Assembly: GCF_900113175.1 (NCBI RefSeq)
Contig: NZ_FOOK01000010.1
Span: forward strand, 1-64,000
Origin: Planifilum fulgidum
GTDB lineage: Bacteria; Bacillota; Bacilli; Thermoactinomycetales; DSM-44946
Reading direction: 5' to 3'
Length of the DNA: 64,000 nt
The translations under genes and the position numbers were made by a program. Every line of letters starts with the position of its first letter. Within the stretch, counting starts at the first letter, position 1. Shown here in pieces: positions 1 through 64,000 of this stretch. The notes below the pieces were generated by a model, which was not told the origin of the DNA, did not search any database, and saw nothing but the letters and a program-made list of their open reading frames with translations.

Positions 1-2
1 AC

Positions 3-233
3 CGTTTAAGTGAAAGGGGCAAACAACTGTATAAACGACGGAGTCAGACCATTGAGCGCAGCTTCGCTGACGCCAAAGAACTTCATGGGCTTCGTTATGC
101 ACGCTACAGGGGGCTTGCCAAAGTCAGAGAGCAATGCCTCCTTATTGCCGTGGCTCAAAACATCAAAAAAATGGCCTTGCTCCTCTCGAAGAGAGGAAAA
201 GGCTTTGTGATCCGCCTAATTTACCAAATCTAA
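3..233 (+). CDS. IS1182-type transposase, C-terminal end (cut by window edge)
   Basis: An open frame runs into the window from the left edge and stops with TAA at 231-233, leaving 76 codons. The residues include IERSFADAKELHGLRYARYR followed by GLAKVREQCLLIAVAQNIKK, the typical C-terminal end of IS1182-family DDE transposases. There this segment follows the catalytic Glu and ends in a basic tail. Only the 3' end is visible, so it cannot be told whether the element is intact. No terminal inverted repeat was identified with confidence downstream. The family call rests on motif memory and is fairly sure. Confidence 0.75.
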   Translation, partial: RLSERGKQLYKRRSQTIERSFADAKELHGLRYARYRGLAKVREQCLLIAVAQNIKKMALLLSKRGKGFVIRLIYQI

Positions 234-268
234 TTTCCTTTATCTGTTTATTCCCCATAAACATGCAA

Positions 269-306
269 CCCCTGGCGCTTTTCTTGCGAAAAGAGCCAGG
301 GGGTTT
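269..306 (+). terminator. Terminator after the transposase
   Basis: A long stem pairs CCCCTGGC with GCCAGGGG, and CTTTTC with GAAAAG inside it around a TTGC loop. A short T-rich stretch follows. It lies 35 bp past the transposase stop. Confidence 0.6.
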
Positions 307-318
307 GTCATCAATCTC

Positions 319-343
319 ACCGACCGGAAGGTCGGTGCTTCTT
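319..343 (+). terminator. Short second hairpin
   Basis: ACCGACC pairs with GGTCGGT over a four-base loop and is followed by a T-rich run. It could be a back-up terminator or part of the end of the insertion sequence. Confidence 0.35.
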
Positions 344-1682
344 TGTTTCGGGAAAGGGCAAGAACCTGGATTGCGTTCCCGTCCACCGATTGCAGGAGGG
401 GCAGAATGATGCGGGCGGCCATGGAGGTTCCGGATCGGCCGCCTGAGGCATGCAGCGGCTGTTCGGGATACATTCCCGGGCACATGGTGTTTGCTTCTTT
501 GAGCGCCCGGAGAATTTCAAGGAAAATCTCAAAACTTCCGCAGATGAGGGCGGCGGGAACCATACCTGTGCCCGGCGATTGCAGGGCGGAGCGGGTGGCC
601 GTCCTGCCGTCCCGGTCCTCTGGATCGGCGCCCTATGTACCGGACAAAGCGGTTTCAGCCGGGGACAGCCTCTCTCCCCGCCGATTCCTGTTTTCGCCGA
701 CGAGTTCCCGATGCACACGGGTTGTCTGTGTCCCGGTTGGTTTCTAAATCCTTTGGGTGGCTTGGCGCAGGTTTAGAAAATTGGAGCGGGAAGAAGGGGT
801 TCTGCGTTTGAAGATTTCGCGCTCCGAGTCCAGGAAGGGACGACTGTCCGGAGGATCGGTTTCAGCATCGCAAACCCAGCGGTTCGGCTCATATACGTCA
901 TTTTCCCCATCGCTCACCGCGCAGACCCCTTCCGATTCGCAATACCGGCTGTTTGGAAGACACGAAGGTCACGGCGTCAACCATCTGACAAGGGGGATAC
1001 CCGGTCCATGACGAAGACAACCCATCCGGAAGTGGCCTGTGTAAATCAGGGCGTCTGTCCAATACGCCGCTGCATCAGGGATCGGTGTTGACGCGGGGCC
1101 GCTTCCCGAAGGGAAGGCGATGGAAAAATGGGCGGTTGATTTTGTTGGCATGCATCCGGGGCAGCTTCCATGTGAAGAAAACCAGTAACGGGAATATCGG
1201 GAAATGGCAATAAGAGGGTGTCACGCTCTCATTCTTCGCGTTGGGCCGGATAAGCCGGTCAACTTGAGCCGCGGGGGATGCCGGGCCTCTTTTCAATTTT
1301 TGTTCGGCGGGAGATGATGTGGAGGTTTTGTGATAATACAACCTTCGACAAAAAAGCTTAAATTGTCCCTTTCCGCTGAAGATGGTATGATTAAACCGAG
1401 AGTCAAAGGCAAAGAGCAGGACGGAAAGAGGCCGCATTTGACAAAGGATACCGCGCAGCAGGCGGGGGATGACCGCCGGTTAAGAGAAGGGCGGGTTTGA
1501 GGAGGAAACCTCCCCGTTGAATCGCGCCCGTCCGAAGAAGCGGGGCAGGCCGCCCGACTGGCTGATCCGGCTTAAGCTACCGACGGCGGGGCGTTTTCCG
1601 GGACGGATCGCCCCGGGGCATCGGTGGGGCGGTATGCCGCCTTCGCCGGAGGAGAAGTGGTGCGCGCGTTGAATATCTTTCC
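344..1682. other. Gene-poor stretch, no supported gene
   Basis: About 1.3 kb between the insertion-sequence end and the glucokinase promoter. Short open frames exist on both strands, but none has a plausible start, a recognisable motif or the composition of the neighbouring genes. Long overlapping frames on the opposite strand are the expected by-product of high GC. I see no tRNA, riboswitch or repeat here. It may be the decayed landing zone of the insertion sequence. Confidence 0.5.
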
Positions 1683-1718
1683 AGGGACAAAAGATGTCCA
1701 ACCTTGACCAAAAATGTC
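1683..1718 (+). promoter_or_regulatory. CggR-like tandem operator of the glucokinase-yvcK operon
   Basis: The 36 bp read AGGGAC-N6-TGTC-N4-CTTGAC-N6-TGTC. This is the architecture described for the Bacillus subtilis CggR operator (CGGGAC-N6-TGTC twice, 20-bp period). The first half-site is near perfect and the second has two mismatches. It overlaps the -35 of the promoter at 1704-1732, so binding should block initiation. The same architecture occurs before cggR at 18396-18431 in this window. Confidence 0.55.
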
Positions 1719-1732
1719 CCGTGACGTATAAA
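1704..1732 (+). promoter_or_regulatory. Sigma-A promoter of the glcK-rapZ-yvcK-whiA-crh operon
   Basis: TTGACC, a 17-bp spacer and TATAAA. The predicted transcript starts near 1739. This excludes the upstream in-frame ATG at 1694 and supports the start at 1769. Confidence 0.65.
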
Positions 1733-1768
1733 GGGGAAAAAGTCCATCAATACGGGGGATCGAGGGGA

Positions 1769-2725
1769 ATGGAAAAACGTTACATCGGTGTGGATCTCGG
1801 CGGAACCAATATCAAGGTCGGTGTGGTGGACCCGGCGGGGAAGCTGTTGTACAAGACGGAACGGCCCACGCGGGCCGAGGAGGGAACGGAGGCGGTGATC
1901 CGCCGCATCACCTCCTGCGCCCGGGAAGCGGCGGAGGCGGCGGGCGCCTCCTGGGACCAGATTGCCGGCGTCGGGGTGGGCCTGCCCGGTTTTCTGGACA
2001 TTCCCCGGGGGGTTGTCAAGCGGTTGACCAATCTGCCCTGGGAGAACGTTCCGATCCGGGACCTGTTGGAAAAAGCCTGGGAGCGGCCCGTGATGATCGA
2101 CAATGACGCCAATGTCGCCGCCCTCGGTGAAGCCTGGAGCGGCGCGGGGGCGGGGGTTTCCGATCTGGTCTGCATCACGCTGGGAACGGGAGTGGGAGGC
2201 GGTGTGATTGCCGGCGGCCGTCTGGTGCATGGCGTCGGCGGCGCCGCCGGGGAGATCGGGCACATCCGGATGGAGGAAGGCGGCGCCCCCTGCGGATGCG
2301 GCCAGCGGGGCTGCCTGGAGACCATCGCCTCCGCCACCGGCATCGTCCGCATGGCAAAGGAAATGGTGGCCTCCGGCCGGAAGACCGCCCTGGCCGAAGC
2401 GGCGCGGGCGGGCACCCTCTCTTCCCGGGATGTGTTCCGGGAAATGGAGGCGGGGGATTCCGTCGCCCGGGAAGTGGTCGAGCGGGCGACCGATGCCCTG
2501 GCAAGGGCGATGGCCACCCTTTCCGTCGTCCTCAATCCGGCCCGCTTCATCATCGGCGGAGGCGTGGCCCGGGCCGGGGACTCCCTGTTCCGCCCCCTTC
2601 GGGAGGCGTACAAGAAGCACGCGCTGCCCTCCGCGGCCGAGGGCGTGTCCATCGTTCCCGCCCAGTTGGGAAACGATGCAGGGGTGATCGGAGCGGCCGG
2701 TCTCGTTGCTCGCAGGGGCGATTGA
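1769..2725 (+). CDS. glcK: ROK-family glucokinase
   Basis: Predicted to phosphorylate glucose with ATP to glucose 6-phosphate in the cytoplasm, feeding glycolysis. The 318-residue protein has the N-terminal phosphate-binding loop VDLGGTNIKVGVVD, the catalytic Asp in IDNDANVAALGE, the glycine-rich TLGTGVGGGV segment, and the ROK zinc site CGCGQRGCLE after GHIRM. Length fits the family. The start at 1769 is chosen because it lies downstream of the predicted transcription start and has GAGGGG upstream; an ATG at 1694 falls inside the promoter. It is the first gene of a run leading into rapZ 42 bp downstream. The substrate is inferred from family similarity, and other ROK sugar kinases are possible. 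Confidence 0.88.
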   Translation: MEKRYIGVDLGGTNIKVGVVDPAGKLLYKTERPTRAEEGTEAVIRRITSCAREAAEAAGASWDQIAGVGVGLPGFLDIPRGVVKRLTNLPWENVPIRDLLEKAWERPVMIDNDANVAALGEAWSGAGAGVSDLVCITLGTGVGGGVIAGGRLVHGVGGAAGEIGHIRMEEGGAPCGCGQRGCLETIASATGIVRMAKEMVASGRKTALAEAARAGTLSSRDVFREMEAGDSVAREVVERATDALARAMATLSVVLNPARFIIGGGVARAGDSLFRPLREAYKKHALPSAAEGVSIVPAQLGNDAGVIGAAGLVARRGD

Positions 2726-2767
2726 AACATATAATAAAAAGAAGCGGAGGAAGAAGGGGGTGGTGGA

Positions 2768-3643
2768 GTGGACGCGGGGAAAGGCATCAATCTGGTCGTG
2801 ATCACGGGCATGTCGGGCGCGGGCAAAACCGTGGCCGTGCAGAGCCTGGAGGATCTCGGGTTTTTTTGCATCGACAACCTGCCGCCCATTCTGCTGCCCA
2901 AGTTTGTGGAGCTTTTGGAGCAGTCGAAGGGAAAGCTGCGGAAAGCCGCGTTGGTGATCGATCTCAGGGGCCGGGAATTTTTTTCTTCCCTGTTTGAGTC
3001 GCTGGACACCTTGGAGAAGCACCACGGGATTCATTACCAGATCCTTTTCCTGGAAGCCAGCGACCAGGTCCTGGTGCGGCGGTACAAGGAGACCCGCCGC
3101 CGCCATCCTTTGTCCCGGGACGGAACGCCCCTGGACGGGATCTTGCAGGAACGGAAATTGCTCGAGGAGATCAAAGGACGGGCCCATCACATCATCGACA
3201 CCAGCCATCTGAAACCGAACCAGCTGAAGGAAAAACTGGCCGCCCGGTTCGGCCAGTCGGGACGGGAGAGGATGACGGTCACGTTCCTTTCCTTCGGATT
3301 CAAATACGGGGTTCCCATCGACGTGGATCTGGTCTTCGACGTCCGTTTTCTTCCCAATCCCCACTATGTGAAATCCCTTCGCCCGCACACCGGAAAGGAT
3401 TCGGATGTGTACGAGTACGTGATGAAATGGGAACAAACCAAGCAATTCATCGACAAGTTGACGGATCTTTTGTCTTTCCTCCTTCCCCATTATCATCGGG
3501 AAGGAAAAACCCAGCTGGTGGTGGGGATCGGGTGCACGGGGGGAAAACACCGTTCGGTGGCCATCGCGGAGCATCTTTCCCGGGTTTTCAGCGAAAGGGA
3601 AAGCTGTCGGGTCGCGCATCGGGACATCGATAAGGATGCGTAA
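2768..3643 (+). CDS. rapZ: RNase adapter protein RapZ (YvcJ family)
   Basis: A P-loop protein of 291 residues. The Walker A GMSGAGKT lies at residues 14-21, with IDNLPP soon after. The conserved C-terminal domain includes [10 protein letters not shown] and [16 protein letters not shown], the signature of the family. In Escherichia coli RapZ guides RNase E to the glmS-activating sRNA GlmZ. In Bacillota the homologue YvcJ binds nucleotides and its target is less clear, so RNA-adapter activity is inference here. It starts with GTG behind a GGAGGAAGAAGGGGG leader and sits just upstream of yvcK, the standard Bacillota order. Confidence 0.92.
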
Positions 3644-3657
3644 ATGAGGTGTCGAGG

Positions 3658-4659
3658 ATGAAAGAATACCCGAGGGGGGAATCCCGCCGTCCTCATATCG
3701 TGGCGATCGGCGGAGGGACGGGGCTGCCGGTTTTGTTGCGCGGGCTGAAGAAGGCCCCCGTCGATATCACCGCCGTCGTGACGGTGGCGGACGATGGGGG
3801 AAGTTCCGGTCGCCTCCGCAACGATATGCAAATGCCCCCTCCCGGTGATGTGCGCAATGTGCTCATCGCTCTGGCGGACACGGAACCCCTGTTGGAGCAG
3901 GTCCTGCAACACCGGTTCACCAACGGGGACGGGCTGGCGGGTCACGCGCTGGGCAACCTGATGTTGGCCGCACTGAAGGAGATAACCGGCGATTTCACCC
4001 AGGCCATCGAGGAGATGAGCCGCGTGCTGGCCGTCCGGGGACAGGTTTTGCCGGCCAGTTCCCAGGACGTGGTCCTCCTGGCCGAGATGACCGACGGCAC
4101 CATCATCCGCGGCGAATCGCAGATCCCCAAATCGGGGAAAAAAATCCGTCGCGTCTTTCTTCATCCGCCCCAACCCGATCCCCACGACGACGCCCTCGAC
4201 GCCATCGCCGGGGCGGACGCCATCGTTATCGGCCCGGGAAGCCTTTACACCAGCATTTTGCCCAATCTGCTGGTGAGGGGGATGGCCGAGGCGATACGGG
4301 CATCTTCGGCCGTCAAGCTCTACATCTGCAACGTGATGACCCAACCGGGGGAAACCGACGGTTTCACCGCCTCGGATCACGTCCGGGCGATCTACGATCA
4401 CGTCGGGGACCGCTTTTTTGACACGGTGATCGTCAACAATGCGGTGCCGCCGCCGTCGATCCGGCGAAAATACGCCGCGAAAGGGGCGGAAACCGTTCTG
4501 CCGGATGTCGATCGCCTCCAGAAATTGGGATGTCACGTCATCGCCGACAATCTTTTGCTGTACGGTCGCGATTCCTACCTGCGTCACGATGCGGACCGCC
4601 TTTGCCGCCACATCCTCGAACAGGTGCGGGACAGGAAACGCCGCCGCTGCAGCGGATAG
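3658..4659 (+). CDS. yvcK: YvcK/CofD-like gluconeogenesis factor
   Basis: The N-terminal VAIGGGTGLPVLLRGLKK and the later VTVADDGGSSGRLR are the nucleotide-sugar-binding signatures of the YvcK family, related to CofD. In B. subtilis YvcK is needed for cell shape and growth on gluconeogenic carbon sources and binds UDP-GlcNAc-type ligands. No enzymatic product is established. The ATG at 3658 is preferred because GAGGTG lies six bases upstream. A GTG at 3649 is in frame but has no good ribosome site. It follows rapZ closely and is followed by whiA 15 bp later, so co-expression is likely. Confidence 0.92.
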   Translation: MKEYPRGESRRPHIVAIGGGTGLPVLLRGLKKAPVDITAVVTVADDGGSSGRLRNDMQMPPPGDVRNVLIALADTEPLLEQVLQHRFTNGDGLAGHALGNLMLAALKEITGDFTQAIEEMSRVLAVRGQVLPASSQDVVLLAEMTDGTIIRGESQIPKSGKKIRRVFLHPPQPDPHDDALDAIAGADAIVIGPGSLYTSILPNLLVRGMAEAIRASSAVKLYICNVMTQPGETDGFTASDHVRAIYDHVGDRFFDTVIVNNAVPPPSIRRKYAAKGAETVLPDVDRLQKLGCHVIADNLLLYGRDSYLRHDADRLCRHILEQVRDRKRRRCSG

Positions 4660-4674
4660 AGAAGAGGTGCCCCC

Positions 4675-5625
4675 ATGTCTTCCTTTGCCGCCCAAACGAA
4701 AAACGAGCTGGCCCGGGTTGAAGCCCCCCCTTGCTGCCAGAGGGCGGAGCTTTCCGCCCTGGTGCGGATCAACGGAACGATTTCGCTTCACCGCCGCTCC
4801 ATCGTGTTGGATGTGTCCACGGAAAACGCCGCCATCGCCCGTCACATCTTCACCCTGATCAAGCGATTGTACGGAGTTCACCCGGAGGTTTTCGTCCGCA
4901 AAAAGGTTCGCCTGAAGAAGAACAATGTGTACTTCAACCGCCTCACCGCGGATGCCAAGCGGGTGCTGCTCGATCTGAAGATCCTGCAGGAGGGGGAAAG
5001 GCTGACGCAGACCGAGGGCATCGACCCCGAACTGATCAAGTCCCTCTGCTGCCGCCGCTCCTATCTGCGCGGGGCGTTCATGGCCAGCGGATCCGTGAAC
5101 AATCCCGACAGCGGCTCCTATCACCTGGAGATTGTCACCACCTATCAGGATCACGCCGAGGCCATCTGCCGGCTGATGAACCGGTTTCACCTTCACGCCA
5201 AGGTGATCGAGCGGAAGAAGGGATACGTGATCTATGTCAAGGAAGGGGACAAGATCGGCGAATTTCTCAGCATCATCGGGGCGCATCAATCCCTTCTCCA
5301 ATTTGAAGACGTCCGGATCATGAAGGACATGCGCAATTCGGTCAACCGGCTCGTCAACTGCGAAACGGCCAACCTGAACAAGACGATTCAGGCGGCGATG
5401 CGCCAGATTGAGAACATCCGATTGATCGACCGGGAGCTGGGTCTGGACCAACTGCCCGCCCGGTTGCGGGAGATCGCCGAGGTGCGGCTGAAGCATCCCG
5501 AGATCACCCTGACGGAATTGGGACAGATGTTGCCCAGCGGAAAAGTGAGCAAATCGGCGGTCAATCACCGGCTGCGGAAGCTGGACGAAATCGCCAGGCA
5601 GCTGCGCCGCCACACGGAAGGTTAA
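4675..5625 (+). CDS. whiA: DNA-binding protein WhiA
   Basis: 316 residues, the normal size. The N-terminal half resembles a degenerate LAGLIDADG homing-endonuclease fold, and [18 protein letters not shown] is the family-typical segment. The C-terminal helix-turn-helix is in the region of [25 protein letters not shown]. WhiA is a sporulation regulator in Streptomyces and influences cell division and chromosome segregation in Bacillus. AGAGGTG precedes the ATG. It stands in the conserved rapZ-yvcK-whiA-crh order, so assignment is secure. Confidence 0.94.
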
Positions 5626-5691
5626 CCGTCCCGGCCACTTCAACCGGGTTCACATAACATTTTGCAAGCACCCAAAGAGGAGGAAAATGAA

Positions 5692-5952
5692 ATGGTGGAA
5701 AAGCGCGTTGTCGTCAAATTGCAAACCGGTCTTCATGCCCGTCCGGCCGCCCTGTTCGTCCAGGAGGCGAACAAGTACGCTTCGGAAATTTTCGTCCAAA
5801 AGGGAGACAAAAAGGTGAATGCCAAGAGCATCATGGGGATCATGAGCCTCGCCGTGGCGAAGGGAACGGAAATCGTCATTTCCGCCGACGGCCCCGACGC
5901 CGAAAAAGCGGTTGAAGCACTCGCGGAAATGGTCAACAAGGAAGAGGTCTAA
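5692..5952 (+). CDS. crh: Crh-like HPr protein that keeps His-15
   Basis: An 86-residue HPr-fold protein. Position in the yvcK operon and the segments RPAALFVQEANKY and KKVNAKSIMGIMSLAV make it Crh-like. Ser-46, the HPr kinase target that allows CcpA binding, is present in KSIMG. Unlike B. subtilis Crh, which has Gln at position 15, this protein reads TGLHARPAA with His-15, the residue phosphorylated by enzyme I in true HPr. It might serve in PTS transfer, in carbon repression, or both. AAAGAGGAGG precedes the ATG at 5692. A TTG at 5662 is in frame but upstream of that ribosome site. Confidence 0.85.
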   Translation: MVEKRVVVKLQTGLHARPAALFVQEANKYASEIFVQKGDKKVNAKSIMGIMSLAVAKGTEIVISADGPDAEKAVEALAEMVNKEEV

Positions 5953-5972
5953 GAGTTGGAGGAGAGCCGGAA

Positions 5973-6335
5973 GTGGCGAGAAATGCCATCAACTCCTATG
6001 CAGAGATCATGGATTGGATCGAGGATCTGGTTTCGATGGAGACTCTCAAGAAAGCGATCCGGCACGACATCGCGGCATTGTCCGAAGTGAACCTGCTCAT
6101 GCGCGAACCCATTCACCTGATGTACCTGCGCGCGCTGGACAAAGTGAATCAGCAGCTGCAGGAAGTCCGGAGCAAATTGGGTTCCACGGGCGTGAAAATC
6201 GTCAACATCGAACAGAAGGAAGACAGTTGCGAAGTGGTTGTCCGCATCAGCAACAACGATTTTCACTATCCCTTTCTCAACGAGCACATCCGGGCGAAGT
6301 GCTCGGAGAAATTCCGCCTCTATTGCCGAATGTAG
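5973..6335 (+). CDS. Conserved-looking hypothetical protein, last gene of the yvcK operon
   Basis: I do not recognise this 120-residue protein. It starts with GTG eight bases behind GGAGGAGAG and lies 20 bp after crh, so it is almost certainly translated from the same mRNA. It appears soluble, with an N-terminal helical part (residues 1-70, including MDWIEDLVSMETLKKAI) and a C-terminal part with beta pattern (VKIVNIEQKEDSCEVVVRI). There are no membrane segments or signal peptide. The strong terminator at 6370-6405 closes the operon after it. In B. subtilis other genes occupy this position. Confidence 0.7.
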   Translation: MARNAINSYAEIMDWIEDLVSMETLKKAIRHDIAALSEVNLLMREPIHLMYLRALDKVNQQLQEVRSKLGSTGVKIVNIEQKEDSCEVVVRISNNDFHYPFLNEHIRAKCSEKFRLYCRM

Positions 6336-6369
6336 AGGCGGGACAAGCGCATATCGGCGGGAGCCCTTT

Positions 6370-6405
6370 AGATTTGTGCGCCTCTTCGGCGCCAATCTTT
6401 TTTTT
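6370..6405 (+). terminator. Terminator of the glcK-yvcK operon
   Basis: AGATT and GCGCC pair with GGCGC and AATCT around a TCTTC loop, followed by eight T residues. It is a textbook intrinsic terminator 35 bp past the preceding stop. Confidence 0.8.
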
Positions 6406-6497
6406 AATATTTTGTGGCGTTTTTTCTTTGGGGGTTGATCTTTTTTCCCTTGAGGGAGCACGATGGAAAAAGGATGAAGGGGAGGAGGGCGTATTAT

Positions 6498-7718
6498 ATG
6501 CTGAGATTTTTTGTCCATGTTTCCTTCCTGTTTTTTTCGCTGGTGGCTTTAACCGGGGCTTGGATGCGCTATTACCCCTTTGCCCCCGGGACCTCCATCC
6601 CTTATTCCCACGTGCTCCACGCCCATTCCCACTTCGCCCTTCTGGGCTGGGCCTTTATGGGCTGCTTTGTGCTTTTTCTGCACTTCTTCTGGGAGCGCAT
6701 TCGCCATAAAAAGCAGGCCATCCTGGCGGCTTCGGCGATGGCCGGGATTTCCCTGGCGATGTTGTTCGCCTTTTTGTATCAGGGTTACGGACCGCTGTCC
6801 ATCGCCGTATCCACTTTGCACATTTTTGCGGAGTATTGGGCGGCCTTCATCTTTTACCGGACCGTCAGAGAAAACCCCGCCTTCTCCGAAATCGGGGGGA
6901 CGTTTATCAAGGGTTCCTTGGCTTTCCTCCTCCTCTCTTCCGCCGGCCCCTTTTCCCTCGCCTTTATCGCCGCCCGCGGAATGAAGGAGACGCCCTGGTA
7001 CGACATGGCCATCTATTTTTATTTGCACTTCCAATACAACGGGTGGCTTCTGCTGTTTTTGATCGGGATGTTCGTCCTATGGCTTCGGAGAAAAGCGGTT
7101 CCCTTTGACGCCGGGGGAACGAAGGCCGCCTTCTGGATGTATGTCATCGCATTGTTTCCGGGGTATTTTCATTCCATCCTGTGGATGGAGCCGGGGAAAT
7201 TCGTGGAGGGGCTGGCCGTCGCCGCGGGCGTGGTCCAGTTTGTCGCCGTGCTCCTCCTTTTCCGGTCCTTCAGGGGAAGCTGGCGCCATCTCCGAAGGAA
7301 GTGTCCCGGTCCGGTCAACGCCGGTCTCCTTTTGACGATGCTTGCGCTCTTGGTCAAAAGCGCCCTGGAGCTGGGTCTCCTCTTGCCGGGATTGACCGAC
7401 CTCGTCTACGACACCCGGAGCGTGGTGATCGGTTATCTGCATCTCACGCTGCTGGGATTTGTCAGCTTTTTCATCCTGATCCAATACATCATGGCGGGAA
7501 TCTGGGAGGCGGACAAACAGGCCGTGCATGGGATTTCCGTCTTTTATGCCGGATTTTTGCTGAATGAGCTCCTCCTGTTTATGATGGGTTTGGCGGAATG
7601 GATCGAAGCGCCGCAACTTCCCTTCCGTCTGGAAGGGCTCCTCCTGGCCGGCCTGATGCTCCTGGCGGGGATCCTTCTGATGTGGCGGAGCTTCGCCCGG
7701 GGCGGTTCCGGGATCTGA
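6498..7718 (+). CDS. Polytopic membrane protein with His-rich HAHSHFALLGW motif
   Basis: About 406 residues with roughly eleven or twelve hydrophobic segments. The segment SHVLHAHSHFALLGWAFMG in the second helix and GYLHLTLLGFVSF near the C-terminus place several His residues in membrane helices. This resembles the haem-ligand pattern of haem-copper-oxidase-like proteins. No complete copper-site motif is visible, so terminal oxidase function is not supported. A haem- or metal-binding membrane protein is the most I would infer. The start at 6498 follows GGAGGAGGG by nine bases; upstream in-frame ATGs at 6414 and 6474 lack this. It appears monocistronic between two transcription units. Confidence 0.7.
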   Translation: MLRFFVHVSFLFFSLVALTGAWMRYYPFAPGTSIPYSHVLHAHSHFALLGWAFMGCFVLFLHFFWERIRHKKQAILAASAMAGISLAMLFAFLYQGYGPLSIAVSTLHIFAEYWAAFIFYRTVRENPAFSEIGGTFIKGSLAFLLLSSAGPFSLAFIAARGMKETPWYDMAIYFYLHFQYNGWLLLFLIGMFVLWLRRKAVPFDAGGTKAAFWMYVIALFPGYFHSILWMEPGKFVEGLAVAAGVVQFVAVLLLFRSFRGSWRHLRRKCPGPVNAGLLLTMLALLVKSALELGLLLPGLTDLVYDTRSVVIGYLHLTLLGFVSFFILIQYIMAGIWEADKQAVHGISVFYAGFLLNELLLFMMGLAEWIEAPQLPFRLEGLLLAGLMLLAGILLMWRSFARGGSGI

Positions 7719-7759
7719 AGGGAGAACAGCGGAAAAAGTTATTCATTTTTAGATTTTAC

Positions 7760-7789
7760 TTGTCATTGATCAAGTTTCTTATCTATAAT
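7760..7789 (+). promoter_or_regulatory. Promoter of the TM2 gene
   Basis: TTGTCA, an 18-bp spacer and a perfect TATAAT, 47 bp before the ATG of the TM2-domain gene. The surroundings are AT-rich. Confidence 0.7.
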
Positions 7790-7836
7790 GATCTGGAAAA
7801 CATGCGAATTGATCTTAATTTATAGGAGGAATGTAA

Positions 7837-8187
7837 ATGTCTAATTTGGCGCTGAAACAGCAGTTGAACCAACACCAGTTGTCGATGGTTCAGAGTGAGA
7901 TGGAACACAAGATGAAGTCGATGGCGGTCGCATACTTATTGGCCATTTTTCTGGGATATTTCGGTGCGCACCGGTTTTATGTCAGAAAGACGGGCACGGC
8001 CGTCACTCAACTGGTGCTCTTCCTCCTCGGGGTTGTGACCGCGATCTTTTTGGTTGGGTTCGTGTTTCTCTTCATTGTCGGGTTCTGGGTTTTAATCGAC
8101 CTGTTTTTGCTCCATGGCCAAGTAAACCGTTTGAACGAGGAAATTGAACGGGAGATCATTGAGCAGGTGTTGCGCCAAAGCGCGTGA
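7837..8187 (+). CDS. TM2 domain-containing membrane protein
   Basis: 116 residues. After a polar, Gln-rich N-terminus comes the TM2 hallmark FLGYFGAHRFYVRKTGTAVTQ between two hydrophobic helices (about 48-65 and 68-98), then a charged C-terminal tail. TM2 proteins are small integral membrane proteins of largely unknown role. AGGAGG precedes the ATG, a strong promoter lies upstream and a terminator downstream, so this is a single-gene unit. Confidence 0.85.
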   Translation: MSNLALKQQLNQHQLSMVQSEMEHKMKSMAVAYLLAIFLGYFGAHRFYVRKTGTAVTQLVLFLLGVVTAIFLVGFVFLFIVGFWVLIDLFLLHGQVNRLNEEIEREIIEQVLRQSA

Positions 8188-8208
8188 ACGATCGGCTGGG
8201 AAAAATGA

Positions 8209-8246
8209 GCGGAGGGCGGCAGATTTCCGCCCTCCGCTTTGTTTTC
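8209..8246. terminator. Terminator between the TM2 gene and the convergent thermitase gene
   Basis: GCGGAGGGCGG pairs with CCGCCCTCCGC around a seven-base loop and is followed by TTTGTTTT. It lies between convergent genes and may act in both directions. Confidence 0.8.
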
Positions 8247-8253
8247 AGCGACA

Positions 8254-9426
8254 TCAATAGTTGACCGCCTTGTAGGCGTTGATCCGCCCTTTGCTCCAAT
8301 AGGTTCCCGTTCCGGAAATCCGATCGGCGGTGTTTTCGATGGCCGCCCGGATTTGCGATGCGCTGCGTCCCTGGGCGTCCAGAAGCCCGGCCAGTCCCGC
8401 CACGTGGGGCGTTGCCATCGAGGTGCCGGACAGGCTGGCATAGCTGCTGCCCCTGTAGGTGGAGACGATGTTCACCCCCGGAGCGGCGACATCCACCCAG
8501 CTGCTGCCGTAGTTTGAGAAGGACGCCTTGTTGTCGTTGCTGTCGGTGGCGGCCACGGCGATGGCGTTGCTGTAGTACGCCGGGTACGTGGGAAGAGACG
8601 TGCCGTTGTTACCGGCGGCGGCCACCACCACAACCCCCTTGTTCCATGCGTAGTCCACGGCGTTTTTCAGGGTGGTGGCACCGACCGAAGCGCCCAGACT
8701 GAGGCTGATCACGTCGGCGCCGCTGTCGGCGGCGTGGATGATCCCGTTGGCCACATCATCCAGGGTGCCGGATCCGCTGTTGTTCAACACCCGAACGGCA
8801 TAGATGGTGGCGTTGGGGGCCATGCCGGCAATCCCCCGGCCGTTGTTGGTGACGGCGGCGGCGATTCCGGCGCAGTGCGTTCCGTGTCCGTTGCCGTCAT
8901 AGGGATCCCAGTCGTCATCCACAAAGTCGTAACCCCGGACGACTTTTCCGGCCAAGTCGGGATGGTCATATTGAACTCCCGTGTCGATGATGGCGATCCA
9001 GGTGTCGCTGCTGCTCCTGGTGACATCCCATGCGGCGGGCGCTTGGACCTTCTGGGGTCCCCACTGCTGGCTGGAGAAATAGGTGTCGTTGGGGATCCAC
9101 TGGATCCTGTAGATATAGTTGGGCTCCGCATACTCGACGTTGGGATTCTTCTCGTATTCCTTGACCGCTTGCTCCACGGATTTGCCTTCGACCTTCACGA
9201 CGTCGAAGCCGAGCTTCGTGTTGCGGGAGAGGAGCTTTGCCTCTTCACCCTGGTGCACGGTTTTCATCGCGCTGGCAGATGTGCCCTTTTTGAACTTGAC
9301 AATTACCTGGTCGGGGGCGTAATCGGGCTTGTCCGCCTGAACGGCCGATTCGGCGCCTGCGGCTTGGGGCTGAATCAGGACGACAGCCAGCACCAGCGAG
9401 GCGACGATCGCCAACAGTCGCTTCAT
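8254..9426 (-). CDS. Secreted subtilisin-like serine protease, thermitase type
   Basis: A 390-residue prepro-protease. It has a signal peptide (residues 1 to about 25, KRLLAIVASLVLAVVL core) and an I9-type propeptide ending near residue 105. The mature S8 domain has catalytic Asp-148 (AIIDTGV), His-181 (GHGTHCAG) and Ser-336 (SGTSMATPHVAG). Segments such as NDTYFSSQQWGPQKVQAP, AAVTNNGRGIAG and SGTGTYWSKGRINAYKAV are very close to Thermoactinomyces vulgaris thermitase. It should be a calcium-stabilised thermostable extracellular protease. The start at 9426 follows GAGGAGG by nine bases; an upstream ATG at 9462 lies in the leader hairpin region. Confidence 0.93.
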   Translation of the reverse strand: MKRLLAIVASLVLAVVLIQPQAAGAESAVQADKPDYAPDQVIVKFKKGTSASAMKTVHQGEEAKLLSRNTKLGFDVVKVEGKSVEQAVKEYEKNPNVEYAEPNYIYRIQWIPNDTYFSSQQWGPQKVQAPAAWDVTRSSSDTWIAIIDTGVQYDHPDLAGKVVRGYDFVDDDWDPYDGNGHGTHCAGIAAAVTNNGRGIAGMAPNATIYAVRVLNNSGSGTLDDVANGIIHAADSGADVISLSLGASVGATTLKNAVDYAWNKGVVVVAAAGNNGTSLPTYPAYYSNAIAVAATDSNDNKASFSNYGSSWVDVAAPGVNIVSTYRGSSYASLSGTSMATPHVAGLAGLLDAQGRSASQIRAAIENTADRISGTGTYWSKGRINAYKAVNY

Positions 9427-9458
9427 GGGGCATGACCTCCTCTGAAGAGTGGGGTTTA

Positions 9459-9482
9459 TCATTCACCCCGGAGGGGGAATGA
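9459..9482 (-). promoter_or_regulatory. Leader hairpin upstream of the thermitase gene
   Basis: TCATTC and CCCC pair with GGGG and GAATGA across a small loop, 33-56 bases upstream of the protease start codon. It would form in the 5' leader of the mRNA and might stabilise it, as 5' hairpins do for other secreted protease transcripts. Confidence 0.3.
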
Positions 9483-10636
9483 CCGGAAGGCGCATGGTTT
9501 TCCTGCGACGGATGGGGATCCTGGCGGGACCGCGCTGTCGTTTCCTGAAGGGATGGCGGGGCGGGCTGGCAGGGGGACTGTTGGTGCGTGGAATCGACGG
9601 GAGAGACGGTGAAAGCGAATCAAGAGCAAGAGGTTGGATTATCGGTTGTTTGATGGGTGTCGGGATGGAAATCTATAAATATCAGAATCAAATTCCAATA
9701 ATCATTTTAATATAGCGTCAAGTAAAAATCAACAATAAATACAGAATATTTATCGTGATCTTGCTGTAAAGCGTTAAAATAGAAAAGCTTCCGTTTTCGA
9801 GAATTTTATTCTGCCGCATTGCCGCGGGAAATGGGGGATCTGTAGATTTTAGAAAGTGACTGGGTTTTTGTGAAACAACGGTGAAATCCTTTGGCTGAGA
9901 AAAAACGGATTTTTTTCGTTTGTGAAAAAATCCGAGGGCGAAGGGGGATTCGCCGCAAAGTTTGCAGGAGCCGGCGGCTTCTGGGAGGTTATCCGGACAG
10001 GAGGGCGACCGCACCTTTTCGGCGCGATGGAAGGTGGATCGGGAAGGACAGATTCCCGCCTCTTTGACGGAAAACTCCGAAGCCGCTTTGCCGGCAGCGG
10101 GACGGTTTGCATGCCCCTTTTCGGGGGTTCCATCCGGATGCACGCCGTCAAAGTCCCGACGATGAGGGAACTTACTTAAGCAAAACGCGTTTTTTCCCCG
10201 CCTACGGCTTGCAGGCGGTGGTGAAGCCGTTGGAAGGGAAGACCCCGTCATCGCGCCCGTCCAAGTTGTCGGCGTGCCGTTCGTTCTGGATCGAGGGAAA
10301 GGCGCGGTCCGCAGGCAAGGCGGAGGAATGACCGCTTTTCGGTTCTTCGCCGGGCGGACGGCCACCGATTCATAACCCCGCCATCCCTCGACAAGGAGGG
10401 CGGTGAAACGGACGGTGGGCTGACGATCAAAATCTGCTACAGCAGTTTCAGGTTTTCGGGGTGGCGTGCGGATCTTCGGTTTCCCCCCGTCTTTCCTTGG
10501 TTTTGGGGCGATTGGATTTGACATTGGTTGTTCAACAAATGCGCTCCTCAATTTGACACAATTCACAGGCGGGTTTGTTGGTGCCTTTACCATGGAGAAG
10601 GCGGCAGGCCGAGAGGAGGGGGATGGGCGGGAGGTG
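9483..10636. other. Intergenic stretch with AT-rich part and one perfect hairpin
   Basis: About 1.1 kb without a convincing gene. Bases 9650-9940 are clearly AT-richer than the neighbours. CGGATTTTTT at 9906-9915 pairs perfectly with AAAAAATCCG at 9925-9934. It could terminate transcription in either direction. A long open frame on the minus strand through this region is Arg/Pro/Ser-rich and has no motif, so it is judged spurious. Confidence 0.4.
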
Positions 10637-10996
10637 ATGGGGGTGTCGATTCGCCCGATTCGCATTCGCCTGCGCGCCGTGCCGATGGGGGACGATCTCG
10701 CCCTGTTGATCAGCGGCGGGCGGGAGCATATCGGAGCGGTGGCCACGGCGTATCGGGAAGGCGACGGAGTCAAGGTGGAAACGCACGTCCTTCCGGGGCA
10801 CCGGGAGGGGGAGTTGGCGGCGGAGACGGCCCGCCTGGCGGCCTTATCCCTGAACTGCACCGTTACCGTGGCCATGGGGATTCATCAGGACGAGGCGACG
10901 AGGGAGGAAATCGACCACATCGTCGGGACGGTGCGCCGGCTGGTGGAAAAGGAGCTGGGGCGCAGGGGATTTAGGGACGCGGAAAGCCGTTCATGA
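10637..10996 (+). CDS. LpdD-like (prenylated-flavin chaperone-type) small protein
   Basis: About 119 residues. The pattern LLISGGREHIGAVATAY, then HVLPGHREGELAAETARLAAL, then VTVAMGIHQDEATREEIDHI matches small proteins grouped with LpdD, the accessory subunit of UbiD-type decarboxylases in lactobacilli. No UbiD or UbiX gene is visible in the window, so the partner is unknown. ATG 10637 and GTG 10643 are both possible starts; GGGAGGTG is best spaced for the GTG. It is the leftmost gene of the oxygen-response cluster. Family membership is recalled from motif pattern and function is inference. Confidence 0.6.
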   Translation: MGVSIRPIRIRLRAVPMGDDLALLISGGREHIGAVATAYREGDGVKVETHVLPGHREGELAAETARLAALSLNCTVTVAMGIHQDEATREEIDHIVGTVRRLVEKELGRRGFRDAESRS

Positions 10997-11066
10997 CGAC
11001 CGGGCAAGCGGTGCCGGTTTTTCCCGGAGAAAAGGCGGGCCGTCCTTTTCGAACCCGGCGGATTTG

Positions 11067-11109
11067 TGTGATGTCCGTCACGTTTTTGAAGGTGCCTCCT
11101 TCCTAAAAT
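11067..11109 (+). promoter_or_regulatory. Fnr-type site and class II promoter of the hemerythrin gene
   Basis: The palindrome TGTGA-TGTCCG-TCACG spans 11067-11082. The -10 hexamer TAAAAT lies at 11104-11109, its first base 29.5 bp from the palindrome centre. That puts the site at about -41.5 relative to the predicted start, the class II position for Crp/Fnr activators. An AAGGAGGG ribosome site and the ATG follow. Confidence 0.7.
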
Positions 11110-11138
11110 AAAGGCAAACGGACAAGGAGGGAAGGGTG

Positions 11139-11684
11139 ATGGACATCGGACCCGGCTGCGGGATGACGGGGTTCGCCGGCGCTTCCGGTCCCCTCTGCAC
11201 AGGTTTGGAACGGTTGAAGGGAGAACATCCGCCGCTATTGAAGCGGATGGAGGAGTTGGCGGAATCGGCGCGGGGGATTGCCGCGGATGCCGGAGGCGGA
11301 AGGTGGAAGGAGGCCCTGCGCTTCCTGGAGGAAAAGGTTCGCTCCTTCACGGCCGATTTGGATCTCCACTCAAGGCGGGAGGAAGAGGTTCTCTTTCCGA
11401 TGATGGCCCAATATATCGGACGGGAGACGGGACCCATCGCGGTGATGGAGTACGAACACGAACAAGCCAAGGCACGCCTGTCCGCGTTCCTCTCCGAAGT
11501 GGAGCGGCTTGACGGTTCCGCCGGGGCGGGGGACGCCCGGAGGATCGCCGGCGAGGTGGAGGCGGCCGTGCGGATTTTAATGGATCATTTTATGAAGGAG
11601 GAAAACGTGCTCTTTCCGATGGCGGAGCGCATCCTGTCCGAGGCGGAAAAGGAAGAGCTGATGGAGAGGATTCAGGCGATTTGA
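11139..11684 (+). CDS. Hemerythrin HHE-domain protein
   Basis: About 181 residues of helical protein with metal-ligand motifs in order: LKGEHPPLL near the start, HSRREEEVLFPMM, EYEHEQAK, then DHFMKEENVLFPMAE. These match a four-helix di-iron hemerythrin-like domain. Such proteins bind oxygen or nitric oxide or help repair iron-sulphur clusters under nitrosative stress. The short Cys-containing N-terminus (GPGCGMTG) precedes the fold. Its promoter carries an Fnr-type site in activating position, so induction on oxygen loss is predicted. A GTG directly before the ATG at 11139 is also possible. Confidence 0.85.
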   Translation: MDIGPGCGMTGFAGASGPLCTGLERLKGEHPPLLKRMEELAESARGIAADAGGGRWKEALRFLEEKVRSFTADLDLHSRREEEVLFPMMAQYIGRETGPIAVMEYEHEQAKARLSAFLSEVERLDGSAGAGDARRIAGEVEAAVRILMDHFMKEENVLFPMAERILSEAEKEELMERIQAI

Positions 11685-11690
11685 CCGAAA

Positions 11691-11726
11691 GCAGGCGGCG
11701 CATCCCGCCGGGGGTGCGCCGCCTGC
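11691..11726. terminator. Stem-loop between convergent hemerythrin and fnr genes
   Basis: A 12-bp perfect stem, GCAGGCGGCGCA with TGCGCCGCCTGC, around a 12-base loop. There is little T-tract on either side, so termination strength is uncertain, but the position between two convergent genes fits a bidirectional terminator. Confidence 0.55.
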
Positions 11727-11740
11727 CATTGACGGGGCAG

Positions 11741-12448
11741 TCAGAGGACGCACACGTTGCCGGGGCAGCGGCCGTCACAGTGGCAAAACTCTCGGAGTCG
11801 GTTTAAATCGTGGATGATCAGCCTGCCGGACCGCATGCTGAGGATGTTTTCCCTTTTCATCCTGCTCAGCATGCGGTTGACGCTTTCCCGGGTGGCGCCG
11901 ATGAAGTTGGCGAGATCCTGATTGGTCAGCCGCGTGGGGATCAGGATGCCCTCCTCGGTCTCTCTGCCGCAGGTGTTGCAGAGGCGGATCAGGGTGGAAG
12001 CGAGCGCCCCGGTTTTGCCGTACACCAGAAGATCGCGCACCTTGGTTTCCAGTATCCGCTGGTTGACGGAGAGCCATTGGATGAACCGGAGGGCCAAATC
12101 GGGGTGGCGGAGCATCAGCGCCTCCAGCTCTTCCTTGCGAATGACGCCGAGGAGCGCATCCGTCAAGGTGACGGCGTTGCTCCACTGAAAGGGGGGCGAG
12201 AGTGTGCAGGGGTCGCCGACCATGTCGCCGGCGTACTTGAGGGAGAGGGCGATTTCCTCCCCGCTTTCGGTGTTGTTGAAAATCTTGACGATCCCCTCGT
12301 GGATGAAGTAGAGGTAATCGGCCTGTTCCTTGTCCTGGAACAGATTGGTGCCGCTTTGCACCCTCTTGGGGGTCATCAGGGAACTCAGCCGCTTCAGCTG
12401 CTCCGGTTGGAAATAGTCGACAAACCGACGGGCGGACAGAGCGGTCAT
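11741..12448 (-). CDS. fnr: Fnr-type oxygen-sensing regulator with C-terminal Fe-S cysteines
   Basis: 235 residues: an N-terminal cyclic-nucleotide-like effector domain, a long dimer helix, then a helix-turn-helix (TNQDLANFIGATRESVNRMLSRM). The C-terminus carries Cys-222, 224, 228 and 233 in FCHCDGRCPGNVCVL. B. subtilis Fnr likewise binds its [4Fe-4S] cluster through C-terminal cysteines, unlike E. coli FNR with N-terminal cysteines. An Asp at 139 in KVRDLL may match the Asp reported as fourth ligand there. The start at 12448 follows GAGAGGAGGG. It is the likely reader of the three TGTGA-N6-TCAC-type palindromes in this cluster. Confidence 0.85.
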   Translation of the reverse strand: MTALSARRFVDYFQPEQLKRLSSLMTPKRVQSGTNLFQDKEQADYLYFIHEGIVKIFNNTESGEEIALSLKYAGDMVGDPCTLSPPFQWSNAVTLTDALLGVIRKEELEALMLRHPDLALRFIQWLSVNQRILETKVRDLLVYGKTGALASTLIRLCNTCGRETEEGILIPTRLTNQDLANFIGATRESVNRMLSRMKRENILSMRSGRLIIHDLNRLREFCHCDGRCPGNVCVL

Positions 12449-12508
12449 GTGGAACCCTCCTCTCCGGCATTTTGCGCGTGGAGAAATTTGATGAAGGTTT
12501 TGCGAAAC

Positions 12509-12551
12509 TGTGATATTTGTCACGATCAAGGAACAGGTCCTGGGGTACGAT
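12509..12551 (+). promoter_or_regulatory. Fnr-type site and class II promoter of the YwiC-like gene
   Basis: TGTGA-TATTTG-TCACG at 12509-12524 with -10 TACGAT at 12546-12551. The centre-to--10 distance is again 29.5 bp. The site also lies 60-75 bp upstream of the divergent fnr start codon, so fnr may be autoregulated, though no good -10 is seen at the matching distance on that side. Confidence 0.65.
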
Positions 12552-12609
12552 GGGAAACAGAACGGACCCTGCGGCACGGCGAATGCACATTTTGGGGACT
12601 GGGGGTTTT

Positions 12610-13350
12610 ATGATGAAACCGATTCTTCCGAGGGAACACGGCGGATGGGCCATGGTATCCGTTCCCTTTCTTCTGGGCATGTTCGTGGGTGGGCCCCAGT
12701 GGATGCATCTCCCGCTGTTTTTCGGTTGGTTGTTGTTTTACTTGGCGGCCTACCCCTTCCGCCTGGCGCTGATGCGGCGGAAAGATCGGCGGGACTTTGT
12801 CCGCTGGGCGCTGATTTATTGGGCTCTGGGGATGGTTTTTCTGATTCCCCCGCTCGTCTCGGAGCCGTCGCTGCTCTGGGCGGGGCCCGTGTTGGTCGCG
12901 CTGTTTTGCGTCAACGGGTGGTATGCGTCCCGGCGCAACGAGCGTTCCTTCATCAACGACCTGTGCGCCATTCTCGCCTTTTCGGTCGGCGGCGCGGCTT
13001 CCTATGTGGTCGGGGCGGGGACGTGGGACGCCATGACTCTCTGGGTCGCGGTGACGTGTGTCCTGTACTTTTTGGGGAGCGTCTTTTTTGTCAAGTCGGT
13101 GTTTCGGGAGCGCAAGAACGCGGGTTGGTTGAACGCCTCAAAGGGTTACCACCTGTCGCTTTTGATCTTTGCGGCCCTCCTGGAACCCTGGTTTGTCCTT
13201 CCCTATGCTTTCCCGACCGTCAGGGCCTTTGCGTGGGGCGGCAAAGCGATCCGGCCGGTCAAGGCGGGAGTCATCGAAATCGTCGGCTCCGTCCTTTTCC
13301 TCGCGTTTTCCGTCATCGCCTTTTTCGCCACTCGTCCGCCCACGATTTGA
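12610..13350 (+). CDS. ywiC: YwiC-like membrane protein
   Basis: About 246 residues with seven or eight hydrophobic helices. It begins with the family signature LPREHGGWAMVSVPFL, and NGWYASRRNERSFINDL lies mid-protein. YwiC in B. subtilis is encoded beside fnr and the nitrate respiration genes and its role is unknown. The start at 12610 (or 12613) lies about 50 bp after the predicted transcription start; a longer frame beginning at 12517 would start inside the Fnr site and is rejected. The 3' end overlaps the convergent Crp/Fnr gene by 38 bp. Confidence 0.8.
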   Translation: MMKPILPREHGGWAMVSVPFLLGMFVGGPQWMHLPLFFGWLLFYLAAYPFRLALMRRKDRRDFVRWALIYWALGMVFLIPPLVSEPSLLWAGPVLVALFCVNGWYASRRNERSFINDLCAILAFSVGGAASYVVGAGTWDAMTLWVAVTCVLYFLGSVFFVKSVFRERKNAGWLNASKGYHLSLLIFAALLEPWFVLPYAFPTVRAFAWGGKAIRPVKAGVIEIVGSVLFLAFSVIAFFATRPPTI

Positions 13351-14020
13351 GGGCTTCCACATCCTTGAGAACGATAAGGTTTCGGTTCATCTCCAACACG
13401 CCGCGGCGGCGAAGGTCGTTGAGCATGCGGTTGACGCTCTCGCGGGTGGTTCCCGCCATGGCGGCCAGATCCTGGTGCGTGACGGGAAGATGAAGCACCA
13501 CCGCCCCGTCCCGGTCGGTTCCGTGGGCTTCGGCCAGACGCAGGAGGATGGAGCAGATGCGGTGGCGCACATCCTGAAAGGTGAGTTCCTGCAGCTTTTC
13601 CTGCAGTTCGCGGATTTTCGCCCCCATAACCCGCAGCACCTTCACCGCGATGGTGGGCGTGGACAGCAAAAGTTGCTCGAAGGAATGAATGGGAATCGCG
13701 AAAACGCGGGTGGGTTTGACGGTTTCGGCGTTGGCGGGGTAGGGACTCTGGTCGAAGAAGCCCGTGTGGGGAAACATGTCCCCCTTCGTCAGCAGGGAGA
13801 CGATCTGTTCGTTTCCGTTGGCATCCACCTTGAAGGCCTTGACGAGTCCGTCGACGATGAAGTAGACGGCTTCGCGCGGGCTTCCCTCCGCGAAGATGAG
13901 GTTTTTTTTCGGAAAGGAGCGCGGGATGGCGATGGCGGCGATCCGCTTCAGTTCCTCGTCGGTAAGGTCGCGAAACAGCGGCACGTTCCGGAGAAGAGGG
14001 ATCAGTTGAGACACGTCCAT
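13313..14020 (-). CDS. Second Crp/Fnr-family regulator, without cluster cysteines
   Basis: 235 residues with an effector domain (PLFRDLTDEELKRIA; EAVYFIVDGLVKAFKV) and a C-terminal helix-turn-helix (THQDLAAMAGTTRESVNRML). There is no cysteine set at either end, so it should not carry an Fe-S cluster. It may sense another signal or act downstream of Fnr. The ATG at 14020 follows CGGGGTG. Its promoter carries a TATGA-N6-TCACA palindrome in class II position on the minus strand, suggesting activation by the first Fnr. It overlaps the 3' end of the convergent YwiC-like gene. Confidence 0.85.
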   Translation of the reverse strand: MDVSQLIPLLRNVPLFRDLTDEELKRIAAIAIPRSFPKKNLIFAEGSPREAVYFIVDGLVKAFKVDANGNEQIVSLLTKGDMFPHTGFFDQSPYPANAETVKPTRVFAIPIHSFEQLLLSTPTIAVKVLRVMGAKIRELQEKLQELTFQDVRHRICSILLRLAEAHGTDRDGAVVLHLPVTHQDLAAMAGTTRESVNRMLNDLRRRGVLEMNRNLIVLKDVEALKSWADEWRKRR

Positions 14021-14117
14021 CACCCCGATGAAACAGATTTGGGCAGGGGGCAACGCTCGGCGTCGAAGGATTTTGGCTGAAGGGCAGATGTCCGTTCATG
14101 GCGAGGTGCTTGGTTTC

Positions 14118-14187
14118 ATTGTACCCCAACCCTCCGGGGGAGAGTGTGACGAACTTCATACCGCATTTCCAAAGACTTTGTTACGTT
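14118..14187. promoter_or_regulatory. Divergent Fnr-type promoter region
   Basis: The palindrome TGTGA-CGAACT-TCATA at 14145-14160 is centred at 14152.5. On the minus strand, -10 TACAAT (14123 to 14118) begins exactly 29.5 bp from the centre and serves the Crp/Fnr gene. On the plus strand the same distance gives TACGTT at 14182-14187, a weaker -10 that could serve the radical SAM gene. Confidence 0.6.
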
Positions 14188-14247
14188 GTGAACAAACAGG
14201 GTTTTCTTGCCGCGGCGCCGTTATCCCTTTAAAGGAGGAAGCCGTTG

Positions 14248-15342
14248 ATGGATTTTCAGCAATCCCCCTTTTTGGTCATTTGGGAAGTGACCCGTGCCTG
14301 CGCCCTCAAATGCCTTCACTGCCGGGCGGAGGCGCAATATCGCCGCGATCCCCGCGAGCTGACGACGGAAGAGGGGAAAGCCCTGATCCGGGAAATTCGC
14401 GATTTGGGCGCTCCCTTGCTGGTCTTCACCGGCGGCGATCCGCTGATGCGGGAGGACCTCTTTGAGCTGGCCGAATACGCCAAAGGACAAGGACTGATCG
14501 TTTCGCTCACGCCCAGCGCCACTCCGCGGGTGACGGAGAAGGCGATGCGCCGGGCCATGGAGGTGGGGCTCGACCGGTGGGCCTTCAGTCTCGACGGATC
14601 GACAGCGGCGATCCATGACGCTTTCCGCGGCACCTCCGGGTCCTACGATTTGACCATGCGCGCCATCGGCATGTTGCGCAAACTGGGGATGCCGCTGCAG
14701 ATCAACACCACCGTCAGCCGGTACAATCTCGCCGATCTGCCCAACATCGCCCGTTTGCTCGAAGGAATGGGCATCGTGCTTTGGAGCGTTTTTTTCCTCG
14801 TGCCCACCGGCCGCGGCAAGGCGGATGACATGATCACCGCCGACGAGCATGAGCGGGTTTTCCACTGGCTGGCCGATCTTTCCGAGCGCGTTTCCTTCGA
14901 CATCAAGACGACGGAGGCTCCCCCCTACCGCCGGGTGGTGATGCAGCGGGGAAAAGGCCAAGTTTTCGGAGCATCCGACGTTCCCCCGTGGGCGGCGGGG
15001 CGTCAGCGGCAACTGCGGGCGCCGCGCGCCGTCAACGACGGCAATGGATTCGCCTTCGTTTCCCACATCGGCGACGTGTATCCCAGCGGTTTTTTGCCGA
15101 TCGCCTGCGGGAACGTGCGGGAGCGCTCCCTATCGGAGATCTATCGGAAGCACCCGACCTTTGTCGCCCTGCGCGACCCGGAGCGGCTGAAGGGGAAATG
15201 CGGGGTGTGCGAGTTCCGTTTCGTCTGCGGAGGCTCCCGGGCCCGTGCCTACGCCGTGACCGGCGATCCCCTGGAAAGCGATCCGACATGCGCCTATGTG
15301 CCCCGGCGATGGTCGCGGCGGGCGGCGGTGGATTCCCCCTGA
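14248..15342 (+). CDS. Radical SAM/SPASM protein (NirJ/haem-maturation-like)
   Basis: 364 residues. The radical SAM cluster is Cys-18/22/25 in TRACALKCLHCRAEA. The barrel follows with VFTGGDPLMREDLFEL and FSLDGSTAAIHDAFRG. A C-terminal SPASM-type segment holds CGVCEFRFVCGGSRARAYA and a last Cys in DPTCAY. Proteins of this build include the NirJ/AhbD haem d1 and haem synthesis enzymes and peptide-maturation enzymes. No precursor peptide gene lies next to it. Its place beside Fnr-type regulators suggests a role in anaerobic or low-oxygen metabolism. AAAGGAGG precedes the ATG; substrate unknown. Confidence 0.75.
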   Translation: MDFQQSPFLVIWEVTRACALKCLHCRAEAQYRRDPRELTTEEGKALIREIRDLGAPLLVFTGGDPLMREDLFELAEYAKGQGLIVSLTPSATPRVTEKAMRRAMEVGLDRWAFSLDGSTAAIHDAFRGTSGSYDLTMRAIGMLRKLGMPLQINTTVSRYNLADLPNIARLLEGMGIVLWSVFFLVPTGRGKADDMITADEHERVFHWLADLSERVSFDIKTTEAPPYRRVVMQRGKGQVFGASDVPPWAAGRQRQLRAPRAVNDGNGFAFVSHIGDVYPSGFLPIACGNVRERSLSEIYRKHPTFVALRDPERLKGKCGVCEFRFVCGGSRARAYAVTGDPLESDPTCAYVPRRWSRRAAVDSP

Positions 15343-15511
15343 ACAACCTCCTCTGCCTGTGCCGTCATGCCGGGTGCGGGGCCGACCGCGTTCCGCCGAG
15401 GCCGATCGGGGCCTCGTTTCGGGCGGAGGCCGGTTTCCGATCGCCATCCTGGCGGGGACGGGGTGAGGGCATTCTTGATGAACGCCTGGAAGAAAGACCT
15501 TTGGCATCAGA

Positions 15512-15537
15512 AAACCCGGCCGTGAACGGCCGGGTTT
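15512..15537 (-). terminator. Terminator of clpP
   Basis: AAACCCGGCCGT pairs with ACGGCCGGGTTT around two bases. On the minus strand it ends in TTTT. It lies 20 bp past the clpP stop and also between the convergent radical SAM gene and clpP. Confidence 0.75.
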
Positions 15538-15556
15538 GGAGCGCCATCCAGGGTGA

Positions 15557-16153
15557 TCACGGGCGCTTCGGGGGATGGTCGAGCACCTTGTCGATGATTC
15601 CGTATTCCTTGGCTTCCTCGGCGGTCATGAAATAATCGCGGTCCGTGTCCTTTTCGATTTTTTCCAGCGGCTGGCCGGTGTGTTCGGACAGCAGCCTGTT
15701 CAGTCGATCCCGCAGCCGAAGGATCCGCTTGGCCCGGATCTCGATGTCCGTGGCCTGTCCCTCCGCCCCGCCCAGGGGCTGGTGAATCATCACTTCGCTG
15801 TTGGGAAGGGCAAAGCGTTTTCCCTTGGCACCTGCGGAGAGCAGGAAGGCCCCCATGGAAGCGGCCAAACCGACGCAGATGGTTTGCACGTCGGGTTTGA
15901 CATGTTGCATCGTGTCGTAGATGGCCATGCCCGCGCTGATGGATCCGCCGGGGGAGTTGATGTACAGATAGATGTCCTTGTTCGGATCTTCGGCGGCCAA
16001 AAAGAGGAGCTGGGCAACCACGAGGTTGGCCACCTGGTCGTTGATGGGGGTGCCCAAGAGAATGATCCGGTCCTTGAGAAGACGGGAGTAGATATCGTAG
16101 GATCGTTCGCCGCGACTGGTTTGTTCAATGACGATGGGAATCAGTGTAGACAT
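15557..16153 (-). CDS. clpP: ATP-dependent Clp protease proteolytic subunit
   Basis: 198 residues, standard size. The catalytic triad is Ser-99 ([11 protein letters not shown]), His-124 ([11 protein letters not shown]) and Asp-173 (DTDRDYFM). ClpP forms the tetradecameric chamber that degrades proteins delivered by ClpX/ClpC. The start at 16153 follows GGAGGAAG; the in-frame extension upstream to 16192 is not needed. A CtsR-like operator overlaps its promoter, consistent with heat-stress control in Bacillota. Confidence 0.96.
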
Positions 16154-16281
16154 GGGTTGCTTCCTCCTTGGGGTGAAGTGAGGCTGAGACAAACCCTGCG
16201 CGTAAGGGGATGCCCTTCGCCCGCCCCGTCCGGGGCGTCGATCGGGTAGCTTTTTTCCCGCTTTGTCATCGCCTCACTATC

Positions 16282-16312
16282 ATCATATCGCTAAAGATCA
16301 AAAAAGGTCAAG
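16282..16312 (-). promoter_or_regulatory. clpP promoter with CtsR-like operator
   Basis: On the minus strand TTGACC, an 18-bp spacer and TATGAT. Overlapping the -35, the plus strand reads GATCAAA-AAA-GGTCAAG (16296-16312). This is close to the CtsR heptad repeat RGTCAAA-NAN-RGTCAAA, with one mismatch in each half. ctsR is not in the window. Confidence 0.6.
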
Positions 16313-16337
16313 ATTCAATGAAACAAAAAGACAAGCG

Positions 16338-16357
16338 GCAGCCGATCGATCGGCTGC
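16338..16357 (-). terminator. Terminator after tRNA-Arg
   Basis: A perfect palindromic stem GCAGCCGATCGATCGGCTGC, followed on the minus strand by CGCTTGTCTTTTTG. It lies 16 bp past the tRNA 3' end. Confidence 0.6.
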
Positions 16358-16372
16358 TGCTTTGCTCCAATG

Positions 16373-16447
16373 TGGTGCGCCTACCAGGATTCGAACCTGG
16401 GCACCTGGTTCCGGAGACCAGCGCTCTATCCCCTGAGCTATAGGCGC
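16373..16447 (-). tRNA. tRNA-Arg (anticodon CCG)
   Basis: On the minus strand the gene begins GCGCCTATAGCTCAG and ends in TAGGCGCACCA. The seven-base acceptor pairs, the T arm GTTCGAATC is standard and the anticodon loop CTCCGGA gives CCG. CCA is encoded. It lies alone between clpP and rpoN. Confidence 0.93.
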
Positions 16448-16471
16448 ATGCCGTAACCTTTGACGGGTAAC

Positions 16472-16500
16472 ATTATAGCGGATCTCGGGAGAAAATGCAA
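16472..16500 (-). promoter_or_regulatory. Promoter of tRNA-Arg
   Basis: Minus strand TTGCAT, 17-bp spacer, perfect TATAAT; predicted start about 18 bases before the tRNA 5' end. Confidence 0.7.
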
Positions 16501-16864
16501 GGGGAAATTTATTGCCGGGAGAATTCCCCCTGCCATGTATTATTTTATCCAACCTCGCCCTTTTCATCAAGGGGTTCCGGGGAGGCTTCCGCCGGCGGGG
16601 TTCATCGGTGGACGGTCCGCCGGGGCGAAAAGGCGTTTCAGAAGAATCGGCGGGGGAATGTGACGGTTTTTGTGGTAAAATGAAAGATGAAACGCACAGC
16701 GGACCCGCGGTTTCCGGCCGGCGGCGCCGAAGAATGTGGACATGGCCGCCCGGCTTCATCCCGGGGAATTTCAGCGGCGGGATTTTTCCTCAAGTCGAAA
16801 AAGAGCGAATAATCAATCCGGATGTCGGTTGAACGGATGCCGAACTCGCGCGGAGGTGGGAAAG
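16501..16864. other. Upstream region of rpoN
   Basis: About 360 bp without a supported gene. An extended -10 element, TGG followed by TAAAAT (16676-16681), could start the rpoN transcript, but it has no good -35. The open frame that continues upstream of rpoN to 16736 lacks a ribosome site and is not included in the gene. Confidence 0.35.
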
Positions 16865-18256
16865 GTGGCCTTGCAAATCAGTTACGGTCTGATTCAGGAG
16901 CAACGGATGAAACTGGTGATGACGCCGGAACTGCGGCAGGCGATCCAGTTGCTCCAGCTCTCCGCGGCGGATTTGGAGCAGTATATTCAGGAGCAGTTGG
17001 CGGAAAATCCGGTGTTGGAAATTGCCGAATCGGGCGAAGAAGGGGGAGGGGAGGCGGACATTTCCCTGCTGAACGCCGATCCGGCGGAATGGATGGCGTA
17101 CGTCCGGGACGGCGGGAGGAGGGAACGGGGAGTCTCCGATGGGGAGGCGGAAAGGTTTTCCTTCGAAAATTTGGCGGCTCCGTCGGAGTCTCTGGCGGAG
17201 GCGTTGGAGTTCCAGCTTCGCTTCCTGCCGCTGGACTCCGTCACCCGGACCCTGTGCCTCCACTTGATCGGAAATCTGGACGACAGCGGGTATCTGAGGA
17301 TCGATGCCGCTTCCCTGTGTAAACGCTTTAATGTGGACTTGCAGGCCTTTGATCGGGCTCTCAAGGTGCTTCAATCCCTGGAACCGGCGGGGGTGGGCGC
17401 CCGTTCCCTGTCGGAGTGTCTTCGGCTTCAGTTGCTGCGGGAGGATCCCCCGGACGAGGTGGCCCTCAGGATCGCCGAAAGCCACCTTCCCGACGTGGCG
17501 GAGGGACGGATTCGCAAGATCGCCCGTCAATTGGGCTGTGATATTCGGCGTGTGCAAGAGGCGATCGACCGGTTGAAGCGCCTGAATCCCCGGCCGGGAA
17601 TGGCCTATGCCTCCTCCGCACCCCATTATGTGTTGCCGGATGTCTGCGTGGAGCGGGTGAACGGAGAATACGTGGTCCTGGTCAATGAGGGGTTTTTGCC
17701 CCGTCTCACCGTGAACGACCGGTATCAGCGCATGCTGGCGGACGGCGGGGAGCAGGCCCGCCAGGCGGCGGACTATCTTAGGAACTGGTTTCAGTCGGCG
17801 GTTTGGCTCGTCCGGGGGATCGAGCAGCGGCGTCAAACCCTGTACCGGGTGACCCAGGTGATCGTTGAGAAGCAGCGGGCCTTTTTGGATCACGGCGTGG
17901 ACTGCCTGAAACCGCTCACCCTGCGGGAAGTGGCGGAGGAGCTGGGAATGCACGAGTCCACCGTGAGCCGTGCCACCCAAAACAAGTACGTGCAAACCCC
18001 GCGCGGCCTCTTTTCCTTCCGGTATTTCTTCCCTTCCGGCGTCGACTCCAGCTCGGGCGGCGCGTCGGCCAAAAGCGTGAAAAAGCGCATTTCGGAATGG
18101 ATTTCGGGGGAAGATAAACAAAAACCCCTGTCGGATCAACAGATCGCCGACCTTCTCCGCGCAGAAGGGATTCGGATCTCCCGCCGGACCGTGGCCAAAT
18201 ACCGGGAAGAGCTCGGGATTCCCTCCTCGATGGCCCGGCGGAGGTACGACGGTTGA
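16865..18256 (+). CDS. rpoN: RNA polymerase sigma-54 factor
   Basis: 463 residues. The N-terminal activator-interaction region begins ALQISYGLIQEQRMKLVM and continues LRQAIQLLQLSAADLEQY. The central core-binding domain follows, then the DNA-binding helix-turn-helix (LREVAEELGMHESTVSRATQNKYVQT). The C-terminal RpoN box is ISRRTVAKYREELGI near residues 438-452. It directs core polymerase to -24/-12 promoters that need an AAA+ activator; no such activator is in the window. B. subtilis calls it sigL. The GTG at 16865 follows GGAGGTG by about seven bases. Confidence 0.95.
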   Translation: MALQISYGLIQEQRMKLVMTPELRQAIQLLQLSAADLEQYIQEQLAENPVLEIAESGEEGGGEADISLLNADPAEWMAYVRDGGRRERGVSDGEAERFSFENLAAPSESLAEALEFQLRFLPLDSVTRTLCLHLIGNLDDSGYLRIDAASLCKRFNVDLQAFDRALKVLQSLEPAGVGARSLSECLRLQLLREDPPDEVALRIAESHLPDVAEGRIRKIARQLGCDIRRVQEAIDRLKRLNPRPGMAYASSAPHYVLPDVCVERVNGEYVVLVNEGFLPRLTVNDRYQRMLADGGEQARQAADYLRNWFQSAVWLVRGIEQRRQTLYRVTQVIVEKQRAFLDHGVDCLKPLTLREVAEELGMHESTVSRATQNKYVQTPRGLFSFRYFFPSGVDSSSGGASAKSVKKRISEWISGEDKQKPLSDQQIADLLRAEGIRISRRTVAKYREELGIPSSMARRRYDG

Positions 18257-18329
18257 TCGCCCCGTCATCCGGTTTGTGACAATTCGGGGAACCTTTGTCC
18301 GGGAAGCGGCACCGGCGCTTTTCCGCACC

Positions 18330-18358
18330 TTGTCAGCTCTGGGGCCATCGGCTACAAT
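18330..18358 (+). promoter_or_regulatory. Promoter of the cggR-gapA operon
   Basis: TTGTCA, a 17-bp spacer and TACAAT. The predicted start is near 18365, upstream of the CggR operator at 18396, so a bound repressor would act as a roadblock as in B. subtilis. Confidence 0.75.
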
Positions 18359-18395
18359 GAAAGTGGAGCCGCGATTCCTTTTCTTTTGCCCTTGT

Positions 18396-18431
18396 TGGGA
18401 CGTATTTTGTTATACAGGGACATGAATTGTC
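18396..18431 (+). promoter_or_regulatory. CggR operator
   Basis: TGGGAC-N6-TGTT-N4-AGGGAC-N6-TGTC, the 36-bp tandem architecture known for B. subtilis CggR. The second half-site is the better match and also forms the palindrome GGGACATGAATTGTCCC. It lies 19 bp before the cggR start codon. Confidence 0.8.
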
Positions 18432-18449
18432 CCGATATGAAAAGGTGAG

Positions 18450-20536
<2,087 letters not shown>

Positions 20537-20539
20537 AAT

Positions 20540-20579
20540 ATGAGAAGAAACGGAGGAGAGGTCTTCTCCTCCTTCTCAT
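20540..20579 (+). promoter_or_regulatory. Long hairpin in the gapA-pgk junction
   Basis: ATGAGAAG and GGAGGAGA pair with TTCTCCTCC and CTTCTCAT almost continuously around a GGTC loop. There is no T-tract, so simple termination is unlikely. It could stabilise the gapA mRNA 3' end after processing or trim transcription into pgk. Confidence 0.55.
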
Positions 20580-20600
20580 GTGCGGAGGGAGATGGATTTC

Positions 20601-21785
20601 GTGAAAAAGAAATCGATCGCCGATGTGGACGTCCGGGGAAAACGCGTGTTTTGCCGGGTGGACTTCAACGTTCCCCTGGAAGGGGGACGCGTGGCCGACG
20701 ACACGAGGATCCGCGCCGCCCTTCCCACAATCCGTCACCTGACGGAGAGGGGAGCCAAGGTGATCCTCGCCAGCCATCTGGGCCGGCCGAAGGGGCAGGT
20801 GAAGGAGGAGCTGCGGCTCACTCCCGTGGCCGGGCGTCTGTCGGAACTGCTGGGAAAACCGGTGGACAAGGCGGACGAAGTGATCGGCCCCTCGGTGACG
20901 GAACGGGTGGCCCGATTGGAGGAGGGGCAGATCCTGCTCCTGGAGAACGTCCGCTTCCATCCCGGTGAGGAGAAAAACGATCCCGATCTGGCCAAGGCCT
21001 TCGCCGATCTGGCCGATCTGTACGTCAACGACGCCTTCGGGGCGGCGCACCGGGCCCATGCCTCCACGGAGGGAATCGCCCGGCACCTGCCCGCCGTGGC
21101 CGGCTTTTTGCTGCAGCGGGAGCTCGAAGTGCTGGGCGAGGCCCTGGAGTCGCCGGAGAGACCCTTCACGGCGATCATCGGCGGAGCCAAGGTGAAGGAC
21201 AAAATCGGCGTCATCGAAAACCTGCTGAACAAGGTGGACAATCTGCTGATCGGCGGGGGCTTGTCCAACACCTTCATCAAGGCCCAGGGGCATGAAGTGG
21301 GCAAATCCCTCCTGGAGGAAGACAAAGTGGATCTGGCCCGCCGGCTGATCGAACAGGCCGGGGAAAAGGGAGTCCGCCTGCTGTTGCCGGTCGACGTGGT
21401 GGTGGCGGACCGGCTGGAAGAGCCCGAAGACATCGCCGCGGTGGCGGTGGAGGCGATTCCTTCCGACCGGATGGCGCTCGATATCGGGCCGAGGACCCGG
21501 GAGCGGTTTGCCGAGGTGATCCGCCTGTCCAAGCTCATCGTGTGGAACGGGCCGATGGGCGTCTTCGAGCGGGAGCCCTTCGACGAGGGAACCAACGCCG
21601 TCGCCCGGGCCCTGGCGGAGACGGAGGCCAAAACCATCGTCGGAGGCGGCGATTCCGCGGCGGCCGTTGAGAAGTCGGGGCTGGCGGATCGCATCGATCA
21701 CATATCCACCGGCGGCGGGGCTTCCCTGGAGTTGATGGAGGGGAAAGAGCTGCCGGGCGTGGCGGCGCTGGACGACCGGGATTAA
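20601..21785 (+). CDS. pgk: Phosphoglycerate kinase
   Basis: 394 residues from the GTG at 20601, matching the usual length. The N-terminus [20 protein letters not shown] aligns without gap to known kinases, and DFNVP carries substrate contacts. The C-terminal lobe has [13 protein letters not shown] and [14 protein letters not shown] for nucleotide binding. It makes ATP from 1,3-bisphosphoglycerate. ATG 20592 and ATG 20580 are in frame upstream, but the first sits too close to GGAGGGAG and the second lies in the hairpin region. Confidence 0.96.
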
Positions 21786-21807
21786 TTCACAGAAAGGGGG
21801 ACCGCCG

Positions 21808-22571
21808 ATGCGCATTCCCGTCATCGCAGGAAACTGGAAAATGCACAAGACTGTCAAAGAGGCGCTGTCCTTTTTGAGCACCCTCCGCTCCGAGCCCTTG
21901 CCCGGCAATGTGGAAACGGTGATCTGCGCCCCTTACCCCTCCCTTCCCGCGCTGGTCGAGGCGGCGGAGGGAAGCGGCATCGGCATCGGGGCGCAGAACC
22001 TGCACTGGGCCGAAGAGGGGGCGTACACCGGCGAGGTGAGCGCCCGGATGCTGACCGACATCGGCGTCCGCTACGTCATTATCGGCCATTCCGAGCGGCG
22101 GACGTATTTTGCCGAGACGGACGAGTCGGTCAACCGGAAAGGGAAGACCGCCCTCAAACACGGTCTGGTGCCCATCCTCTGCGTCGGCGAGTCGCTCGAG
22201 GAGCGGGAAAGCGGAAAAACGAAACACGTGGTCCGGGAGCAGGTCGTGCGGGCCCTGGACGGACTGGCATCGGAGGAAGTGAAGGGATTGATCGTCGCCT
22301 ACGAACCGGTTTGGGCCATCGGGACCGGGCGGGCGTCCACGGCGGAGGATGCCGGCGAGGTGATCGGATTCATTCGCCGGACGGTCGCCGACCTGTACGA
22401 TCAGCAGGTGGCAGGTGAGGTGCGCATTCTGTACGGCGGGAGCGTGAAGCCGGGCAATATCGGGGCGTTCCTGGCCGAAGCCGACATCGACGGAGCCCTG
22501 GTGGGGGGAGCCAGTCTGGATCCGGAGTCGTTCCGGCAGCTGGTCGCTGCCGCGGCAGGGAGGGAGAACGG

Positions 22572-22575
<4 letters not shown>
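21808..22575 (+). CDS. tpiA: Triosephosphate isomerase
   Basis: 255 residues. It has AGNWKMHKT with the N-terminal Lys, the catalytic His in IIGHSERR, the catalytic Glu in [11 protein letters not shown], and the phosphate grippers [10 protein letters not shown] and VGGASL. It interconverts dihydroxyacetone phosphate and glyceraldehyde 3-phosphate. AAAGGGGGA precedes the ATG, 22 bp after pgk, and the stop overlaps the start of gpmI by four bases, indicating translational coupling. Confidence 0.97.
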
Positions 22576-25462
<2,887 letters not shown>

Positions 25463-25479
25463 CGGGCCTCGCGCCGGGA

Positions 25480-25528
25480 GGGGATGCGATGCCGCGGGAT
25501 GGCGCCCGCGGATGCATCCCCTTTTTTT
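25480..25528 (+). terminator. Terminator of the glycolytic operon
   Basis: GGGGATGC pairs with GCATCCCC, with an inner GCCGCGGG/CCCGCGG-type stem, followed by seven T residues. It lies 17 bp past the eno stop. Confidence 0.8.
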
Positions 25529-25533
25529 CGCGG

Positions 25534-25563
25534 TTGCAAACCTTCCGGCCCTTGTGCTACATT
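25534..25563 (+). promoter_or_regulatory. Promoter of secG
   Basis: TTGCAA, 18-bp spacer, TACATT, directly after the operon terminator and 37 bp before the secG GTG. Confidence 0.5.
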
Positions 25564-25599
25564 TACTTAAGTGGAAGTGTGGGCGGAGGTGGATAAACC

Positions 25600-25833
25600 G
25601 TGGAACTGGCGGCAAAAATTTTGCTGGCGATCGTCAGCATCGGTTTGATTGTCGTCGTCTTGTTGCAGTCGGGAAAAAGCGCCGGACTGTCCGGGGCCAT
25701 CGCCGGCGGTGCCGAACATCTGATGGGGAAGGCCAAGGCGCGGGGGATCGACGCCCTGCTCCACCGGATCACGGTGGTGTTGGCAACCCTGTTTATCCTC
25801 TTGACGCTGTTGGTCGGTTACTTCGTCAAGTGA
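25600..25833 (+). CDS. secG: Preprotein translocase subunit SecG
   Basis: 77 residues with two transmembrane helices (about 4-22 and 54-74) flanking the Gly-rich cytosolic loop SGKSAGLSGAIAGGAEHLMG, the SecG signature. It assists SecYE in protein export. The GTG follows GGAGGTG. In many Bacillota secG lies between eno and the esterase-rnr-smpB genes, as here. Confidence 0.93.
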   Translation: MELAAKILLAIVSIGLIVVVLLQSGKSAGLSGAIAGGAEHLMGKAKARGIDALLHRITVVLATLFILLTLLVGYFVK

Positions 25834-25941
25834 AGAGGGATCTGTGCAGCGAGGGCTTTCCTTGCTGTTTTTTCTTTCAGGCCGTAAGCGGGCCGGCCGG
25901 GGAGAAGGGGGACGTTCCAAACTTTCCGGCCATGAAAGGAC

Positions 25942-25996
25942 GGGGGCGTGCCGTTTGCCGGGGCGGGGCATTTGACGGCATCCCCCTCTTTTTTTC
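25942..25996 (+). terminator. Terminator after secG
   Basis: GGGGG...TGCCGT pairs with ACGGCA..CCCCC around a GC-rich loop and is followed by CTTTTTTT. It lies about 110 bp past the secG stop. Confidence 0.65.
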
Positions 25997-26033
25997 CGGG
26001 CCCTTTTGATTTGCCCGTCACGGCCCTTGCCTT

Positions 26034-26063
26034 TTGAAGGGACGGACCGGGATGTGGTAAAAT
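26034..26063 (+). promoter_or_regulatory. Promoter of the est-rnr unit
   Basis: TTGAAG, 18-bp spacer, TAAAAT with a TGG extension just upstream (extended -10). It sits 120 bp before the esterase start. Confidence 0.5.
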
Positions 26064-26182
26064 TGTCCAGATCGCCCGCTCAGGCACCGGAGGCGGCCGT
26101 TGCGTTCCGACGGCCGACCGCTTTCCGGATGGAACATGGCCAATCCCGGGAAAAATAATAATGCAAATATGGGAGGCGGCTC

Positions 26183-26953
26183 ATGAAAATCGTTCGTCGT
26201 TCGCCGGAACCTTTTTTTTATCCGGGCGGAGAGGTCGGGCTGCTGCTGGTGCACGGTTTTACCGGCACCCCGGCGGAGCTGAGGCCGATGGGAGACTTTT
26301 TCCGAAAGCAGGGGCTGTCCGTCCATGCCCCCCTCCTCCGGGGTCACGGAACCTGTCCGGAGGAATTGGCCCGGACCACCTGGAAGGACTGGCGGGAAAG
26401 CGTGCTTCAGGCCCACGACCGGCTGCGCCGGGAGGCGGGCGTGCGCCGCTTGTTCGCCGCGGGGCTGTCGATGGGCGGACTGTTGGTGCTGGATCTCGCC
26501 CGGCATCGGCCCCTCGACGGAGTGATCTCCATGTGCGCCCCCATTTGGCTGAAGGATCGGCGGGCCGTTTTCGCTCCCCTGGTGCGCTTCTTCAGGCCCT
26601 ATCTGCCGCGGCGCGAACGGAAGGAAGCGCATATCGAGGAGCACCTGGTTTCCTACGACCGGTTGCCCCTCGCCTCCGTCGGCCATCTTCTCCGCCTGAT
26701 CCGGCATGTGCGCCGCCGCTTGCCGGAAATCACCGTCCCGGCGCTGGTGATTCAGTCGGAACGGGATGAAACCGTCGAACCCTCCAGCGCCCGGTACATC
26801 CTGAAGCACCTCGGTTCAGAGGACAAGGAATTTCGTTCCTACGCCAACTCTTCCCACATCATCACCCTGGACCGGGAACGGGACCGGCTGTTCGCCGACG
26901 TGGAAACCTTCATTCGGCGCGTGACGCGAGAGAAAAGCAGAGAGGAGAAGTAG
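26183..26953 (+). CDS. est: Carboxylesterase, Est30/EstA type alpha/beta hydrolase
   Basis: 256 residues. The oxyanion region is LLLVHGFTGTPAELRPMG and the nucleophile elbow is AAGLSMGGLLVLDLA. The acid is in VIQSERDETVEP and the His in NSSHIITLDRERD. Thermostable Est30 of Geobacillus has the same build and locus, between secG and rnr. It hydrolyses short acyl esters in vitro; the natural substrate is unknown. It ends one base before the rnr GTG, so the two are co-transcribed. Confidence 0.9.
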   Translation: MKIVRRSPEPFFYPGGEVGLLLVHGFTGTPAELRPMGDFFRKQGLSVHAPLLRGHGTCPEELARTTWKDWRESVLQAHDRLRREAGVRRLFAAGLSMGGLLVLDLARHRPLDGVISMCAPIWLKDRRAVFAPLVRFFRPYLPRRERKEAHIEEHLVSYDRLPLASVGHLLRLIRHVRRRLPEITVPALVIQSERDETVEPSSARYILKHLGSEDKEFRSYANSSHIITLDRERDRLFADVETFIRRVTREKSREEK

Positions 26954-26954
26954 G

Positions 26955-29207
26955 GTGACCCAGGAACAGGAAATTCTGCGGTTCATGCAAAAACAGGCGT
27001 ACAAACCGATGACCCTTCAGGAGCTGATGGAAACCTTCGGGATCGGGGAGGACGAGCGGGAGCCATTTCAGCGCCTGCTCGCGGAAATGGAGGCCGAAGG
27101 GAAGATCGTGTGCACCCGGTCGAAGCGGTACGGGGTGCCCGAACGGCTCAACCTGGTGCGGGGCACGCTGCAGGGGCACCCCAAGGGGTTCGGCTTTGTC
27201 GTACCCGACACCCCCGGAAAGCCGGATGTCTTTGTCCATCCCAACGATCTGAACGGGGCGATGGACGGGGACCTGGTCCTCGCCCGCCTGCACGGTGGGA
27301 AGCGGGAAGGCCTCCGGCCGGAGGGGGAGGTTGTCCGCATTCTCAAGCGGGGACGCACTTTTGTGGTCGGAACCTTCACGTCTCCTTCCCGCCACTTCGG
27401 CTTTGTCATCCCCGATGACCGAAGGCTTCCCGCGGATATCTTCATCCCCCCGGAAGGGCGGAACGGCGCGAAGGAAGGGCAAAAGGTGGTGGTCCGGCTT
27501 CACCACTATCCCGGCGCGCGGCACAGCGCCGAGGGAGTGGTGACGGAGATCCTGGGGCACAAGGATGACCCGGGGGTGGACATCCTGTCCATCATCCGCA
27601 AATATCAGCTGCCGGAGGAGTTCCCCGAAGAGGTGCTGCGGGAGGCGGAACAGATCCCCGAAACCATCGATCCGAAGGAACTCGAGGGGCGCCGCGACCT
27701 GCGGAACCGGACACTGGTCACCATCGACGGGGAAGATGCCAAGGATCTGGACGATGCCGTTTCCGTGGAACGGCTGCCCAACGGCCATTTCCGCCTCGGG
27801 GTGCACATCGCCGACGTGAGCTACTATGTGAAGGAAGGGAGCGCCCTGGACCGGGAAGCCTACCGGCGCGGCTGCAGCGTCTATTTGGTGGACCGGGTCA
27901 TTCCGATGCTCCCCCCGCGCCTCTCCAACGGCATCTGCAGCCTCAATCCCCGGGTGGACCGGCTCACCATCACCTGCGACATGGAGCTGAACAAACAGGG
28001 GGACGTGGTGGATTACGACATCTATCCCAGCGTGATCCGCACCCGGGAACGGATGACCTACGACGCCGTGAAACGCATTCTGGTGGACGAGGATCCCGAG
28101 CTGATCGAGCGTTACGAGCCCCTCGTCGGGGATTTCCGGCTGATGGCCGAGCTTGCCAGGATCCTCCGCCGGCGGCGGATGAAGCGGGGAGCCATCGATT
28201 TCAACTTCAGCGAAGCGAAGATCAAGGTGGACGAGCGGGGAAAACCGGTGGAGATCGTTCGCCGGCCGCGGACCATCGCCGAATCGTTGATCGAAGAGTT
28301 CATGCTGGCGGCCAACGAGACGGTCGCCTCCCATTTCGCCCGCGCGGAGATCCCCTTCCTCTACCGGATCCACGAAAAACCGGATACGGAGAAGCTGCAG
28401 TCCTTCTTCGAATTCATCACGCACTTCGGCTATTCGATCCGGGGGCAGGCGGACAAGATCCGGCCCCGTGCCCTGCAACAGCTCCTGGAAGAGATCGAGG
28501 GCAAGCCGGAGGAAACCCTGATCAGCACGGTGATGCTCCGCTCGATGAAGCAGGCCCGCTACGCGGCCGAGTGCCTGGGTCACTTCGGGCTGGCTGCCCG
28601 GTATTACACCCACTTCACGTCTCCGATCCGCCGGTATCCCGATCTGGTGATCCACCGCATCATCCGGGAAGTGTTTACGGAAAAACTCTTCTCCCCGCAG
28701 CGGATCGACCAGCTGAACGCGCAGCTGCCGGAAACGGCCGATCAGGCTTCCAAGCGGGAGCGGATCGCCATCGAGGCGGAACGGGAGACCGATGACCTGA
28801 AGAAGGCCGAATTCATGATGGACCGGATCGGCGAAGAGTTCGAGGGGCTGATCAGCGGCGTCACCGCCTTCGGGATTTTCGTCGAATTGGAGAACACCGT
28901 CGAAGGCTTGGTTCATGTCAGCTACATGAACGACGATTATTACCGCTACGACGAGGATACCTACAGCCTGTACGGGGAGCGGACCGGCAAGGTGTACCGG
29001 ATCGGGGACCGGGTGAAGGTTCGGGTGATCGGTGTCAACATCGACGAGCACAAGGTGGATTTCGAACTGGTCGCCAAGGAAGAAGCGGAGGAGGAACCGG
29101 AAAGAAAAGGGAAGCGGGGCCGAAAGGGCAAAAAGCGCGGCCGCCTGAAGGAGCGGGAGGAGGGCAAGCGGAAGGGGAAAAAAGGCAGGAAAAAGAAACG
29201 GGCTTGA
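26955..29207 (+). CDS. rnr: Ribonuclease R
   Basis: 750 residues. Domains in order: N-terminal winged helix (about 5-65), two cold-shock/OB domains (GHPKGFGFVVPD near 72; SRHFGFVIPDDRRL near 145), the catalytic RNB domain (VTIDGEDAKDLDDAVS holds the metal aspartates; YTHFTSPIRRYPDLVIHR follows), then S1 (ISGVTAFGIFVELENTVEG). A Lys/Arg-rich tail from about 715 probably helps unwind structured RNA. It is a processive 3'-5' exonuclease that degrades structured RNA and assists SmpB-tmRNA decay of broken messages. GTG start directly after est. Confidence 0.95.
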   Translation: MTQEQEILRFMQKQAYKPMTLQELMETFGIGEDEREPFQRLLAEMEAEGKIVCTRSKRYGVPERLNLVRGTLQGHPKGFGFVVPDTPGKPDVFVHPNDLNGAMDGDLVLARLHGGKREGLRPEGEVVRILKRGRTFVVGTFTSPSRHFGFVIPDDRRLPADIFIPPEGRNGAKEGQKVVVRLHHYPGARHSAEGVVTEILGHKDDPGVDILSIIRKYQLPEEFPEEVLREAEQIPETIDPKELEGRRDLRNRTLVTIDGEDAKDLDDAVSVERLPNGHFRLGVHIADVSYYVKEGSALDREAYRRGCSVYLVDRVIPMLPPRLSNGICSLNPRVDRLTITCDMELNKQGDVVDYDIYPSVIRTRERMTYDAVKRILVDEDPELIERYEPLVGDFRLMAELARILRRRRMKRGAIDFNFSEAKIKVDERGKPVEIVRRPRTIAESLIEEFMLAANETVASHFARAEIPFLYRIHEKPDTEKLQSFFEFITHFGYSIRGQADKIRPRALQQLLEEIEGKPEETLISTVMLRSMKQARYAAECLGHFGLAARYYTHFTSPIRRYPDLVIHRIIREVFTEKLFSPQRIDQLNAQLPETADQASKRERIAIEAERETDDLKKAEFMMDRIGEEFEGLISGVTAFGIFVELENTVEGLVHVSYMNDDYYRYDEDTYSLYGERTGKVYRIGDRVKVRVIGVNIDEHKVDFELVAKEEAEEEPERKGKRGRKGKKRGRLKEREEGKRKGKKGRKKKRA

Positions 29208-29235
29208 CCGTCCTTCCGGGGCGGCCGCCGCCTTG

Positions 29236-29264
29236 TTGACAAACATCCGCGCCGTTGCTATAGT
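29236..29264 (+). promoter_or_regulatory. Promoter of smpB
   Basis: Perfect TTGACA, 17-bp spacer, TATAGT. The predicted start is near 29271, which places the smpB start at GTG 29300 rather than at the in-frame ATG 29267. Confidence 0.8.
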
Positions 29265-29299
29265 AAGTGATGCGACTTTCCGGGAGAGGGGTGAGCGCG

Positions 29300-29767
29300 G
29301 TGGCCAAAAGCGGAGTGAAGGTGATCGCCCGAAACAAGAAGGCGCTTCATGATTATCACATCGAAGAAACCTACGAGGCCGGCATCGTGCTCACCGGGAC
29401 GGAAATCAAGTCGATTCGCCAGGGGCGGGTCAACCTGCGGGACAGCTTCGCCCGGATCGAGGACGGGGAAGTGTATCTCCTGAACATGCACATCAGCCCC
29501 TACGAACAGGGGAACCGTTTCAACCCCGATCCGACGCGGACGCGAAAGCTGCTTCTCCACAAGGAGGAGATCCGCAAGTTGATCGGCCTGACCCGGCAGA
29601 AGGGATACACCCTGATCCCGCTGGATGTCCACCTTCGCAACGGCTTTGCCAAGGTTCAGCTCGCCTTGGCCAAAGGGAAAAAGCAGTACGACAAGCGGGC
29701 GGACATCGCCAAGAGGGACGCACAGCGGGAGATCGAGCGCCAGCTGAAGGAGCGCCGGTTCCGTTAG
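29300..29767 (+). CDS. smpB: SsrA-binding protein SmpB
   Basis: 155 residues. [20 protein letters not shown], the beta-barrel motif [30 protein letters not shown] and the basic C-terminal tail [16 protein letters not shown] are characteristic. It binds the tRNA-like end of tmRNA and brings it to stalled ribosomes. The gene encoding tmRNA follows 96 bp downstream. The GTG start is chosen from the promoter position and GAGGGGTGAG upstream. Confidence 0.96.
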
Positions 29768-29806
29768 CGTTTGCCCGTTTGGGCAAAAATTGCTTGTCAT
29801 ATCCCC

Positions 29807-29835
29807 TTTACATTCTCTTCTTGCGGTGATATAAT
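29807..29835 (+). promoter_or_regulatory. Promoter of ssrA
   Basis: TTTACA, 17-bp spacer, perfect TATAAT. The transcript would begin about 22 bases before the mature tmRNA 5' end, giving a short precursor leader. Confidence 0.75.
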
Positions 29836-29863
29836 ATCCAGTGTCCGTCGATTCCGGAATCTT

Positions 29864-30235
29864 GGGGGCGTTCATGGGATTCGACGGGGATCGATCGAGC
29901 GTCGGCAGCGAGCCGAGGGGCTGCGACCTTCGTCAAAAACGCAGGTTGCCAAATGTAACTGGCAAACAAGAAAACTACGCTCTGGCTGCTTAATTCCAGC
30001 CAGGATCCGCTTCACCGTCGCCCGTGCGGTGTTGCCGGGTCTCAAAGCTAGCGGGCTAGCCGACCGAAGTCGCCGCCGGTCGGAAGGCGAAATTCAGGCG
30101 GCTGGCCGGATGGAAGGCCTGTCACTGGGCAGTCCATGCGGCGAGACTTAATACAGTGACTGCGCTCGGAGAAACCGGCGTGGCGAGGTCTCCGGACAGC
30201 GGTTCGACTCCGCTCGCCTCCACCAAGCACCGATC
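29864..30235 (+). ncRNA. ssrA: Transfer-messenger RNA (tmRNA)
   Basis: The 5' end GGGGGCG pairs with CGCCTCC before ACCA at the 3' end (one G-U pair). The conserved GGATTCGACGGGG is near the start and the T arm GGTTCGACTCC near the end. The tag frame after TAACT reads GKQENYALAA then TAA, preceded by the Ala carried on the RNA itself. The ALAA degron end is typical. With SmpB it rescues stalled ribosomes and marks the nascent protein for ClpXP-type proteolysis. Confidence 0.96.
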
Positions 30236-30243
30236 TTCGTCAT

Positions 30244-30319
30244 GCTGACGTAGCTCAGCTGGTAGAGCACTTCACTCGTAATGAAGGGGTCGGGGGTTCG
30301 AATCCCTCCGTCAGCACCA
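30244..30319 (+). tRNA. tRNA-Thr (anticodon CGT)
   Basis: Acceptor GCTGACG pairs with CGTCAGC; D arm TAGCTCAGCTGGTAGAGCA; anticodon loop CTCGTAA gives CGT; T arm GGTTCGAATCC; CCA encoded. It begins nine bases after the tmRNA end, so both probably come from one precursor. Confidence 0.95.
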
Positions 30320-30381
30320 ATAAGGAAAATGAACAGTCGCAATATAGTGTTCGGCTTAAGACACGGTTTCACTTTGGCAAT

Positions 30382-30417
30382 CCACTTTCCATCAAAAATG
30401 ATGGGGAGTGGTTTTTT
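30382..30417 (+). terminator. Terminator of the ssrA-tRNA-Thr unit
   Basis: CCACT and CCATC pair with GATGG and AGTGG across an A-rich loop, followed by six T residues. Confidence 0.75.
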
Positions 30418-30645
30418 GTTACTCAAGTTCGCTATTTGGGGTTTCTTGGATGAAAAGACGTACAACAACCTTTCTGAAAACGGGATTAATGGCTATCGAC
30501 TCATTGTTTCCCCTATGGATTTTGCCCCCTTGCACCTACCATCACCTGTTCCTATGTTGACTTCCCCCTGTGGAAATGATAATATCCCCCTTCCCCGCCG
30601 ACCTCAACGTTTCCAGACCACTTGAGATTGTCTGAGCTTGTTTAA

Positions 30646-31071
30646 TCACTTAAGCAACCGATAAGGACGAATGTTAAACAGCTTAAAGTTAGCTTCTATG
30701 TTTTTCTCTAGGGTGGAGGGCAATTGGTCCAAGATCAATCGCTCTTTCAGCCGGAATAAGCGGTTCCATCAGGCATTGTAGTGGAAACAGTCATCAAGGG
30801 GAGGCTGCGTGTTTGACTTGAAATCGAGCCGCCGTCCGGAATTTTCCTTAAGTCGCCACAGATCGGTCGGATCATGCCCAAAAGCGGCGGCCAATCTGCC
30901 AAGCGGCGGTCCAATATCGTTGTGACAAATGCTTGAAGGTTTGACGCAACTTCCCGCCCGATCCGCCGGACTTGTTCCAGGAGCCGGGCGCTTTCTTTTC
31001 GGTTTTTCCGGCCGACCTCCTGCCGGGTTGTGGTTTCAGATGTTGAGCCGGAGCGCCAGTTCAACTTTCAT
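30646..31071 (-). pseudogene. Possible decayed coding remnant, unidentified
   Basis: On the minus strand one frame of 142 codons from an ATG at 31071 to a TGA at 30646 is broken by two in-frame stops. Its C-terminal part reads WNRLFRLKERLILDQLPSTL then EKNIEANFKLFNIRPYRLLK, which looks like real protein sequence. The N-terminal part is Pro/Arg-rich. I do not recognise the family. The surrounding DNA is AT-richer than the rest of the window, which fits a transferred and decaying gene. The call is tentative. Confidence 0.3.
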
Positions 31072-31116
31072 TATCCTTTTATATGAAAGATTATTGCATA
31101 TTTTCTAAAATAAATG

Positions 31117-31159
31117 TTGACTTTCACTGAAAGGGGTGTTAAAATTTGTCCAAACAAAT
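31117..31159 (+). promoter_or_regulatory. Promoter and inverted-repeat operator of the GntR-ABC locus
   Basis: TTGACT (31117-31122), 17-bp spacer, TAAAAT (31140-31145). ATTTGT-CCAA-ACAAAT at 31144-31159 is a perfect inverted repeat overlapping the -10 and the predicted start. It is a good candidate for autoregulation by the GntR protein encoded next. Confidence 0.6.
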
Positions 31160-31223
31160 ATACTAGCATGATTACCATGTCAGATGGGTGCTTACGGTGA
31201 GACGGACTTTGGACGGTGATTCA

Positions 31224-31919
31224 GTGACGAAGCTGCAAAAGGAAAACTTGAAAAAGGGTTCCGCGAGGGAATTCATCTATCAGACGTTGAGGGACAAAAT
31301 CCTCCGGCTGGAACTGAAGCCGGGAGTCAAAATTTCCGAGTCCGAGATTTCCGACCAGCTGAAAATGAGCCGGACGCCCGTGAGGGAGTCCTTTCTGAAA
31401 TTGTCCCAGGAGGATCTGCTTGAGATCTACCCCCAAAAGGGGACCTTCGTTTCCCTCATCGACCTCGATCTGGTGGAGGAGGGCCGGTTTGTAAGAGAAA
31501 ACATCGAACGGGCCATCGTCCGGGTGGCCTGCGACAGTTTTTCGGATGAACATCTGTTTCAGTTGGAAACCAATTTGAAAATGCAGGAACTCTGCAACGA
31601 GAAACGGGATTACTCGCGCCTGTACAGGCTGGACGACGAATTCCACCGGCTCTTGTTTTTCGGATGCGGCAAAATCCGAACCTGGAACATGCTGCAGCAG
31701 ATGAACACCCATTTCAACCGGATGAGGCACTTGCGCCTGCACTCCTCGCTGGAATGGGACGTGATCGTCGCCCAGCACCGGGAAATTTTTCGGCTGATCA
31801 ACGAAAAACGGAAGGATCAGGCCGAAGAGGCGATGATTAAACATCTCCGCTTGGCCGTGATGGAAGTCGATCTTTTGACGGCGCAATACCCGGAATACTT
31901 TCGTTTTAAAGAAAAATGA
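31224..31919 (+). CDS. GntR-family regulator, FCD (FadR-type) subfamily
   Basis: About 231 residues. The N-terminal winged helix reads REFIYQTLRDKILRLELKPG then KISESEISDQLKMSRTPVRE. The C-terminal helical ligand-binding domain carries the FCD pattern with LDDEFHRLLF and later VAQHREIFRLI. FCD regulators usually bind sugar acids or other small carboxylates. The GTG at 31224 has GGTGA upstream; an alternative GTG at 31188 has none. It precedes an ABC sugar importer by 128 bp and is its likely regulator. Confidence 0.85.
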   Translation: MTKLQKENLKKGSAREFIYQTLRDKILRLELKPGVKISESEISDQLKMSRTPVRESFLKLSQEDLLEIYPQKGTFVSLIDLDLVEEGRFVRENIERAIVRVACDSFSDEHLFQLETNLKMQELCNEKRDYSRLYRLDDEFHRLLFFGCGKIRTWNMLQQMNTHFNRMRHLRLHSSLEWDVIVAQHREIFRLINEKRKDQAEEAMIKHLRLAVMEVDLLTAQYPEYFRFKEK

Positions 31920-32047
31920 GAAAAAGGGGGGTGACGGAGGCGGGCCACACCTAAGCGGGGAAACTTCGTTCGTGCAACGGATCAACCATCTTCGGTGGGC
32001 GTGGTCTGAAGGGTGATGGTGCAAAACCTTTTTGGGGGAGGAACGTG

Positions 32048-33328
32048 ATGAATCGACTCAAAGGGCCTTTCGCTTCGGTGGTTGCGGTTTGTCTGTCGAT
32101 CATGCTGCTCCTTTCGGGGTGCGGCGGCAGCACGGCGGATCGCGAAGGCGAAAAAGTGACGATTCGGTTCTCCTGGTGGACCAATCCGACGAGGACCAAG
32201 ATGACGCAGGAGGCCATCAAGCTTTTTGAGGAGAAGCATCCCGACATCGATGTGGTCATGGAGTACAGCTCCTGGGACAGCTACTGGCAGAAGCTGGCCA
32301 CCCAGACCGCGGGGGGCGGCGCTCCCGATGTGATGCAGATGGACGGATCGCAATTGAGGACCTATGTCGAAAAAGGACAGTTGATGGATTTGTCGACAAC
32401 CGATGTGGATACGTCCGGCCTGTCAAAGGAGACCCTGGAACTCGGCAAGGTGGATGGGAAATTGTACGGTCTGACGACCTCCGTCAACTCCCAGATGTTC
32501 ATCTACAATACCGAAATTTTCAAGAAGGCCGGGGTGTCCTTCCCGGAGGAAAACTACACCTGGGAAGATCTGGCGGAGATGTGCGTCAAGATTTATGAAA
32601 AGACGGGCGTGTACGGCATGGCTAACGAGATGGAGCAGACGGGGTTGCTGAGTTATTTTGCGAGGACGAAGGGCGAGGAACTGTACGAAGGGAACAAAAT
32701 CGGGTTGTCCAAGAAAACGCTTACAGAGTGGTTTCAGTATTGGCTGGACTTGCAGGAAAAGGGCGGCGTTCCGACGGCAGAGGAAAACGCTTCCTACAAC
32801 CACAACGATCCTTCCGCCAGTCCGTTCATCAAAGAGAAAACCGCCATCAACTGGCTGTTCCTCGGAACGGATCCCAACTACGAACAAAGTCTGGGAAAAC
32901 CCATCGGACGGGCGCTTCTGCCGGAATGGGGGAATGACAACAAGCCGTATCCGCTTCACGGAGCCATGTTCTGGTCCATGTCTTCCAAGACCAAACATCC
33001 CGAAGCGGCCGCCAAGCTGATCAATTTCCTGGAAAATGATCCGGAAGTGGCCAAGATCTTCAAGACCGACCGCGGGATTCCCGCCAATGACGAAAACATG
33101 AAAATTGTCTCCGAATCCGCCGAGGACGAAACGATCAAAAAGCAGATCGAATTCATGGAAAAGGTGAAGGCCGTGGCATCCCCCGAAAAGCTGGCGCCTC
33201 CGGGATCGAGCGAGATCGCCGACATCCTGAAGAATCTTTCGCAACAGGTGACGTTCAAAGAAATCACGCCGAGCCAAGCGGCGGAAGAGTTTATCAAACA
33301 GGGAAACAAAGCCTTGTCCCAGGGATGA
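32048..33328 (+). CDS. ABC transporter sugar-binding lipoprotein
   Basis: 426 residues. The signal peptide ends in a lipobox, LLLSGCGG, so the protein is anchored by a diacylglyceryl-Cys near residue 26. The mature part is a cluster B (family 1) extracellular solute-binding protein: TIRFSWWTNPTRTKMTQEAI, LFEEKHPDIDVVMEY, GGGAPDVMQMDG and later SSKTKHPEAAAKLINFLEND. It captures an unknown oligosaccharide or sugar and delivers it to the two permeases downstream. GGGGGAGG precedes the ATG. Confidence 0.9.
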   Translation: MNRLKGPFASVVAVCLSIMLLLSGCGGSTADREGEKVTIRFSWWTNPTRTKMTQEAIKLFEEKHPDIDVVMEYSSWDSYWQKLATQTAGGGAPDVMQMDGSQLRTYVEKGQLMDLSTTDVDTSGLSKETLELGKVDGKLYGLTTSVNSQMFIYNTEIFKKAGVSFPEENYTWEDLAEMCVKIYEKTGVYGMANEMEQTGLLSYFARTKGEELYEGNKIGLSKKTLTEWFQYWLDLQEKGGVPTAEENASYNHNDPSASPFIKEKTAINWLFLGTDPNYEQSLGKPIGRALLPEWGNDNKPYPLHGAMFWSMSSKTKHPEAAAKLINFLENDPEVAKIFKTDRGIPANDENMKIVSESAEDETIKKQIEFMEKVKAVASPEKLAPPGSSEIADILKNLSQQVTFKEITPSQAAEEFIKQGNKALSQG

Positions 33329-33382
33329 TCGCCGGCGCGATGCCGCGCCCGGCGGCATCGCGTCAAAGGAGGTCTTTTTCGC

Positions 33383-34315
33383 GTGGCATCCGAAATTCAG
33401 ACGGTGCTGCAAAGAATCAAATTTCAGCGGCGATCCCGGATGGAAACTCCGCTTCAAAGGAATTTGACCGCCTATGCCTTTCTCATTCCCTGGCTCACCG
33501 GGGTGATGTGCCTCACCCTCGGGGCCATGCTTTTTACCTTTTATCTCGCCTTTACCGACTACGATCTCATCAGTTCGCCCGAATGGGTGGGGTTTGACAA
33601 TTTCCGGCAGATCTTTCGCGACCCCAATTTTTGGGCTTCCCTCCGCGCCACCTTCACTTACGTGATTTTTTCCGTTCCCGCCCGCCTGGTCGTTTCCCTG
33701 CTCATCGCCCTCCTGCTGTACAAAGAAGTGCGCGGCATCGGCTGGTACCGCTCCTTTATTTACCTGCCCTCCCTGATCGGCACCAGCGTGGGCGCCGCCA
33801 TCGGCTGGAGGAATCTGTTCGCCGAAGACGGGCCGATCAATTCCTTTCTCGCCCTGTTCGGAATCGAAGGGCCCAACTGGGTGGGCAATCCCTCGACCGC
33901 CATCGCGGTTTTGATCCTGCTCAGCGTCTGGCAGTTCGGATCGGAAATGGTGATTTTCCTGGCCGGCCTGAAACAGATTCCGGGATATCTGTACGAGGCG
34001 GCGATCATCGACGGCGCGTCGGCGATCCAGCGATTCTTCAAAATCACGTTGCCGATGCTGTCCCCGATCACATTTTTCAACCTGTTGATGGGGACGATTT
34101 CCTCGTTCATGATCTTCACCCAGGTGTATATCATCACGGGCGGAGGGCCCATGAAGTCCACGCTGATGTATGTGTACTACTTGTACCAGCAGGCCTTCAC
34201 CTATTACAACATGGGATACGCCGCGGCCTTGTCGATCATTCTGCTCGTCATCATCGGGCTTTGTTCGGCGGTCATCTTTTTGAGCTCCCGGTGGTGGGTC
34301 AATTATGACGTGTGA
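33383..34315 (+). CDS. ABC sugar transporter permease (MalF/UgpA type)
   Basis: 310 residues with six predicted membrane helices, beginning at TAYAFLIPWLTGVMCL. The cytoplasmic EAA loop, LYEAAIIDGASAIQRFFKITLPMLSP, contacts the ATPase. It is the first of two permeases forming the import channel with the lipoprotein just upstream. The GTG follows AAAGGAGGT. Its end overlaps or abuts the next permease gene. No ATPase is encoded nearby, so a shared MsmX-type ATPase is expected. Confidence 0.9.
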   Translation: MASEIQTVLQRIKFQRRSRMETPLQRNLTAYAFLIPWLTGVMCLTLGAMLFTFYLAFTDYDLISSPEWVGFDNFRQIFRDPNFWASLRATFTYVIFSVPARLVVSLLIALLLYKEVRGIGWYRSFIYLPSLIGTSVGAAIGWRNLFAEDGPINSFLALFGIEGPNWVGNPSTAIAVLILLSVWQFGSEMVIFLAGLKQIPGYLYEAAIIDGASAIQRFFKITLPMLSPITFFNLLMGTISSFMIFTQVYIITGGGPMKSTLMYVYYLYQQAFTYYNMGYAAALSIILLVIIGLCSAVIFLSSRWWVNYDV

Positions 34316-34329
34316 GGTGGTGGACACAG

Positions 34330-35163
34330 GTGAGTCGCCGATCGGCCGCAAAAACCGCCCTGCGCCACGCGGTTCTCATGCTGGTGACCTTTGTGATGGT
34401 CTATCCCATCCTGTGGATGTTTTTTTCCTCCTTCAAACCGGATGAACAAATTTTTTCCACTTCCAATTTATGGCCCGAGACCTGGACGTTGGATCACTAT
34501 GTTTCGGGTTTCATGAACATGAACTTCGGCCGTCTGATGTTAAACTCGCTGATCATTTCTACCGTGGTCGTCGTCGGGACGATTTTCAGTTCCTCCTTGA
34601 CGGGCTTTGCCTTTGCGCGCCTTCGGTTCACGCCGCGGCGGTTTCTGATCGGATTCATGCTGTCGACCATGATGCTGCCGGCGCAGGTCGTCATGATTCC
34701 GCAGTACATCATGTTTCATAAGATCGGGTGGGTCAACACCTTTCTTCCGCTCACGCTGCCCAGCTTTCTCGGAACGGTGCCCTTCTTCATCTACCTGATG
34801 GTTCAGTTTGTCCGGGGCATTCCCAAGGAACTGGACGAAGCGGCTTACATCGACGGGTGCAGCAAGTTTCAGCTGTTTCGTTTGATCATTTTCCCCCTCG
34901 CCCGTCCCGCGATCATCACCATGTCCATTTTCGCCTTCTATTGGACATGGAACGACTTTTTCGGACAGCTCATCTATTTGTCGGACCCCGAGCTTCACAC
35001 GGTTTCCCTCGGCCTGAGCATGTTTATCGACAGCACGGGCAGCACCCAGTGGGGAGATCTGTTTGCCATGTCGATTCTGTCGGTCGTTCCCGTGTTCATC
35101 GTCTTTCTGTTCTTCCAGCGCTACCTGGTGGAGGGGATCGCCACCCACGGTCTGAAGGGATGA
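34330..35163 (+). CDS. ABC sugar transporter permease (MalG/UgpE type)
   Basis: 277 residues and six helices. The N-terminus reads HAVLMLVTFVMVYPILWMFF then SSFKPDEQIF, typical of MalG-like permeases. The EAA loop is ELDEAAYIDGCSKFQLFRLI. It pairs with the preceding permease. GTG 34330 is chosen as start with GAGGTGG nine bases upstream; GTG 34312, overlapping the previous stop, is in frame and possible. Confidence 0.9.
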   Translation: MSRRSAAKTALRHAVLMLVTFVMVYPILWMFFSSFKPDEQIFSTSNLWPETWTLDHYVSGFMNMNFGRLMLNSLIISTVVVVGTIFSSSLTGFAFARLRFTPRRFLIGFMLSTMMLPAQVVMIPQYIMFHKIGWVNTFLPLTLPSFLGTVPFFIYLMVQFVRGIPKELDEAAYIDGCSKFQLFRLIIFPLARPAIITMSIFAFYWTWNDFFGQLIYLSDPELHTVSLGLSMFIDSTGSTQWGDLFAMSILSVVPVFIVFLFFQRYLVEGIATHGLKG

Positions 35164-35208
35164 CGAAGGACCTGTCCGGCGGTTTTCCGCCCTTGGAGGG
35201 GGGAGAGG

Positions 35209-36000
35209 ATGCGCGTCACCGTTCAAGACGTGATCGACCGGCTGACGGTTTTCGGTCAGGGCATGGAGGATGGGGTGGACGGGCTCCTGTTCGGAGAACC
35301 CGATGCGCCCGTCCAAGGGGTCGTCACCGCCTTTTCGGCCACCCATCGGGTGCTGAGGCGGGCCATCGACCTGCATGCCGACCTGGTGATCAGCCACGAG
35401 GGGATCTTTTACAGCCATCGGTACGTGCAAGCCGGGAAGGAGGCGGATTCCGTCCGCCGGGAAAAGGAAAGGCTGATCGAAGAGGCCGGCCTCGCCGTCT
35501 ACCGCTGCCACGATGTGGTGCATCGCCGTCCCGATCTCATCACAAGGGGACTCATCCGGGCGCTGGAGTGGGAGACTTATCTGGAGAAGGAGCTGCCTGA
35601 GGCCGGGATTCTGTCCCTTCCCGGGATGACGCTGAAACATCTGGCCGAGCACGTGAAAGAACGGTTGAACCTTCCCTGTCTGCGCGTGGCCGGGGATCTT
35701 TCCGCGGAGTGCCGCCGCGTCGGGATCCTGGTCGGGTACCGGGGAGGCGGCCGGACGGCAATCCCGCTCTTTGAGGAGGAAGGAGTCGATGTGGTGATCG
35801 CCGGCGAGGGCCCCGAATGGGAGACGCCGCAGTATGTGAAGGATGCCGTTTTTCAGGGAAAAGGGCGGGCATACGTCGCCTTGGGCCATGCGGAAAGCGA
35901 AGAGCCGGGGATGAAATATCTGGCCGAAATCCTGGAAAGGGCCTTTCCCGGCCTTCCCGTCCATTTCGTCCCGGAGACGCCGGTTTTCCGGGTGGTGTAG
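35209..36000 (+). CDS. Nif3-like dinuclear metal-centre protein
   Basis: 263 residues. Matches to the Nif3/YqfO family include VTAFSATHRVLRRAIDLHAD, the metal-binding HEGIFY, the second histidine region YRCHDVVHRR, and a late GHAESEEPGMKYLAE. Family members form toroidal hexamers with two metal ions per subunit. Some are annotated as GTP cyclohydrolase 1 type 2, but a physiological role is unsettled. It follows the ABC permease by 45 bp and is probably co-transcribed, an unusual setting that hints at a hydrolase-like role in the imported sugar's metabolism. Confidence 0.8.
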   Translation: MRVTVQDVIDRLTVFGQGMEDGVDGLLFGEPDAPVQGVVTAFSATHRVLRRAIDLHADLVISHEGIFYSHRYVQAGKEADSVRREKERLIEEAGLAVYRCHDVVHRRPDLITRGLIRALEWETYLEKELPEAGILSLPGMTLKHLAEHVKERLNLPCLRVAGDLSAECRRVGILVGYRGGGRTAIPLFEEEGVDVVIAGEGPEWETPQYVKDAVFQGKGRAYVALGHAESEEPGMKYLAEILERAFPGLPVHFVPETPVFRVV

Positions 36001-36003
36001 AAA

Positions 36004-36031
36004 AGCCCGTGGGACCCGAGTCCCACGGGCT
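36004..36031. terminator. Terminator between convergent Nif3 and enoyl-CoA hydratase genes
   Basis: AGCCCGTGGGAC pairs with GTCCCACGGGCT around a four-base loop. On the minus strand a TTTT run follows. It probably works in both directions. Confidence 0.75.
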
Positions 36032-36070
36032 GATCCGTGGAGAAAGCTCCGACGGCCCGACTTTCCTCCT

Positions 36071-36853
36071 TCACTTCCCGGTAAAGCGGGGCGGGCGCTT
36101 CTGGAAGAAAGCCGAGACCCCTTCCAGGAAATCCCGGGTTTTGCCCGCCTCCGATTGTCCCCGGGCTTCCGCTTCGAGGGCGGTGGCCAGGTCTTTTTCA
36201 AAGCTGCCCGCCATCAATCGCTTGGTGAGCGCCAGGGCCTTGGTGGGCGCCTGGGCCAGGCGACCGGCCAGTTTCATCGTTTCCTTTTCCAGGGCCTCGT
36301 CCGGCACCACCCGGTTGACCAATCCGGCCCGGAAAGCTTCCTCCGCGGAGAGGGTCTCTCCCAGCATGGCCATCTCCAGGGCCCGTCCCAGTCCCATGAG
36401 CCGGGGCAGGAAAAAGGAGGTTCCCGCATCCGGGACCAGGCCGATCTTGATAAACGCCATGCAGTAGGTGGAGCCGGCGGCGGCGATCCGGAAGTCGCAG
36501 GCGAGGGCCACCCCCAGCCCGGCGCCGTAGACGGGGCCGTGAAGGGAGGCGACGATGGGCTTGTCCACCTCCACCATCCGCATCAGCAGGCGGTTGTAGG
36601 TTTTGCGCAGGAATTTTCCGAGATCCGGCTCCTCCTCCGACAGATCGATGGCGCCGAGATCGGCGCCGGCGCTGAACCCCTTTCCGCTTCCCTTCAGCAC
36701 GATGCAGCGGACGGCATCGTCGTCGGCCGCCCGGTTGAGGGCGTCGTACACCTCTTCGTGCATGGTCAGATTGAAGGCGTTGAGGGTTTGGGGCCGGTTG
36801 AACACGATGGTCGCAACGGCATCTTCTTGTTTCAGACGGATCGTTTCGTACAT
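36071..36853 (-). CDS. Enoyl-CoA hydratase/isomerase family protein (PaaG-like)
   Basis: 260 residues of the crotonase fold. It has FNRPQTLNAFNLTMHEEV, the oxyanion-hole segment GKGFSAGADLGAID, and HGPVYGAGLGVALACDFRIA. The second catalytic Glu of true hydratases is replaced by a Val-Pro-Asp-Ala-Gly segment (IGLVPDAGTSFFLPRLMG), as in PaaG-type isomerases. It could act in phenylacetate or fatty acid breakdown, but no partner genes are visible. AAAGGAGG precedes the ATG at 36853. It is transcribed away from the GntR-SIS operon. Confidence 0.85.
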   Translation of the reverse strand: MYETIRLKQEDAVATIVFNRPQTLNAFNLTMHEEVYDALNRAADDDAVRCIVLKGSGKGFSAGADLGAIDLSEEEPDLGKFLRKTYNRLLMRMVEVDKPIVASLHGPVYGAGLGVALACDFRIAAAGSTYCMAFIKIGLVPDAGTSFFLPRLMGLGRALEMAMLGETLSAEEAFRAGLVNRVVPDEALEKETMKLAGRLAQAPTKALALTKRLMAGSFEKDLATALEAEARGQSEAGKTRDFLEGVSAFFQKRPPRFTGK

Positions 36854-37007
36854 CGGAAGCCTCCTTTTCGTCAAAAGGGAATCTCGGCACAATCAGAGAT
36901 TCGCCGGAACGGGCCCCTTTCCTGCCCCGGCCTTGTACGTTGTGCACCCCTCGGCTGCCGGGCCGCGACGTGTTATACTAGGATCAGCAGACGCGGGAGG
37001 TGGTTTC

Positions 37008-37739
37008 GTGGGCAAGTCCCTGAATCCCCACAGCGTGATTCCCCTCTACCATCAGCTGAAAGAGATTTTGAAGGAAAACATCGAATCGGGCGTGTGGAAG
37101 CCGGGGGACCGGATTCCTTCGGAAAACGAGCTCCGAAAGCAGTACGATGTCAGCCGGAATACGGTGATCAAGGCGCTGGAAGAGCTGGTCCAGGAGGGGC
37201 TGCTCCGCCGGGAGCAGGGGAGGGGGACTTTTGTTTCCTCGCCGAAAATTTCCCATTCCCTGACCGGATTTTACAGCTTCAGCAACGTGCTCAGGGCCAA
37301 CGGGCTGGAGCCGAAGGATGTGATCCTCGTTCTGGAGAGGCGGATCGCCAAGCCCAGCATCGCCCGGCATCTGCAGCTGACCGGTTCGCAGGAGGTGTGG
37401 GTTTTAAAGCGGCTGCGCTGCGCCGGCGACGAGCCGATCATGCTGGAGACCTCCCACCTTCCCCAAAACCGCGTTCCCCGGATCGAACGGGCGGATCTGG
37501 AGAACCGCTCCCTCTACGACTATCTGGAGCAGAAACACGGCATCCTGGTGACCCGGGCGAAGGAGATCTTCGAACCGGTGCTGATCCGGGATTACGAGAG
37601 CAGATACCTCCGGGTTCCCGAAGGGTATCCCGCCCTTCTGCTGGACAGGATCGCCTACGACTCCCAGGGGCGCCCCGTGGAATTTTGCCGCTCCATCGTG
37701 CGGGGGGATCGCTGCCGGTTTTACACGGAGCTGCTTTGA
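37008..37739 (+). CDS. GntR-family regulator with UTRA domain
   Basis: 243 residues. The N-terminal winged helix reads PLYHQLKEILKENIESGVW then SENELRKQYDVSRNTVIKAL, and GRGTFVSSPKI leads to a C-terminal UTRA domain (ETSHLPQNRVPRI; DRIAYDSQGRPVEFCRSIV). UTRA regulators sense phosphosugars, for example GlcNAc-6-P in NagR. It probably controls the amino-sugar-type operon that starts 87 bp downstream. GGGAGGTGG precedes the GTG, and an extended -10 (TGTTATACT, 36971-36979) lies upstream. Confidence 0.88.
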   Translation: MGKSLNPHSVIPLYHQLKEILKENIESGVWKPGDRIPSENELRKQYDVSRNTVIKALEELVQEGLLRREQGRGTFVSSPKISHSLTGFYSFSNVLRANGLEPKDVILVLERRIAKPSIARHLQLTGSQEVWVLKRLRCAGDEPIMLETSHLPQNRVPRIERADLENRSLYDYLEQKHGILVTRAKEIFEPVLIRDYESRYLRVPEGYPALLLDRIAYDSQGRPVEFCRSIVRGDRCRFYTELL

Positions 37740-37756
37740 GGCTTCCGAGCATCAAG

Positions 37757-37792
37757 TTGACCCAACAACCCAACAATGGTATATTTGGGTTG
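37757..37792 (+). promoter_or_regulatory. Promoter and palindromic operator of the SIS-aldolase-kinase operon
   Basis: TTGACC (37757-37762), 17-bp spacer, TATATT (37780-37785). CAACCCAA (37766-37773) and TTGGGTTG (37785-37792) form an inverted repeat across the -10. The adjacent UTRA regulator is the likely ligand-responsive repressor. Confidence 0.6.
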
Positions 37793-37825
37793 GAAGGAAC
37801 ATGAAAAAACAGCGGGTGAATTCGG

Positions 37826-38878
37826 ATGAACAACAACCACACTTACCGGGAAATCGCCCGGCAACCCGAGACCTGGAGGGAAACCGAACAAATCGTGTCG
37901 GCCGGGAAAGGGGAACTGCTTCGTCCGTTCGAGGAATTCAAGCCGGAGGAGATCCTCTTCACCGGTTGCGGTTCCTCCTATTTTCTTTCCGTTGCGGCCG
38001 CCTATCTGTTTCAGGAGAAGCTCGGCATTTCCGCCAAGGCCGTTCCCGCTTCGGACATTTTGATGAATCCGGACGCCGTCTTTGCCGGAGGCCGCAGGAC
38101 CCTGGTGGTCGGTTCCTCCCGTTCGGGGGACACCACCGAGCTGGTGCGCGCCATGGAGGTGGCCCGAAAGCAGCCCTCGGTCCGCACCCTCGGCATCACC
38201 ACCCGTCCCGACAGCCTGCTGGGCCGGGAGGGGGAAGCCCTCATTCTGCCGCACGTTCAGGAAAAAAGCGTCGTCATGACCGGTTCCTTTTCCAACATGC
38301 TGCTCGCCCTGCAGCTGATGGCGGGGCACCTTTCCGGCGACGCCGCCTATCTGGATGAACTGAAACGTCTGCCGGAGCTGGGGCGGGAGCGCATGGCCAA
38401 AGCGGAGGAACTGGGACGGATCGTCGGCGAGGATCGGCGCTTCGACCACTACATTTTCCTCGGCCAGGGGAGCTTCTTCGGCCTCGCCCTGGAAGGGATG
38501 CTCAAGCTGAAAGAGATGACCCAGGTGCAGACGGAAGCCTTCAACCCCTTGGAGTTTCGGCACGGTCCCATTTCCGTGCTCAACGAGCGATGCCGGGTCA
38601 TTCTGCTGAGCCATCGCCTCCTCCGTCCCTATCTCCGTTCGCTGATCGAGGACCTTCGCCGCCTGAAGGCCGAGGTGGTGCTGATCGACGAAGCGGCCGG
38701 CGAAGAGGCCGACATCCTGTGGAATCTTGAGTCCGGATTGTCGGATCCGTCCCGGGCGCTCCTCTATCTGCCGTTTCTCCATTTCCTCGCCTACTTCCGC
38801 GCCATGAGCCTGGGGCTCAATCCCGACAGGCCCCGCCACCTGAACCAAGTGGTGGTGCTGGAGGAAGAAGAGGGATGA
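37826..38878 (+). CDS. SIS-domain sugar isomerase/deaminase (AgaS/GlmS-isomerase-like)
   Basis: 350 residues with two sugar isomerase domains. The first holds FTGCGSSYFLSVAAAYLF and VGSSRSGDTTELVRAM; the second holds FLGQGSFFGLALEGMLKLKE and EAFNPLEFRHGP. This build occurs in AgaS (galactosamine-6-phosphate deaminase/isomerase), fructosamine deglycases and the GlmS isomerase half. With a tagatose-type aldolase and a PfkB kinase directly downstream, an AgaS-like role making tagatose 6-phosphate is the best inference. The ribosome site is weak (GCGGGTG), while a strong GGAAGG lies before an out-of-frame ATG at 37801. Confidence 0.8.
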   Translation: MNNNHTYREIARQPETWRETEQIVSAGKGELLRPFEEFKPEEILFTGCGSSYFLSVAAAYLFQEKLGISAKAVPASDILMNPDAVFAGGRRTLVVGSSRSGDTTELVRAMEVARKQPSVRTLGITTRPDSLLGREGEALILPHVQEKSVVMTGSFSNMLLALQLMAGHLSGDAAYLDELKRLPELGRERMAKAEELGRIVGEDRRFDHYIFLGQGSFFGLALEGMLKLKEMTQVQTEAFNPLEFRHGPISVLNERCRVILLSHRLLRPYLRSLIEDLRRLKAEVVLIDEAAGEEADILWNLESGLSDPSRALLYLPFLHFLAYFRAMSLGLNPDRPRHLNQVVVLEEEEG

Positions 38879-38882
38879 ACCG

Positions 38883-39725
38883 GTGCCGCTGACGTCGCCG
38901 AAAGAACTGCTTGCGGACGCGTATCGGAACCGTTACGCCGTCGCCGCCTTCGCCGCACACAATATGGAGATGATGCGGGCGGTGGTGGAGGCGGCGGAGG
39001 AGGCGGGGGCGCCGGTGATCCTGCAGACCACCCCCGCCACCCTCCGGTATGCGGGCCTGGAATCGATTGTGGCCATGGCCCGGGCGGCGGCCGAAGGGGC
39101 CAAGGTGCCCGTGGCCCTGCACCTGGACCACGGAGACACCTTTGAAACGGTGGTCCGCTGCCTCCGGGCCGGTTATACGTCCGTCATGGTGGATGCCTCG
39201 CGGCTGCCTTTTCTGGAGAATGCCGCCTTCGTGGCCAAGGTGACGGAGGCGGCCCACGCCGCCGGGGTGCCGGTGGAGGCGGAATTGGGAACGATCGGCG
39301 GGGCGGAGGAGGGCGGGGCGGGAGAGGAGGAACTTACCGATCCCGAGGCGGCGGAAGAGTTCGTGCGAAGGACGGGCATCGATTTCCTGGCCCCGGCCTT
39401 CGGAACCGTCCACGGGGTATACAAGGGAGAAATCCGGCTGGATTTCTCCCGCCTGGAAGCCATCTCCCGCCGCGTCGGCCTTCCCCTTGTGATGCACGGC
39501 GCCTCCGGCGTTCCCGGGGAGATGATCCGCCGGGCCATCGCCCGCGGCGTCAGCAAGGTCAACTTTTCCACGGAACTGAAACGGGCCTTTGTCCGCCAAT
39601 TGCGGAATTATCTGTCGAATCATCCCGAGGAGACCGATCCCCGCCGGATTTTGCTCCCGGCGAGGGAAGCGGTGAAACAGATCGCCAAAAGAAAAATCGA
39701 GATCGTGAGCGGGGTTGTGCCGTGA
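38883..39725 (+). CDS. Class II ketose-bisphosphate aldolase (KbaY/GatY-like)
   Basis: 280 residues. The catalytic Asp-82 and zinc ligand His-83 are in ALHLDHGD. The other zinc ligands are His-176 (GTVHGVYK) and His-204 (VMHGASGVP). The size and sequence suit fructose- or tagatose-1,6-bisphosphate aldolases. Within this operon, cleavage of tagatose 1,6-bisphosphate to triose phosphates is plausible; fructose bisphosphate cannot be excluded. It starts with GTG four bases after the SIS gene and overlaps the kinase gene by four bases. Confidence 0.88.
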   Translation: MPLTSPKELLADAYRNRYAVAAFAAHNMEMMRAVVEAAEEAGAPVILQTTPATLRYAGLESIVAMARAAAEGAKVPVALHLDHGDTFETVVRCLRAGYTSVMVDASRLPFLENAAFVAKVTEAAHAAGVPVEAELGTIGGAEEGGAGEEELTDPEAAEEFVRRTGIDFLAPAFGTVHGVYKGEIRLDFSRLEAISRRVGLPLVMHGASGVPGEMIRRAIARGVSKVNFSTELKRAFVRQLRNYLSNHPEETDPRRILLPAREAVKQIAKRKIEIVSGVVP

Positions 39726-40657
39726 TTACCGCAGTCTGTCTCAATCCGGCCGTCGACAAAACCTACCGGGTGTTCTCCCTTCAGCCTGGACGCATCCACC
39801 GGGTGGAAAGGGTGGAGGCCTGTCCCGGTGGCAAGGGAATCAACGTGGCCAAGGTGCTGAAACGGCTCGGCCTCGACATCCGGGTGACGGGCTTCATCGG
39901 GGGAGGGGCGGGTGACGCCCTCCTCCGGGGGCTTGACCGGTGGGACATTCCCCACCGCATGGTGCGCATTCCCGGCGAAACCCGCACCTGTCTCAACATT
40001 TTGGAGGAGGTCCGCCGGACGCAAACGGAATTTTTGGAGCCGGGGCCCGCGGTGCCGCCTAAGAAGTGGGAGGCGTTGAAGGAGACGGTGGCGGAGATGG
40101 CGGAAAAAAGCCGGGTGGTCGTCCTTTCGGGCAGCCTTCCCCCCGGATTGGCGGCGGACGCCTACTATGAATTGATTTCCCTTGTTCAATCCCGGCGTGC
40201 CAAAGCCATCGTCGATACCGGGGGCGCTCCCCTGGCCCGGGCTCTGGAAGCCCGTCCCTTCACGGTGAAACCCAACGGGGCGGAGATGGCCTCCCTGTTT
40301 CAAAGGGAAGAGATGAGCGATTCGGAGCGGATCGGAGTGCTCCGGGAATGGAACCGAGGGGGCATCCCCCTCGCCTGTGTCACGCTGGGAGAACGAGGGG
40401 CCATCGCTTCGATGGAGGGACGCGTTTACCGGGTGATTCCCCCAAAGATCGAGGCGGTCAACCCCGTCGGATCCGGAGATGCCTTCGCCGCGGGGTTGGC
40501 GGCCGGTCTCGACCGGGGGGAAGGGATCGAGTCGGCCCTGGCTCTGGCCGCCGCGTCGGCCGCGTCCAACGCCCTGCATCTCCAGGCGGGACAGGTGAAC
40601 GCGGAGCAGGTGGCATCACTCAAGCGGAAGGTGCATGTGGCGATTCTGTCCCCTTGA
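39722..40657 (+). CDS. PfkB-family hexose-phosphate kinase (tagatose-6-P or fructose-1-P kinase)
   Basis: 311 residues. It shows the LacC/FruK pattern: N-terminal TAVCLNPAVDKTYRV, EACPGGKGINVAKVLKRLG, then FTVKPNGAEM and the catalytic Asp-253 in NPVGSGDAFAAG. The family covers 1-phosphofructokinase and tagatose-6-phosphate kinase. With the SIS isomerase and class II aldolase upstream it completes a tagatose-type route to triose phosphates. Its start overlaps the aldolase stop (GTGA). The stop codon lies in the loop of the terminator. Confidence 0.87.
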   Translation: MITAVCLNPAVDKTYRVFSLQPGRIHRVERVEACPGGKGINVAKVLKRLGLDIRVTGFIGGGAGDALLRGLDRWDIPHRMVRIPGETRTCLNILEEVRRTQTEFLEPGPAVPPKKWEALKETVAEMAEKSRVVVLSGSLPPGLAADAYYELISLVQSRRAKAIVDTGGAPLARALEARPFTVKPNGAEMASLFQREEMSDSERIGVLREWNRGGIPLACVTLGERGAIASMEGRVYRVIPPKIEAVNPVGSGDAFAAGLAAGLDRGEGIESALALAAASAASNALHLQAGQVNAEQVASLKRKVHVAILSP

Positions 40658-40673
40658 GGGGCTTTTTCTTTTT
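40650..40673 (+). terminator. Short terminator of the amino-sugar operon
   Basis: CCCC-TTGA-GGGG followed by CTTTTTCTTTTT. The stem is only four or five pairs, but the T-tract is strong. Confidence 0.5.
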
Positions 40674-40726
40674 CCCCATCGGCTCCCCGGAAGGCGCTTT
40701 CCGCCTTCGCGGATGAATCCCTTTCC

Positions 40727-40755
40727 TTGCGTGAATACTATATTTGTGATACAAT
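40727..40755 (+). promoter_or_regulatory. Promoter of the DUF1538-PII operon
   Basis: TTGCGT, 17-bp spacer, TACAAT, followed by a 115-base leader before the first start codon. The leader is C/T-rich and shows no clear riboswitch. Confidence 0.6.
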
Positions 40756-40876
40756 GCAATAAGTGTTTTTTTGGGTAAAATCCCCCCTCAGACCTACCCC
40801 TTTTCCCCTTGAGCAGGTTGTTTTTGTTCCCCTTTCTCAGGCGCTGCGGTGGAATATAACAGGAAAGGAGAACACC

Positions 40877-41569
40877 ATGGAACAGGTCAAGGAAAAGATT
40901 TTGGAGGTGCTCTCTGCGGTCCTGCCCATCACCCTGGTTGTGATTTTGCTGCAGTTCACCATCATCTGGCTCCCCATGGAGGTGTTCATCCAGTTTCTGA
41001 TCGGCGCAGTGATGGTAACCACCGGTCTCATCCTTTTCCTGATCGGCGTCGAGGTGGGGCTCCTGCCGGTGGGGGAAATGATCGGTTCGACCCTGCCGAA
41101 GACCAAGAAGCTGTGGATGTTGGTGCTCTTCGGCTTCATCTTCGGCTTTGTGGTCACCGTCGCCGAGCCGGATGTCCGGGTGCTGGCCCTTCAGGTGGAT
41201 CAGGTGTCGAATGGAGCGGTCCCGAAGAACATCCTGATCTATTCCGTCGCCCTCGGCGTGGGGCTGTTCGTGGCGCTGGCGATGCTGCGGATCATCTTCA
41301 ATATTTCCATCACGCTCCTTCTGTTCATCAGTTATGCCCTGGTCTTTCTGCTCGCCCTGTTTACACCGGGTGAGTTCGCCCCGGTTTCCTTCGATTCCGG
41401 CGGAGTGACCACCGGACCGATCACCGTCCCCTTCATCGTCTCCCTCGGCGTGGGCGTCGCTTCCGTCATGCGGGGGAAAAGCTCTTCCGGTGACGGATTC
41501 GGCCTGGTCGCCCTCGCTTCCATCGGGCCGATTCTGGCGGTGATGCTGATGGGGGTGCTGTACGGATGA
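40877..41569 (+). CDS. DUF1538 membrane protein, first of a pair
   Basis: 230 residues with about seven hydrophobic helices. The motif FDSGGVTTGPITVPFI (near residues 173-188) and AEPDVRVLALQVDQVS mark the DUF1538 family, a group of putative membrane transport proteins with no established function. AAAGGAG precedes the ATG at 40877; the frame further upstream lies in the leader. The next DUF1538 gene overlaps its stop by four bases and a tandem PII-like gene follows, so the three probably form one functional unit. Confidence 0.8.
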   Translation: MEQVKEKILEVLSAVLPITLVVILLQFTIIWLPMEVFIQFLIGAVMVTTGLILFLIGVEVGLLPVGEMIGSTLPKTKKLWMLVLFGFIFGFVVTVAEPDVRVLALQVDQVSNGAVPKNILIYSVALGVGLFVALAMLRIIFNISITLLLFISYALVFLLALFTPGEFAPVSFDSGGVTTGPITVPFIVSLGVGVASVMRGKSSSGDGFGLVALASIGPILAVMLMGVLYG

Positions 41570-42315
41570 ATATCCGCGTGTGGGAAGGATTCGGTGAAGT
41601 CCTCTGGGAAGTGGCGATGGCCCTCTTTCCGATGCTGCTGTTCTTTTTGTTTTTCCATTTCTTCTTTCTCAAGCTGCCCGGGAAAAAACTGAAGGATATT
41701 TTTGTCGGGATGGTCTTGACCTTCCTGGGACTGGCCCTGTTTCTGCAGGGGGTCCACATCGGTTTTATGCCCGCCGGGGAAGCGATGGGCGAAATTCTCG
41801 TGTCGAAATCGGTCCGCTGGATCGTGATTCCCATCGGTTTTGTCCTTGGATTTTTGGCCATTTTCGCCGAACCGGCCGTGCGGGTTTTGAACCACGAAGT
41901 GGAGAAGGTTTCGGGGGGCTATATCCCGGCCAAGGTGCTGCTGTACACCCTGTCGATCGGGGTGGCGATTTCCGTGGCGCTCGCCATGGTGCGCATCCTG
42001 TGGGACATTTCCCTGTGGTATCTGATTGTTCCGGGATATGCGATCGCCTTTATCATCGCTTTTCGTTCCAAAAAAGACTTTGTTTCCATCGCCTTTGACG
42101 CCGGCGGGGCGGCCACCGGTCCGATGACCGTCACCTTCATCCTGTCCATCGCCATCGGGTTCGCCTCGGGGATGGAAGGACGGGATCCGCTGATGGACGG
42201 TTTCGGGATGATCGCTCTGGTGGCTCTCACACCGGTTCTCACCGTGCTCACCCTGGGGCTCCTGTACGGCAGAAAGGAGAAAGCGAAAGATGAGCAAACA
42301 GCTCAGTCCGCATAA
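41566..42315 (+). CDS. DUF1538 membrane protein, second of a pair
   Basis: 249 residues, paralogous to the preceding gene. It repeats the motifs AEPAVRVLNHEVEKVS and FDAGGAATGPMTVTFI between hydrophobic helices, and ends in a charged tail (GRKEKAKDEQ). The two proteins probably assemble into a heteromeric channel or transporter, as two halves of a pseudo-symmetric unit. The overlap with the upstream gene (ATGA) and with the PII gene downstream (26 bp) indicates tight translational coupling. Confidence 0.8.
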   Translation: MNIRVWEGFGEVLWEVAMALFPMLLFFLFFHFFFLKLPGKKLKDIFVGMVLTFLGLALFLQGVHIGFMPAGEAMGEILVSKSVRWIVIPIGFVLGFLAIFAEPAVRVLNHEVEKVSGGYIPAKVLLYTLSIGVAISVALAMVRILWDISLWYLIVPGYAIAFIIAFRSKKDFVSIAFDAGGAATGPMTVTFILSIAIGFASGMEGRDPLMDGFGMIALVALTPVLTVLTLGLLYGRKEKAKDEQTAQSA

Positions 42316-43024
42316 ATTGATCGTCACCATTTTGAAAAAGGGAATGGCCCGCGCCGCGGTTCAGGAGGCCAAGAAGGCCGGCGCGAGAGGGGCTACGGTG
42401 ATATACGGACGGGGGACCGGGATTCACGAGCGAACCTTTTTGGGTATTCACTGGAATCCGGAGAAGGAAGTGGTTCTCACCCTGGTTCCCGCCGAGCAGG
42501 TGGAGACCATATTGAACGCCCTGGTGAAGGCCGGCAAACTGAATAAGCCGGGAACCGGGATCGGTTTTGTCCTGGATACGAAGAAAATCGGGGGGATCAC
42601 AAGCCCGGCCGGTTCCGTCCCCTCCGACCGCGAGACCCGGGAGGTGAAGGAAGTGGAAAACACGCCGATCCAGTACGATTTGATCGTCACCATCGTGAAC
42701 AAAGGCTACGAGGATGTCGTGGTGGATGCCAGCAAGAAGGCGGGAGCCGAGGGAGGCACGATCATTTCCGGCAGGGGGACCGGCATCCATGAACACGCCA
42801 AACTGTTCAACATCCCGATCGAACCGGAAAAGAACATCGTGCTCACTCTGATCGACCGGAAAAAAACCGAGGCCGTCCTGGAAAAGATCATGGAAGAGGC
42901 GGAACTCAACAAACCCGGACGGGGAATCGCCTTTGTGATGGAAGTGGAACGGGCCGTGGGCATCAACCACGCCTTGAACCGGATGGTCAACGAGCAGATC
43001 AAAAAGACCCAAAGCAACTCGTGA
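42290..43024 (+). CDS. Tandem PII-like signalling protein
   Basis: 244 residues made of two PII-type ferredoxin-like domains (about 8-110 and 127-235). The first carries HKLIVTILKKGMARAAVQEA and YGRGTGIHERTFLGIH; the second YDLIVTIVNKGYEDVVVDAS and SGRGTGIHEHAKLFNIPI. PII proteins bind ATP, ADP or 2-oxoglutarate and gate transporters such as AmtB. Neither domain shows the classic T-loop Tyr of GlnB. By analogy this one should bind and regulate the two DUF1538 membrane proteins encoded just upstream. The fusion of two domains in one chain is unusual. Confidence 0.82.
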   Translation: MSKQLSPHKLIVTILKKGMARAAVQEAKKAGARGATVIYGRGTGIHERTFLGIHWNPEKEVVLTLVPAEQVETILNALVKAGKLNKPGTGIGFVLDTKKIGGITSPAGSVPSDRETREVKEVENTPIQYDLIVTIVNKGYEDVVVDASKKAGAEGGTIISGRGTGIHEHAKLFNIPIEPEKNIVLTLIDRKKTEAVLEKIMEEAELNKPGRGIAFVMEVERAVGINHALNRMVNEQIKKTQSNS

Positions 43025-43104
43025 AAATCTCCCCCCGCGCTTTTGGCCGGCCATGGCCGAGGGATTGCCGCGGGGGTTTCTCGGATATGCTCCTTGACGG
43101 TTCA

Positions 43105-43129
43105 CCCTCCTTCCAAGGAGGGCTTTTTT
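43105..43129 (+). terminator. Terminator of the DUF1538-PII operon
   Basis: CCCTCCTT pairs with AAGGAGGG around two bases, followed by CTTTTTT. Confidence 0.85.
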
Positions 43130-43338
43130 GTGCGGATGGGCGGGGATCTCCGGATCAGGGGCTTTCTTTCCTTCGCCGGGGAATTGGAGAGATTTCCGGG
43201 CAAGGGATTGATCGAAAGTTCCGCCGATCGGCAGAGGGAAAACGTTTCCCCATGCGTGATCCATAGATAAAATGAAGATGTGAAATCAAGGGCCCGCGAC
43301 GTCCCAGAGCGGCTCAAACTGCGAAGGGAGCGATATCG

Positions 43339-44307
43339 TTGTTTCCAATCCCTGAACTGAAAGACATCCTGAAAGCGCGGAAAAACATTTCTCCCTGGGT
43401 TCGGGAAACACCGCTGGAATACCACCGAGGGCTCAGCGCCCAGCTGGGGGCTGAGGTTTATCTGAAAATGGAAATGATGCGGGAAACGCGGGCCTTCAAA
43501 ATTCGCGGGGCTTGCCACTTCATCGCGGAACTGGAACAGGAGGAGCGGGAAAGGGGGGTGATCGCCGCCTCGGGGGGCAGCCACGCGCTGGGGGTTGCCT
43601 ATGCCGCTTCCGTGATGAAGGTTCCGGCCGTCATCGTGGTGACGACGCGCGCCCCGAAGCATATCGCGGAGAGTTGCCGCCTGTACGGGGCGGAAGTGAT
43701 CGTGGCCGGGGAGGTGTACGACGATGCCTGCGGGATCGCGATGAAGATCGCCGAGGAACGCGGCTTGACCTTTATTCACTCCTATGACCACCCGGCGATC
43801 GTGGCGGGGCAGGGAACCGTCGGGTTGGAGATTTTCCAGCAGCTCCCCGATCCCGATGTCATCCTCTGTCCGGTGGGCGGGGGCGGGTTGATCAACGGCG
43901 TGATGATCACTGCCGAGGCTTTCCGCCCGCAAACGGAAGTCTGGGGCGTGGAACCCGAAGGGGCGCCCGCGATGACGGAAAGCCTCCGGGCGGGAAAGCG
44001 CGTCCGGCTCGAAAATCCGCGCAGTGTCGCCGACAAATTGGTCACGAAGGAAGTGGGGAGATTAAACTTCGAAATGGCCCGAAGGCGCATTCCCCGGATG
44101 GTCACCGTCTCGGAGGAGCAGATCCTTCATGCGATGTATCTTCTGATGTCCCGGGCCAATTTGTGGGCGGAAGGGGCCGCCGCCTCGGCACTGGCCGCCG
44201 CATGGAAGGAGAGGGAGGATCTCCGGGGGAAAAAAGTGGTTCTGATCTTGACCGGAGGAAATGTGGACGCCGCGGTCATCCGGCAGGTTTTGGAGCGGCA
44301 CGCCTGA
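43339..44307 (+). CDS. PLP-dependent threonine/serine dehydratase-like protein
   Basis: 322 residues of the fold type II PLP family. The Schiff-base Lys is Lys-54 in RAFKIRGA. The substrate loop is ASGGSHALGVAYA rather than the usual SAGNHAQG, and the phosphate-binding loop is VGGGGLINGV. The C-terminus ends in LTGGNVDAAVI without an ACT regulatory domain, so it resembles the catabolic enzyme. Serine racemase or another beta-elimination enzyme is possible given the altered loop. The TTG start follows AAGGGAG by eight bases; no in-frame ATG is suitable. Confidence 0.8.
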   Translation: MFPIPELKDILKARKNISPWVRETPLEYHRGLSAQLGAEVYLKMEMMRETRAFKIRGACHFIAELEQEERERGVIAASGGSHALGVAYAASVMKVPAVIVVTTRAPKHIAESCRLYGAEVIVAGEVYDDACGIAMKIAEERGLTFIHSYDHPAIVAGQGTVGLEIFQQLPDPDVILCPVGGGGLINGVMITAEAFRPQTEVWGVEPEGAPAMTESLRAGKRVRLENPRSVADKLVTKEVGRLNFEMARRRIPRMVTVSEEQILHAMYLLMSRANLWAEGAAASALAAAWKEREDLRGKKVVLILTGGNVDAAVIRQVLERHA

Positions 44308-44423
44308 AAGCAGGGGCCTGGGCTTTTCCCGGCGGCCTTCCAAAGGCCGCCAAATGCGATGGGTAAAGTTGGGGGGTATGCCCGCTCCGCCTCGGAAGGC
44401 AGGCTAAAGACGGGTGAGTTTCG

Positions 44424-45449
44424 ATGAAGCCCTTTGAGCCGGAATGGGTTTTTTTCGAACCGGAAGCATTGAACTATCCCCTGGGGGAGGAGTTGTACAG
44501 AAGGTATAAGGGCAGCGGAATTCCCGTGCGCATGACCACCTCCCACAACCGGGTGACGGGCATCCCCGGCCGGACCGAGGCGGAGAAATACCGCAACGCC
44601 AAACGAACCCTGGTCGTCGGGGTGAGAAAAACCCTGCAATTCGACACCTCCAAACCCTCGGCGGAATACGCCCTGCCGCTGGCGACCGGGTGCATGGGGC
44701 ACTGCCACTATTGTTATTTGCAGACCACGATGGGAAACCGTCCCTACGTCCGGGTATACGTCAATCTGGAGGAGATCTTTGCGGCGGCCCGGAAATACAT
44801 CCGGGAGCGTGCCCCGGCGATCACCCGTTTCGAAGCGGCCTGCACTTCCGATCCCGTGGGCGTCGAACACATCACCGGATCCCTGAAGCGGGCGATCGAG
44901 TTCATGGGTCGTCAGGAGCTGGGGCGCCTTCGCTTCGTGACCAAATACAGCCACGTGGATTCCCTGTTGGATGCCGACCACCGCGGGCACACCCATTTTC
45001 GCTTCAGCATCAACGCCGATCACGTGGTGAAATTTTTCGAACCGGGAACCTCGCCGCTTTCCGACCGTCTGGAGGCGGCGGGAAAGGTGGCCCGGGCGGG
45101 TTATCCGCTGGGGTTCATCATCGCGCCCCTGATGATCTTCGACGGGTGGAAAGAGGGCTATGGGCGCATGCTGGAGGAGCTGCGGGACCGGCTTCCCCCG
45201 GAGGCGGAGGAAGGCCTTACCTTCGAGCTGATCACCCACCGGTTCACGAAGGCGGCAAAACGGGTCATCCTGAAGCGATATCCCAAAACCCGCTTGGAGA
45301 TGGACGAGGAAAGGCGGAAAAAGAAATGGGGAAAATACGGGAGGGTGAAATACGTGTACCGGGATGCGGAGATGGAGGCCCTGAAAGATTATATGGAGGA
45401 ATGGATCGGCCGTCTGTTTCCTTCGGCGAAAATCCTGTATTTCACCTGA
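44424..45449 (+). CDS. splB: Spore photoproduct lyase
   Basis: 341 residues of a radical SAM enzyme that splits the 5-thyminyl-dihydrothymine photoproduct in spore DNA during germination. The cluster cysteines are 90, 94 and 97 in GCMGHCHYCYLQTTMGN. The conserved catalytic Cys-140 lies in EAACTSDPVG, matching the H-donor Cys of characterised lyases. Its presence indicates a spore-former. ACGGGTGAG precedes the ATG. No splA-like gene is seen upstream. Expression late in sporulation is expected but no clear sigma-G promoter was confirmed. Confidence 0.94.
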   Translation: MKPFEPEWVFFEPEALNYPLGEELYRRYKGSGIPVRMTTSHNRVTGIPGRTEAEKYRNAKRTLVVGVRKTLQFDTSKPSAEYALPLATGCMGHCHYCYLQTTMGNRPYVRVYVNLEEIFAAARKYIRERAPAITRFEAACTSDPVGVEHITGSLKRAIEFMGRQELGRLRFVTKYSHVDSLLDADHRGHTHFRFSINADHVVKFFEPGTSPLSDRLEAAGKVARAGYPLGFIIAPLMIFDGWKEGYGRMLEELRDRLPPEAEEGLTFELITHRFTKAAKRVILKRYPKTRLEMDEERRKKKWGKYGRVKYVYRDAEMEALKDYMEEWIGRLFPSAKILYFT

Positions 45450-45463
45450 AATCCCGGAAAGAG

Positions 45464-45502
45464 AAAAACGTTTCCCGACCTTGCGTCGGGAAACGTTTTT
45501 TT
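45464..45502. terminator. Bidirectional terminator between splB and tRNA-Ala
   Basis: CGTTTCCCGAC pairs with GTCGGGAAACG around five bases, with A-run before and T-run after, so both directions end in T-tracts. Confidence 0.85.
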
Positions 45503-45577
45503 GGTGGAGCTAACGGGACTCGAACCCGTGACCTCTACACTGCCAGTGTAGCGCTCTCCCAGCTGAGCTATAGCCCC
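45502..45577 (-). tRNA. tRNA-Ala (anticodon GGC)
   Basis: On the minus strand: acceptor GGGGCTA pairing with TAGCTCC (one G-U), D arm AGCTCAGCTGGGAGAGC, anticodon loop CTGGCAG giving GGC, T arm GGTTCGAGTCC, and encoded CCA. Confidence 0.94.
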
Positions 45578-45640
45578 ATGCGTCTATATTGTTCCCGGTG
45601 CGACCGGCTTGATTCCTTCCCCAACCGGCCGACATGTAAC

Positions 45641-45669
45641 ATTATAATGGAGCTGGTCCGAAAAGTAAA
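45641..45669 (-). promoter_or_regulatory. Promoter of tRNA-Ala
   Basis: Minus strand TTTACT, 17-bp spacer, perfect TATAAT; predicted leader of about 57 bases. Confidence 0.6.
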
Positions 45670-45776
45670 GTGTTTTTTTCTGGTCGGGGGAATTTTCTTT
45701 TCCGGGGGAAGCGGCGGCAAAAGGCGCAATCCGTCCGGCCGCCGCCTTCCGCACGGAAACGGGGCCGGGCGGCTTT

Positions 45777-47450
45777 TCAAAATCGCCCCGAACGGAAAAT
45801 GGAAAACATCAGCCACAGGATCATCAGCAGGGCGATGACAAACCCCAGCTGAATCGCGGGGCTGTTCAGCAGCAGAGCGGGACGGTTGCTCAGGGAAAGT
45901 CCGATGATCAATCCGGTCATGATGATGCTGAAGGCGAGAAGCAGGATGCTGAAGGTGAGCCGATTGCTGATCCGCTCCAGTCTTTTCAGAAACAGTTCCA
46001 ACCGGGGGATCTCCATCTGGACGCGGAATTTCCCCCGGCGAAGATCGCGGATGAGGGCCTGCAGATCCTGCGGGATTTCGGACAGCATTTCCCCGTATTC
46101 GGTGACGTTTTTCCACAGGCGGTCCGCCACCCGGCGGGGATCCAGTCTCTCCCGGATCAGCCGGTTGCCGAAGGGCATGGCGATCTCCATCATGTTCAAT
46201 TCCGGGTGAAGCTGGGCGGCGACGCCCTCCATCACCAGGATCGCCTTGCCGGCGAGGGTCAGGTTGGCAGGGATGCGGATCCGGTGGCGGGAAGCCACCT
46301 GGAACAGGTCCCGGATCGCGTCGCCGAGCCGGATCCGGGAGAGAGGCACGGCGGTATACTTGTCGCGCAGGCGATCCGTATCCAGCCACAACTGTTCCAT
46401 GTCGACATCCTCGGGGACGATTCCCATCCGAAGGAGCGTCTTGATGACCCCGTCGGTGTTTTGGCGGAGCATGGCCAGGATCAGGCGGATGAAGTGGTCT
46501 TTGGTCTCGGGGCCGAACCGGCCCACCAGCCCGAAATCGATGAAGGCGAGGCTTCCATCCGGAAGCACGAACAGATTTCCGGGGTGAGGGTCTGCGTGGA
46601 AAAAGCCTTCCATCAGGATCTGGTGGAGCATCGCCTTCACGTACCGCTCGGCCAACGCCCTGCGGTCGTGGCCCGATGCCGCCAGCCGGGCCTCGTCCGT
46701 CATTTTGACGCCGGAGATGAATTCCATCGTCAGGACGTTTTGCCGGGTGTATTCCCAGTATATCTTCGGGATGCGGACGCTTTCGTCCCCGGCGAACTGG
46801 GCGGCGATCCGTTCGGCGTTGTTCCCCTCGTTGGCAAAATCCAGTTCGGACTCCAGCGCTTCGGCGAATTCCTCCACCACCTGCCGCAACCGCATGCGGG
46901 CGGCCCACTTGAACCGGTGGTCGGCGATGGAGGCCAGGTCGCGGAGAATTTCCAGATCGGCCTCGACGATCGTTTCGATGAACGGGCGTCGGACTTTCAC
47001 CGCCACTTCTTCGCCGGTGGTCAGCACGGCCCGGTGCACCTGGCCGATCGATGCGGCCGCCAGGGGGGTCTCGTCGAACCGGGAGAAAATCTTCTCCAGG
47101 GGACCCAGTTCCCTCTCGATCGTCCGCCGCACATCGGAGAAGGGAAACGGAGAGATGTGATCCTGCAGATTTTCCAGCTCCCGGAGAATGTCCTCGGAAA
47201 ACAGGTCGCTGCGGGTGCTGGCGATCTGTCCCATCTTGATGAAGGTGGGTCCCAGATCTTCCAGCACCATCCGGATCCGTTTCCCGTACGTCTTCGGATC
47301 GGGCGGTTCGCTGCCGGTCACCAGGCGTTTCGGAAGGGAGAGCATCGAGCGCAGACCCAGTTCTTCCACCACAAAGCCGAAGCCGTGACGGGCGAGGGCG
47401 ACGGCGATTTCCCTATAGCGGCTCATGTAGCGGATTCTTCTGCCGATCAT
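45777..47450 (-). CDS. UbiB/ABC1 (AarF) family atypical kinase
   Basis: 557 residues. The UbiB-type motifs appear in order: the KxGQ segment FIKMGQIASTRSDLF, the Ala-rich loop AAASIGQVHRA in place of a Gly-rich loop, VAVKVRRPFIE, then HADPHPGNLFV and AFIDFGLVGRFG. Two transmembrane helices close the protein (about 500-552), a common membrane anchor. Family members are ATPases or kinases acting in isoprenoid quinone synthesis; this lineage probably makes menaquinone, so the exact role is unknown. It starts 31 bp after the phasin-like gene and forms a unit with it. Confidence 0.88.
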   Translation of the reverse strand: MIGRRIRYMSRYREIAVALARHGFGFVVEELGLRSMLSLPKRLVTGSEPPDPKTYGKRIRMVLEDLGPTFIKMGQIASTRSDLFSEDILRELENLQDHISPFPFSDVRRTIERELGPLEKIFSRFDETPLAAASIGQVHRAVLTTGEEVAVKVRRPFIETIVEADLEILRDLASIADHRFKWAARMRLRQVVEEFAEALESELDFANEGNNAERIAAQFAGDESVRIPKIYWEYTRQNVLTMEFISGVKMTDEARLAASGHDRRALAERYVKAMLHQILMEGFFHADPHPGNLFVLPDGSLAFIDFGLVGRFGPETKDHFIRLILAMLRQNTDGVIKTLLRMGIVPEDVDMEQLWLDTDRLRDKYTAVPLSRIRLGDAIRDLFQVASRHRIRIPANLTLAGKAILVMEGVAAQLHPELNMMEIAMPFGNRLIRERLDPRRVADRLWKNVTEYGEMLSEIPQDLQALIRDLRRGKFRVQMEIPRLELFLKRLERISNRLTFSILLLAFSIIMTGLIIGLSLSNRPALLLNSPAIQLGFVIALLMILWLMFSIFRSGRF

Positions 47451-47481
47451 GGGTCATTCCCCTTGACGATGGAGATGGCTG

Positions 47482-47775
47482 TCACTGCTGACGTTCTTCC
47501 AGACGCCGAACCCTTTCCTCCAACGCTTCGAGATCCTTTTTGGAGGGGACGTCCAGCTCCGACAGGATCTTTTTCACCTTTTCCCGGAGCACCTCGTCCA
47601 ATCGCTCCCGTTCCTTTTCCCCCGCTTCGATCAGCCGGTTTACCATTTTCTTCGACTCGTCGGCGGAGATTTTCCCTTTCTTGACCAGCTCGTCGACGGC
47701 CTTTTCCACCTGTTCCTTGGTCATCACCAACAGGCCGAGTCCGAGGGAGAATCCCTTTTTGGCCAAATCCTTCAT
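47482..47775 (-). CDS. Phasin-family-like coiled-coil protein
   Basis: 97 residues. The N-terminal KDLAKKGFSLGLGLLVMTKE is amphipathic, followed by charged helices and a C-terminal coiled coil (KKDLEALEERVRRLEERQ). Small proteins of this type, annotated as phasin-like or polyhydroxyalkanoate-regulator-like, commonly precede aarF-like genes in Bacillota. No PHA synthase is visible, so granule binding is not implied. Three consecutive ATGs are possible; the third (47775) is best spaced from GGAGGG. Confidence 0.75.
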   Translation of the reverse strand: MKDLAKKGFSLGLGLLVMTKEQVEKAVDELVKKGKISADESKKMVNRLIEAGEKERERLDEVLREKVKKILSELDVPSKKDLEALEERVRRLEERQQ

Positions 47776-47907
47776 CATCATCCCTCCTTTTGTTTCCTTC
47801 GGACGAAGGGACGGCGCCGGCGGCGCCGACTCGCCGCCGGGGCCGGCTCTTTCTTCATACCCTGCGGCGAGGCCGAAGCAAACAGACAATTTTTTAAACG
47901 TTGTTCC

Positions 47908-48213
47908 TCACAGAATAAAGAGGTCGACGACGGCAAAGGCGATGATCAAAAGCAGGGTGGGGAACTCCACCCAGTATCGGTATTGAGTGTTCTTCATCCG
48001 TTGATAAACTCGCCACTTTCGGTTGGCGATATACGTATAAACGAGAAAAATGCCAAGCAGCGGGATGGCCAGGTTCTTGTGCAGCGCCAGGCTGCTCACG
48101 TCGTTCATCATAAAGTATACAACCAGGCTCAACAGGATCACTTCATTGATGATCAGATAGAATAAGGCTTTTTTGTAGTCTTTGCCGAAACGCTTTTTCA
48201 GTTCTCTAAACAC
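47908..48213 (-). CDS. Small membrane protein, hypothetical
   Basis: 101 residues. A basic N-terminus (FRELKKRFGKDYKKALFYLI) is followed by three hydrophobic stretches (about 14-35, 44-62 and 80-100). It reads like a small integral membrane protein with the N-terminus inside. I do not recognise the family. The GTG at 48213 follows AAAGGGGGGCGG; the open frame continues upstream but without motif. It lies upstream of the phasin-like gene and could be in the same unit. Confidence 0.6.
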   Translation of the reverse strand: MFRELKKRFGKDYKKALFYLIINEVILLSLVVYFMMNDVSSLALHKNLAIPLLGIFLVYTYIANRKWRVYQRMKNTQYRYWVEFPTLLLIIAFAVVDLFIL

Positions 48214-48352
48214 TTGACCGCCCCCCTTTGCTTTTATAATATAACAACGAAAAATTCGCAGGTTTTCATGCCGTTTTTCCAAGAAAAAACGGGATGCGAC
48301 GTTTGGCGGCAGGTCCCTTGACGGGCGCATGTTTGGACAGCGGGGTGATCCT

Positions 48353-48616
48353 TTGGAGAATAAAGAACAGAAAAACGGGGCAGAAGAAGGGGGACTCCGC
48401 CCGAAAGGGCGCATCGCCGACCTGTATCGGAGCGGATGGTCGCTGGTGGATATCGCGGTGTTTCTGGATCGGAGCGTCCGGGAAGTGGTGGAGGCGCTCC
48501 GGCAACACGGCATCCCTCCCAAACCGGAACATTTGCAGGAAGCGGAGGCGCATCTGAGCCGGGAAAGGGAGCTGTCGCTGGTGTTCCGCAAGCGGACCCC
48601 TTCGGGAAAGTCCTGA
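48353..48616 (+). CDS. Small putative helix-turn-helix protein, hypothetical
   Basis: About 87 residues. The centre, GRIADLYRSGWSLVDIAVFL followed by DRSVREVVEALRQHG, has the spacing of a helix-turn-helix. A Glu/Arg-rich C-terminal helix follows. There are no membrane segments. The TTG at 48353 has CGGGGTGA upstream; an ATG at 48329 is in frame but has a poorer ribosome site. The family is not recognised, and it could be a regulator or nucleic-acid-binding accessory. Confidence 0.5.
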   Translation: MENKEQKNGAEEGGLRPKGRIADLYRSGWSLVDIAVFLDRSVREVVEALRQHGIPPKPEHLQEAEAHLSRERELSLVFRKRTPSGKS

Positions 48617-49701
48617 TTCGTTGTTGGGATTCCCTGCCTTTTCCAAGATGGAAGCGACGAAGCCGGCCCTGCCAGGGTGCCGGTTTTGCGGGTGGGGGAC
48701 AAAGAAGGAGGAGACTTCGGCAGATCTTTTCGCCGAAAAGAAGTTCCCGAGGCGAAGGGTCCTTCTTCCAGTCGGGGTGCCGGTGAACCGTTTTCCCCGT
48801 GTCGGGGTCCCGGGGATTTCACGGCTTCGGATCATCGGCCGCCTCTTCGCTTCCATGATTATATCCAATTGTCTTTGCCGCTTCAAAAACTTTGCCGCTC
48901 GCCGCTTCCGGGCCGCCATCGGCGGAGAGGAAGCGGCGGCGGGAAAAGGTTTTCGTTGAAAATATGATCGAAATTGAAAAATTTTGGATGAACTGACGGG
49001 TTATCCGGAGCGGCCGTGCGGCTTTCGTTTCCTCCGCGCCTCGTTGGCCGCCCGGCTCTTCCGTCGACGCGTCCGTTTAATGGTTTGGGGGTGCCTTCGG
49101 CGCCCCGTTTTTTGTTTTCATGTATTTTTTCATAGCCTCCTGGTACAATGGAAGGGAACGGAGCATCCCGGTTGAGCGGGATCGGCAAAGGGGGAGGCTC
49201 GCCGCTTCAGCGGCTTGGTCAGTCGGCCATTGGATTGTCTGGAGTTTTTGTAATTATCTGTAAAAATATACGGTTTGCCGTGCCCACAGAGTGTCAGCGC
49301 GGGGCGGAAAAGCGGATTCGTCCGCGTTCGCAAAGGGCGCGGAGGGAGGGGATTGCCCCCCGCCGTTTCCGGCGAAGCGGGACGGAGGCATCGGTTTCCA
49401 GGCGGAACGGTCAATTCGTGCCCGATGCGATCTCCGCCGCGTTCCGACCCGCGTTGATCGGGGGAGAAGCCTCCCTTGGCCGCCCGGAGAAGATCCGGCG
49501 GAGATTTTTTCTGCCGCCGGCACATGCGGCATTTCCGGTTGACTCGCCATAGCCGCATTGGCACATGTGCCAACCCAACCGGAGATCATGCGGAGTTTTC
49601 CACCCGAACCGGAAGGAGGATTCCTGGACATGCGTCGAGTCATCCTCCCTCCGATGCTTTGAAAAGATTTTTCCCAGATCAGCGGCGGGAGGTGTGTTCC
49701 G
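48617..49701. other. Long intergenic region with a terminator and an extended -10
   Basis: About 1.1 kb without a supported gene. GGGGTGC..GCGCCCC followed by GTTTTTTG (49087-49114) is a good intrinsic terminator without an obvious gene ahead of it. An extended -10, TGG then TACAAT, lies near 49140-49147 and could start a roughly 550-base leader into the helicase gene. Bases 49220-49290 are AT-rich. Paired segments such as ATCCCG/CGGGAT and GCCGCTTCAGCGGC suggest a structured RNA, but I recognise none. Confidence 0.4.
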
Positions 49702-52700
49702 TTGAGGCAGCAATTGATCCGCTTGAAAGACCGGTTGAGCGATCTGAGCATGCGCAACCGCTCCATCCGGCTGCTGAAGGTGAATCACAAGTGGGGGTTG
49801 GATCTGTACCGGCTGGATGCGGTCCGGGGCCGCGGAGCGGTGGAGCAGATTTTGCGGGATGTTTTGTCCAAAAAGGAAAAGGTTTCGCTTCTCCGGATCA
49901 CCTCCGATGAACGGCAGATGATGTCCCTGGGTCACCGGTTGACCGCCTTGTACCGGAATTTGCGCCGGATTGAAGAGGAAACCGGGATGTACGACCTGTT
50001 TCTGGGCTACCCTTTTCTCTCCGGCACCCTGTCAGACGGCACCTTTATTCAGGCTCCCCTTTTTTTGTATCCGGTCCGTCTGGAGCGGAGGGACACCAGC
50101 AACCGCTTCTGGGAACTCCGCCGGGGAGAGGGGGAGCCCCAGCTCAACCGGACGCTGATGCTGGCACTCCGGAAGTTCCAACGTTTTCAAGTGGATGAGG
50201 CGATTTACGATGAGGCGGAAAAGCAGGCGACAACCGGGGATGTCCGGGGTTGGGCGGAATGGCTGAGGGCGCACGGATTTGATCTTCCCGATCCGTGTCC
50301 CCGAATCCACCCCCTTCCCGAATACCGGCGGGACGAAATTCCGGAAAAGGCGCCTTTGGCCCTGTTCCGGCATGCGGTTCTGGGCCATTTCCCCCAGGGA
50401 AATTCCGCCGTTCTGCGGGATTACGAGGAGATGATGGAAAAGGAATCGCAGGGCCACGGTCTGGGAATGGCGGGAGAGCTGCTCCGGGCCGGAGAGAACT
50501 TGTGGGCCGGGGAAGCGGAAGGCGCCTCGGATTTCGCCGCTGCCTCTTCCGATGCGGAGGAGAAACTTCCGCCAATTCCCGAACGGGAGCGTTTTTGGCC
50601 TCTTCCGGCGGATGCCTCTCAGGAAGCGATCCTGAGGGAAGCCCGCGTCAGCAAGAAATTGGTCATCGACGGTCCCCCCGGCACGGGGAAATCCCAGGTG
50701 ATCGTCAACCTGATCGCCGACGCCTTGGCGCGGGGAAAAAAGGTGTTGGTGGTCTGCCAGAAACGGGCGGCTTTGGACGTGGTGTTTCAGCGGCTGGAGG
50801 GGTTGGGGCTGAGTCCCTTCACCGCGCTGGTTCACGATGAACAGAACGATCGGAAGGCGCTGTATCTGCGCATCTACCGGCTTCTTTCCGATCCCCGGGC
50901 CGATCTTCCGGACCCGGAGCGGCACCTGGAGTCGGTCTGCCGCCAGCTGGAAGAGCGGGAGGTCGTGCTGAACGCGATCAAACGGGGGTTGTACGAGCGG
51001 CACCGCTCCGGATACAACGCCTATGAGCTCTATGCCCGGGCAAAGCGCGAAAATGAGGTGGAAGCGTTCGTCGATCTCGACGGAGTCCTGGATGAACTGG
51101 ACCGGTACAGTCTGGAGGAGGCGCTGCGGCAGATCGGAACGTACGCTTCTTTTTACCGGCGGTTCGGCCGGGCGGATTATCCCCTCAAAGAGCGCCGCTC
51201 ATTCGCTTCCCTGGATCTGGCGGGTTTTACCTCGCTGCGGGACCGGCTGGAGGAGATCCTCCGCAAGGCGCGAAGGACGGAGGAATTTTTGGCGGCCCTG
51301 GATCATGACAAGATCACTCCGGCATACACCTGGCTGATCATCGACCGGCTGGAGAAGATCGTTCCCGCGCTGGAATCCCGAGGGAAAAGCGTGATGCAAA
51401 AAATGCGGCTCTGGTGGTGGACGTCCTTCACGGGGAAGCGAATCATCGAAGAGCTGCTCGGAGGAAAGCCCTTTCGGGGCACTTCCTCCGCCGAGTGGCC
51501 CCGGATCCGCGAAAATCTGCGCCTCATGTACGATATGGCCAAGACGACGGAAACGATGTGTCTGGAACTGGAAAAGCTGCGTCCCCACTTTCAGGATTCC
51601 CTCATCGAACGGCTGAAAAGGGGAATCGAGAAGGGAAACATCCCCACCGGAGAACTGCAGGGGATCATCCAACACCTCGATTCGGACTTCGACGAACTGA
51701 GACAGATGGACCGGTTCTTTGAAGAAGCAACTCCCCTCGTCCGCACCCTGATCACCCGGGTGCGGGAGAAGATCGGCTGGCAGGCGGATTCCCTGCCGGA
51801 GCGATGGACGGATGCCGTCCGGCAGACGGTCTATCTCAAGTGGTTGGACGAAATCGAGCGAAAGCATCCCGTCATCGCCAAGGTGTCCACCGACGAGTTT
51901 GAAATCATCCGTCGTTCCTTCAAGGAGTTGATTCAGGAGAAGCGGAGAGCGGTTGCCCAAGTGCTGGTCCACAGGATGTATGAACGGGTGCGCCGGCTTA
52001 ATGCCGAGCATCCCCGGGCGATGCAGCGGTTGAGATACGAGACGGGGGAGAAGAAGCGGAGAATTTGGCCTCTTCGCAAGCTGGTCCGCCAGTTTTACCA
52101 ATCCGGCCTGCTGGATTTGATGCCCGTGTGGCTCACGTCTCCCGAAACCCTCTCTTCGATTTTTCCGCTGAAGGAAGGACTCTTTGATCTCGTGATTTTC
52201 GATGAGGCGTCCCAGTGTCCCGTGGAAAACGGGCTGCCTTCCATTTACCGCGGAAAACAGATCATCGTGGCCGGTGACGAGAAACAGCTCCCTCCCTCCA
52301 CCCACTTCCGGGGAATGTTGTCGGCGGAGGAGGATGAGGAGGAGGCGGAAAACGGACTCGAAGAGTCGGAAAGCCTTTTGAATCTGGCCAAGCGGATCTA
52401 TTCCGCCCGGATGCTGGAATGGCATTACCGGTCGGCTTCCCAGGAATTGATTCATTTCTCCAACCATGCCTTTTATCACGGCCGGATGGAGATCGCCCCC
52501 AATGTGCGTCCCTATCAGCATCCTCCGGCGATCCAGTGGCGGAAAGTGAACGGATTGTGGATCAACCGGCGCAACGAACGGGAAGCCCGGGAAGTGATCG
52601 AGGTGTTGAAGGAGCAACTGCGAACCCATCCCGAAGAAACCGTCGGGATCATCACCTTCAACGCCGACCAGCGGGATCTGATCGAGGAGATGATCGACCG

Positions 52701-53496
52701 GAGGGCTGAGGAGGATCCCGAATTCTCGGTCCTGTATGAAGAGGCGCAGAAGCAGGCGCCGGACCGCAGGGTGTTTGTCAAAAATATCGAGAACGTCCAG
52801 GGGGACGAGCGGGACGTCATCATTTTTTCCGTCGGGTACGCCCGGAACGAGGAGGGAAAAATCCGCCTCCAGTTCGGTTCCCTGAGCAGGCAGGGGGGAG
52901 AAAACCGGCTCAACGTGGCGGTCACCCGGGCGAAGCGGAAGATTGTCGTCGTCGCCAGCATCGAGCCCCACGAGCTCGATGTGGCCAACACCGCCCATAA
53001 AGGGCCGAAGCTGTTGCGGCACTATCTCGAGTACGCTCGGGCGGTCTCCGACATGGACCGGAACCGGGTGGAAGCCGTCATCTGGCGGATTAACGAGTAT
53101 CACCACCTCGGCCGGCAGGAACGGGCGGATCGTTTTGATTCTCCCTTTGAACAGCAGGTTTGCGATGCGCTGAGAAGGTTAGGATACAAAGTGGACACCC
53201 AGGTGGGCGTCTCCAGTTACCGGATCGACCTGGCGGTGCTTCACCCCAAGGATCCCGAACGGTACATTCTGGGGATCGAGTGCGACGGAGCGATGTATCA
53301 CAGTTCCCGGGACGCCCGGGAGCGGGATGTGTACCGGCAGGAATTTCTCGAATCCAAGGGATGGACGATCCTTCGCATCTGGAGCCGCAACTGGTGGCGG
53401 AATCCCGCCCGGGAGTTGGAGCGGATCGAGCATCGGATCCGGGAACTGGTGGAGAAGGAAGAGAGAAGGGAAGCCGCATCGATGGTCCGGGGTTGA
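49702..53496 (+). CDS. Large DUF4011-type superfamily I helicase with C-terminal PD-(D/E)xK nuclease
   Basis: 1264 residues. The N-terminal region (LKDRLSDLSMRNRSIRLLKV) resembles DUF4011-type modules. Walker A GPPGTGKS begins at residue 324. Walker B IFDEASQ lies near 833-839, followed by AGDEKQLPPSTHF. The UPF1-like C-terminal helicase motifs include VQGDERDVIIFSVGY and NVAVTRAK. A Vsr/MTES_1575-like nuclease ends the protein, with Asp-1176 (RIDLAV) and ECDGAMYHSS (Glu-1193). Such helicase-nucleases occur in defence islands; a role against foreign DNA is inference. The TTG start follows GGGAGGTG. Confidence 0.8.
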   Translation: MRQQLIRLKDRLSDLSMRNRSIRLLKVNHKWGLDLYRLDAVRGRGAVEQILRDVLSKKEKVSLLRITSDERQMMSLGHRLTALYRNLRRIEEETGMYDLFLGYPFLSGTLSDGTFIQAPLFLYPVRLERRDTSNRFWELRRGEGEPQLNRTLMLALRKFQRFQVDEAIYDEAEKQATTGDVRGWAEWLRAHGFDLPDPCPRIHPLPEYRRDEIPEKAPLALFRHAVLGHFPQGNSAVLRDYEEMMEKESQGHGLGMAGELLRAGENLWAGEAEGASDFAAASSDAEEKLPPIPERERFWPLPADASQEAILREARVSKKLVIDGPPGTGKSQVIVNLIADALARGKKVLVVCQKRAALDVVFQRLEGLGLSPFTALVHDEQNDRKALYLRIYRLLSDPRADLPDPERHLESVCRQLEEREVVLNAIKRGLYERHRSGYNAYELYARAKRENEVEAFVDLDGVLDELDRYSLEEALRQIGTYASFYRRFGRADYPLKERRSFASLDLAGFTSLRDRLEEILRKARRTEEFLAALDHDKITPAYTWLIIDRLEKIVPALESRGKSVMQKMRLWWWTSFTGKRIIEELLGGKPFRGTSSAEWPRIRENLRLMYDMAKTTETMCLELEKLRPHFQDSLIERLKRGIEKGNIPTGELQGIIQHLDSDFDELRQMDRFFEEATPLVRTLITRVREKIGWQADSLPERWTDAVRQTVYLKWLDEIERKHPVIAKVSTDEFEIIRRSFKELIQEKRRAVAQVLVHRMYERVRRLNAEHPRAMQRLRYETGEKKRRIWPLRKLVRQFYQSGLLDLMPVWLTSPETLSSIFPLKEGLFDLVIFDEASQCPVENGLPSIYRGKQIIVAGDEKQLPPSTHFRGMLSAEEDEEEAENGLEESESLLNLAKRIYSARMLEWHYRSASQELIHFSNHAFYHGRMEIAPNVRPYQHPPAIQWRKVNGLWINRRNEREAREVIEVLKEQLRTHPEETVGIITFNADQRDLIEEMIDRRAEEDPEFSVLYEEAQKQAPDRRVFVKNIENVQGDERDVIIFSVGYARNEEGKIRLQFGSLSRQGGENRLNVAVTRAKRKIVVVASIEPHELDVANTAHKGPKLLRHYLEYARAVSDMDRNRVEAVIWRINEYHHLGRQERADRFDSPFEQQVCDALRRLGYKVDTQVGVSSYRIDLAVLHPKDPERYILGIECDGAMYHSSRDARERDVYRQEFLESKGWTILRIWSRNWWRNPARELERIEHRIRELVEKEERREAASMVRG

Positions 53497-53523
53497 TGGG
53501 CAGTTTCCTTGCGGAGTGATAGA

Positions 53524-53570
53524 ATGAAGGGGGTCGCCCCTTTCGGCGGCGGGCGTGGCCCCTTCATTTT
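53524..53570 (+). terminator. Terminator after the helicase-nuclease gene
   Basis: ATGAAGGGG pairs with CCCCTTCAT across a GC-rich loop, followed by TTTT. It lies 28 bp after the stop and ahead of the next gene. Confidence 0.6.
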
Positions 53571-53598
53571 CACCGTTTTGTTGGAGGAGAGGATTGTC

Positions 53599-54654
53599 GT
53601 GGATTTGCTGACCCGGGAGCTTGAGGCCATGGTCCGGAATGAAGCGCCGGCCATGGAACAAAAGGGGGAGATTTCCCCGAAAGTGTTGGAGGCGATCTAC
53701 AAGCGGGGGCTGTTCAAGTTGTTGGTCCCCCGCGAATTGGGCGGCCACATGCTGCCGCTGCCCGAGGCCCTGCGCGTCTTTGAGGGGGCTTCCCGGATCG
53801 ACGGCAGTTTCGGCTGGCTGGTCACCATCGGTTCGGGAGGGGGATATTTTGCCGCTTCCATGGAGCCGGAGGTTTGCCGGGAACTTTTCTCCCCCCGGGA
53901 GGCGGTGATCGCCGGAAGCGGCTATCCGGCCGGGGAGGCCCGAAGGGTGAACGGGGGATTCCGGGTGAGCGGTCGGTGGAAATACATCAGCGGTTGCGAC
54001 TATGCGAGCATTTTCACCGTGAACTGCGTCATCCGGGATGAAGGCGGTGACGGGCGGATCCGCTCCTTCATCCTGATGCCGGAGCAGGTGAAAATCCTCC
54101 GGGATTGGAGAGCCTTCGGCCTCAAGGCGACGGGCAGTCACAGCATCGTCGTGGAGGAGGCCTTTGTGCCGGAACGGATGACCTTCGACATCGCCGAGCC
54201 GTATCCGGTCTACGAAGATCCCCTGTTCCGTTATCCCTTTCTTCCCTTCGCCCTGACCTCCTTTGCCGCCGTCGCCCTCGGCGTCGCCGCCCGCTTTCTG
54301 GAGGAAGCGCGGAACCTCCTTGAAGCCCGTCGGGAGGTCTGGCCTTCTCCGCGGGTGGAGGCGGGACTTCAGGCCGTCTCCCGGGCGGCGGAGCGGCTTC
54401 AAGGGGTCGCATCCGCCTTCTATCGCACCGTCGACGACACCTGGGCGATTCACAAAAACCGGCCCTTGACCGAGGAGGAGACGGCATCCGTCAACCGCAG
54501 GTCCAGGGAGACGGCCCAAGAGGCTCTCCTCCTCGCCGACGCCGTGTTCCCCCATCTCGGCATGGCCGGCATCATGGAAGGGGAGCCCGCCAACCGGGCC
54601 TGGCGGGATTTGCACACCGTCTGCCGTCACGTGCTGCTGTCGGACTGGGGATGA
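53599..54654 (+). CDS. Acyl-CoA dehydrogenase-fold flavoprotein (monooxygenase-like)
   Basis: 351 residues. The fold is suggested by FKLLVPRELGGHMLPLPEAL, the middle segment SGYPAGEARRVNGGFRVSGR then WKYISGCDYAS, and the helical C-terminal domain. The GRWKYISG segment resembles two-component flavin monooxygenases (HpaB C-terminal-like, DszC group) more than true acyl-CoA dehydrogenases, whose catalytic Glu I cannot find. It may use reduced flavin from a separate reductase. The GTG at 53599 follows GGAGGAGAGG. It stands alone between a defence-type gene and an EVE gene; substrate unknown. Confidence 0.75.
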   Translation: MDLLTRELEAMVRNEAPAMEQKGEISPKVLEAIYKRGLFKLLVPRELGGHMLPLPEALRVFEGASRIDGSFGWLVTIGSGGGYFAASMEPEVCRELFSPREAVIAGSGYPAGEARRVNGGFRVSGRWKYISGCDYASIFTVNCVIRDEGGDGRIRSFILMPEQVKILRDWRAFGLKATGSHSIVVEEAFVPERMTFDIAEPYPVYEDPLFRYPFLPFALTSFAAVALGVAARFLEEARNLLEARREVWPSPRVEAGLQAVSRAAERLQGVASAFYRTVDDTWAIHKNRPLTEEETASVNRRSRETAQEALLLADAVFPHLGMAGIMEGEPANRAWRDLHTVCRHVLLSDWG

Positions 54655-55071
54655 ACGGGCGGCGATTTTGACCGTCAATGAACGATGTCCTTCGGGGACG
54701 GACCTGTGCCGACCGATTGTCGGACGTCTCGCGCTTTGTAAGATTCGGCCGTCGCTTCGCCCCGCCGGGTTCGGTCCCGGGTGTTTTACCGGGCTTCCGC
54801 GGCGGAGGGCATGGTCGCCGCAGGTTCTCCTTGCTTTTGTTTTTTTGCTTTTCGTCTCTGCGGTGTCGATGCCGCAAGGAGGCGTTTCTCCTTCCGGCCG
54901 TCCGGAAACAGTCCCGGACTTTTCCTTGACCTTCATCCCGGTGTCACGGGGCGGCGACAATGATCCCTTTCGCCCATGCGGGAGACGGGACGGGCCGTGC
55001 GCCTCCTTTGGAAAGAAGTGCGGCGCATCCGCCGGTGACGGGGCATCCATTCCGACAAAGGGGAGGAGAGG
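54655..55071. other. Intergenic stretch upstream of the EVE gene
   Basis: About 420 bp. A weak promoter-like pair, TTGTCG, 16-bp spacer, TAAGAT (54717-54744), may serve the EVE-domain gene. Overlapping open frames here are high-GC by-products without motif. Confidence 0.35.
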
Positions 55072-55545
55072 ATGGAGGATCACCGCGAACGGGCGGACAA
55101 AGCCTTTCACGTGTGGATGATGATCTCCTCCGACAGGCACTCCTTCCGCTGGGATCACATTCTCCGAACCGGGGAGTCGGTGGAGTGGTCCGCCCGGAGA
55201 GTGTTGAGCAACTTCAAACGGGCCGGGGAAGGGGACCGGATCCTTTGCTACCAGACGGGCATCCGGGAGAAAGGGCTGGTCGGGATCGCCGAAGTGGTCC
55301 ACCCGATGATCGAGGGGATACGGAACATGGAAATCAGGGGACTTCACCGCTTTCCCCAGACCATTTCCTACCAGTGGTTCCGCAAGCTCCCCGAATACCG
55401 GCAAACCCAGGCGGCCCGCCTCAGACACCGGGGCACGATGTTCAGCCTGACGGGACCCTTTATCCGCCGGGTGCGGGAGCGGTTGAAGGAAATGGGCGAC
55501 CTCGAGGGGGCGCAGTTGTTGGAAGGGGCGGCGGATGAAGGATGA
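55072..55545 (+). CDS. EVE-domain protein
   Basis: 157 residues. VWMMISSDRHSFRWDHILRT, then WSARRVLSNFKRAGEGDRIL and CYQTGIREKGLVGIAEVV, is the EVE pattern, a PUA/YTH-like fold that reads modified bases. Stand-alone EVE proteins are frequent in genomes with modification-dependent defence. No methyltransferase or McrBC-type partner is adjacent, so its ligand and partner are unknown. GGGGAGGAGAGG precedes the ATG. It lies between the helicase-nuclease region and the pseudokinase-like gene. Confidence 0.85.
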   Translation: MEDHRERADKAFHVWMMISSDRHSFRWDHILRTGESVEWSARRVLSNFKRAGEGDRILCYQTGIREKGLVGIAEVVHPMIEGIRNMEIRGLHRFPQTISYQWFRKLPEYRQTQAARLRHRGTMFSLTGPFIRRVRERLKEMGDLEGAQLLEGAADEG

Positions 55546-55755
55546 CGGGGCATCCCGGTGCGGAAAGAAAACCGCGGCTTCTCCCTTTTTTCACTGAAAC
55601 GGAAGGAAGGGGCGCGGAGTTATGTATTTATGAAGCGCCCTTGGGATCCTGGGGGGAGAAGTCGCTTCCGGGAGTTGCCGGCCAGCCACTCTATCCGCCG
55701 CACCTTGGGACGGTTCGGTGCCGGAGGGCGGGTTTTCCCGCGAGGAGGTAAACCA

Positions 55756-56847
55756 ATGTTTTTTGAACCGGGTAAAGTCTATCGGGATTATTGGGTCGAA
55801 TCGGTGCTGCATACCCCCTTCGGGGAGTGGGCGTTGGCGCTGGATGAAGCGCAGGATAAGGTGTATCTTCAACATGTTCCCCTTCGCAAACCGGCTCCGC
55901 AATCCTTGATCGATCAGTATTTCTCCCTGGATCATCCGCTGCTGGTTCCCTACTGGCAGGTTTATCAAGAATCCGAGGCCCTCGTGTTTGTTCGCCCCCA
56001 TGTGCATGTGGACGGTCTGATCTATCGCTGTCCGACAGATGAAGAGACGGCCGCCAAATGGTGCGAGCAGCTGTCACAGCTGGAAGCATACCTGCAGAAT
56101 CGGCCGATTCCGATGAAGATCGTTTATGTTCCCGAGAACATCGGGGTGACGGAACAGGGAGATCTGCGGGTGTTTCTTTGCGGGGACCCGGCGTATATGC
56201 AGTGCGATTTTTCCGATCGGGACACCTTCCGAAGGGTTCTGCTCGGCAAAAAGGGAAAGGAAAAAGCATCTCCGCACAATGACGACGTCCTCCAATCTTC
56301 CGCCGAAAAGGGGACGTCCGGAAAATGGCTTTGGGGGCTGGGCATTGCCCTTGCCCTGCTCGTCCTCGTCGGTTTTGTCGTCGGCGGTTTTGGACTGATG
56401 CATCTTTTGCAGAGGTTTGAGGTGAAGCCGGTCCCGGCCCGGACGGCTCCTCCGGAACAGGCCGAGGCGGATCCGCAGCCCGACGAACGGGATGCTGAAG
56501 CGGCGCCCGATCCGGCTCCTTCGGAAGATGCTTCCCCGCCCACACAGGAAGACGTCGAACAATCCCGGACCGCGGCCGAGGAATTCATCTCCTCGTTGGA
56601 TCAGGACGAACACCAGCAAATCCTGAAGAAAAAAGCCCGTTCCATGACCGTGTTGCCCGGCATGGAAGCGAGAAAGATCGACAGCCGTCCCGGGGAAATC
56701 ACCTGGGAAATCGAGGCGGAGGTTTACCATTCGGATGGAAACATGGAGGGGAAAATGTACCGGACCGTGTTCCGGGTGATCACAGTTAAGGAAAACGGCG
56801 CGTGGCAGGTGAAGGATGCGGAAGTGACCGCGGAGGAGAGGTTGTGA
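55756..56847 (+). CDS. Single-pass membrane protein with degenerate kinase-like N-terminus
   Basis: 363 residues. Residues 1-165 read like a worn protein kinase: PLLVPYWQVYQESEALVFVR like a hinge, and ENIGVTEQGDLRVFLCGDP where kinases have N-[IL]-L-x(n)-DFG. Catalytic residues are absent. A transmembrane helix (WLWGLGIALALLVLVGFVVG) follows near 197, then an acidic Pro-rich linker and an outer domain of about 100 residues (EEFISSLDQDEHQQILKKKA onward). It could be a sensory or scaffolding pseudokinase. The ATG at 55756 follows GAGGAGGT; an upstream frame to 55558 overlaps poor sequence. I do not know the family. Confidence 0.6.
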   Translation: MFFEPGKVYRDYWVESVLHTPFGEWALALDEAQDKVYLQHVPLRKPAPQSLIDQYFSLDHPLLVPYWQVYQESEALVFVRPHVHVDGLIYRCPTDEETAAKWCEQLSQLEAYLQNRPIPMKIVYVPENIGVTEQGDLRVFLCGDPAYMQCDFSDRDTFRRVLLGKKGKEKASPHNDDVLQSSAEKGTSGKWLWGLGIALALLVLVGFVVGGFGLMHLLQRFEVKPVPARTAPPEQAEADPQPDERDAEAAPDPAPSEDASPPTQEDVEQSRTAAEEFISSLDQDEHQQILKKKARSMTVLPGMEARKIDSRPGEITWEIEAEVYHSDGNMEGKMYRTVFRVITVKENGAWQVKDAEVTAEERL

Positions 56848-56866
56848 GGGAAAAAAGGCGGAGCAG

Positions 56867-56893
56867 CGGCCCCGGATGATGAGGGGCCGTTTT
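56867..56893 (+). terminator. Terminator of the pseudokinase-like gene
   Basis: CGGCCCC pairs with GGGGCCG around a nine-base loop, followed by TTTT. Confidence 0.7.
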
Positions 56894-56895
56894 GC

Positions 56896-57183
56896 ATGCT
56901 TCATTTATATTCCTCCCGTCGCGTGCTTCCCGATCAGGCCAATTTGGTGGTGGACGAGATAAAAAAGAACATTTTGGAGGCGACGGAAGAGTGCGGAGCG
57001 AAACAGATTGATCTGTTTTACGCCGGACCCGCCACGATTGCCCTGTTTTTGGGGCATCGGTGGAACCCCATTCCCGCAGTGCAGTGTTATGAATATATCG
57101 GGAGAACGGAGAAATATGTTCCTTCATGTTTTTTAAAGCCCGGAGCGACGAACATCCCGCAGACGGGCATGAATGCGCGGTGA
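56896..57183 (+). pseudogene. C-terminal fragment of a SAVED-domain protein
   Basis: 95 codons. HLYSSRRVLPDQANLVVDEI, then QIDLFYAGPATIALFLGHRW and NPIPAVQCYEYIG, corresponds to the C-terminal half of SAVED domains, the cyclic-nucleotide sensors of CBASS effectors such as Cap4. The remaining SAVED half, the effector domain and any CD-NTase are missing. The fragment begins three bases after the terminator at 56867-56893, so it is unlikely to be transcribed efficiently. It is most likely a relic of a lost CBASS locus. Confidence 0.65.
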
Positions 57184-57346
57184 CCCCATGAGCCTGAGGA
57201 ATGCAGAAGGCGCCGGTGGCGGAACGGAATGGGCGCGGAGGACTTCGACATGCGGATGGGGGATTGCCGGGCGCACCGAAAAACGCAAAGATTCGGCTTT
57301 CGGCCGATCGGTGGCATAAAGCGCGCGGGGCGGCAGGCGCCGCCCC

Positions 57347-57712
57347 TCATTCCTTTGGTTTTGCCTCGTCCTTCCCCACCGGAATCTCGATATCCAGCAG
57401 AGGCGCATACTGCTGGCTTCCGAAGATGTCCCGTTCGCCGGGGCCGCCGCTGGGGGATTTGCGGTAAATGGTGAATTTGATGGCGCAGGCCGGATCGAAT
57501 TCCACAAAGTCGCAGATGCGTTCCTCCGGAATGCCGTACAGCCGGGCCACCGTTTCGCGGGTCAGTCGTTTGCTGGCCTTGACGAGCTCGTAGTTTTCCT
57601 TTTCCCGGAAAATGATGTCAAAGGTGATCTTGTCGGTGCCGGCGTTTTTGCTCCGGATCGTATTGGCCAGGTCCGACAATTTGACGGTCCGCGGGTTTTG
57701 GCCCCCGTTCAT
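57347..57712 (-). CDS. DUF4387 protein, partner of AtuA
   Basis: 121 residues: VKLSDLANTIRSKNAGTDKI, FDIIFREKENYELVKAS and CAIKFTIYRKSPSGGPGERD are the DUF4387 pattern. Proteins of this family are regularly encoded next to AtuA-like proteins, either as a separate gene or fused to it, so a heteromeric enzyme is likely. The start codon immediately follows the AtuA stop codon (TAG-ATG), indicating translational coupling. Reaction unknown. A GC-rich stem at 57327-57346 lies directly past its stop and may terminate the unit. Confidence 0.8.
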   Translation of the reverse strand: MNGGQNPRTVKLSDLANTIRSKNAGTDKITFDIIFREKENYELVKASKRLTRETVARLYGIPEERICDFVEFDPACAIKFTIYRKSPSGGPGERDIFGSQQYAPLLDIEIPVGKDEAKPKE

Positions 57713-59092
57713 CTATTCGTCCCCTCCCACTTCGATCATTTTCACCTGAAACAGCTCCATCGGATCGTCCACCGGAATGACGTGGTTCATGGTCCACCGG
57801 TACGCCGCGGTGGCCGGCAGCACCTCGTCGACGACGAAGGCGGCGGTGCCGGCGGTCCCCTTCACCTCCGGCAGACGGGCGTAGAACAGCTGCCGGGTGC
57901 CCATCAGCGTGATTTCTTCCGCCAGCTTTTTCGTGGGCGCCACGCCCTCCACCACGACGCACAGCTCGTGGGAGCGGATTTCCTTGACAGGCTCCAACTC
58001 GCCCATCACGCCGTTTTTCCCATAAATCTTGAAATCCAGGTGATAATCCACGCCTTGGAACGTTTCCCGCACCTGGCCGGCGGCCCATTCCACCACCCGG
58101 TCGATGTTCCGGATCATGTACGGATCCCGGATGCCGGCAATGCCGATGTATTTTTCACCGACTTTCCCGGACCCTTCCAGTTTGACCTTGATCTTGCCTT
58201 CCGTCGGGATGAATTTGGAGCCGGTGATGCGGCAGGTTTTTTCATCGTACTGCTCGTACCGACAATGGGTCATGTCCAGCATTCCGCCCGCCACGTACTC
58301 GTAGTAGGGGTTGGATCGTTCATACATGGCGTGTCCGGCGACGGACGCCACCGTGCAGCGCTGCTTCGGATGCATGGCCGTCACTTTGACGTCCTCGTGG
58401 GTGATGGTGCCGATGACCGTTTCCTTGGCTCCGTAGGGTTCGGCGCAGAACGAGGCGCACTCCAGCACTTTTCCCAGGTAATACGCCAGGTCCTCCGGGA
58501 AACCTTCCCAGATGGCCGGCGCGGCAAACACCGCGCAGTCGCTGGAACGGCCGCCGATGATGACATCGGCCCCCATCTCCAGCGCCCGGATGTAGGGATG
58601 CACGCCGGCCACGGCGACGATGCGGTCCGTCTTTTCCAGGTCTTCCAAGGTCAAGGGGGAGCGGCCGTCCAATCCTTCGATGACGACGCCCGCTTCCATT
58701 TTCTTTTTGATATAGGCCTTATCCACTTCGGAATAGAAATACGCCAGCTTGAATTTCGGCAGGCGGTGCTCCTTGGCCAAATCCTTTATGATCTGAACGT
58801 ACAAATCAACCCGGCTGTTGGAACCGGTGTCGCCGGCGGAACCGATGATCATGGGCACCCCTTGTTCCCGCGCCTTGACCAGCATCAGTTCCAGATCGTG
58901 CTTTTGCCACTCGTACATGCCCACCGACTTGTCGGCGCCCAGGGGCGCCGGGCCGATGTCGTCACTTCCCGAGTCGCAGCAATAGTAGTCCGGGCGGGTG
59001 GCGGCGCCGATGAAAAAGCTTTCCTCTTTCGTCGGTGCAAAACCCAGATGGCCGTTGGGACAGAGGATGCGCAGCTGCTGTTTCTTTGCCAT
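57713..59092 (-). CDS. AtuA-family protein (acyclic terpene utilisation, DUF1446)
   Basis: 459 residues. The N-terminal LRILCPNGHLGFAPTKEESF, then YYCCDSGSDDIGPAPLGADK, MIIGSAGDTGSNSRVDLYVQ and VIIGGRSSDCAVFAAPAIWE, are AtuA-family segments. AtuA is required for growth on acyclic terpenes in Pseudomonas, but related proteins occur in many catabolic clusters and the reaction is not firmly known. The start at 59092 follows GAGAGGAG; the frame upstream to 59137 is excluded. It is transcribed divergently from a TRAP-type permease, sharing an operator-rich intergenic region. Confidence 0.85.
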   Translation of the reverse strand: MAKKQQLRILCPNGHLGFAPTKEESFFIGAATRPDYYCCDSGSDDIGPAPLGADKSVGMYEWQKHDLELMLVKAREQGVPMIIGSAGDTGSNSRVDLYVQIIKDLAKEHRLPKFKLAYFYSEVDKAYIKKKMEAGVVIEGLDGRSPLTLEDLEKTDRIVAVAGVHPYIRALEMGADVIIGGRSSDCAVFAAPAIWEGFPEDLAYYLGKVLECASFCAEPYGAKETVIGTITHEDVKVTAMHPKQRCTVASVAGHAMYERSNPYYEYVAGGMLDMTHCRYEQYDEKTCRITGSKFIPTEGKIKVKLEGSGKVGEKYIGIAGIRDPYMIRNIDRVVEWAAGQVRETFQGVDYHLDFKIYGKNGVMGELEPVKEIRSHELCVVVEGVAPTKKLAEEITLMGTRQLFYARLPEVKGTAGTAAFVVDEVLPATAAYRWTMNHVIPVDDPMELFQVKMIEVGGDE

Positions 59093-59130
59093 GATCTGAG
59101 CTCCTCTCAGAAAATTTGGCACAAGAGATA

Positions 59131-59160
59131 TTGACATGACATGTTATTACATGATTTAAT
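59131..59160 (+). promoter_or_regulatory. Promoter of the TRAP permease unit with internal operator-like site
   Basis: Perfect TTGACA, 18-bp spacer, TTTAAT. Inside the spacer ATGTTATTACAT (59141-59152) resembles the two palindromes downstream. Confidence 0.55.
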
Positions 59161-59162
59161 AA

Positions 59163-59174
59163 TGGTAATTATCA
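59163..59174. promoter_or_regulatory. Palindromic operator 1 of the AtuA/TRAP divergon
   Basis: TGGTAATTATCA, near-perfect palindrome just after the TRAP -10, covering the predicted start. The flanking AATGG/CAC matches operator 2 in inverted orientation. Confidence 0.6.
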
Positions 59175-59225
59175 CACAGTATATCATACCGGCAACATTT
59201 CCTAAAGTCAAGGTTTTGGAAAAAG

Positions 59226-59237
59226 TGGTTATTACCA
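59226..59237. promoter_or_regulatory. Palindromic operator 2 of the AtuA/TRAP divergon
   Basis: TGGTTATTACCA, palindromic, 63 bp from operator 1 (six DNA turns). The same side of the helix would allow looping by one repressor, most likely the GntR-UTRA protein at 61926. Confidence 0.6.
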
Positions 59238-59339
59238 TTCATCTGCCGTTTGGGGGGTGGCCCGTTACAGCAGGAATTTGTAAGCGGTCACATGTTGGAA
59301 CATTTCGGAAACAATAAAGGGAGTGAGGAGGAGAGAGGG

Positions 59340-60704
59340 ATGCTGGGGTTGCCGATGGCCATTTGGTATCTCATCTTCCTGTTGTTCTTCGTGGCCGTCC
59401 TGTTCGTCGGTTTCAAGCGGCCGATATACGAAGTGATGGCTTTGGCCTTCGTCTTTATCGTGGTTATTACCGGCCGCTTTGACCTCTTTTGGCCGTCCCT
59501 TTTATATCCGTCCACCAGCAGTCTGTTTTACGCCATTTTTGCCTTTTTGGTGGTTGCGGTCATTTTCGATGAGACGAAAGTGGTGGAACGGATCATCAAT
59601 TTGATCATGTCCGTGGTCGGCCGTTTTCGCGGAGGCGCCGGCTATGTGGCGCTGCTGGCCAGCACGTTCATGGCTTCGCTGTCCGGCTCCGGTCCCGGAA
59701 ATGTGGCGACCACCGGTGTGTTCACCATTCCGACAATGAAGCGAACCGGTTATTCGCCGGCGCTGGCGGCCACGACGGAAATGTCCAGCAGCATGTTGGG
59801 AAACATCATTCCCCCCTCCGGAATCGTGCTGTTGACCTACGGCATTTTGGATGAATTGCACCCGGGCAGCATTTCGTCCAGCGCCTGGATGATGGCCGCT
59901 TACGGGGTGGGGTTGTGGTTCTTCCTGCAGCGCTGGCTCACCCTGTGGGTGTTTTGCCGTTATTACAAGGTGGAGCCGGTTCCGGCCCGGGAGCGGCCCC
60001 GGTTGGGCGCGAGCCTGCGAACCGGCTGGTCGGCCCTCCTGTTGCCGTTGTTGATTTTTCTTCCGCTGCTGCTCGATGCGCAGATGAAGGATTGGCTCAC
60101 CGCCCGGCTCGGAGAGGCCGGTGCCGAAGCGTATTCCACTTCGGTGCTGATGTTTACGCCGGGGTTGGCGGCGGCCTATGCGCTGGGAATCGGCCGGAGG
60201 GCGGTCGGAGGATTTGACTGGCGAAAAATCCACGCCATGTTTCGGAAGACGATCGACAAGGTGGTGCCCATCGGGGTCACCATCTATATGGCTTATGCCA
60301 TTTCGCAGGTGTTCGTCGGCCTGGAGGCCACCAATGCCATCGAAAAGTGGTTTGTCTCCCTCGGTCTGCCGGTCTGGGCGTTGATTCTTGTTTTGCCCCT
60401 CTTCTTCATGGTGTTGGGAATGGTATTGCCCGGTTCATCCCAGATCGCCATTTTGGGCGGGGCCGTGATCGCGGCCTTCGGCACGCTGGGAGGCGACCCG
60501 GTGCTGTTTGCGGCGCTGCTGCCGGCCATGACGGGAGCGTTGGAAGGGATGACGCCCCCCTTGGCGCTGGGGATGTACGTGGCCATGGGAATTGCCGGTT
60601 CGGGCTTTAAGGAGACGGCGAAATTGACGATCGTCTGGGTCGCGTGCCACGTGTTGCTGAGCATGGTGCTGTTGACCGGGTGGTTGCCCATTTACGGATT
60701 GTGA
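59340..60704 (+). CDS. TRAP transporter large permease-like protein (DctM family)
   Basis: About 454 residues with twelve or more hydrophobic helices. Typical TRAP/IT-superfamily segments are STFMASLSGSGPGNVATTGV, TIPTMKRTGYSPALAATTEM and MLGNIIPPSGIVLL; the last recurs in DctM proteins. It should import a carboxylate-like substrate using the ion gradient. No periplasmic binding protein (DctP) is encoded beside it, and the next gene may replace the small DctQ subunit. The ATG at 59340 follows GGAGGAGAGAGGG; upstream in-frame ATGs are unsupported. Confidence 0.8.
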   Translation: MLGLPMAIWYLIFLLFFVAVLFVGFKRPIYEVMALAFVFIVVITGRFDLFWPSLLYPSTSSLFYAIFAFLVVAVIFDETKVVERIINLIMSVVGRFRGGAGYVALLASTFMASLSGSGPGNVATTGVFTIPTMKRTGYSPALAATTEMSSSMLGNIIPPSGIVLLTYGILDELHPGSISSSAWMMAAYGVGLWFFLQRWLTLWVFCRYYKVEPVPARERPRLGASLRTGWSALLLPLLIFLPLLLDAQMKDWLTARLGEAGAEAYSTSVLMFTPGLAAAYALGIGRRAVGGFDWRKIHAMFRKTIDKVVPIGVTIYMAYAISQVFVGLEATNAIEKWFVSLGLPVWALILVLPLFFMVLGMVLPGSSQIAILGGAVIAAFGTLGGDPVLFAALLPAMTGALEGMTPPLALGMYVAMGIAGSGFKETAKLTIVWVACHVLLSMVLLTGWLPIYGL

Positions 60705-60733
60705 TTAGAAAAGGGAGAGAAGGAGGGCTTGGC

Positions 60734-61018
60734 GTGGGAAAAATCGGGGAACTGTTGCATCATGTGTATGCGTTGATCGCCTTTGCGACTCTGGCCCTGG
60801 GATTTGTGGTCTGCCTGCTGTTTGCCTTCGGCATCGTCGTCGGCGGCCCGCCGGGTGAATCGGCGGCGGCACGGGCGGGGCAATTGATGCAGTGGGCCAT
60901 CCGCCTGGCGGCGATCGCCGTGTTTGCCGGCCTTCTGAACATGTATTTGACGAAGCGGCACACGTTGACCTTGAAGGGCGAGATTCCGCCGGGGCAACCC
61001 GATAAGAAGGGAGCATAA
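60734..61018 (+). CDS. Small two-helix membrane protein, possible TRAP accessory subunit
   Basis: 94 residues with two membrane helices (VYALIAFATLALGFVVCLLF and WAIRLAAIAVFAGLLNMYL) and a polar C-terminus. It is shorter than DctQ, which has four helices. It lies 29 bp after the permease gene and starts with GTG behind GAAGGAGGG, so it is co-translated. A reduced small subunit for the permease is a reasonable guess; no family is recognised. Confidence 0.6.
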   Translation: MGKIGELLHHVYALIAFATLALGFVVCLLFAFGIVVGGPPGESAAARAGQLMQWAIRLAAIAVFAGLLNMYLTKRHTLTLKGEIPPGQPDKKGA

Positions 61019-61052
61019 GTGAAATGCGCCGCCGGGCGGGTGAGGGAAGCCG

Positions 61053-61823
61053 ATGACATGGGATGGAGAGAAAAACCGGCCGCTTTGCATCGGGGTGACA
61101 GCGCCCGTCGACCGGGGCGAAGCCGCCGACCTGTATCCGGGCCATCCGCTATTGTATTTGGAACGAACGTACCTGGACGCATTGCAGTCCCACGGAATGA
61201 TGCCGCTCATCCTTCCGCCCGTCGACGATGAGAAGTGGCTGATGCGGTATGTGTCGCAGATCGACGGATTGCTGTTGACGGGGGGAGGTTATTTGCCCCT
61301 GGAGGGCGATCCTTCCCGCTTGCCGGGATTGGAAGGTACCGGGCGGGAGCGGTTCGCTTTTGAAATGGCGCTTCTGGAAGCGGTCGTGCCGACCGGTATG
61401 CCGGTGATGGGCATCTGCCGGGGCTGCCAAATGATCAATGCGTTTTTCGGCGGGAGCCTGGTCAACCTTTCCGCGGAGGGAACGGCGCGGCATCATCAGG
61501 AGAAAAGGAAAATTCCCGGTCACGTGCCGGTGCACGGGCTGAAGGTGGACCCCGGCAGCCGTGTGGCGGCCTGGACCGGCCAAACCGAAATCCGGGTCAA
61601 TTCCTTTCACCGGCAGGTCATCGCGCGTCCGGGAAAAGGGTTGACGGTGACCGCCAGGTGCGCCGAGGACGGGGTGGCGGAGGTCGTGGAGGCGCAAGAT
61701 CACCCTTGGCTGGTGGGATTTCAGTTTCACCCGGAAAAATTGTGGCGAACGGAACCGGTCTGGTCCAACGTGTTCCGGTCCTTTCGGGAGGCCGCACGCG
61801 CATACCGGAGCGGGCAAGCGTAG
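61053..61823 (+). CDS. Class I glutamine amidotransferase-like hydrolase (peptidase C26, PuuD-like)
   Basis: 256 residues. The nucleophile Cys-122 is in MGICRGCQMINAFFGG and the His-Glu pair in GFQFHPEK. VNSFHRQVI is typical of gamma-glutamyl-GABA hydrolase (PuuD) relatives, as is the N-terminal LCIGVTAPVDRG. It probably cleaves a gamma-glutamyl conjugate in the cytoplasm. Its place after a carboxylate permease suggests it acts on the imported compound. The start GAGGGAAG-ATG lies 34 bp after the small membrane protein. Confidence 0.85.
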   Translation: MTWDGEKNRPLCIGVTAPVDRGEAADLYPGHPLLYLERTYLDALQSHGMMPLILPPVDDEKWLMRYVSQIDGLLLTGGGYLPLEGDPSRLPGLEGTGRERFAFEMALLEAVVPTGMPVMGICRGCQMINAFFGGSLVNLSAEGTARHHQEKRKIPGHVPVHGLKVDPGSRVAAWTGQTEIRVNSFHRQVIARPGKGLTVTARCAEDGVAEVVEAQDHPWLVGFQFHPEKLWRTEPVWSNVFRSFREAARAYRSGQA

Positions 61824-61925
61824 CGGCTCCCTTTTTCTTTCCTTATTTCCATCCATGACAAAACCGGTTAAGATGAATGTGAACACTTTCTATGGATGGT
61901 GTAACGGCGCAAGGAGGTCATCAGA

Positions 61926-62666
61926 TTGCCGTCGGGGTCAGGCCAACCGTTGTACAAACAGTTGGTAGCCTATTTTAAAGAAAAGATCGAATCCGGGGAA
62001 TGGGCGGTGGGGACACAGATCCCCTCCGAACGGGAGTTGTGCAAGCAATTTGACGTCAGCCGGATTACGGTTCGGCAGGCGATCGCCGTGGCGGAAAAAG
62101 AGGGATTGCTGCAGGCGGTCCAAGGGAAAGGAACCTTTGTGGCCAAGCCGAAGATTCACCAGGAGCTGCAACAGATCACCAGCTTCAAGGAAACGATGAC
62201 CATGTGGGGGATGGTGCCGCGCACCAAAGTGTTGCGCATCGAGAGCGAGCCCGCCGATCTTGCCATCGCTTCCGTGTTGGGGATCCCGGAAGGCGGCCCC
62301 GTGGTCCATCTGGAATTGATCGGCTATGGTGACGATTTGCCGATGGTGTATTACCATTCCACGTTTTCCCACCCGATCGGAAAGCGGCTGGCGGAAGAGG
62401 CGAAGAAGCTGGAGGAAGCGGGGGAAGGGTTTTCCACCTATGATTTGTATGCCAGGGCCGGTCTGGAACAACCCGGCATGGTCAAACAGACCTATGAAGT
62501 GGGAGCCGCCTCGGCCCGGGTGGGCGAATTGTTGCAAATTCCGGAAGGACAGCCGCTGTTTCACGTCACGTCCATTTTCAGCTCCAGGGCGGAGCGTCCT
62601 TTGGAATTTCGCACGGCATACTACCGCGGGGACAAATACAAGTTTTACATCACCCGCAGACTGTGA
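61926..62666 (+). CDS. GntR-family regulator with UTRA domain, likely AtuA/TRAP controller
   Basis: 246 residues. The winged helix is QPLYKQLVAYFKEKIESGEW then SERELCKQFDVSRITVRQAI, linked by GKGTFVAKPKIHQELQ to a UTRA domain ending RPLEFRTAYYRGDKYKFYI. The TTG start follows AAGGAGGT. It lies after the C26 gene at the end of the plus-strand run and is the only regulator in this cluster, hence the probable reader of the TGGTAATWAYCA palindromes in the AtuA/TRAP intergenic region. The ligand is unknown. Confidence 0.85.
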   Translation: MPSGSGQPLYKQLVAYFKEKIESGEWAVGTQIPSERELCKQFDVSRITVRQAIAVAEKEGLLQAVQGKGTFVAKPKIHQELQQITSFKETMTMWGMVPRTKVLRIESEPADLAIASVLGIPEGGPVVHLELIGYGDDLPMVYYHSTFSHPIGKRLAEEAKKLEEAGEGFSTYDLYARAGLEQPGMVKQTYEVGAASARVGELLQIPEGQPLFHVTSIFSSRAERPLEFRTAYYRGDKYKFYITRRL

Positions 62667-63059
62667 CGGGCGCTCCGGCGGGGTTTGGGGGCCTTTCGGG
62701 CGGCGCTATGTTCCTTCCATTTTTCCGGAAAAGCTAAAACGGGCCGACTCCCGGGAAGTGCCGTCTGGTTCCCCGCGGCTCCGGCTTGTGAAATGGGTCC
62801 TGCGTGACCCATGTTTCCGCTGTGGCGGCGCGGCTTCTTCCCCTCACCCGTGCACTGAAGGATATGGCCCACCGGCAGGCCCGTGGCGTGGAGAGTTGGC
62901 GCGCCGCGGGCCACTTTCATCCGATGGTTTTTGGCGGCTGCCCTGGCGTGAAGGCTCATCTCCCAGATGGCGTGAGGATGGCTTCGGAACCGGGAATGTT
63001 GCAGCAAAAAGTTCATCCTCCTGCAGCCAAGGGTTCGACTCCGGGACGACGAAAGGTGA
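62667..63059. other. Intergenic stretch, nothing recognised
   Basis: About 390 bp after the GntR gene. Open frames cross it in several phases without motif. A T-arm-like GGGTTCGACTCC near 63031 has no tRNA around it. Confidence 0.4.
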
Positions 63060-63350
63060 TTTTTGGGGCCGACTCATCTCATAATGGGAAGAAGAAACAC
63101 CGGATGACCGCATCCCATTTGAGGCGGTGGAGATGCAGATGGGCGGCGACCCGGCATGTGGTGATGGAAATGAATATTGGACCGGTGGCGGACAAGCCGT
63201 CGGAGGACGGGGCGCGGAGGATCTTCATTCAGGCAAAGCGGTGGAGCGGATCGGAAAAAGCGGTGATGCAGACCTTTGGCGAATGTTTTGGAAGCGAGAG
63301 CGGAAGGAGGGTTGGATCACTAAAGAGACCGCATTGGGAAGAAATCGTCC
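63060..63350 (+). pseudogene. Frameshifted remnant of an Mrr-type restriction nuclease
   Basis: One frame holds RRIFIQAKRWSGSEKAVMQTF (63215 on), close to the Mrr catalytic segment with its QAK triad part and following VQ-F helix. The next expected block, a G-[VF]-[FI]-T strand, appears as RKEGWITKETALG near 63304 but in the frame shifted by one base. A CGDGN segment upstream, in yet another frame, may correspond to the Mrr GDGGID motif. At least two frameshifts are implied. Mrr enzymes cut modified DNA. The wreck directly precedes a helicase gene, as in defence islands. Confidence 0.45.
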
Positions 63351-63450
63351 CCACGGATAACGAGCGACCGGTCATGATTTCGGAACGGCCCGCAGAGGAC
63401 ACTGTGGATTCCGATTGCCTGGAAGTGAAACGCCCTTGCGGAGGTGCGCC

Positions 63451-64000
63451 ATGACTTATCCCATCGGTTCCCGCGTCAAAATCCGGGGAGAGGAATGGCT
63501 GGTTCAGGATGTTCGTCCCACGGAAACCGGACATTACGCCGTCCGGGTGGTCGGGTTGTCGGAAGTGGTGCGGGATCACCAGGCCACTTTCCTCACTTCG
63601 ATCGATCCGATTGATCCCATCAGACCGGAGGACGTGGAATTTGTTCCCGACGATTCCCCCGGGTATCGCCGGACCAAACTGTTCCTGAATGCCCTGATGA
63701 TGCGCACGCCGATCCTGGGCTCGGAGGTCACCGTGCGGGGGCAGGCGGCGATGGACGACAGCGATTATCAGTACGTGCCCACCCAGATGGCCCTGGAAAG
63801 GCTTCGCCCCCGCATTTTGATCGCCGACGGCGTGGGTTTGGGCAAAACCATCGAAGCCGGCGTGATGCTTGCCGAGCTGATCCGCCGCGGCCGGGGACGG
63901 CGGGTGCTGGTGGTGGCCCCTCGGTCGATGCTGGAGCAGCTGCAAAAGGAGATGTGGACGCGCTTCTCGATTCCGCTGATGCGGCTGGATTCCGTGGGGA
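63451..64000 (+). CDS. SNF2-family helicase, N-terminal part (DrmD/HepA-like), cut by window edge
   Basis: The frame is open from the ATG at 63451 to the window end (183 codons). The N-terminus (YPIGSRVKIRGEEWLVQDVR) has a small beta domain like DISARM DrmD. The pattern YQYVPTQMALERLRPRILIA and Walker A DGVGLGKTIEAG (Lys-132) is the SNF2/HepA type. GGAGGTG precedes the start. DrmD is the helicase of class 1 DISARM; other SNF2 proteins with the same N-terminus occur outside DISARM, and the decisive drmMI/drmA/drmB genes would lie beyond the window. Defence function is therefore a suggestion. Confidence 0.75.
   Translation, partial: MTYPIGSRVKIRGEEWLVQDVRPTETGHYAVRVVGLSEVVRDHQATFLTSIDPIDPIRPEDVEFVPDDSPGYRRTKLFLNALMMRTPILGSEVTVRGQAAMDDSDYQYVPTQMALERLRPRILIADGVGLGKTIEAGVMLAELIRRGRGRRVLVVAPRSMLEQLQKEMWTRFSIPLMRLDSVG

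Follow-up and report, generated by a model that had tools for sequence, protein, structure and literature searches.

The glycolytic repressor CggR is a standard example of a regulator with a single target and also serves as a flux sensor. In Bacillus subtilis it recognises a 45-bp operator in the gapA leader and comes off this operator with fructose-1,6-bisphosphate (FBP) and DHAP (PMC11229326). The literature surveyed shows it with the gapA operon only, as a preliminary description of the present locus had held, and in PMC2941500 Doan and Aymerich (2003) are cited for a "single DNA target sequence" of CggR. A stretch of 64,000 nucleotides from Planifilum fulgidum (contig NZ_FOOK01000010.1; hereafter the window) raises the question of whether CggR has a second operator in this organism, located in front of the glucokinase gene glcK. 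On sequence grounds the glcK site is probably a true CggR operator in addition to that of cggR-gapA, and the genome would have about five in all (cggR-gapA, glcK, pfkA-pyk, gapB, and ppc); repression of glcK would be relieved by FBP and DHAP. If true, a regulon that includes both upper-glycolysis sugar kinases as well as triose enzymes would make CggR a global flux regulator. All coordinates refer to the forward strand.

The cggR-gapA locus of the window provides the point of comparison. Direct reading places the cggR promoter (TTGTCA, 17 bp, TACAAT) at 18330–18358, a layout that recurs in the cggR leaders of the order Thermoactinomycetales, and the operator at 18396–18433, roughly +32 to +69 relative to the predicted start. 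The operator reads TGGGAC, GTATTT, TGTT (18408–18411), ATAC, AGGGAC (18416–18421), ATGAAT, TGTC (18428–18431) and CC. It is followed by cggR (18450–19478), encoding a SorC-family repressor with a CggR-type DNA-binding domain (PF21715 and PF04198), and by the glyceraldehyde-3-phosphate dehydrogenase gene gapA (19520–20536; NCBIfam TIGR01534, 468 bits). The encoded CggR shares 52% identity with its B. subtilis counterpart along the full length; the alignment also conserves the effector-domain stretches GGTT and ARGG, which presumably take part in phosphate binding. Arginines R37, R38, R49, and R52, which contact guanines in CggR structures (PMC11229326), are all conserved in the window's protein. 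The layout and register of the B. subtilis operator are those of the window's sites (PMC11229326) and, as with that operator (+32 to +77), the cggR site lies downstream of the start in a roadblock-like position. The resemblance to the B. subtilis system thus covers tandem half-sites, register, the four base-contacting arginines and the placement at cggR-gapA, whereas the additional predicted operators at glcK, pfkA-pyk, gapB, and ppc set the present system apart. The Caldicellulosiruptor CggR regulon (PMC8579813) is alike in its outer inverted repeat GGGAC-(27)-GTCCC.

The gene glcK (1769–2725) encodes a ROK-family glucokinase (TIGR00744, 306 bits). The roughly 1.4 kb upstream of it contains no convincing gene, and before that, positions 1–232 resemble the part of a transposase gene that encodes the C terminus. 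The predicted operator of glcK (1683–1720) consists of the half-sites GGGACAAAAGATGTCC (left) and TTGACCAAAAATGTCCC (right), which read AGGGAC (1683–1688), AAAAGA, TGTC (1695–1698), CAAC, CTTGAC (1703–1708), CAAAAA, TGTC (1715–1718) and CC. Taking as the hallmark of a CggR operator tandem palindromic half-sites GGGAC-N7-GTCC with the GGGAC boxes 15 or 14 bp apart, the glcK site belongs to this class: its left half is a perfect GGGAC-N7-GTCC, its right half is TTGAC-N7-GTCC with two of the five box letters off, and the spacings are exactly 15 and 7. The preliminary description had pointed out a shared 36-bp layout at 1683–1718 and 18396–18431; layout and register do agree, but the TGTC assigned to the left half of the cggR site is TGTT.

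The claimed overlap of the site with the −35 box of a good promoter is borne out, since TTGACC (1704–1709) falls within the right half-site and stands 17 bp before a −10 box TATAAA (1727–1732). This TTGAC/17/TATA layout is kept in 12 of 13 pattern-matching leaders, the remaining one having 18 bp. A simple promoter scan did not return the glcK promoter among its matches because TATAAA lacks the final T demanded by the scan. The operator occupies about −56 to −19 relative to the predicted start; it therefore covers the −35 box and spacer rather than lying downstream of the start as the roadblock-type operator of B. subtilis gapA does, and direct exclusion of RNA polymerase is likely for this reason. 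At low FBP and DHAP a CggR tetramer would occupy both half-sites and keep RNA polymerase from the glcK promoter; during active glycolysis FBP and DHAP would release CggR and glucokinase would be made.

A further reading is that the operator is real and also controls the genes behind glcK, namely rapZ (2768–3643), yvcK (3649–4659), whiA (4675–5625), and an HPr-family gene (5692–5952), all of which match their NCBIfam models above cutoff. The genes are co-directional and the glcK-rapZ gap is 42 bp, so that read-through is likely and may add to their transcription. However, a TATAAT-like box stands directly 3' of the glcK stop codon in most genomes of the order, even in those without the CggR site; in the window it is part of a candidate internal promoter with TTGCTC, 18 bp and TATAAT (2730–2735), at 2706–2735. 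As this box is conserved also where the site is absent, the four genes probably have their own promoter, and any effect of CggR on them is probably partial; their control by the operator is a possibility to which we give the lesser weight. The last gene had been named crh, the one gene name that did not stand when the names were checked. Its product matches the Crh-type model PRK13782 above cutoff, but it reads TGLHARPAA, with a histidine at the active position, and keeps the serine in AKSIMG. B. subtilis Crh has Gln at position 15 and no His there, and the lack of a phosphorylatable His that marks Crh is not seen in the present protein. Given that the active-site His and Ser are both kept, the protein may be a phosphorylation substrate of PTS enzyme I. 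The proposed link of FBP to YvcK and Crh through the operator is weak in view of the separate TATAAT-like box and of this histidine.

The operator itself could be a chance product, that is, a sigma-A promoter in which TTGACC and the adjoining bases look like an operator by coincidence. TTGACC is a promoter element in its own right and accounts for part of the right half-site, and most relatives are without the site. Yet the exact core pattern occurs only twice in the 3.38-Mb genome, at glcK and in the cggR-gapA leader, and a reversed control pattern gave no match in the whole genome. With up to two mismatches the core pattern gave four matches within the window (the two sites on both strands) vs. 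0.19 expected in shuffles. A search of 399 Bacilli genomes yielded 33 distinct exact sites, of which 22 are at cggR-gapA, five at pfkA, one at pyk, two at glcK (the second of these in another family) and one between rho and a CoA-disulfide-reductase-like gene, so that clearly unrelated places hold just two.

A sequence model was also built on 34 operators taken from cggR leaders of the order only, the gapB, glcK, pfkA-pyk, and ppc sites being left out, and the genes flanking its matches were identified from their loci and Pfam. In the window's genome it ranked cggR first (39.7 bits, E 1.5e-9, this operator being a member of the training set), followed by gapB (20.9 bits), glcK (16.1), pfkA-pyk (14.8) and ppc (12.0). 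The E-values for glcK (0.039), pfkA (0.10), and ppc (0.81) are rough and modest singly, and counts over related genomes are not independent; the weight of the ranking is that all top places are central-carbon genes.

Named relatives matched through pfkA put the window in the order Thermoactinomycetales. Comparison of the glcK leaders of the order adds evidence on both sides. The site is present in this species (G000), in a congener (G002) and in a member of another family (G017); a genome of a third family (G006) has the left palindrome alone, and decayed copies occur in two more (G010 and G013). It is absent from the congener G001 and from most of the order, so that conservation in close relatives is partial. 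These absences, the model E-value of glcK and a core-base change in the G002 site (TGTC to GGTC) are the weak points of the proposed operator. Against coincidence, the left half lies exactly 15 bp before TTGACC in all three families, and this identical register argues for a common origin of the site with repeated loss. A chance resemblance is accordingly very improbable, and the proposal that a CggR-type operator overlies the glcK promoter holds up on the match to the organism's own cggR operator, the constant spacing to the −35 box and the company of central-carbon genes among the best matches of the cggR-trained model.

It might also be supposed that the sites at glcK, pfkA, gapB, and ppc serve another regulator with the same motif, such as a paralogue. 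Several of these are three-quarter operators somewhat unlike the cggR site, which would suit such a protein. However, there is a single CggR homologue per genome where CggR is present (E below 1e-40), the leader of cggR itself has this very motif, and the pfkA element follows the presence of CggR. This element, TGTC-N5-GGGAC-N7-GTCC or close to it, stands mostly directly after the accA terminator (about 200 bp upstream in G003 and G004) and is found in 36 of the 37 CggR-bearing genomes of Thermoactinomycetales, the exception being G005; the operator of the cggR leader itself was likewise found in 36 of the 37. None of the four genomes of the order without CggR (G024, G028, and G029, of one genus, and G038) has the pfkA element. 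The association has a hypergeometric probability of 4.9e-5, a figure behind which stand only two independent losses of CggR. The scores for pfkA are 13.7 to 26.9 vs. below 7, a wide gap, although with 60 shuffles per leader a p below 0.016 is not attainable. We therefore regard a regulator other than CggR as very improbable. Least credible is a role of the palindromes as leader hairpins in RNA, for which the GTCCC and GGGAC arms of the pfkA leader could pair: the glcK site is rejected as a hairpin because it lies, like that of gapB, upstream of the predicted transcript start, and the spacer letters of the CggR operator vary while its arms and 20-bp register are kept.

The predicted operators at pfkA-pyk, gapB, and ppc had no place in the preliminary description. 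The promoter of pfkA could not be located in its leader. Within the order, only the window's genus, with its three species, has the gapB and ppc elements. In the ppc (PEP carboxylase) leader the element consists of GGGAC-N7-GTCC with an extra GTCC arm, and it occurs in all three species and nowhere else in the order (L287, L296, and L297). The gapB site is placed just upstream of the −35 box and adjoins the box TGTGACATACT, which we take to be CcpN-like; this box lies between the −35 and −10 of gapB, about 60 to 80 bases before the gene, and is conserved in the order (L111–L140). Thus, two carbon regulators may act on gapB in this genus, and the position of its operator makes activation by CggR possible.

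Beyond the order, the model scan of 161 genomes showed pfkA leader matches in further families (including G181, G105, G151, and G088), and in a set of 80 named pfkA leaders those of Thermoactinomycetales and Tepidibacillus have the element; inspection of the same leaders by eye did not reveal it in Bacillus and relatives. Weak model matches at ypeB (G003) and a trmB-like gene (G017), and inside a dacA-like gene (G034), a flagellar hook gene (G090), and tpiA (G158), were judged from their context to be chance. Taken by distribution, pfkA would be an old and widespread CggR target that the relatives of B. subtilis seem to lack, whereas the glcK, gapB, and ppc sites appear to be patchy or recent additions. 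That many Bacilli families keep the pfkA element points to B. subtilis as the reduced case. Searches of published papers gave no earlier report tying CggR to pfkA or glucokinase, although an earlier listing of pfkA in RegPrecise is possible.

With CggR as the regulator of these sites, much of glycolysis in this organism, and not a single operon, is probably under the control of one sensor protein. The circuit would contain positive feedback, as pfkA, whose product makes the inducer FBP, has the same kind of site; placing PfkA under the repressor predicts a switch-like glycolysis. In Escherichia coli, Cra (FruR) acts in a similar way, as a repressor that responds to a fructose phosphate and controls glycolytic genes jointly. 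Cra and CggR have both been treated as flux-linked regulators (PMC12965863), but they are not homologous, their DNA motifs differ, their effectors are probably different, and activation of a gluconeogenic gene by CggR is putative here. A Cra-like dual regulator, in which CggR at low FBP would repress glcK, pfkA-pyk, and gapA and activate gluconeogenic gapB, with PfkA closing the positive feedback loop, is a tentative extension that we consider rather unlikely as a whole.

Some variations in the arrangement of the sites were observed in other Bacilli. In one genome (G158, L339) an exact CggR-type operator stands at pyk, apart from the one at pfkA, and in another (G180, L342 and L343) cggR and gapA occur at separate places with a CggR-type operator at each. 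The exact pattern next to rho (G217, L360, 1501–1534) may be due to chance or may mark a redox-linked target.

Follow-up and report, generated by a model that had tools for sequence, protein, structure and literature searches.

Within the window, a 64,000-nucleotide stretch of Planifilum fulgidum DNA, we find a three-gene operon that probably encodes a monovalent cation/H+ antiporter under the control of its own, divergent PII protein. Under this proposal, two homologous seven-helix DUF1538 subunits, A and B, would assemble in antiparallel orientation into one pseudo-symmetric transporter that would exchange monovalent cations for protons, and the dedicated PII would dock on the cytosolic face of this transporter and set its activity according to a small ligand. 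The gene set, the linkage and co-occurrence of its members, the opposite bias of A and B, and the divergence of the PII ligand site were all computed here.

Organization of the operon

Three overlapping genes occupy positions 40877-43024 of the forward strand, encoding DUF1538 subunit A (40877..41569; ATG to TGA, 230 aa; PF07556, E 2.6e-78), DUF1538 subunit B (41566..42315; 249 aa; PF07556, E 4.7e-77), and a tandem PII protein (42290..43024; 244 aa; PF00543 matched twice, E 3.3e-16). The A/B junction is an ATGA overlap and the B and PII genes share 26 nt. Gene layout and Pfam assignments confirm the first-pass annotation, which had described two DUF1538 genes overlapping each other and a gene for a two-domain PII. 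A ribosome-binding site evident in the sequence (ggaaaggag, 40864..40876, forward strand) precedes subunit A and, together with the starts of orthologs, places the start at ATG 40877 rather than at that of the longer GTG 40763 ORF. Downstream on the same strand, a terminator-like hairpin with a T run closes the operon (43105..43129; hairpin at 43105-43122, then CTTTTTT), and a further terminator-like hairpin, a consensus match only, ends the upstream PfkB-type gene (40648..40662, forward strand). Terminator matches in the scan were slightly more numerous than chance (5 versus 3.8 expected) and the scan returned no sigma-70 promoter match for the transcription unit, so that the case for the single promoter-terminator unit initially proposed rests mainly on the gene overlaps. 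The flanks, judged by eye, hold a sugar isomerase/aldolase/PfkB cluster and a threonine-dehydratase-like gene with no evident link to the operon. No second DUF1538 was found in the window genome (G000; 3.38 Mb, 99.99% complete).

Motifs and predicted fold of the DUF1538 subunits

Both subunits match PF07556 over their full length, at 262.6 bits for A and 258.5 bits for B against a curated cut-off of 22.6. Subunit A carries an AEP motif at a helix break (41162..41170, placed by alignment and by the AlphaFold2 model of the fused homolog L062) and the motif FDSGGVTTGPITV at a second helix break (41390..41428); subunit B carries the corresponding AEP (41866..41874) and FDAGGAATGPMTV (42094..42132), the latter three being placed by sequence, alignment, and the same model, and all four lying on the forward strand. 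The FDxGGxxTGPxTV motifs that had been called mirrored are indeed both present, although they run in the same sequence direction and the term was loosely chosen. L062 is a natural DUF1538 fusion of 490 aa, and its AlphaFold2 model (24 sequences; pLDDT 88, pTM 0.87) has seven helices per half, two of which are broken, at AEP and at FDxGGxxTGP. No solved relative of DUF1538 was detected by sequence, and a Foldseek fold search returned nothing convincing (best E 0.09, TM < 0.2), with the qualification that the query was one 490-residue chain and a match to a single half could be missed. The modeled fold may be absent among solved structures. A resemblance to NCX_Mj was considered and rejected, as the best VIA-align score (Z 5.3) falls within the noise for helical models.

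Linkage of PII and DUF1538 across genomes

The first-pass annotation would have been refuted by a lack of conserved linkage between PII and DUF1538, but such linkage was found in four counts. PII lay beside DUF1538 in 29/29 loci of a first phylum survey and in 58/60 further loci of the phylum survey, and among 80 named loci from Bacillota, Balneolaceae, methanogens, Desulfovibrio, and other taxa it adjoined DUF1538, directly downstream, in 74. Independent searches of 299 genomes recovered DUF1538 in 101 and this PII subtype in 102, with both in 100, DUF1538 only in one, the PII subtype only in two, and neither in 196 (Fisher p 1.9e-76, a value that ignores phylogeny and is descriptive only). 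Although none of the linkage statistics is corrected for phylogeny, the linkage is beyond chance, and adjacency and co-occurrence speak strongly for the membrane system with a dedicated PII that the first-pass annotation had envisaged. PII is also adjacent in 8/8 DUF1538 loci of Desulfobacterota and linked in 2/2 on alphaproteobacterial plasmids (Chelativorans, Methylocystis).

The six exceptions among the 80 loci comprise three at a contig edge (L046, L067, L097) and three that truly lack PII; in the further survey loci PII was missing in L125 and L161 (contig end), and in the L125 genome (G218) it lies on a different contig. The true PII-less pairs, from Sutcliffiella (L053, L056) and Metabacillus (L069), are natural controls for regulation. 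Since a PII of this subtype is absent throughout the genomes searched for L053 and L069, DUF1538 can exist without it. The distribution of DUF1538 is patchy, reaching 9/41 near relatives of the window genome, and no third conserved neighbor is common to the set of loci; cation transporters of the CPA2, MgtE, and CaCA types were seen by eye as scattered neighbors. The adjacency of DUF1538 and PII is visible in public annotation, but we found no description of it in the open-access literature.

The PII subtype was also observed apart from DUF1538. In L216:4389-5216 and L218:4301-5147 it sits beside an unannotated, apparently membrane-embedded protein of 158-197 aa with no Pfam match, and L217:4540-4860 is a lone PII of the subtype, with a PF00543 and a weak PF10126 match, that adjoins a TatC-like gene.

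Opposite charge bias of the two subunits

Charge bias was scored by counting K+R on the two faces set by the helices of the L062 model. The A subunits have a mean bias of +5.7 (positive in 84/85) and the B subunits one of -6.2 (negative in 85/85), and the same opposition holds within fusions, with means of +9.2 for N halves (positive in 73/73) and -6.3 for C halves (negative in 73/73). When internal loops alone are counted the A/B contrast persists, in 83/85 and 78/85. In the window, K+R number 8 versus 1 on the two faces of subunit A and 5 versus 13 on those of subunit B. Because the biases are opposite, A and B should sit antiparallel; the positive-inside rule predicts a cytosolic N-terminus for A and an inverted B, whose charged C-terminal tail is predicted to lie in the cytosol.

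A and B form separate clades in a FastTree analysis (support 0.999) with 0/313 sequences misplaced, and a single-gene clade (support 0.989) branches off at the junction of the two, roughly equidistant from both. The mean bias of nine single-gene homologs is +0.8. This pattern is as expected if a dual-topology ancestor was duplicated to give an antiparallel pair that was later fused, and two changes of fusion state are inferred over the history of the family. The single-gene loci (L117, L128, L138, L153, L156, L163-L166), each with one DUF1538, one PII, and near-zero bias, are on these sequence grounds candidate dual-topology homodimers.

Copy number of PII domains and DUF1538 subunits

Among intact loci, a single DUF1538 accompanies one PII domain in 9. 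Two DUF1538 genes occur with one single-domain PII in 31, with two PII genes in 13, with a tandem PII in 34, and without PII in 3, and fused DUF1538 occurs with two PII genes in 8, with a tandem PII in 59, and without PII in 1. The idea of one PII domain per subunit is thus no general rule. It agrees with a single PII for single DUF1538 in 9/9 and a lone single-domain PII for fused DUF1538 in 0/68, but fails for the 31 pair loci with a single-domain PII and for three-domain PIIs. The latter were seen in two Desulfobacterota loci (L206:2824-3933, L207:2888-4033) beside a long fused DUF1538 of about 710 aa, and are possibly covalent PII trimers. In L118 and L126, two DUF1538-DUF1538-PII cassettes stand in tandem.

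A divergent ligand site in the PII protein

The tandem PII matches PF00543 at 59.9 bits (cut-off 25) in two domains, and its AlphaFold2 model (pLDDT 82) comprises two ferredoxin-like folds whose structural relatives are GlnZ/GlnK (Z about 9, rmsd 1.9-3.1). Side by side, the two domains also align to domains of RND porters at a Z of about 10, a similarity that we attribute to the shared ferredoxin-like arrangement rather than to kinship. As delimited by PF00543 and alignment on the forward strand, domain 1 (42305..42613) is divergent and domain 2 (42662..42979) conserved, with a GRGTGIHE...IEPEK T-loop region; tandem and paired forms likewise retain this motif in domain 2 and have a degenerate domain 1, and lone PIIs resemble the second domain of tandem forms. 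Neither T-loop contains a Tyr, as had been noted at the outset, and the protein thus departs from canonical GlnB/GlnK, in which Tyr-51 serves uridylylation.

Referred to Thermus PII (1ufl), the phosphate-holding residues K90, R101, and R103 are I, G, and N in domain 2 of the window protein, and they are replaced in all groups, I accounting for 72-90% and G for 72-100%. The position aligned with K58, a 2-oxoglutarate contact, is K in 72-100%, the alignment there being uncertain by one residue, and R162, H167, E168, E180, and H227 (P0003 numbering) are newly conserved. Because the phosphate-holding residues are replaced, a standard ATP/2-oxoglutarate site is unlikely in the PIIs of DUF1538 loci, and the earlier label of a nucleotide-gated system finds no support, though nucleotides may be bound in some other mode. 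Sequence conservation of the cleft-side motif suggests a ligand site nonetheless.

No other PF00543 protein, and hence no canonical GlnB/GlnK, was found in the window genome, which has one AmtB (contig C17:47134-48330, L192) and the tandem PII as its sole PII. The best PDB sequence match to domain 2 is 9p1x, a 105-aa protein that we take to be a NifI1-like PII.

Proposed transport function and its control

The first-pass annotation had called the substrate of the transporter or channel unknown, which needs correction, since UmpAB, a DUF1538 pair of Halomonas zhaodongensis and the only one tested, acts as a Na+(Li+,K+)/H+ antiporter (Meng 2017, PMC5484666). UmpAB forms a hetero-dimer by co-immunoprecipitation and is active from pH 6.5 to 9.5 with an optimum at 9.0 (PMC5484666). 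Antiport is seen in E. coli from a subclone with the two DUF1538 genes alone (PMC5484666), and PII is therefore dispensable for basal activity. The UmpAB paper mentions neither a PII nor opposite subunit orientation (PMC5484666), and no paper on DUF1538 dual topology was found in the open-access literature. A machine-learning study counts DUF1538 among the Pfam families that carry information on growth pH (PMC13255231). Many of the linked matches come from salt- or alkali-tolerant genera, with gut Lachnospiraceae and Enterococcus also represented.

By analogy, the window subfamily would carry the same ions as UmpAB. Against the UmpA and UmpB models (NF041627/NF041628) the window pair scores 129/124 and 117/113 bits, below the equivalog cut-offs of 490/500, and so is not filed as UmpAB orthologs; these low scores count against the antiporter proposal, leaving antiport in the window subfamily not established. 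L202 and L203 lie far nearer UmpAB, scoring 332-355 bits against the UmpA model, and likewise have an adjacent PII, which bridges the window subfamily to it. The same low scores lend some weight to the strongest of the rivals, in which the pair would be a PII-controlled transporter of ammonium, bicarbonate, an organic ion, or another substrate, and UmpAB antiport a side activity or a subfamily-specific one. Classic PII partners do carry ammonium or bicarbonate, and no DUF1538 relative of solved structure anchors the substrate, but the sole tested pair is a cation/H+ antiporter with a pH optimum of 9, the salt- and alkali-tolerant genera are many despite the Lachnospiraceae and Enterococcus, and the window genome has its AmtB elsewhere, so that we hold another substrate to be a distinctly weaker prospect.

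As to control, PII-family proteins regulate transporters in GlnK-AmtB and SbtB-SbtA, and the PII-transporter complexes described so far match trimer to trimer (PMC10710835, PMC8352866). On these models, the PII of the antiporter operon would bind the transporter, probably with the T-loops, which also mediate the contacts of GlnK with AmtB and of SbtB with SbtA, and binding may inhibit rather than activate it. Against this stand the trimer-to-trimer precedents, where the DUF1538 transporter looks pseudo-twofold, a basal UmpAB activity that needs no PII, and the same PII subtype away from DUF1538 in some genomes. The last of these, in which the subtype is alone or beside small membrane proteins, would also suit a co-encoded signal protein that senses an ion, pH, or a ligand and acts on transcription, AmtB, or metabolism, the antiporter being merely its operon-mate; with an AmtB and without canonical GlnB/GlnK, the window genome could employ its PII on AmtB. 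Such a role is improbable, because the PII and DUF1538 genes occur together and lie adjacent almost without exception in several phyla and no third neighbor is widely conserved. Less probable still is a PII that is a permanent structural subunit of a DUF1538 channel or antiporter and not ligand-switched: the number of PII domains partly follows DUF1538 copy number and fusion state, the first domain of tandem forms is degenerate, and two genomes pair a three-domain PII with fused DUF1538, but UmpAB works in E. coli without PII, the cleft-side motif suggests a ligand site, and in some genomes the pair persists in the absence of PII, those of Sutcliffiella and Metabacillus arguing for a regulator and not a structural part.

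Significance

The linkage suggests that a switch acting on the ion balance of the cell is widespread, though apparently not yet described: a dedicated PII stands beside a predicted pseudo-twofold antiporter in roughly one third of the phylum as sampled, and in archaea as well. New here are the opposite A/B charge bias, the variable PII copy number, and the replaced phosphate-binding residues. Many genes labeled merely 'DUF1538' or 'P-II family nitrogen regulator' thereby acquire a functional hypothesis and, if it is true, PII signaling would govern ion and pH balance in addition to nitrogen and carbon. The single gene, pair, and fusion form a natural series in which to follow how inverted membrane proteins evolve. 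A bolder combined picture, which we advance tentatively and doubt will hold in every part, would join a DUF1538 fold unrecognized among solved structures, passage from a dual-orientation single gene through an obligate antiparallel pair to a fusion, the first twofold PII-controlled transporter, a PII ligand other than ATP/2-oxoglutarate, and a tie between ion/pH balance and PII signaling in bacteria and archaea.

Comparison with known systems

EmrE and Fluc exemplify dual-topology and paired small transporters. The DUF1538 family resembles them in its near-zero-bias single gene, oppositely biased gene pair, and fusion, whereas their subunits are unrelated and smaller and lack a PII partner. 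In NifI1/NifI2, two PII paralogs are likewise encoded side by side, which recalls the doubled PII of many DUF1538 loci, but their partner is nitrogenase rather than a membrane protein. UmpAB is likewise an adjacent, overlapping pair of homologous seven-helix DUF1538 subunits, although of another subfamily (129/113 bits versus cut-offs of 490/500). GlnK-AmtB shares with the window operon a PII-family protein encoded next to a membrane transporter; in contrast, AmtB is an unrelated trimer, and the single-domain GlnK retains both Tyr-51 and the phosphate-binding residues that the window protein lacks. SbtB-SbtA similarly sets a divergent PII-like protein next to an ion-coupled secondary transporter with inverted repeats, but SbtA is a trimer of 5+5 helices and SbtB a single domain that binds AMP/cAMP.
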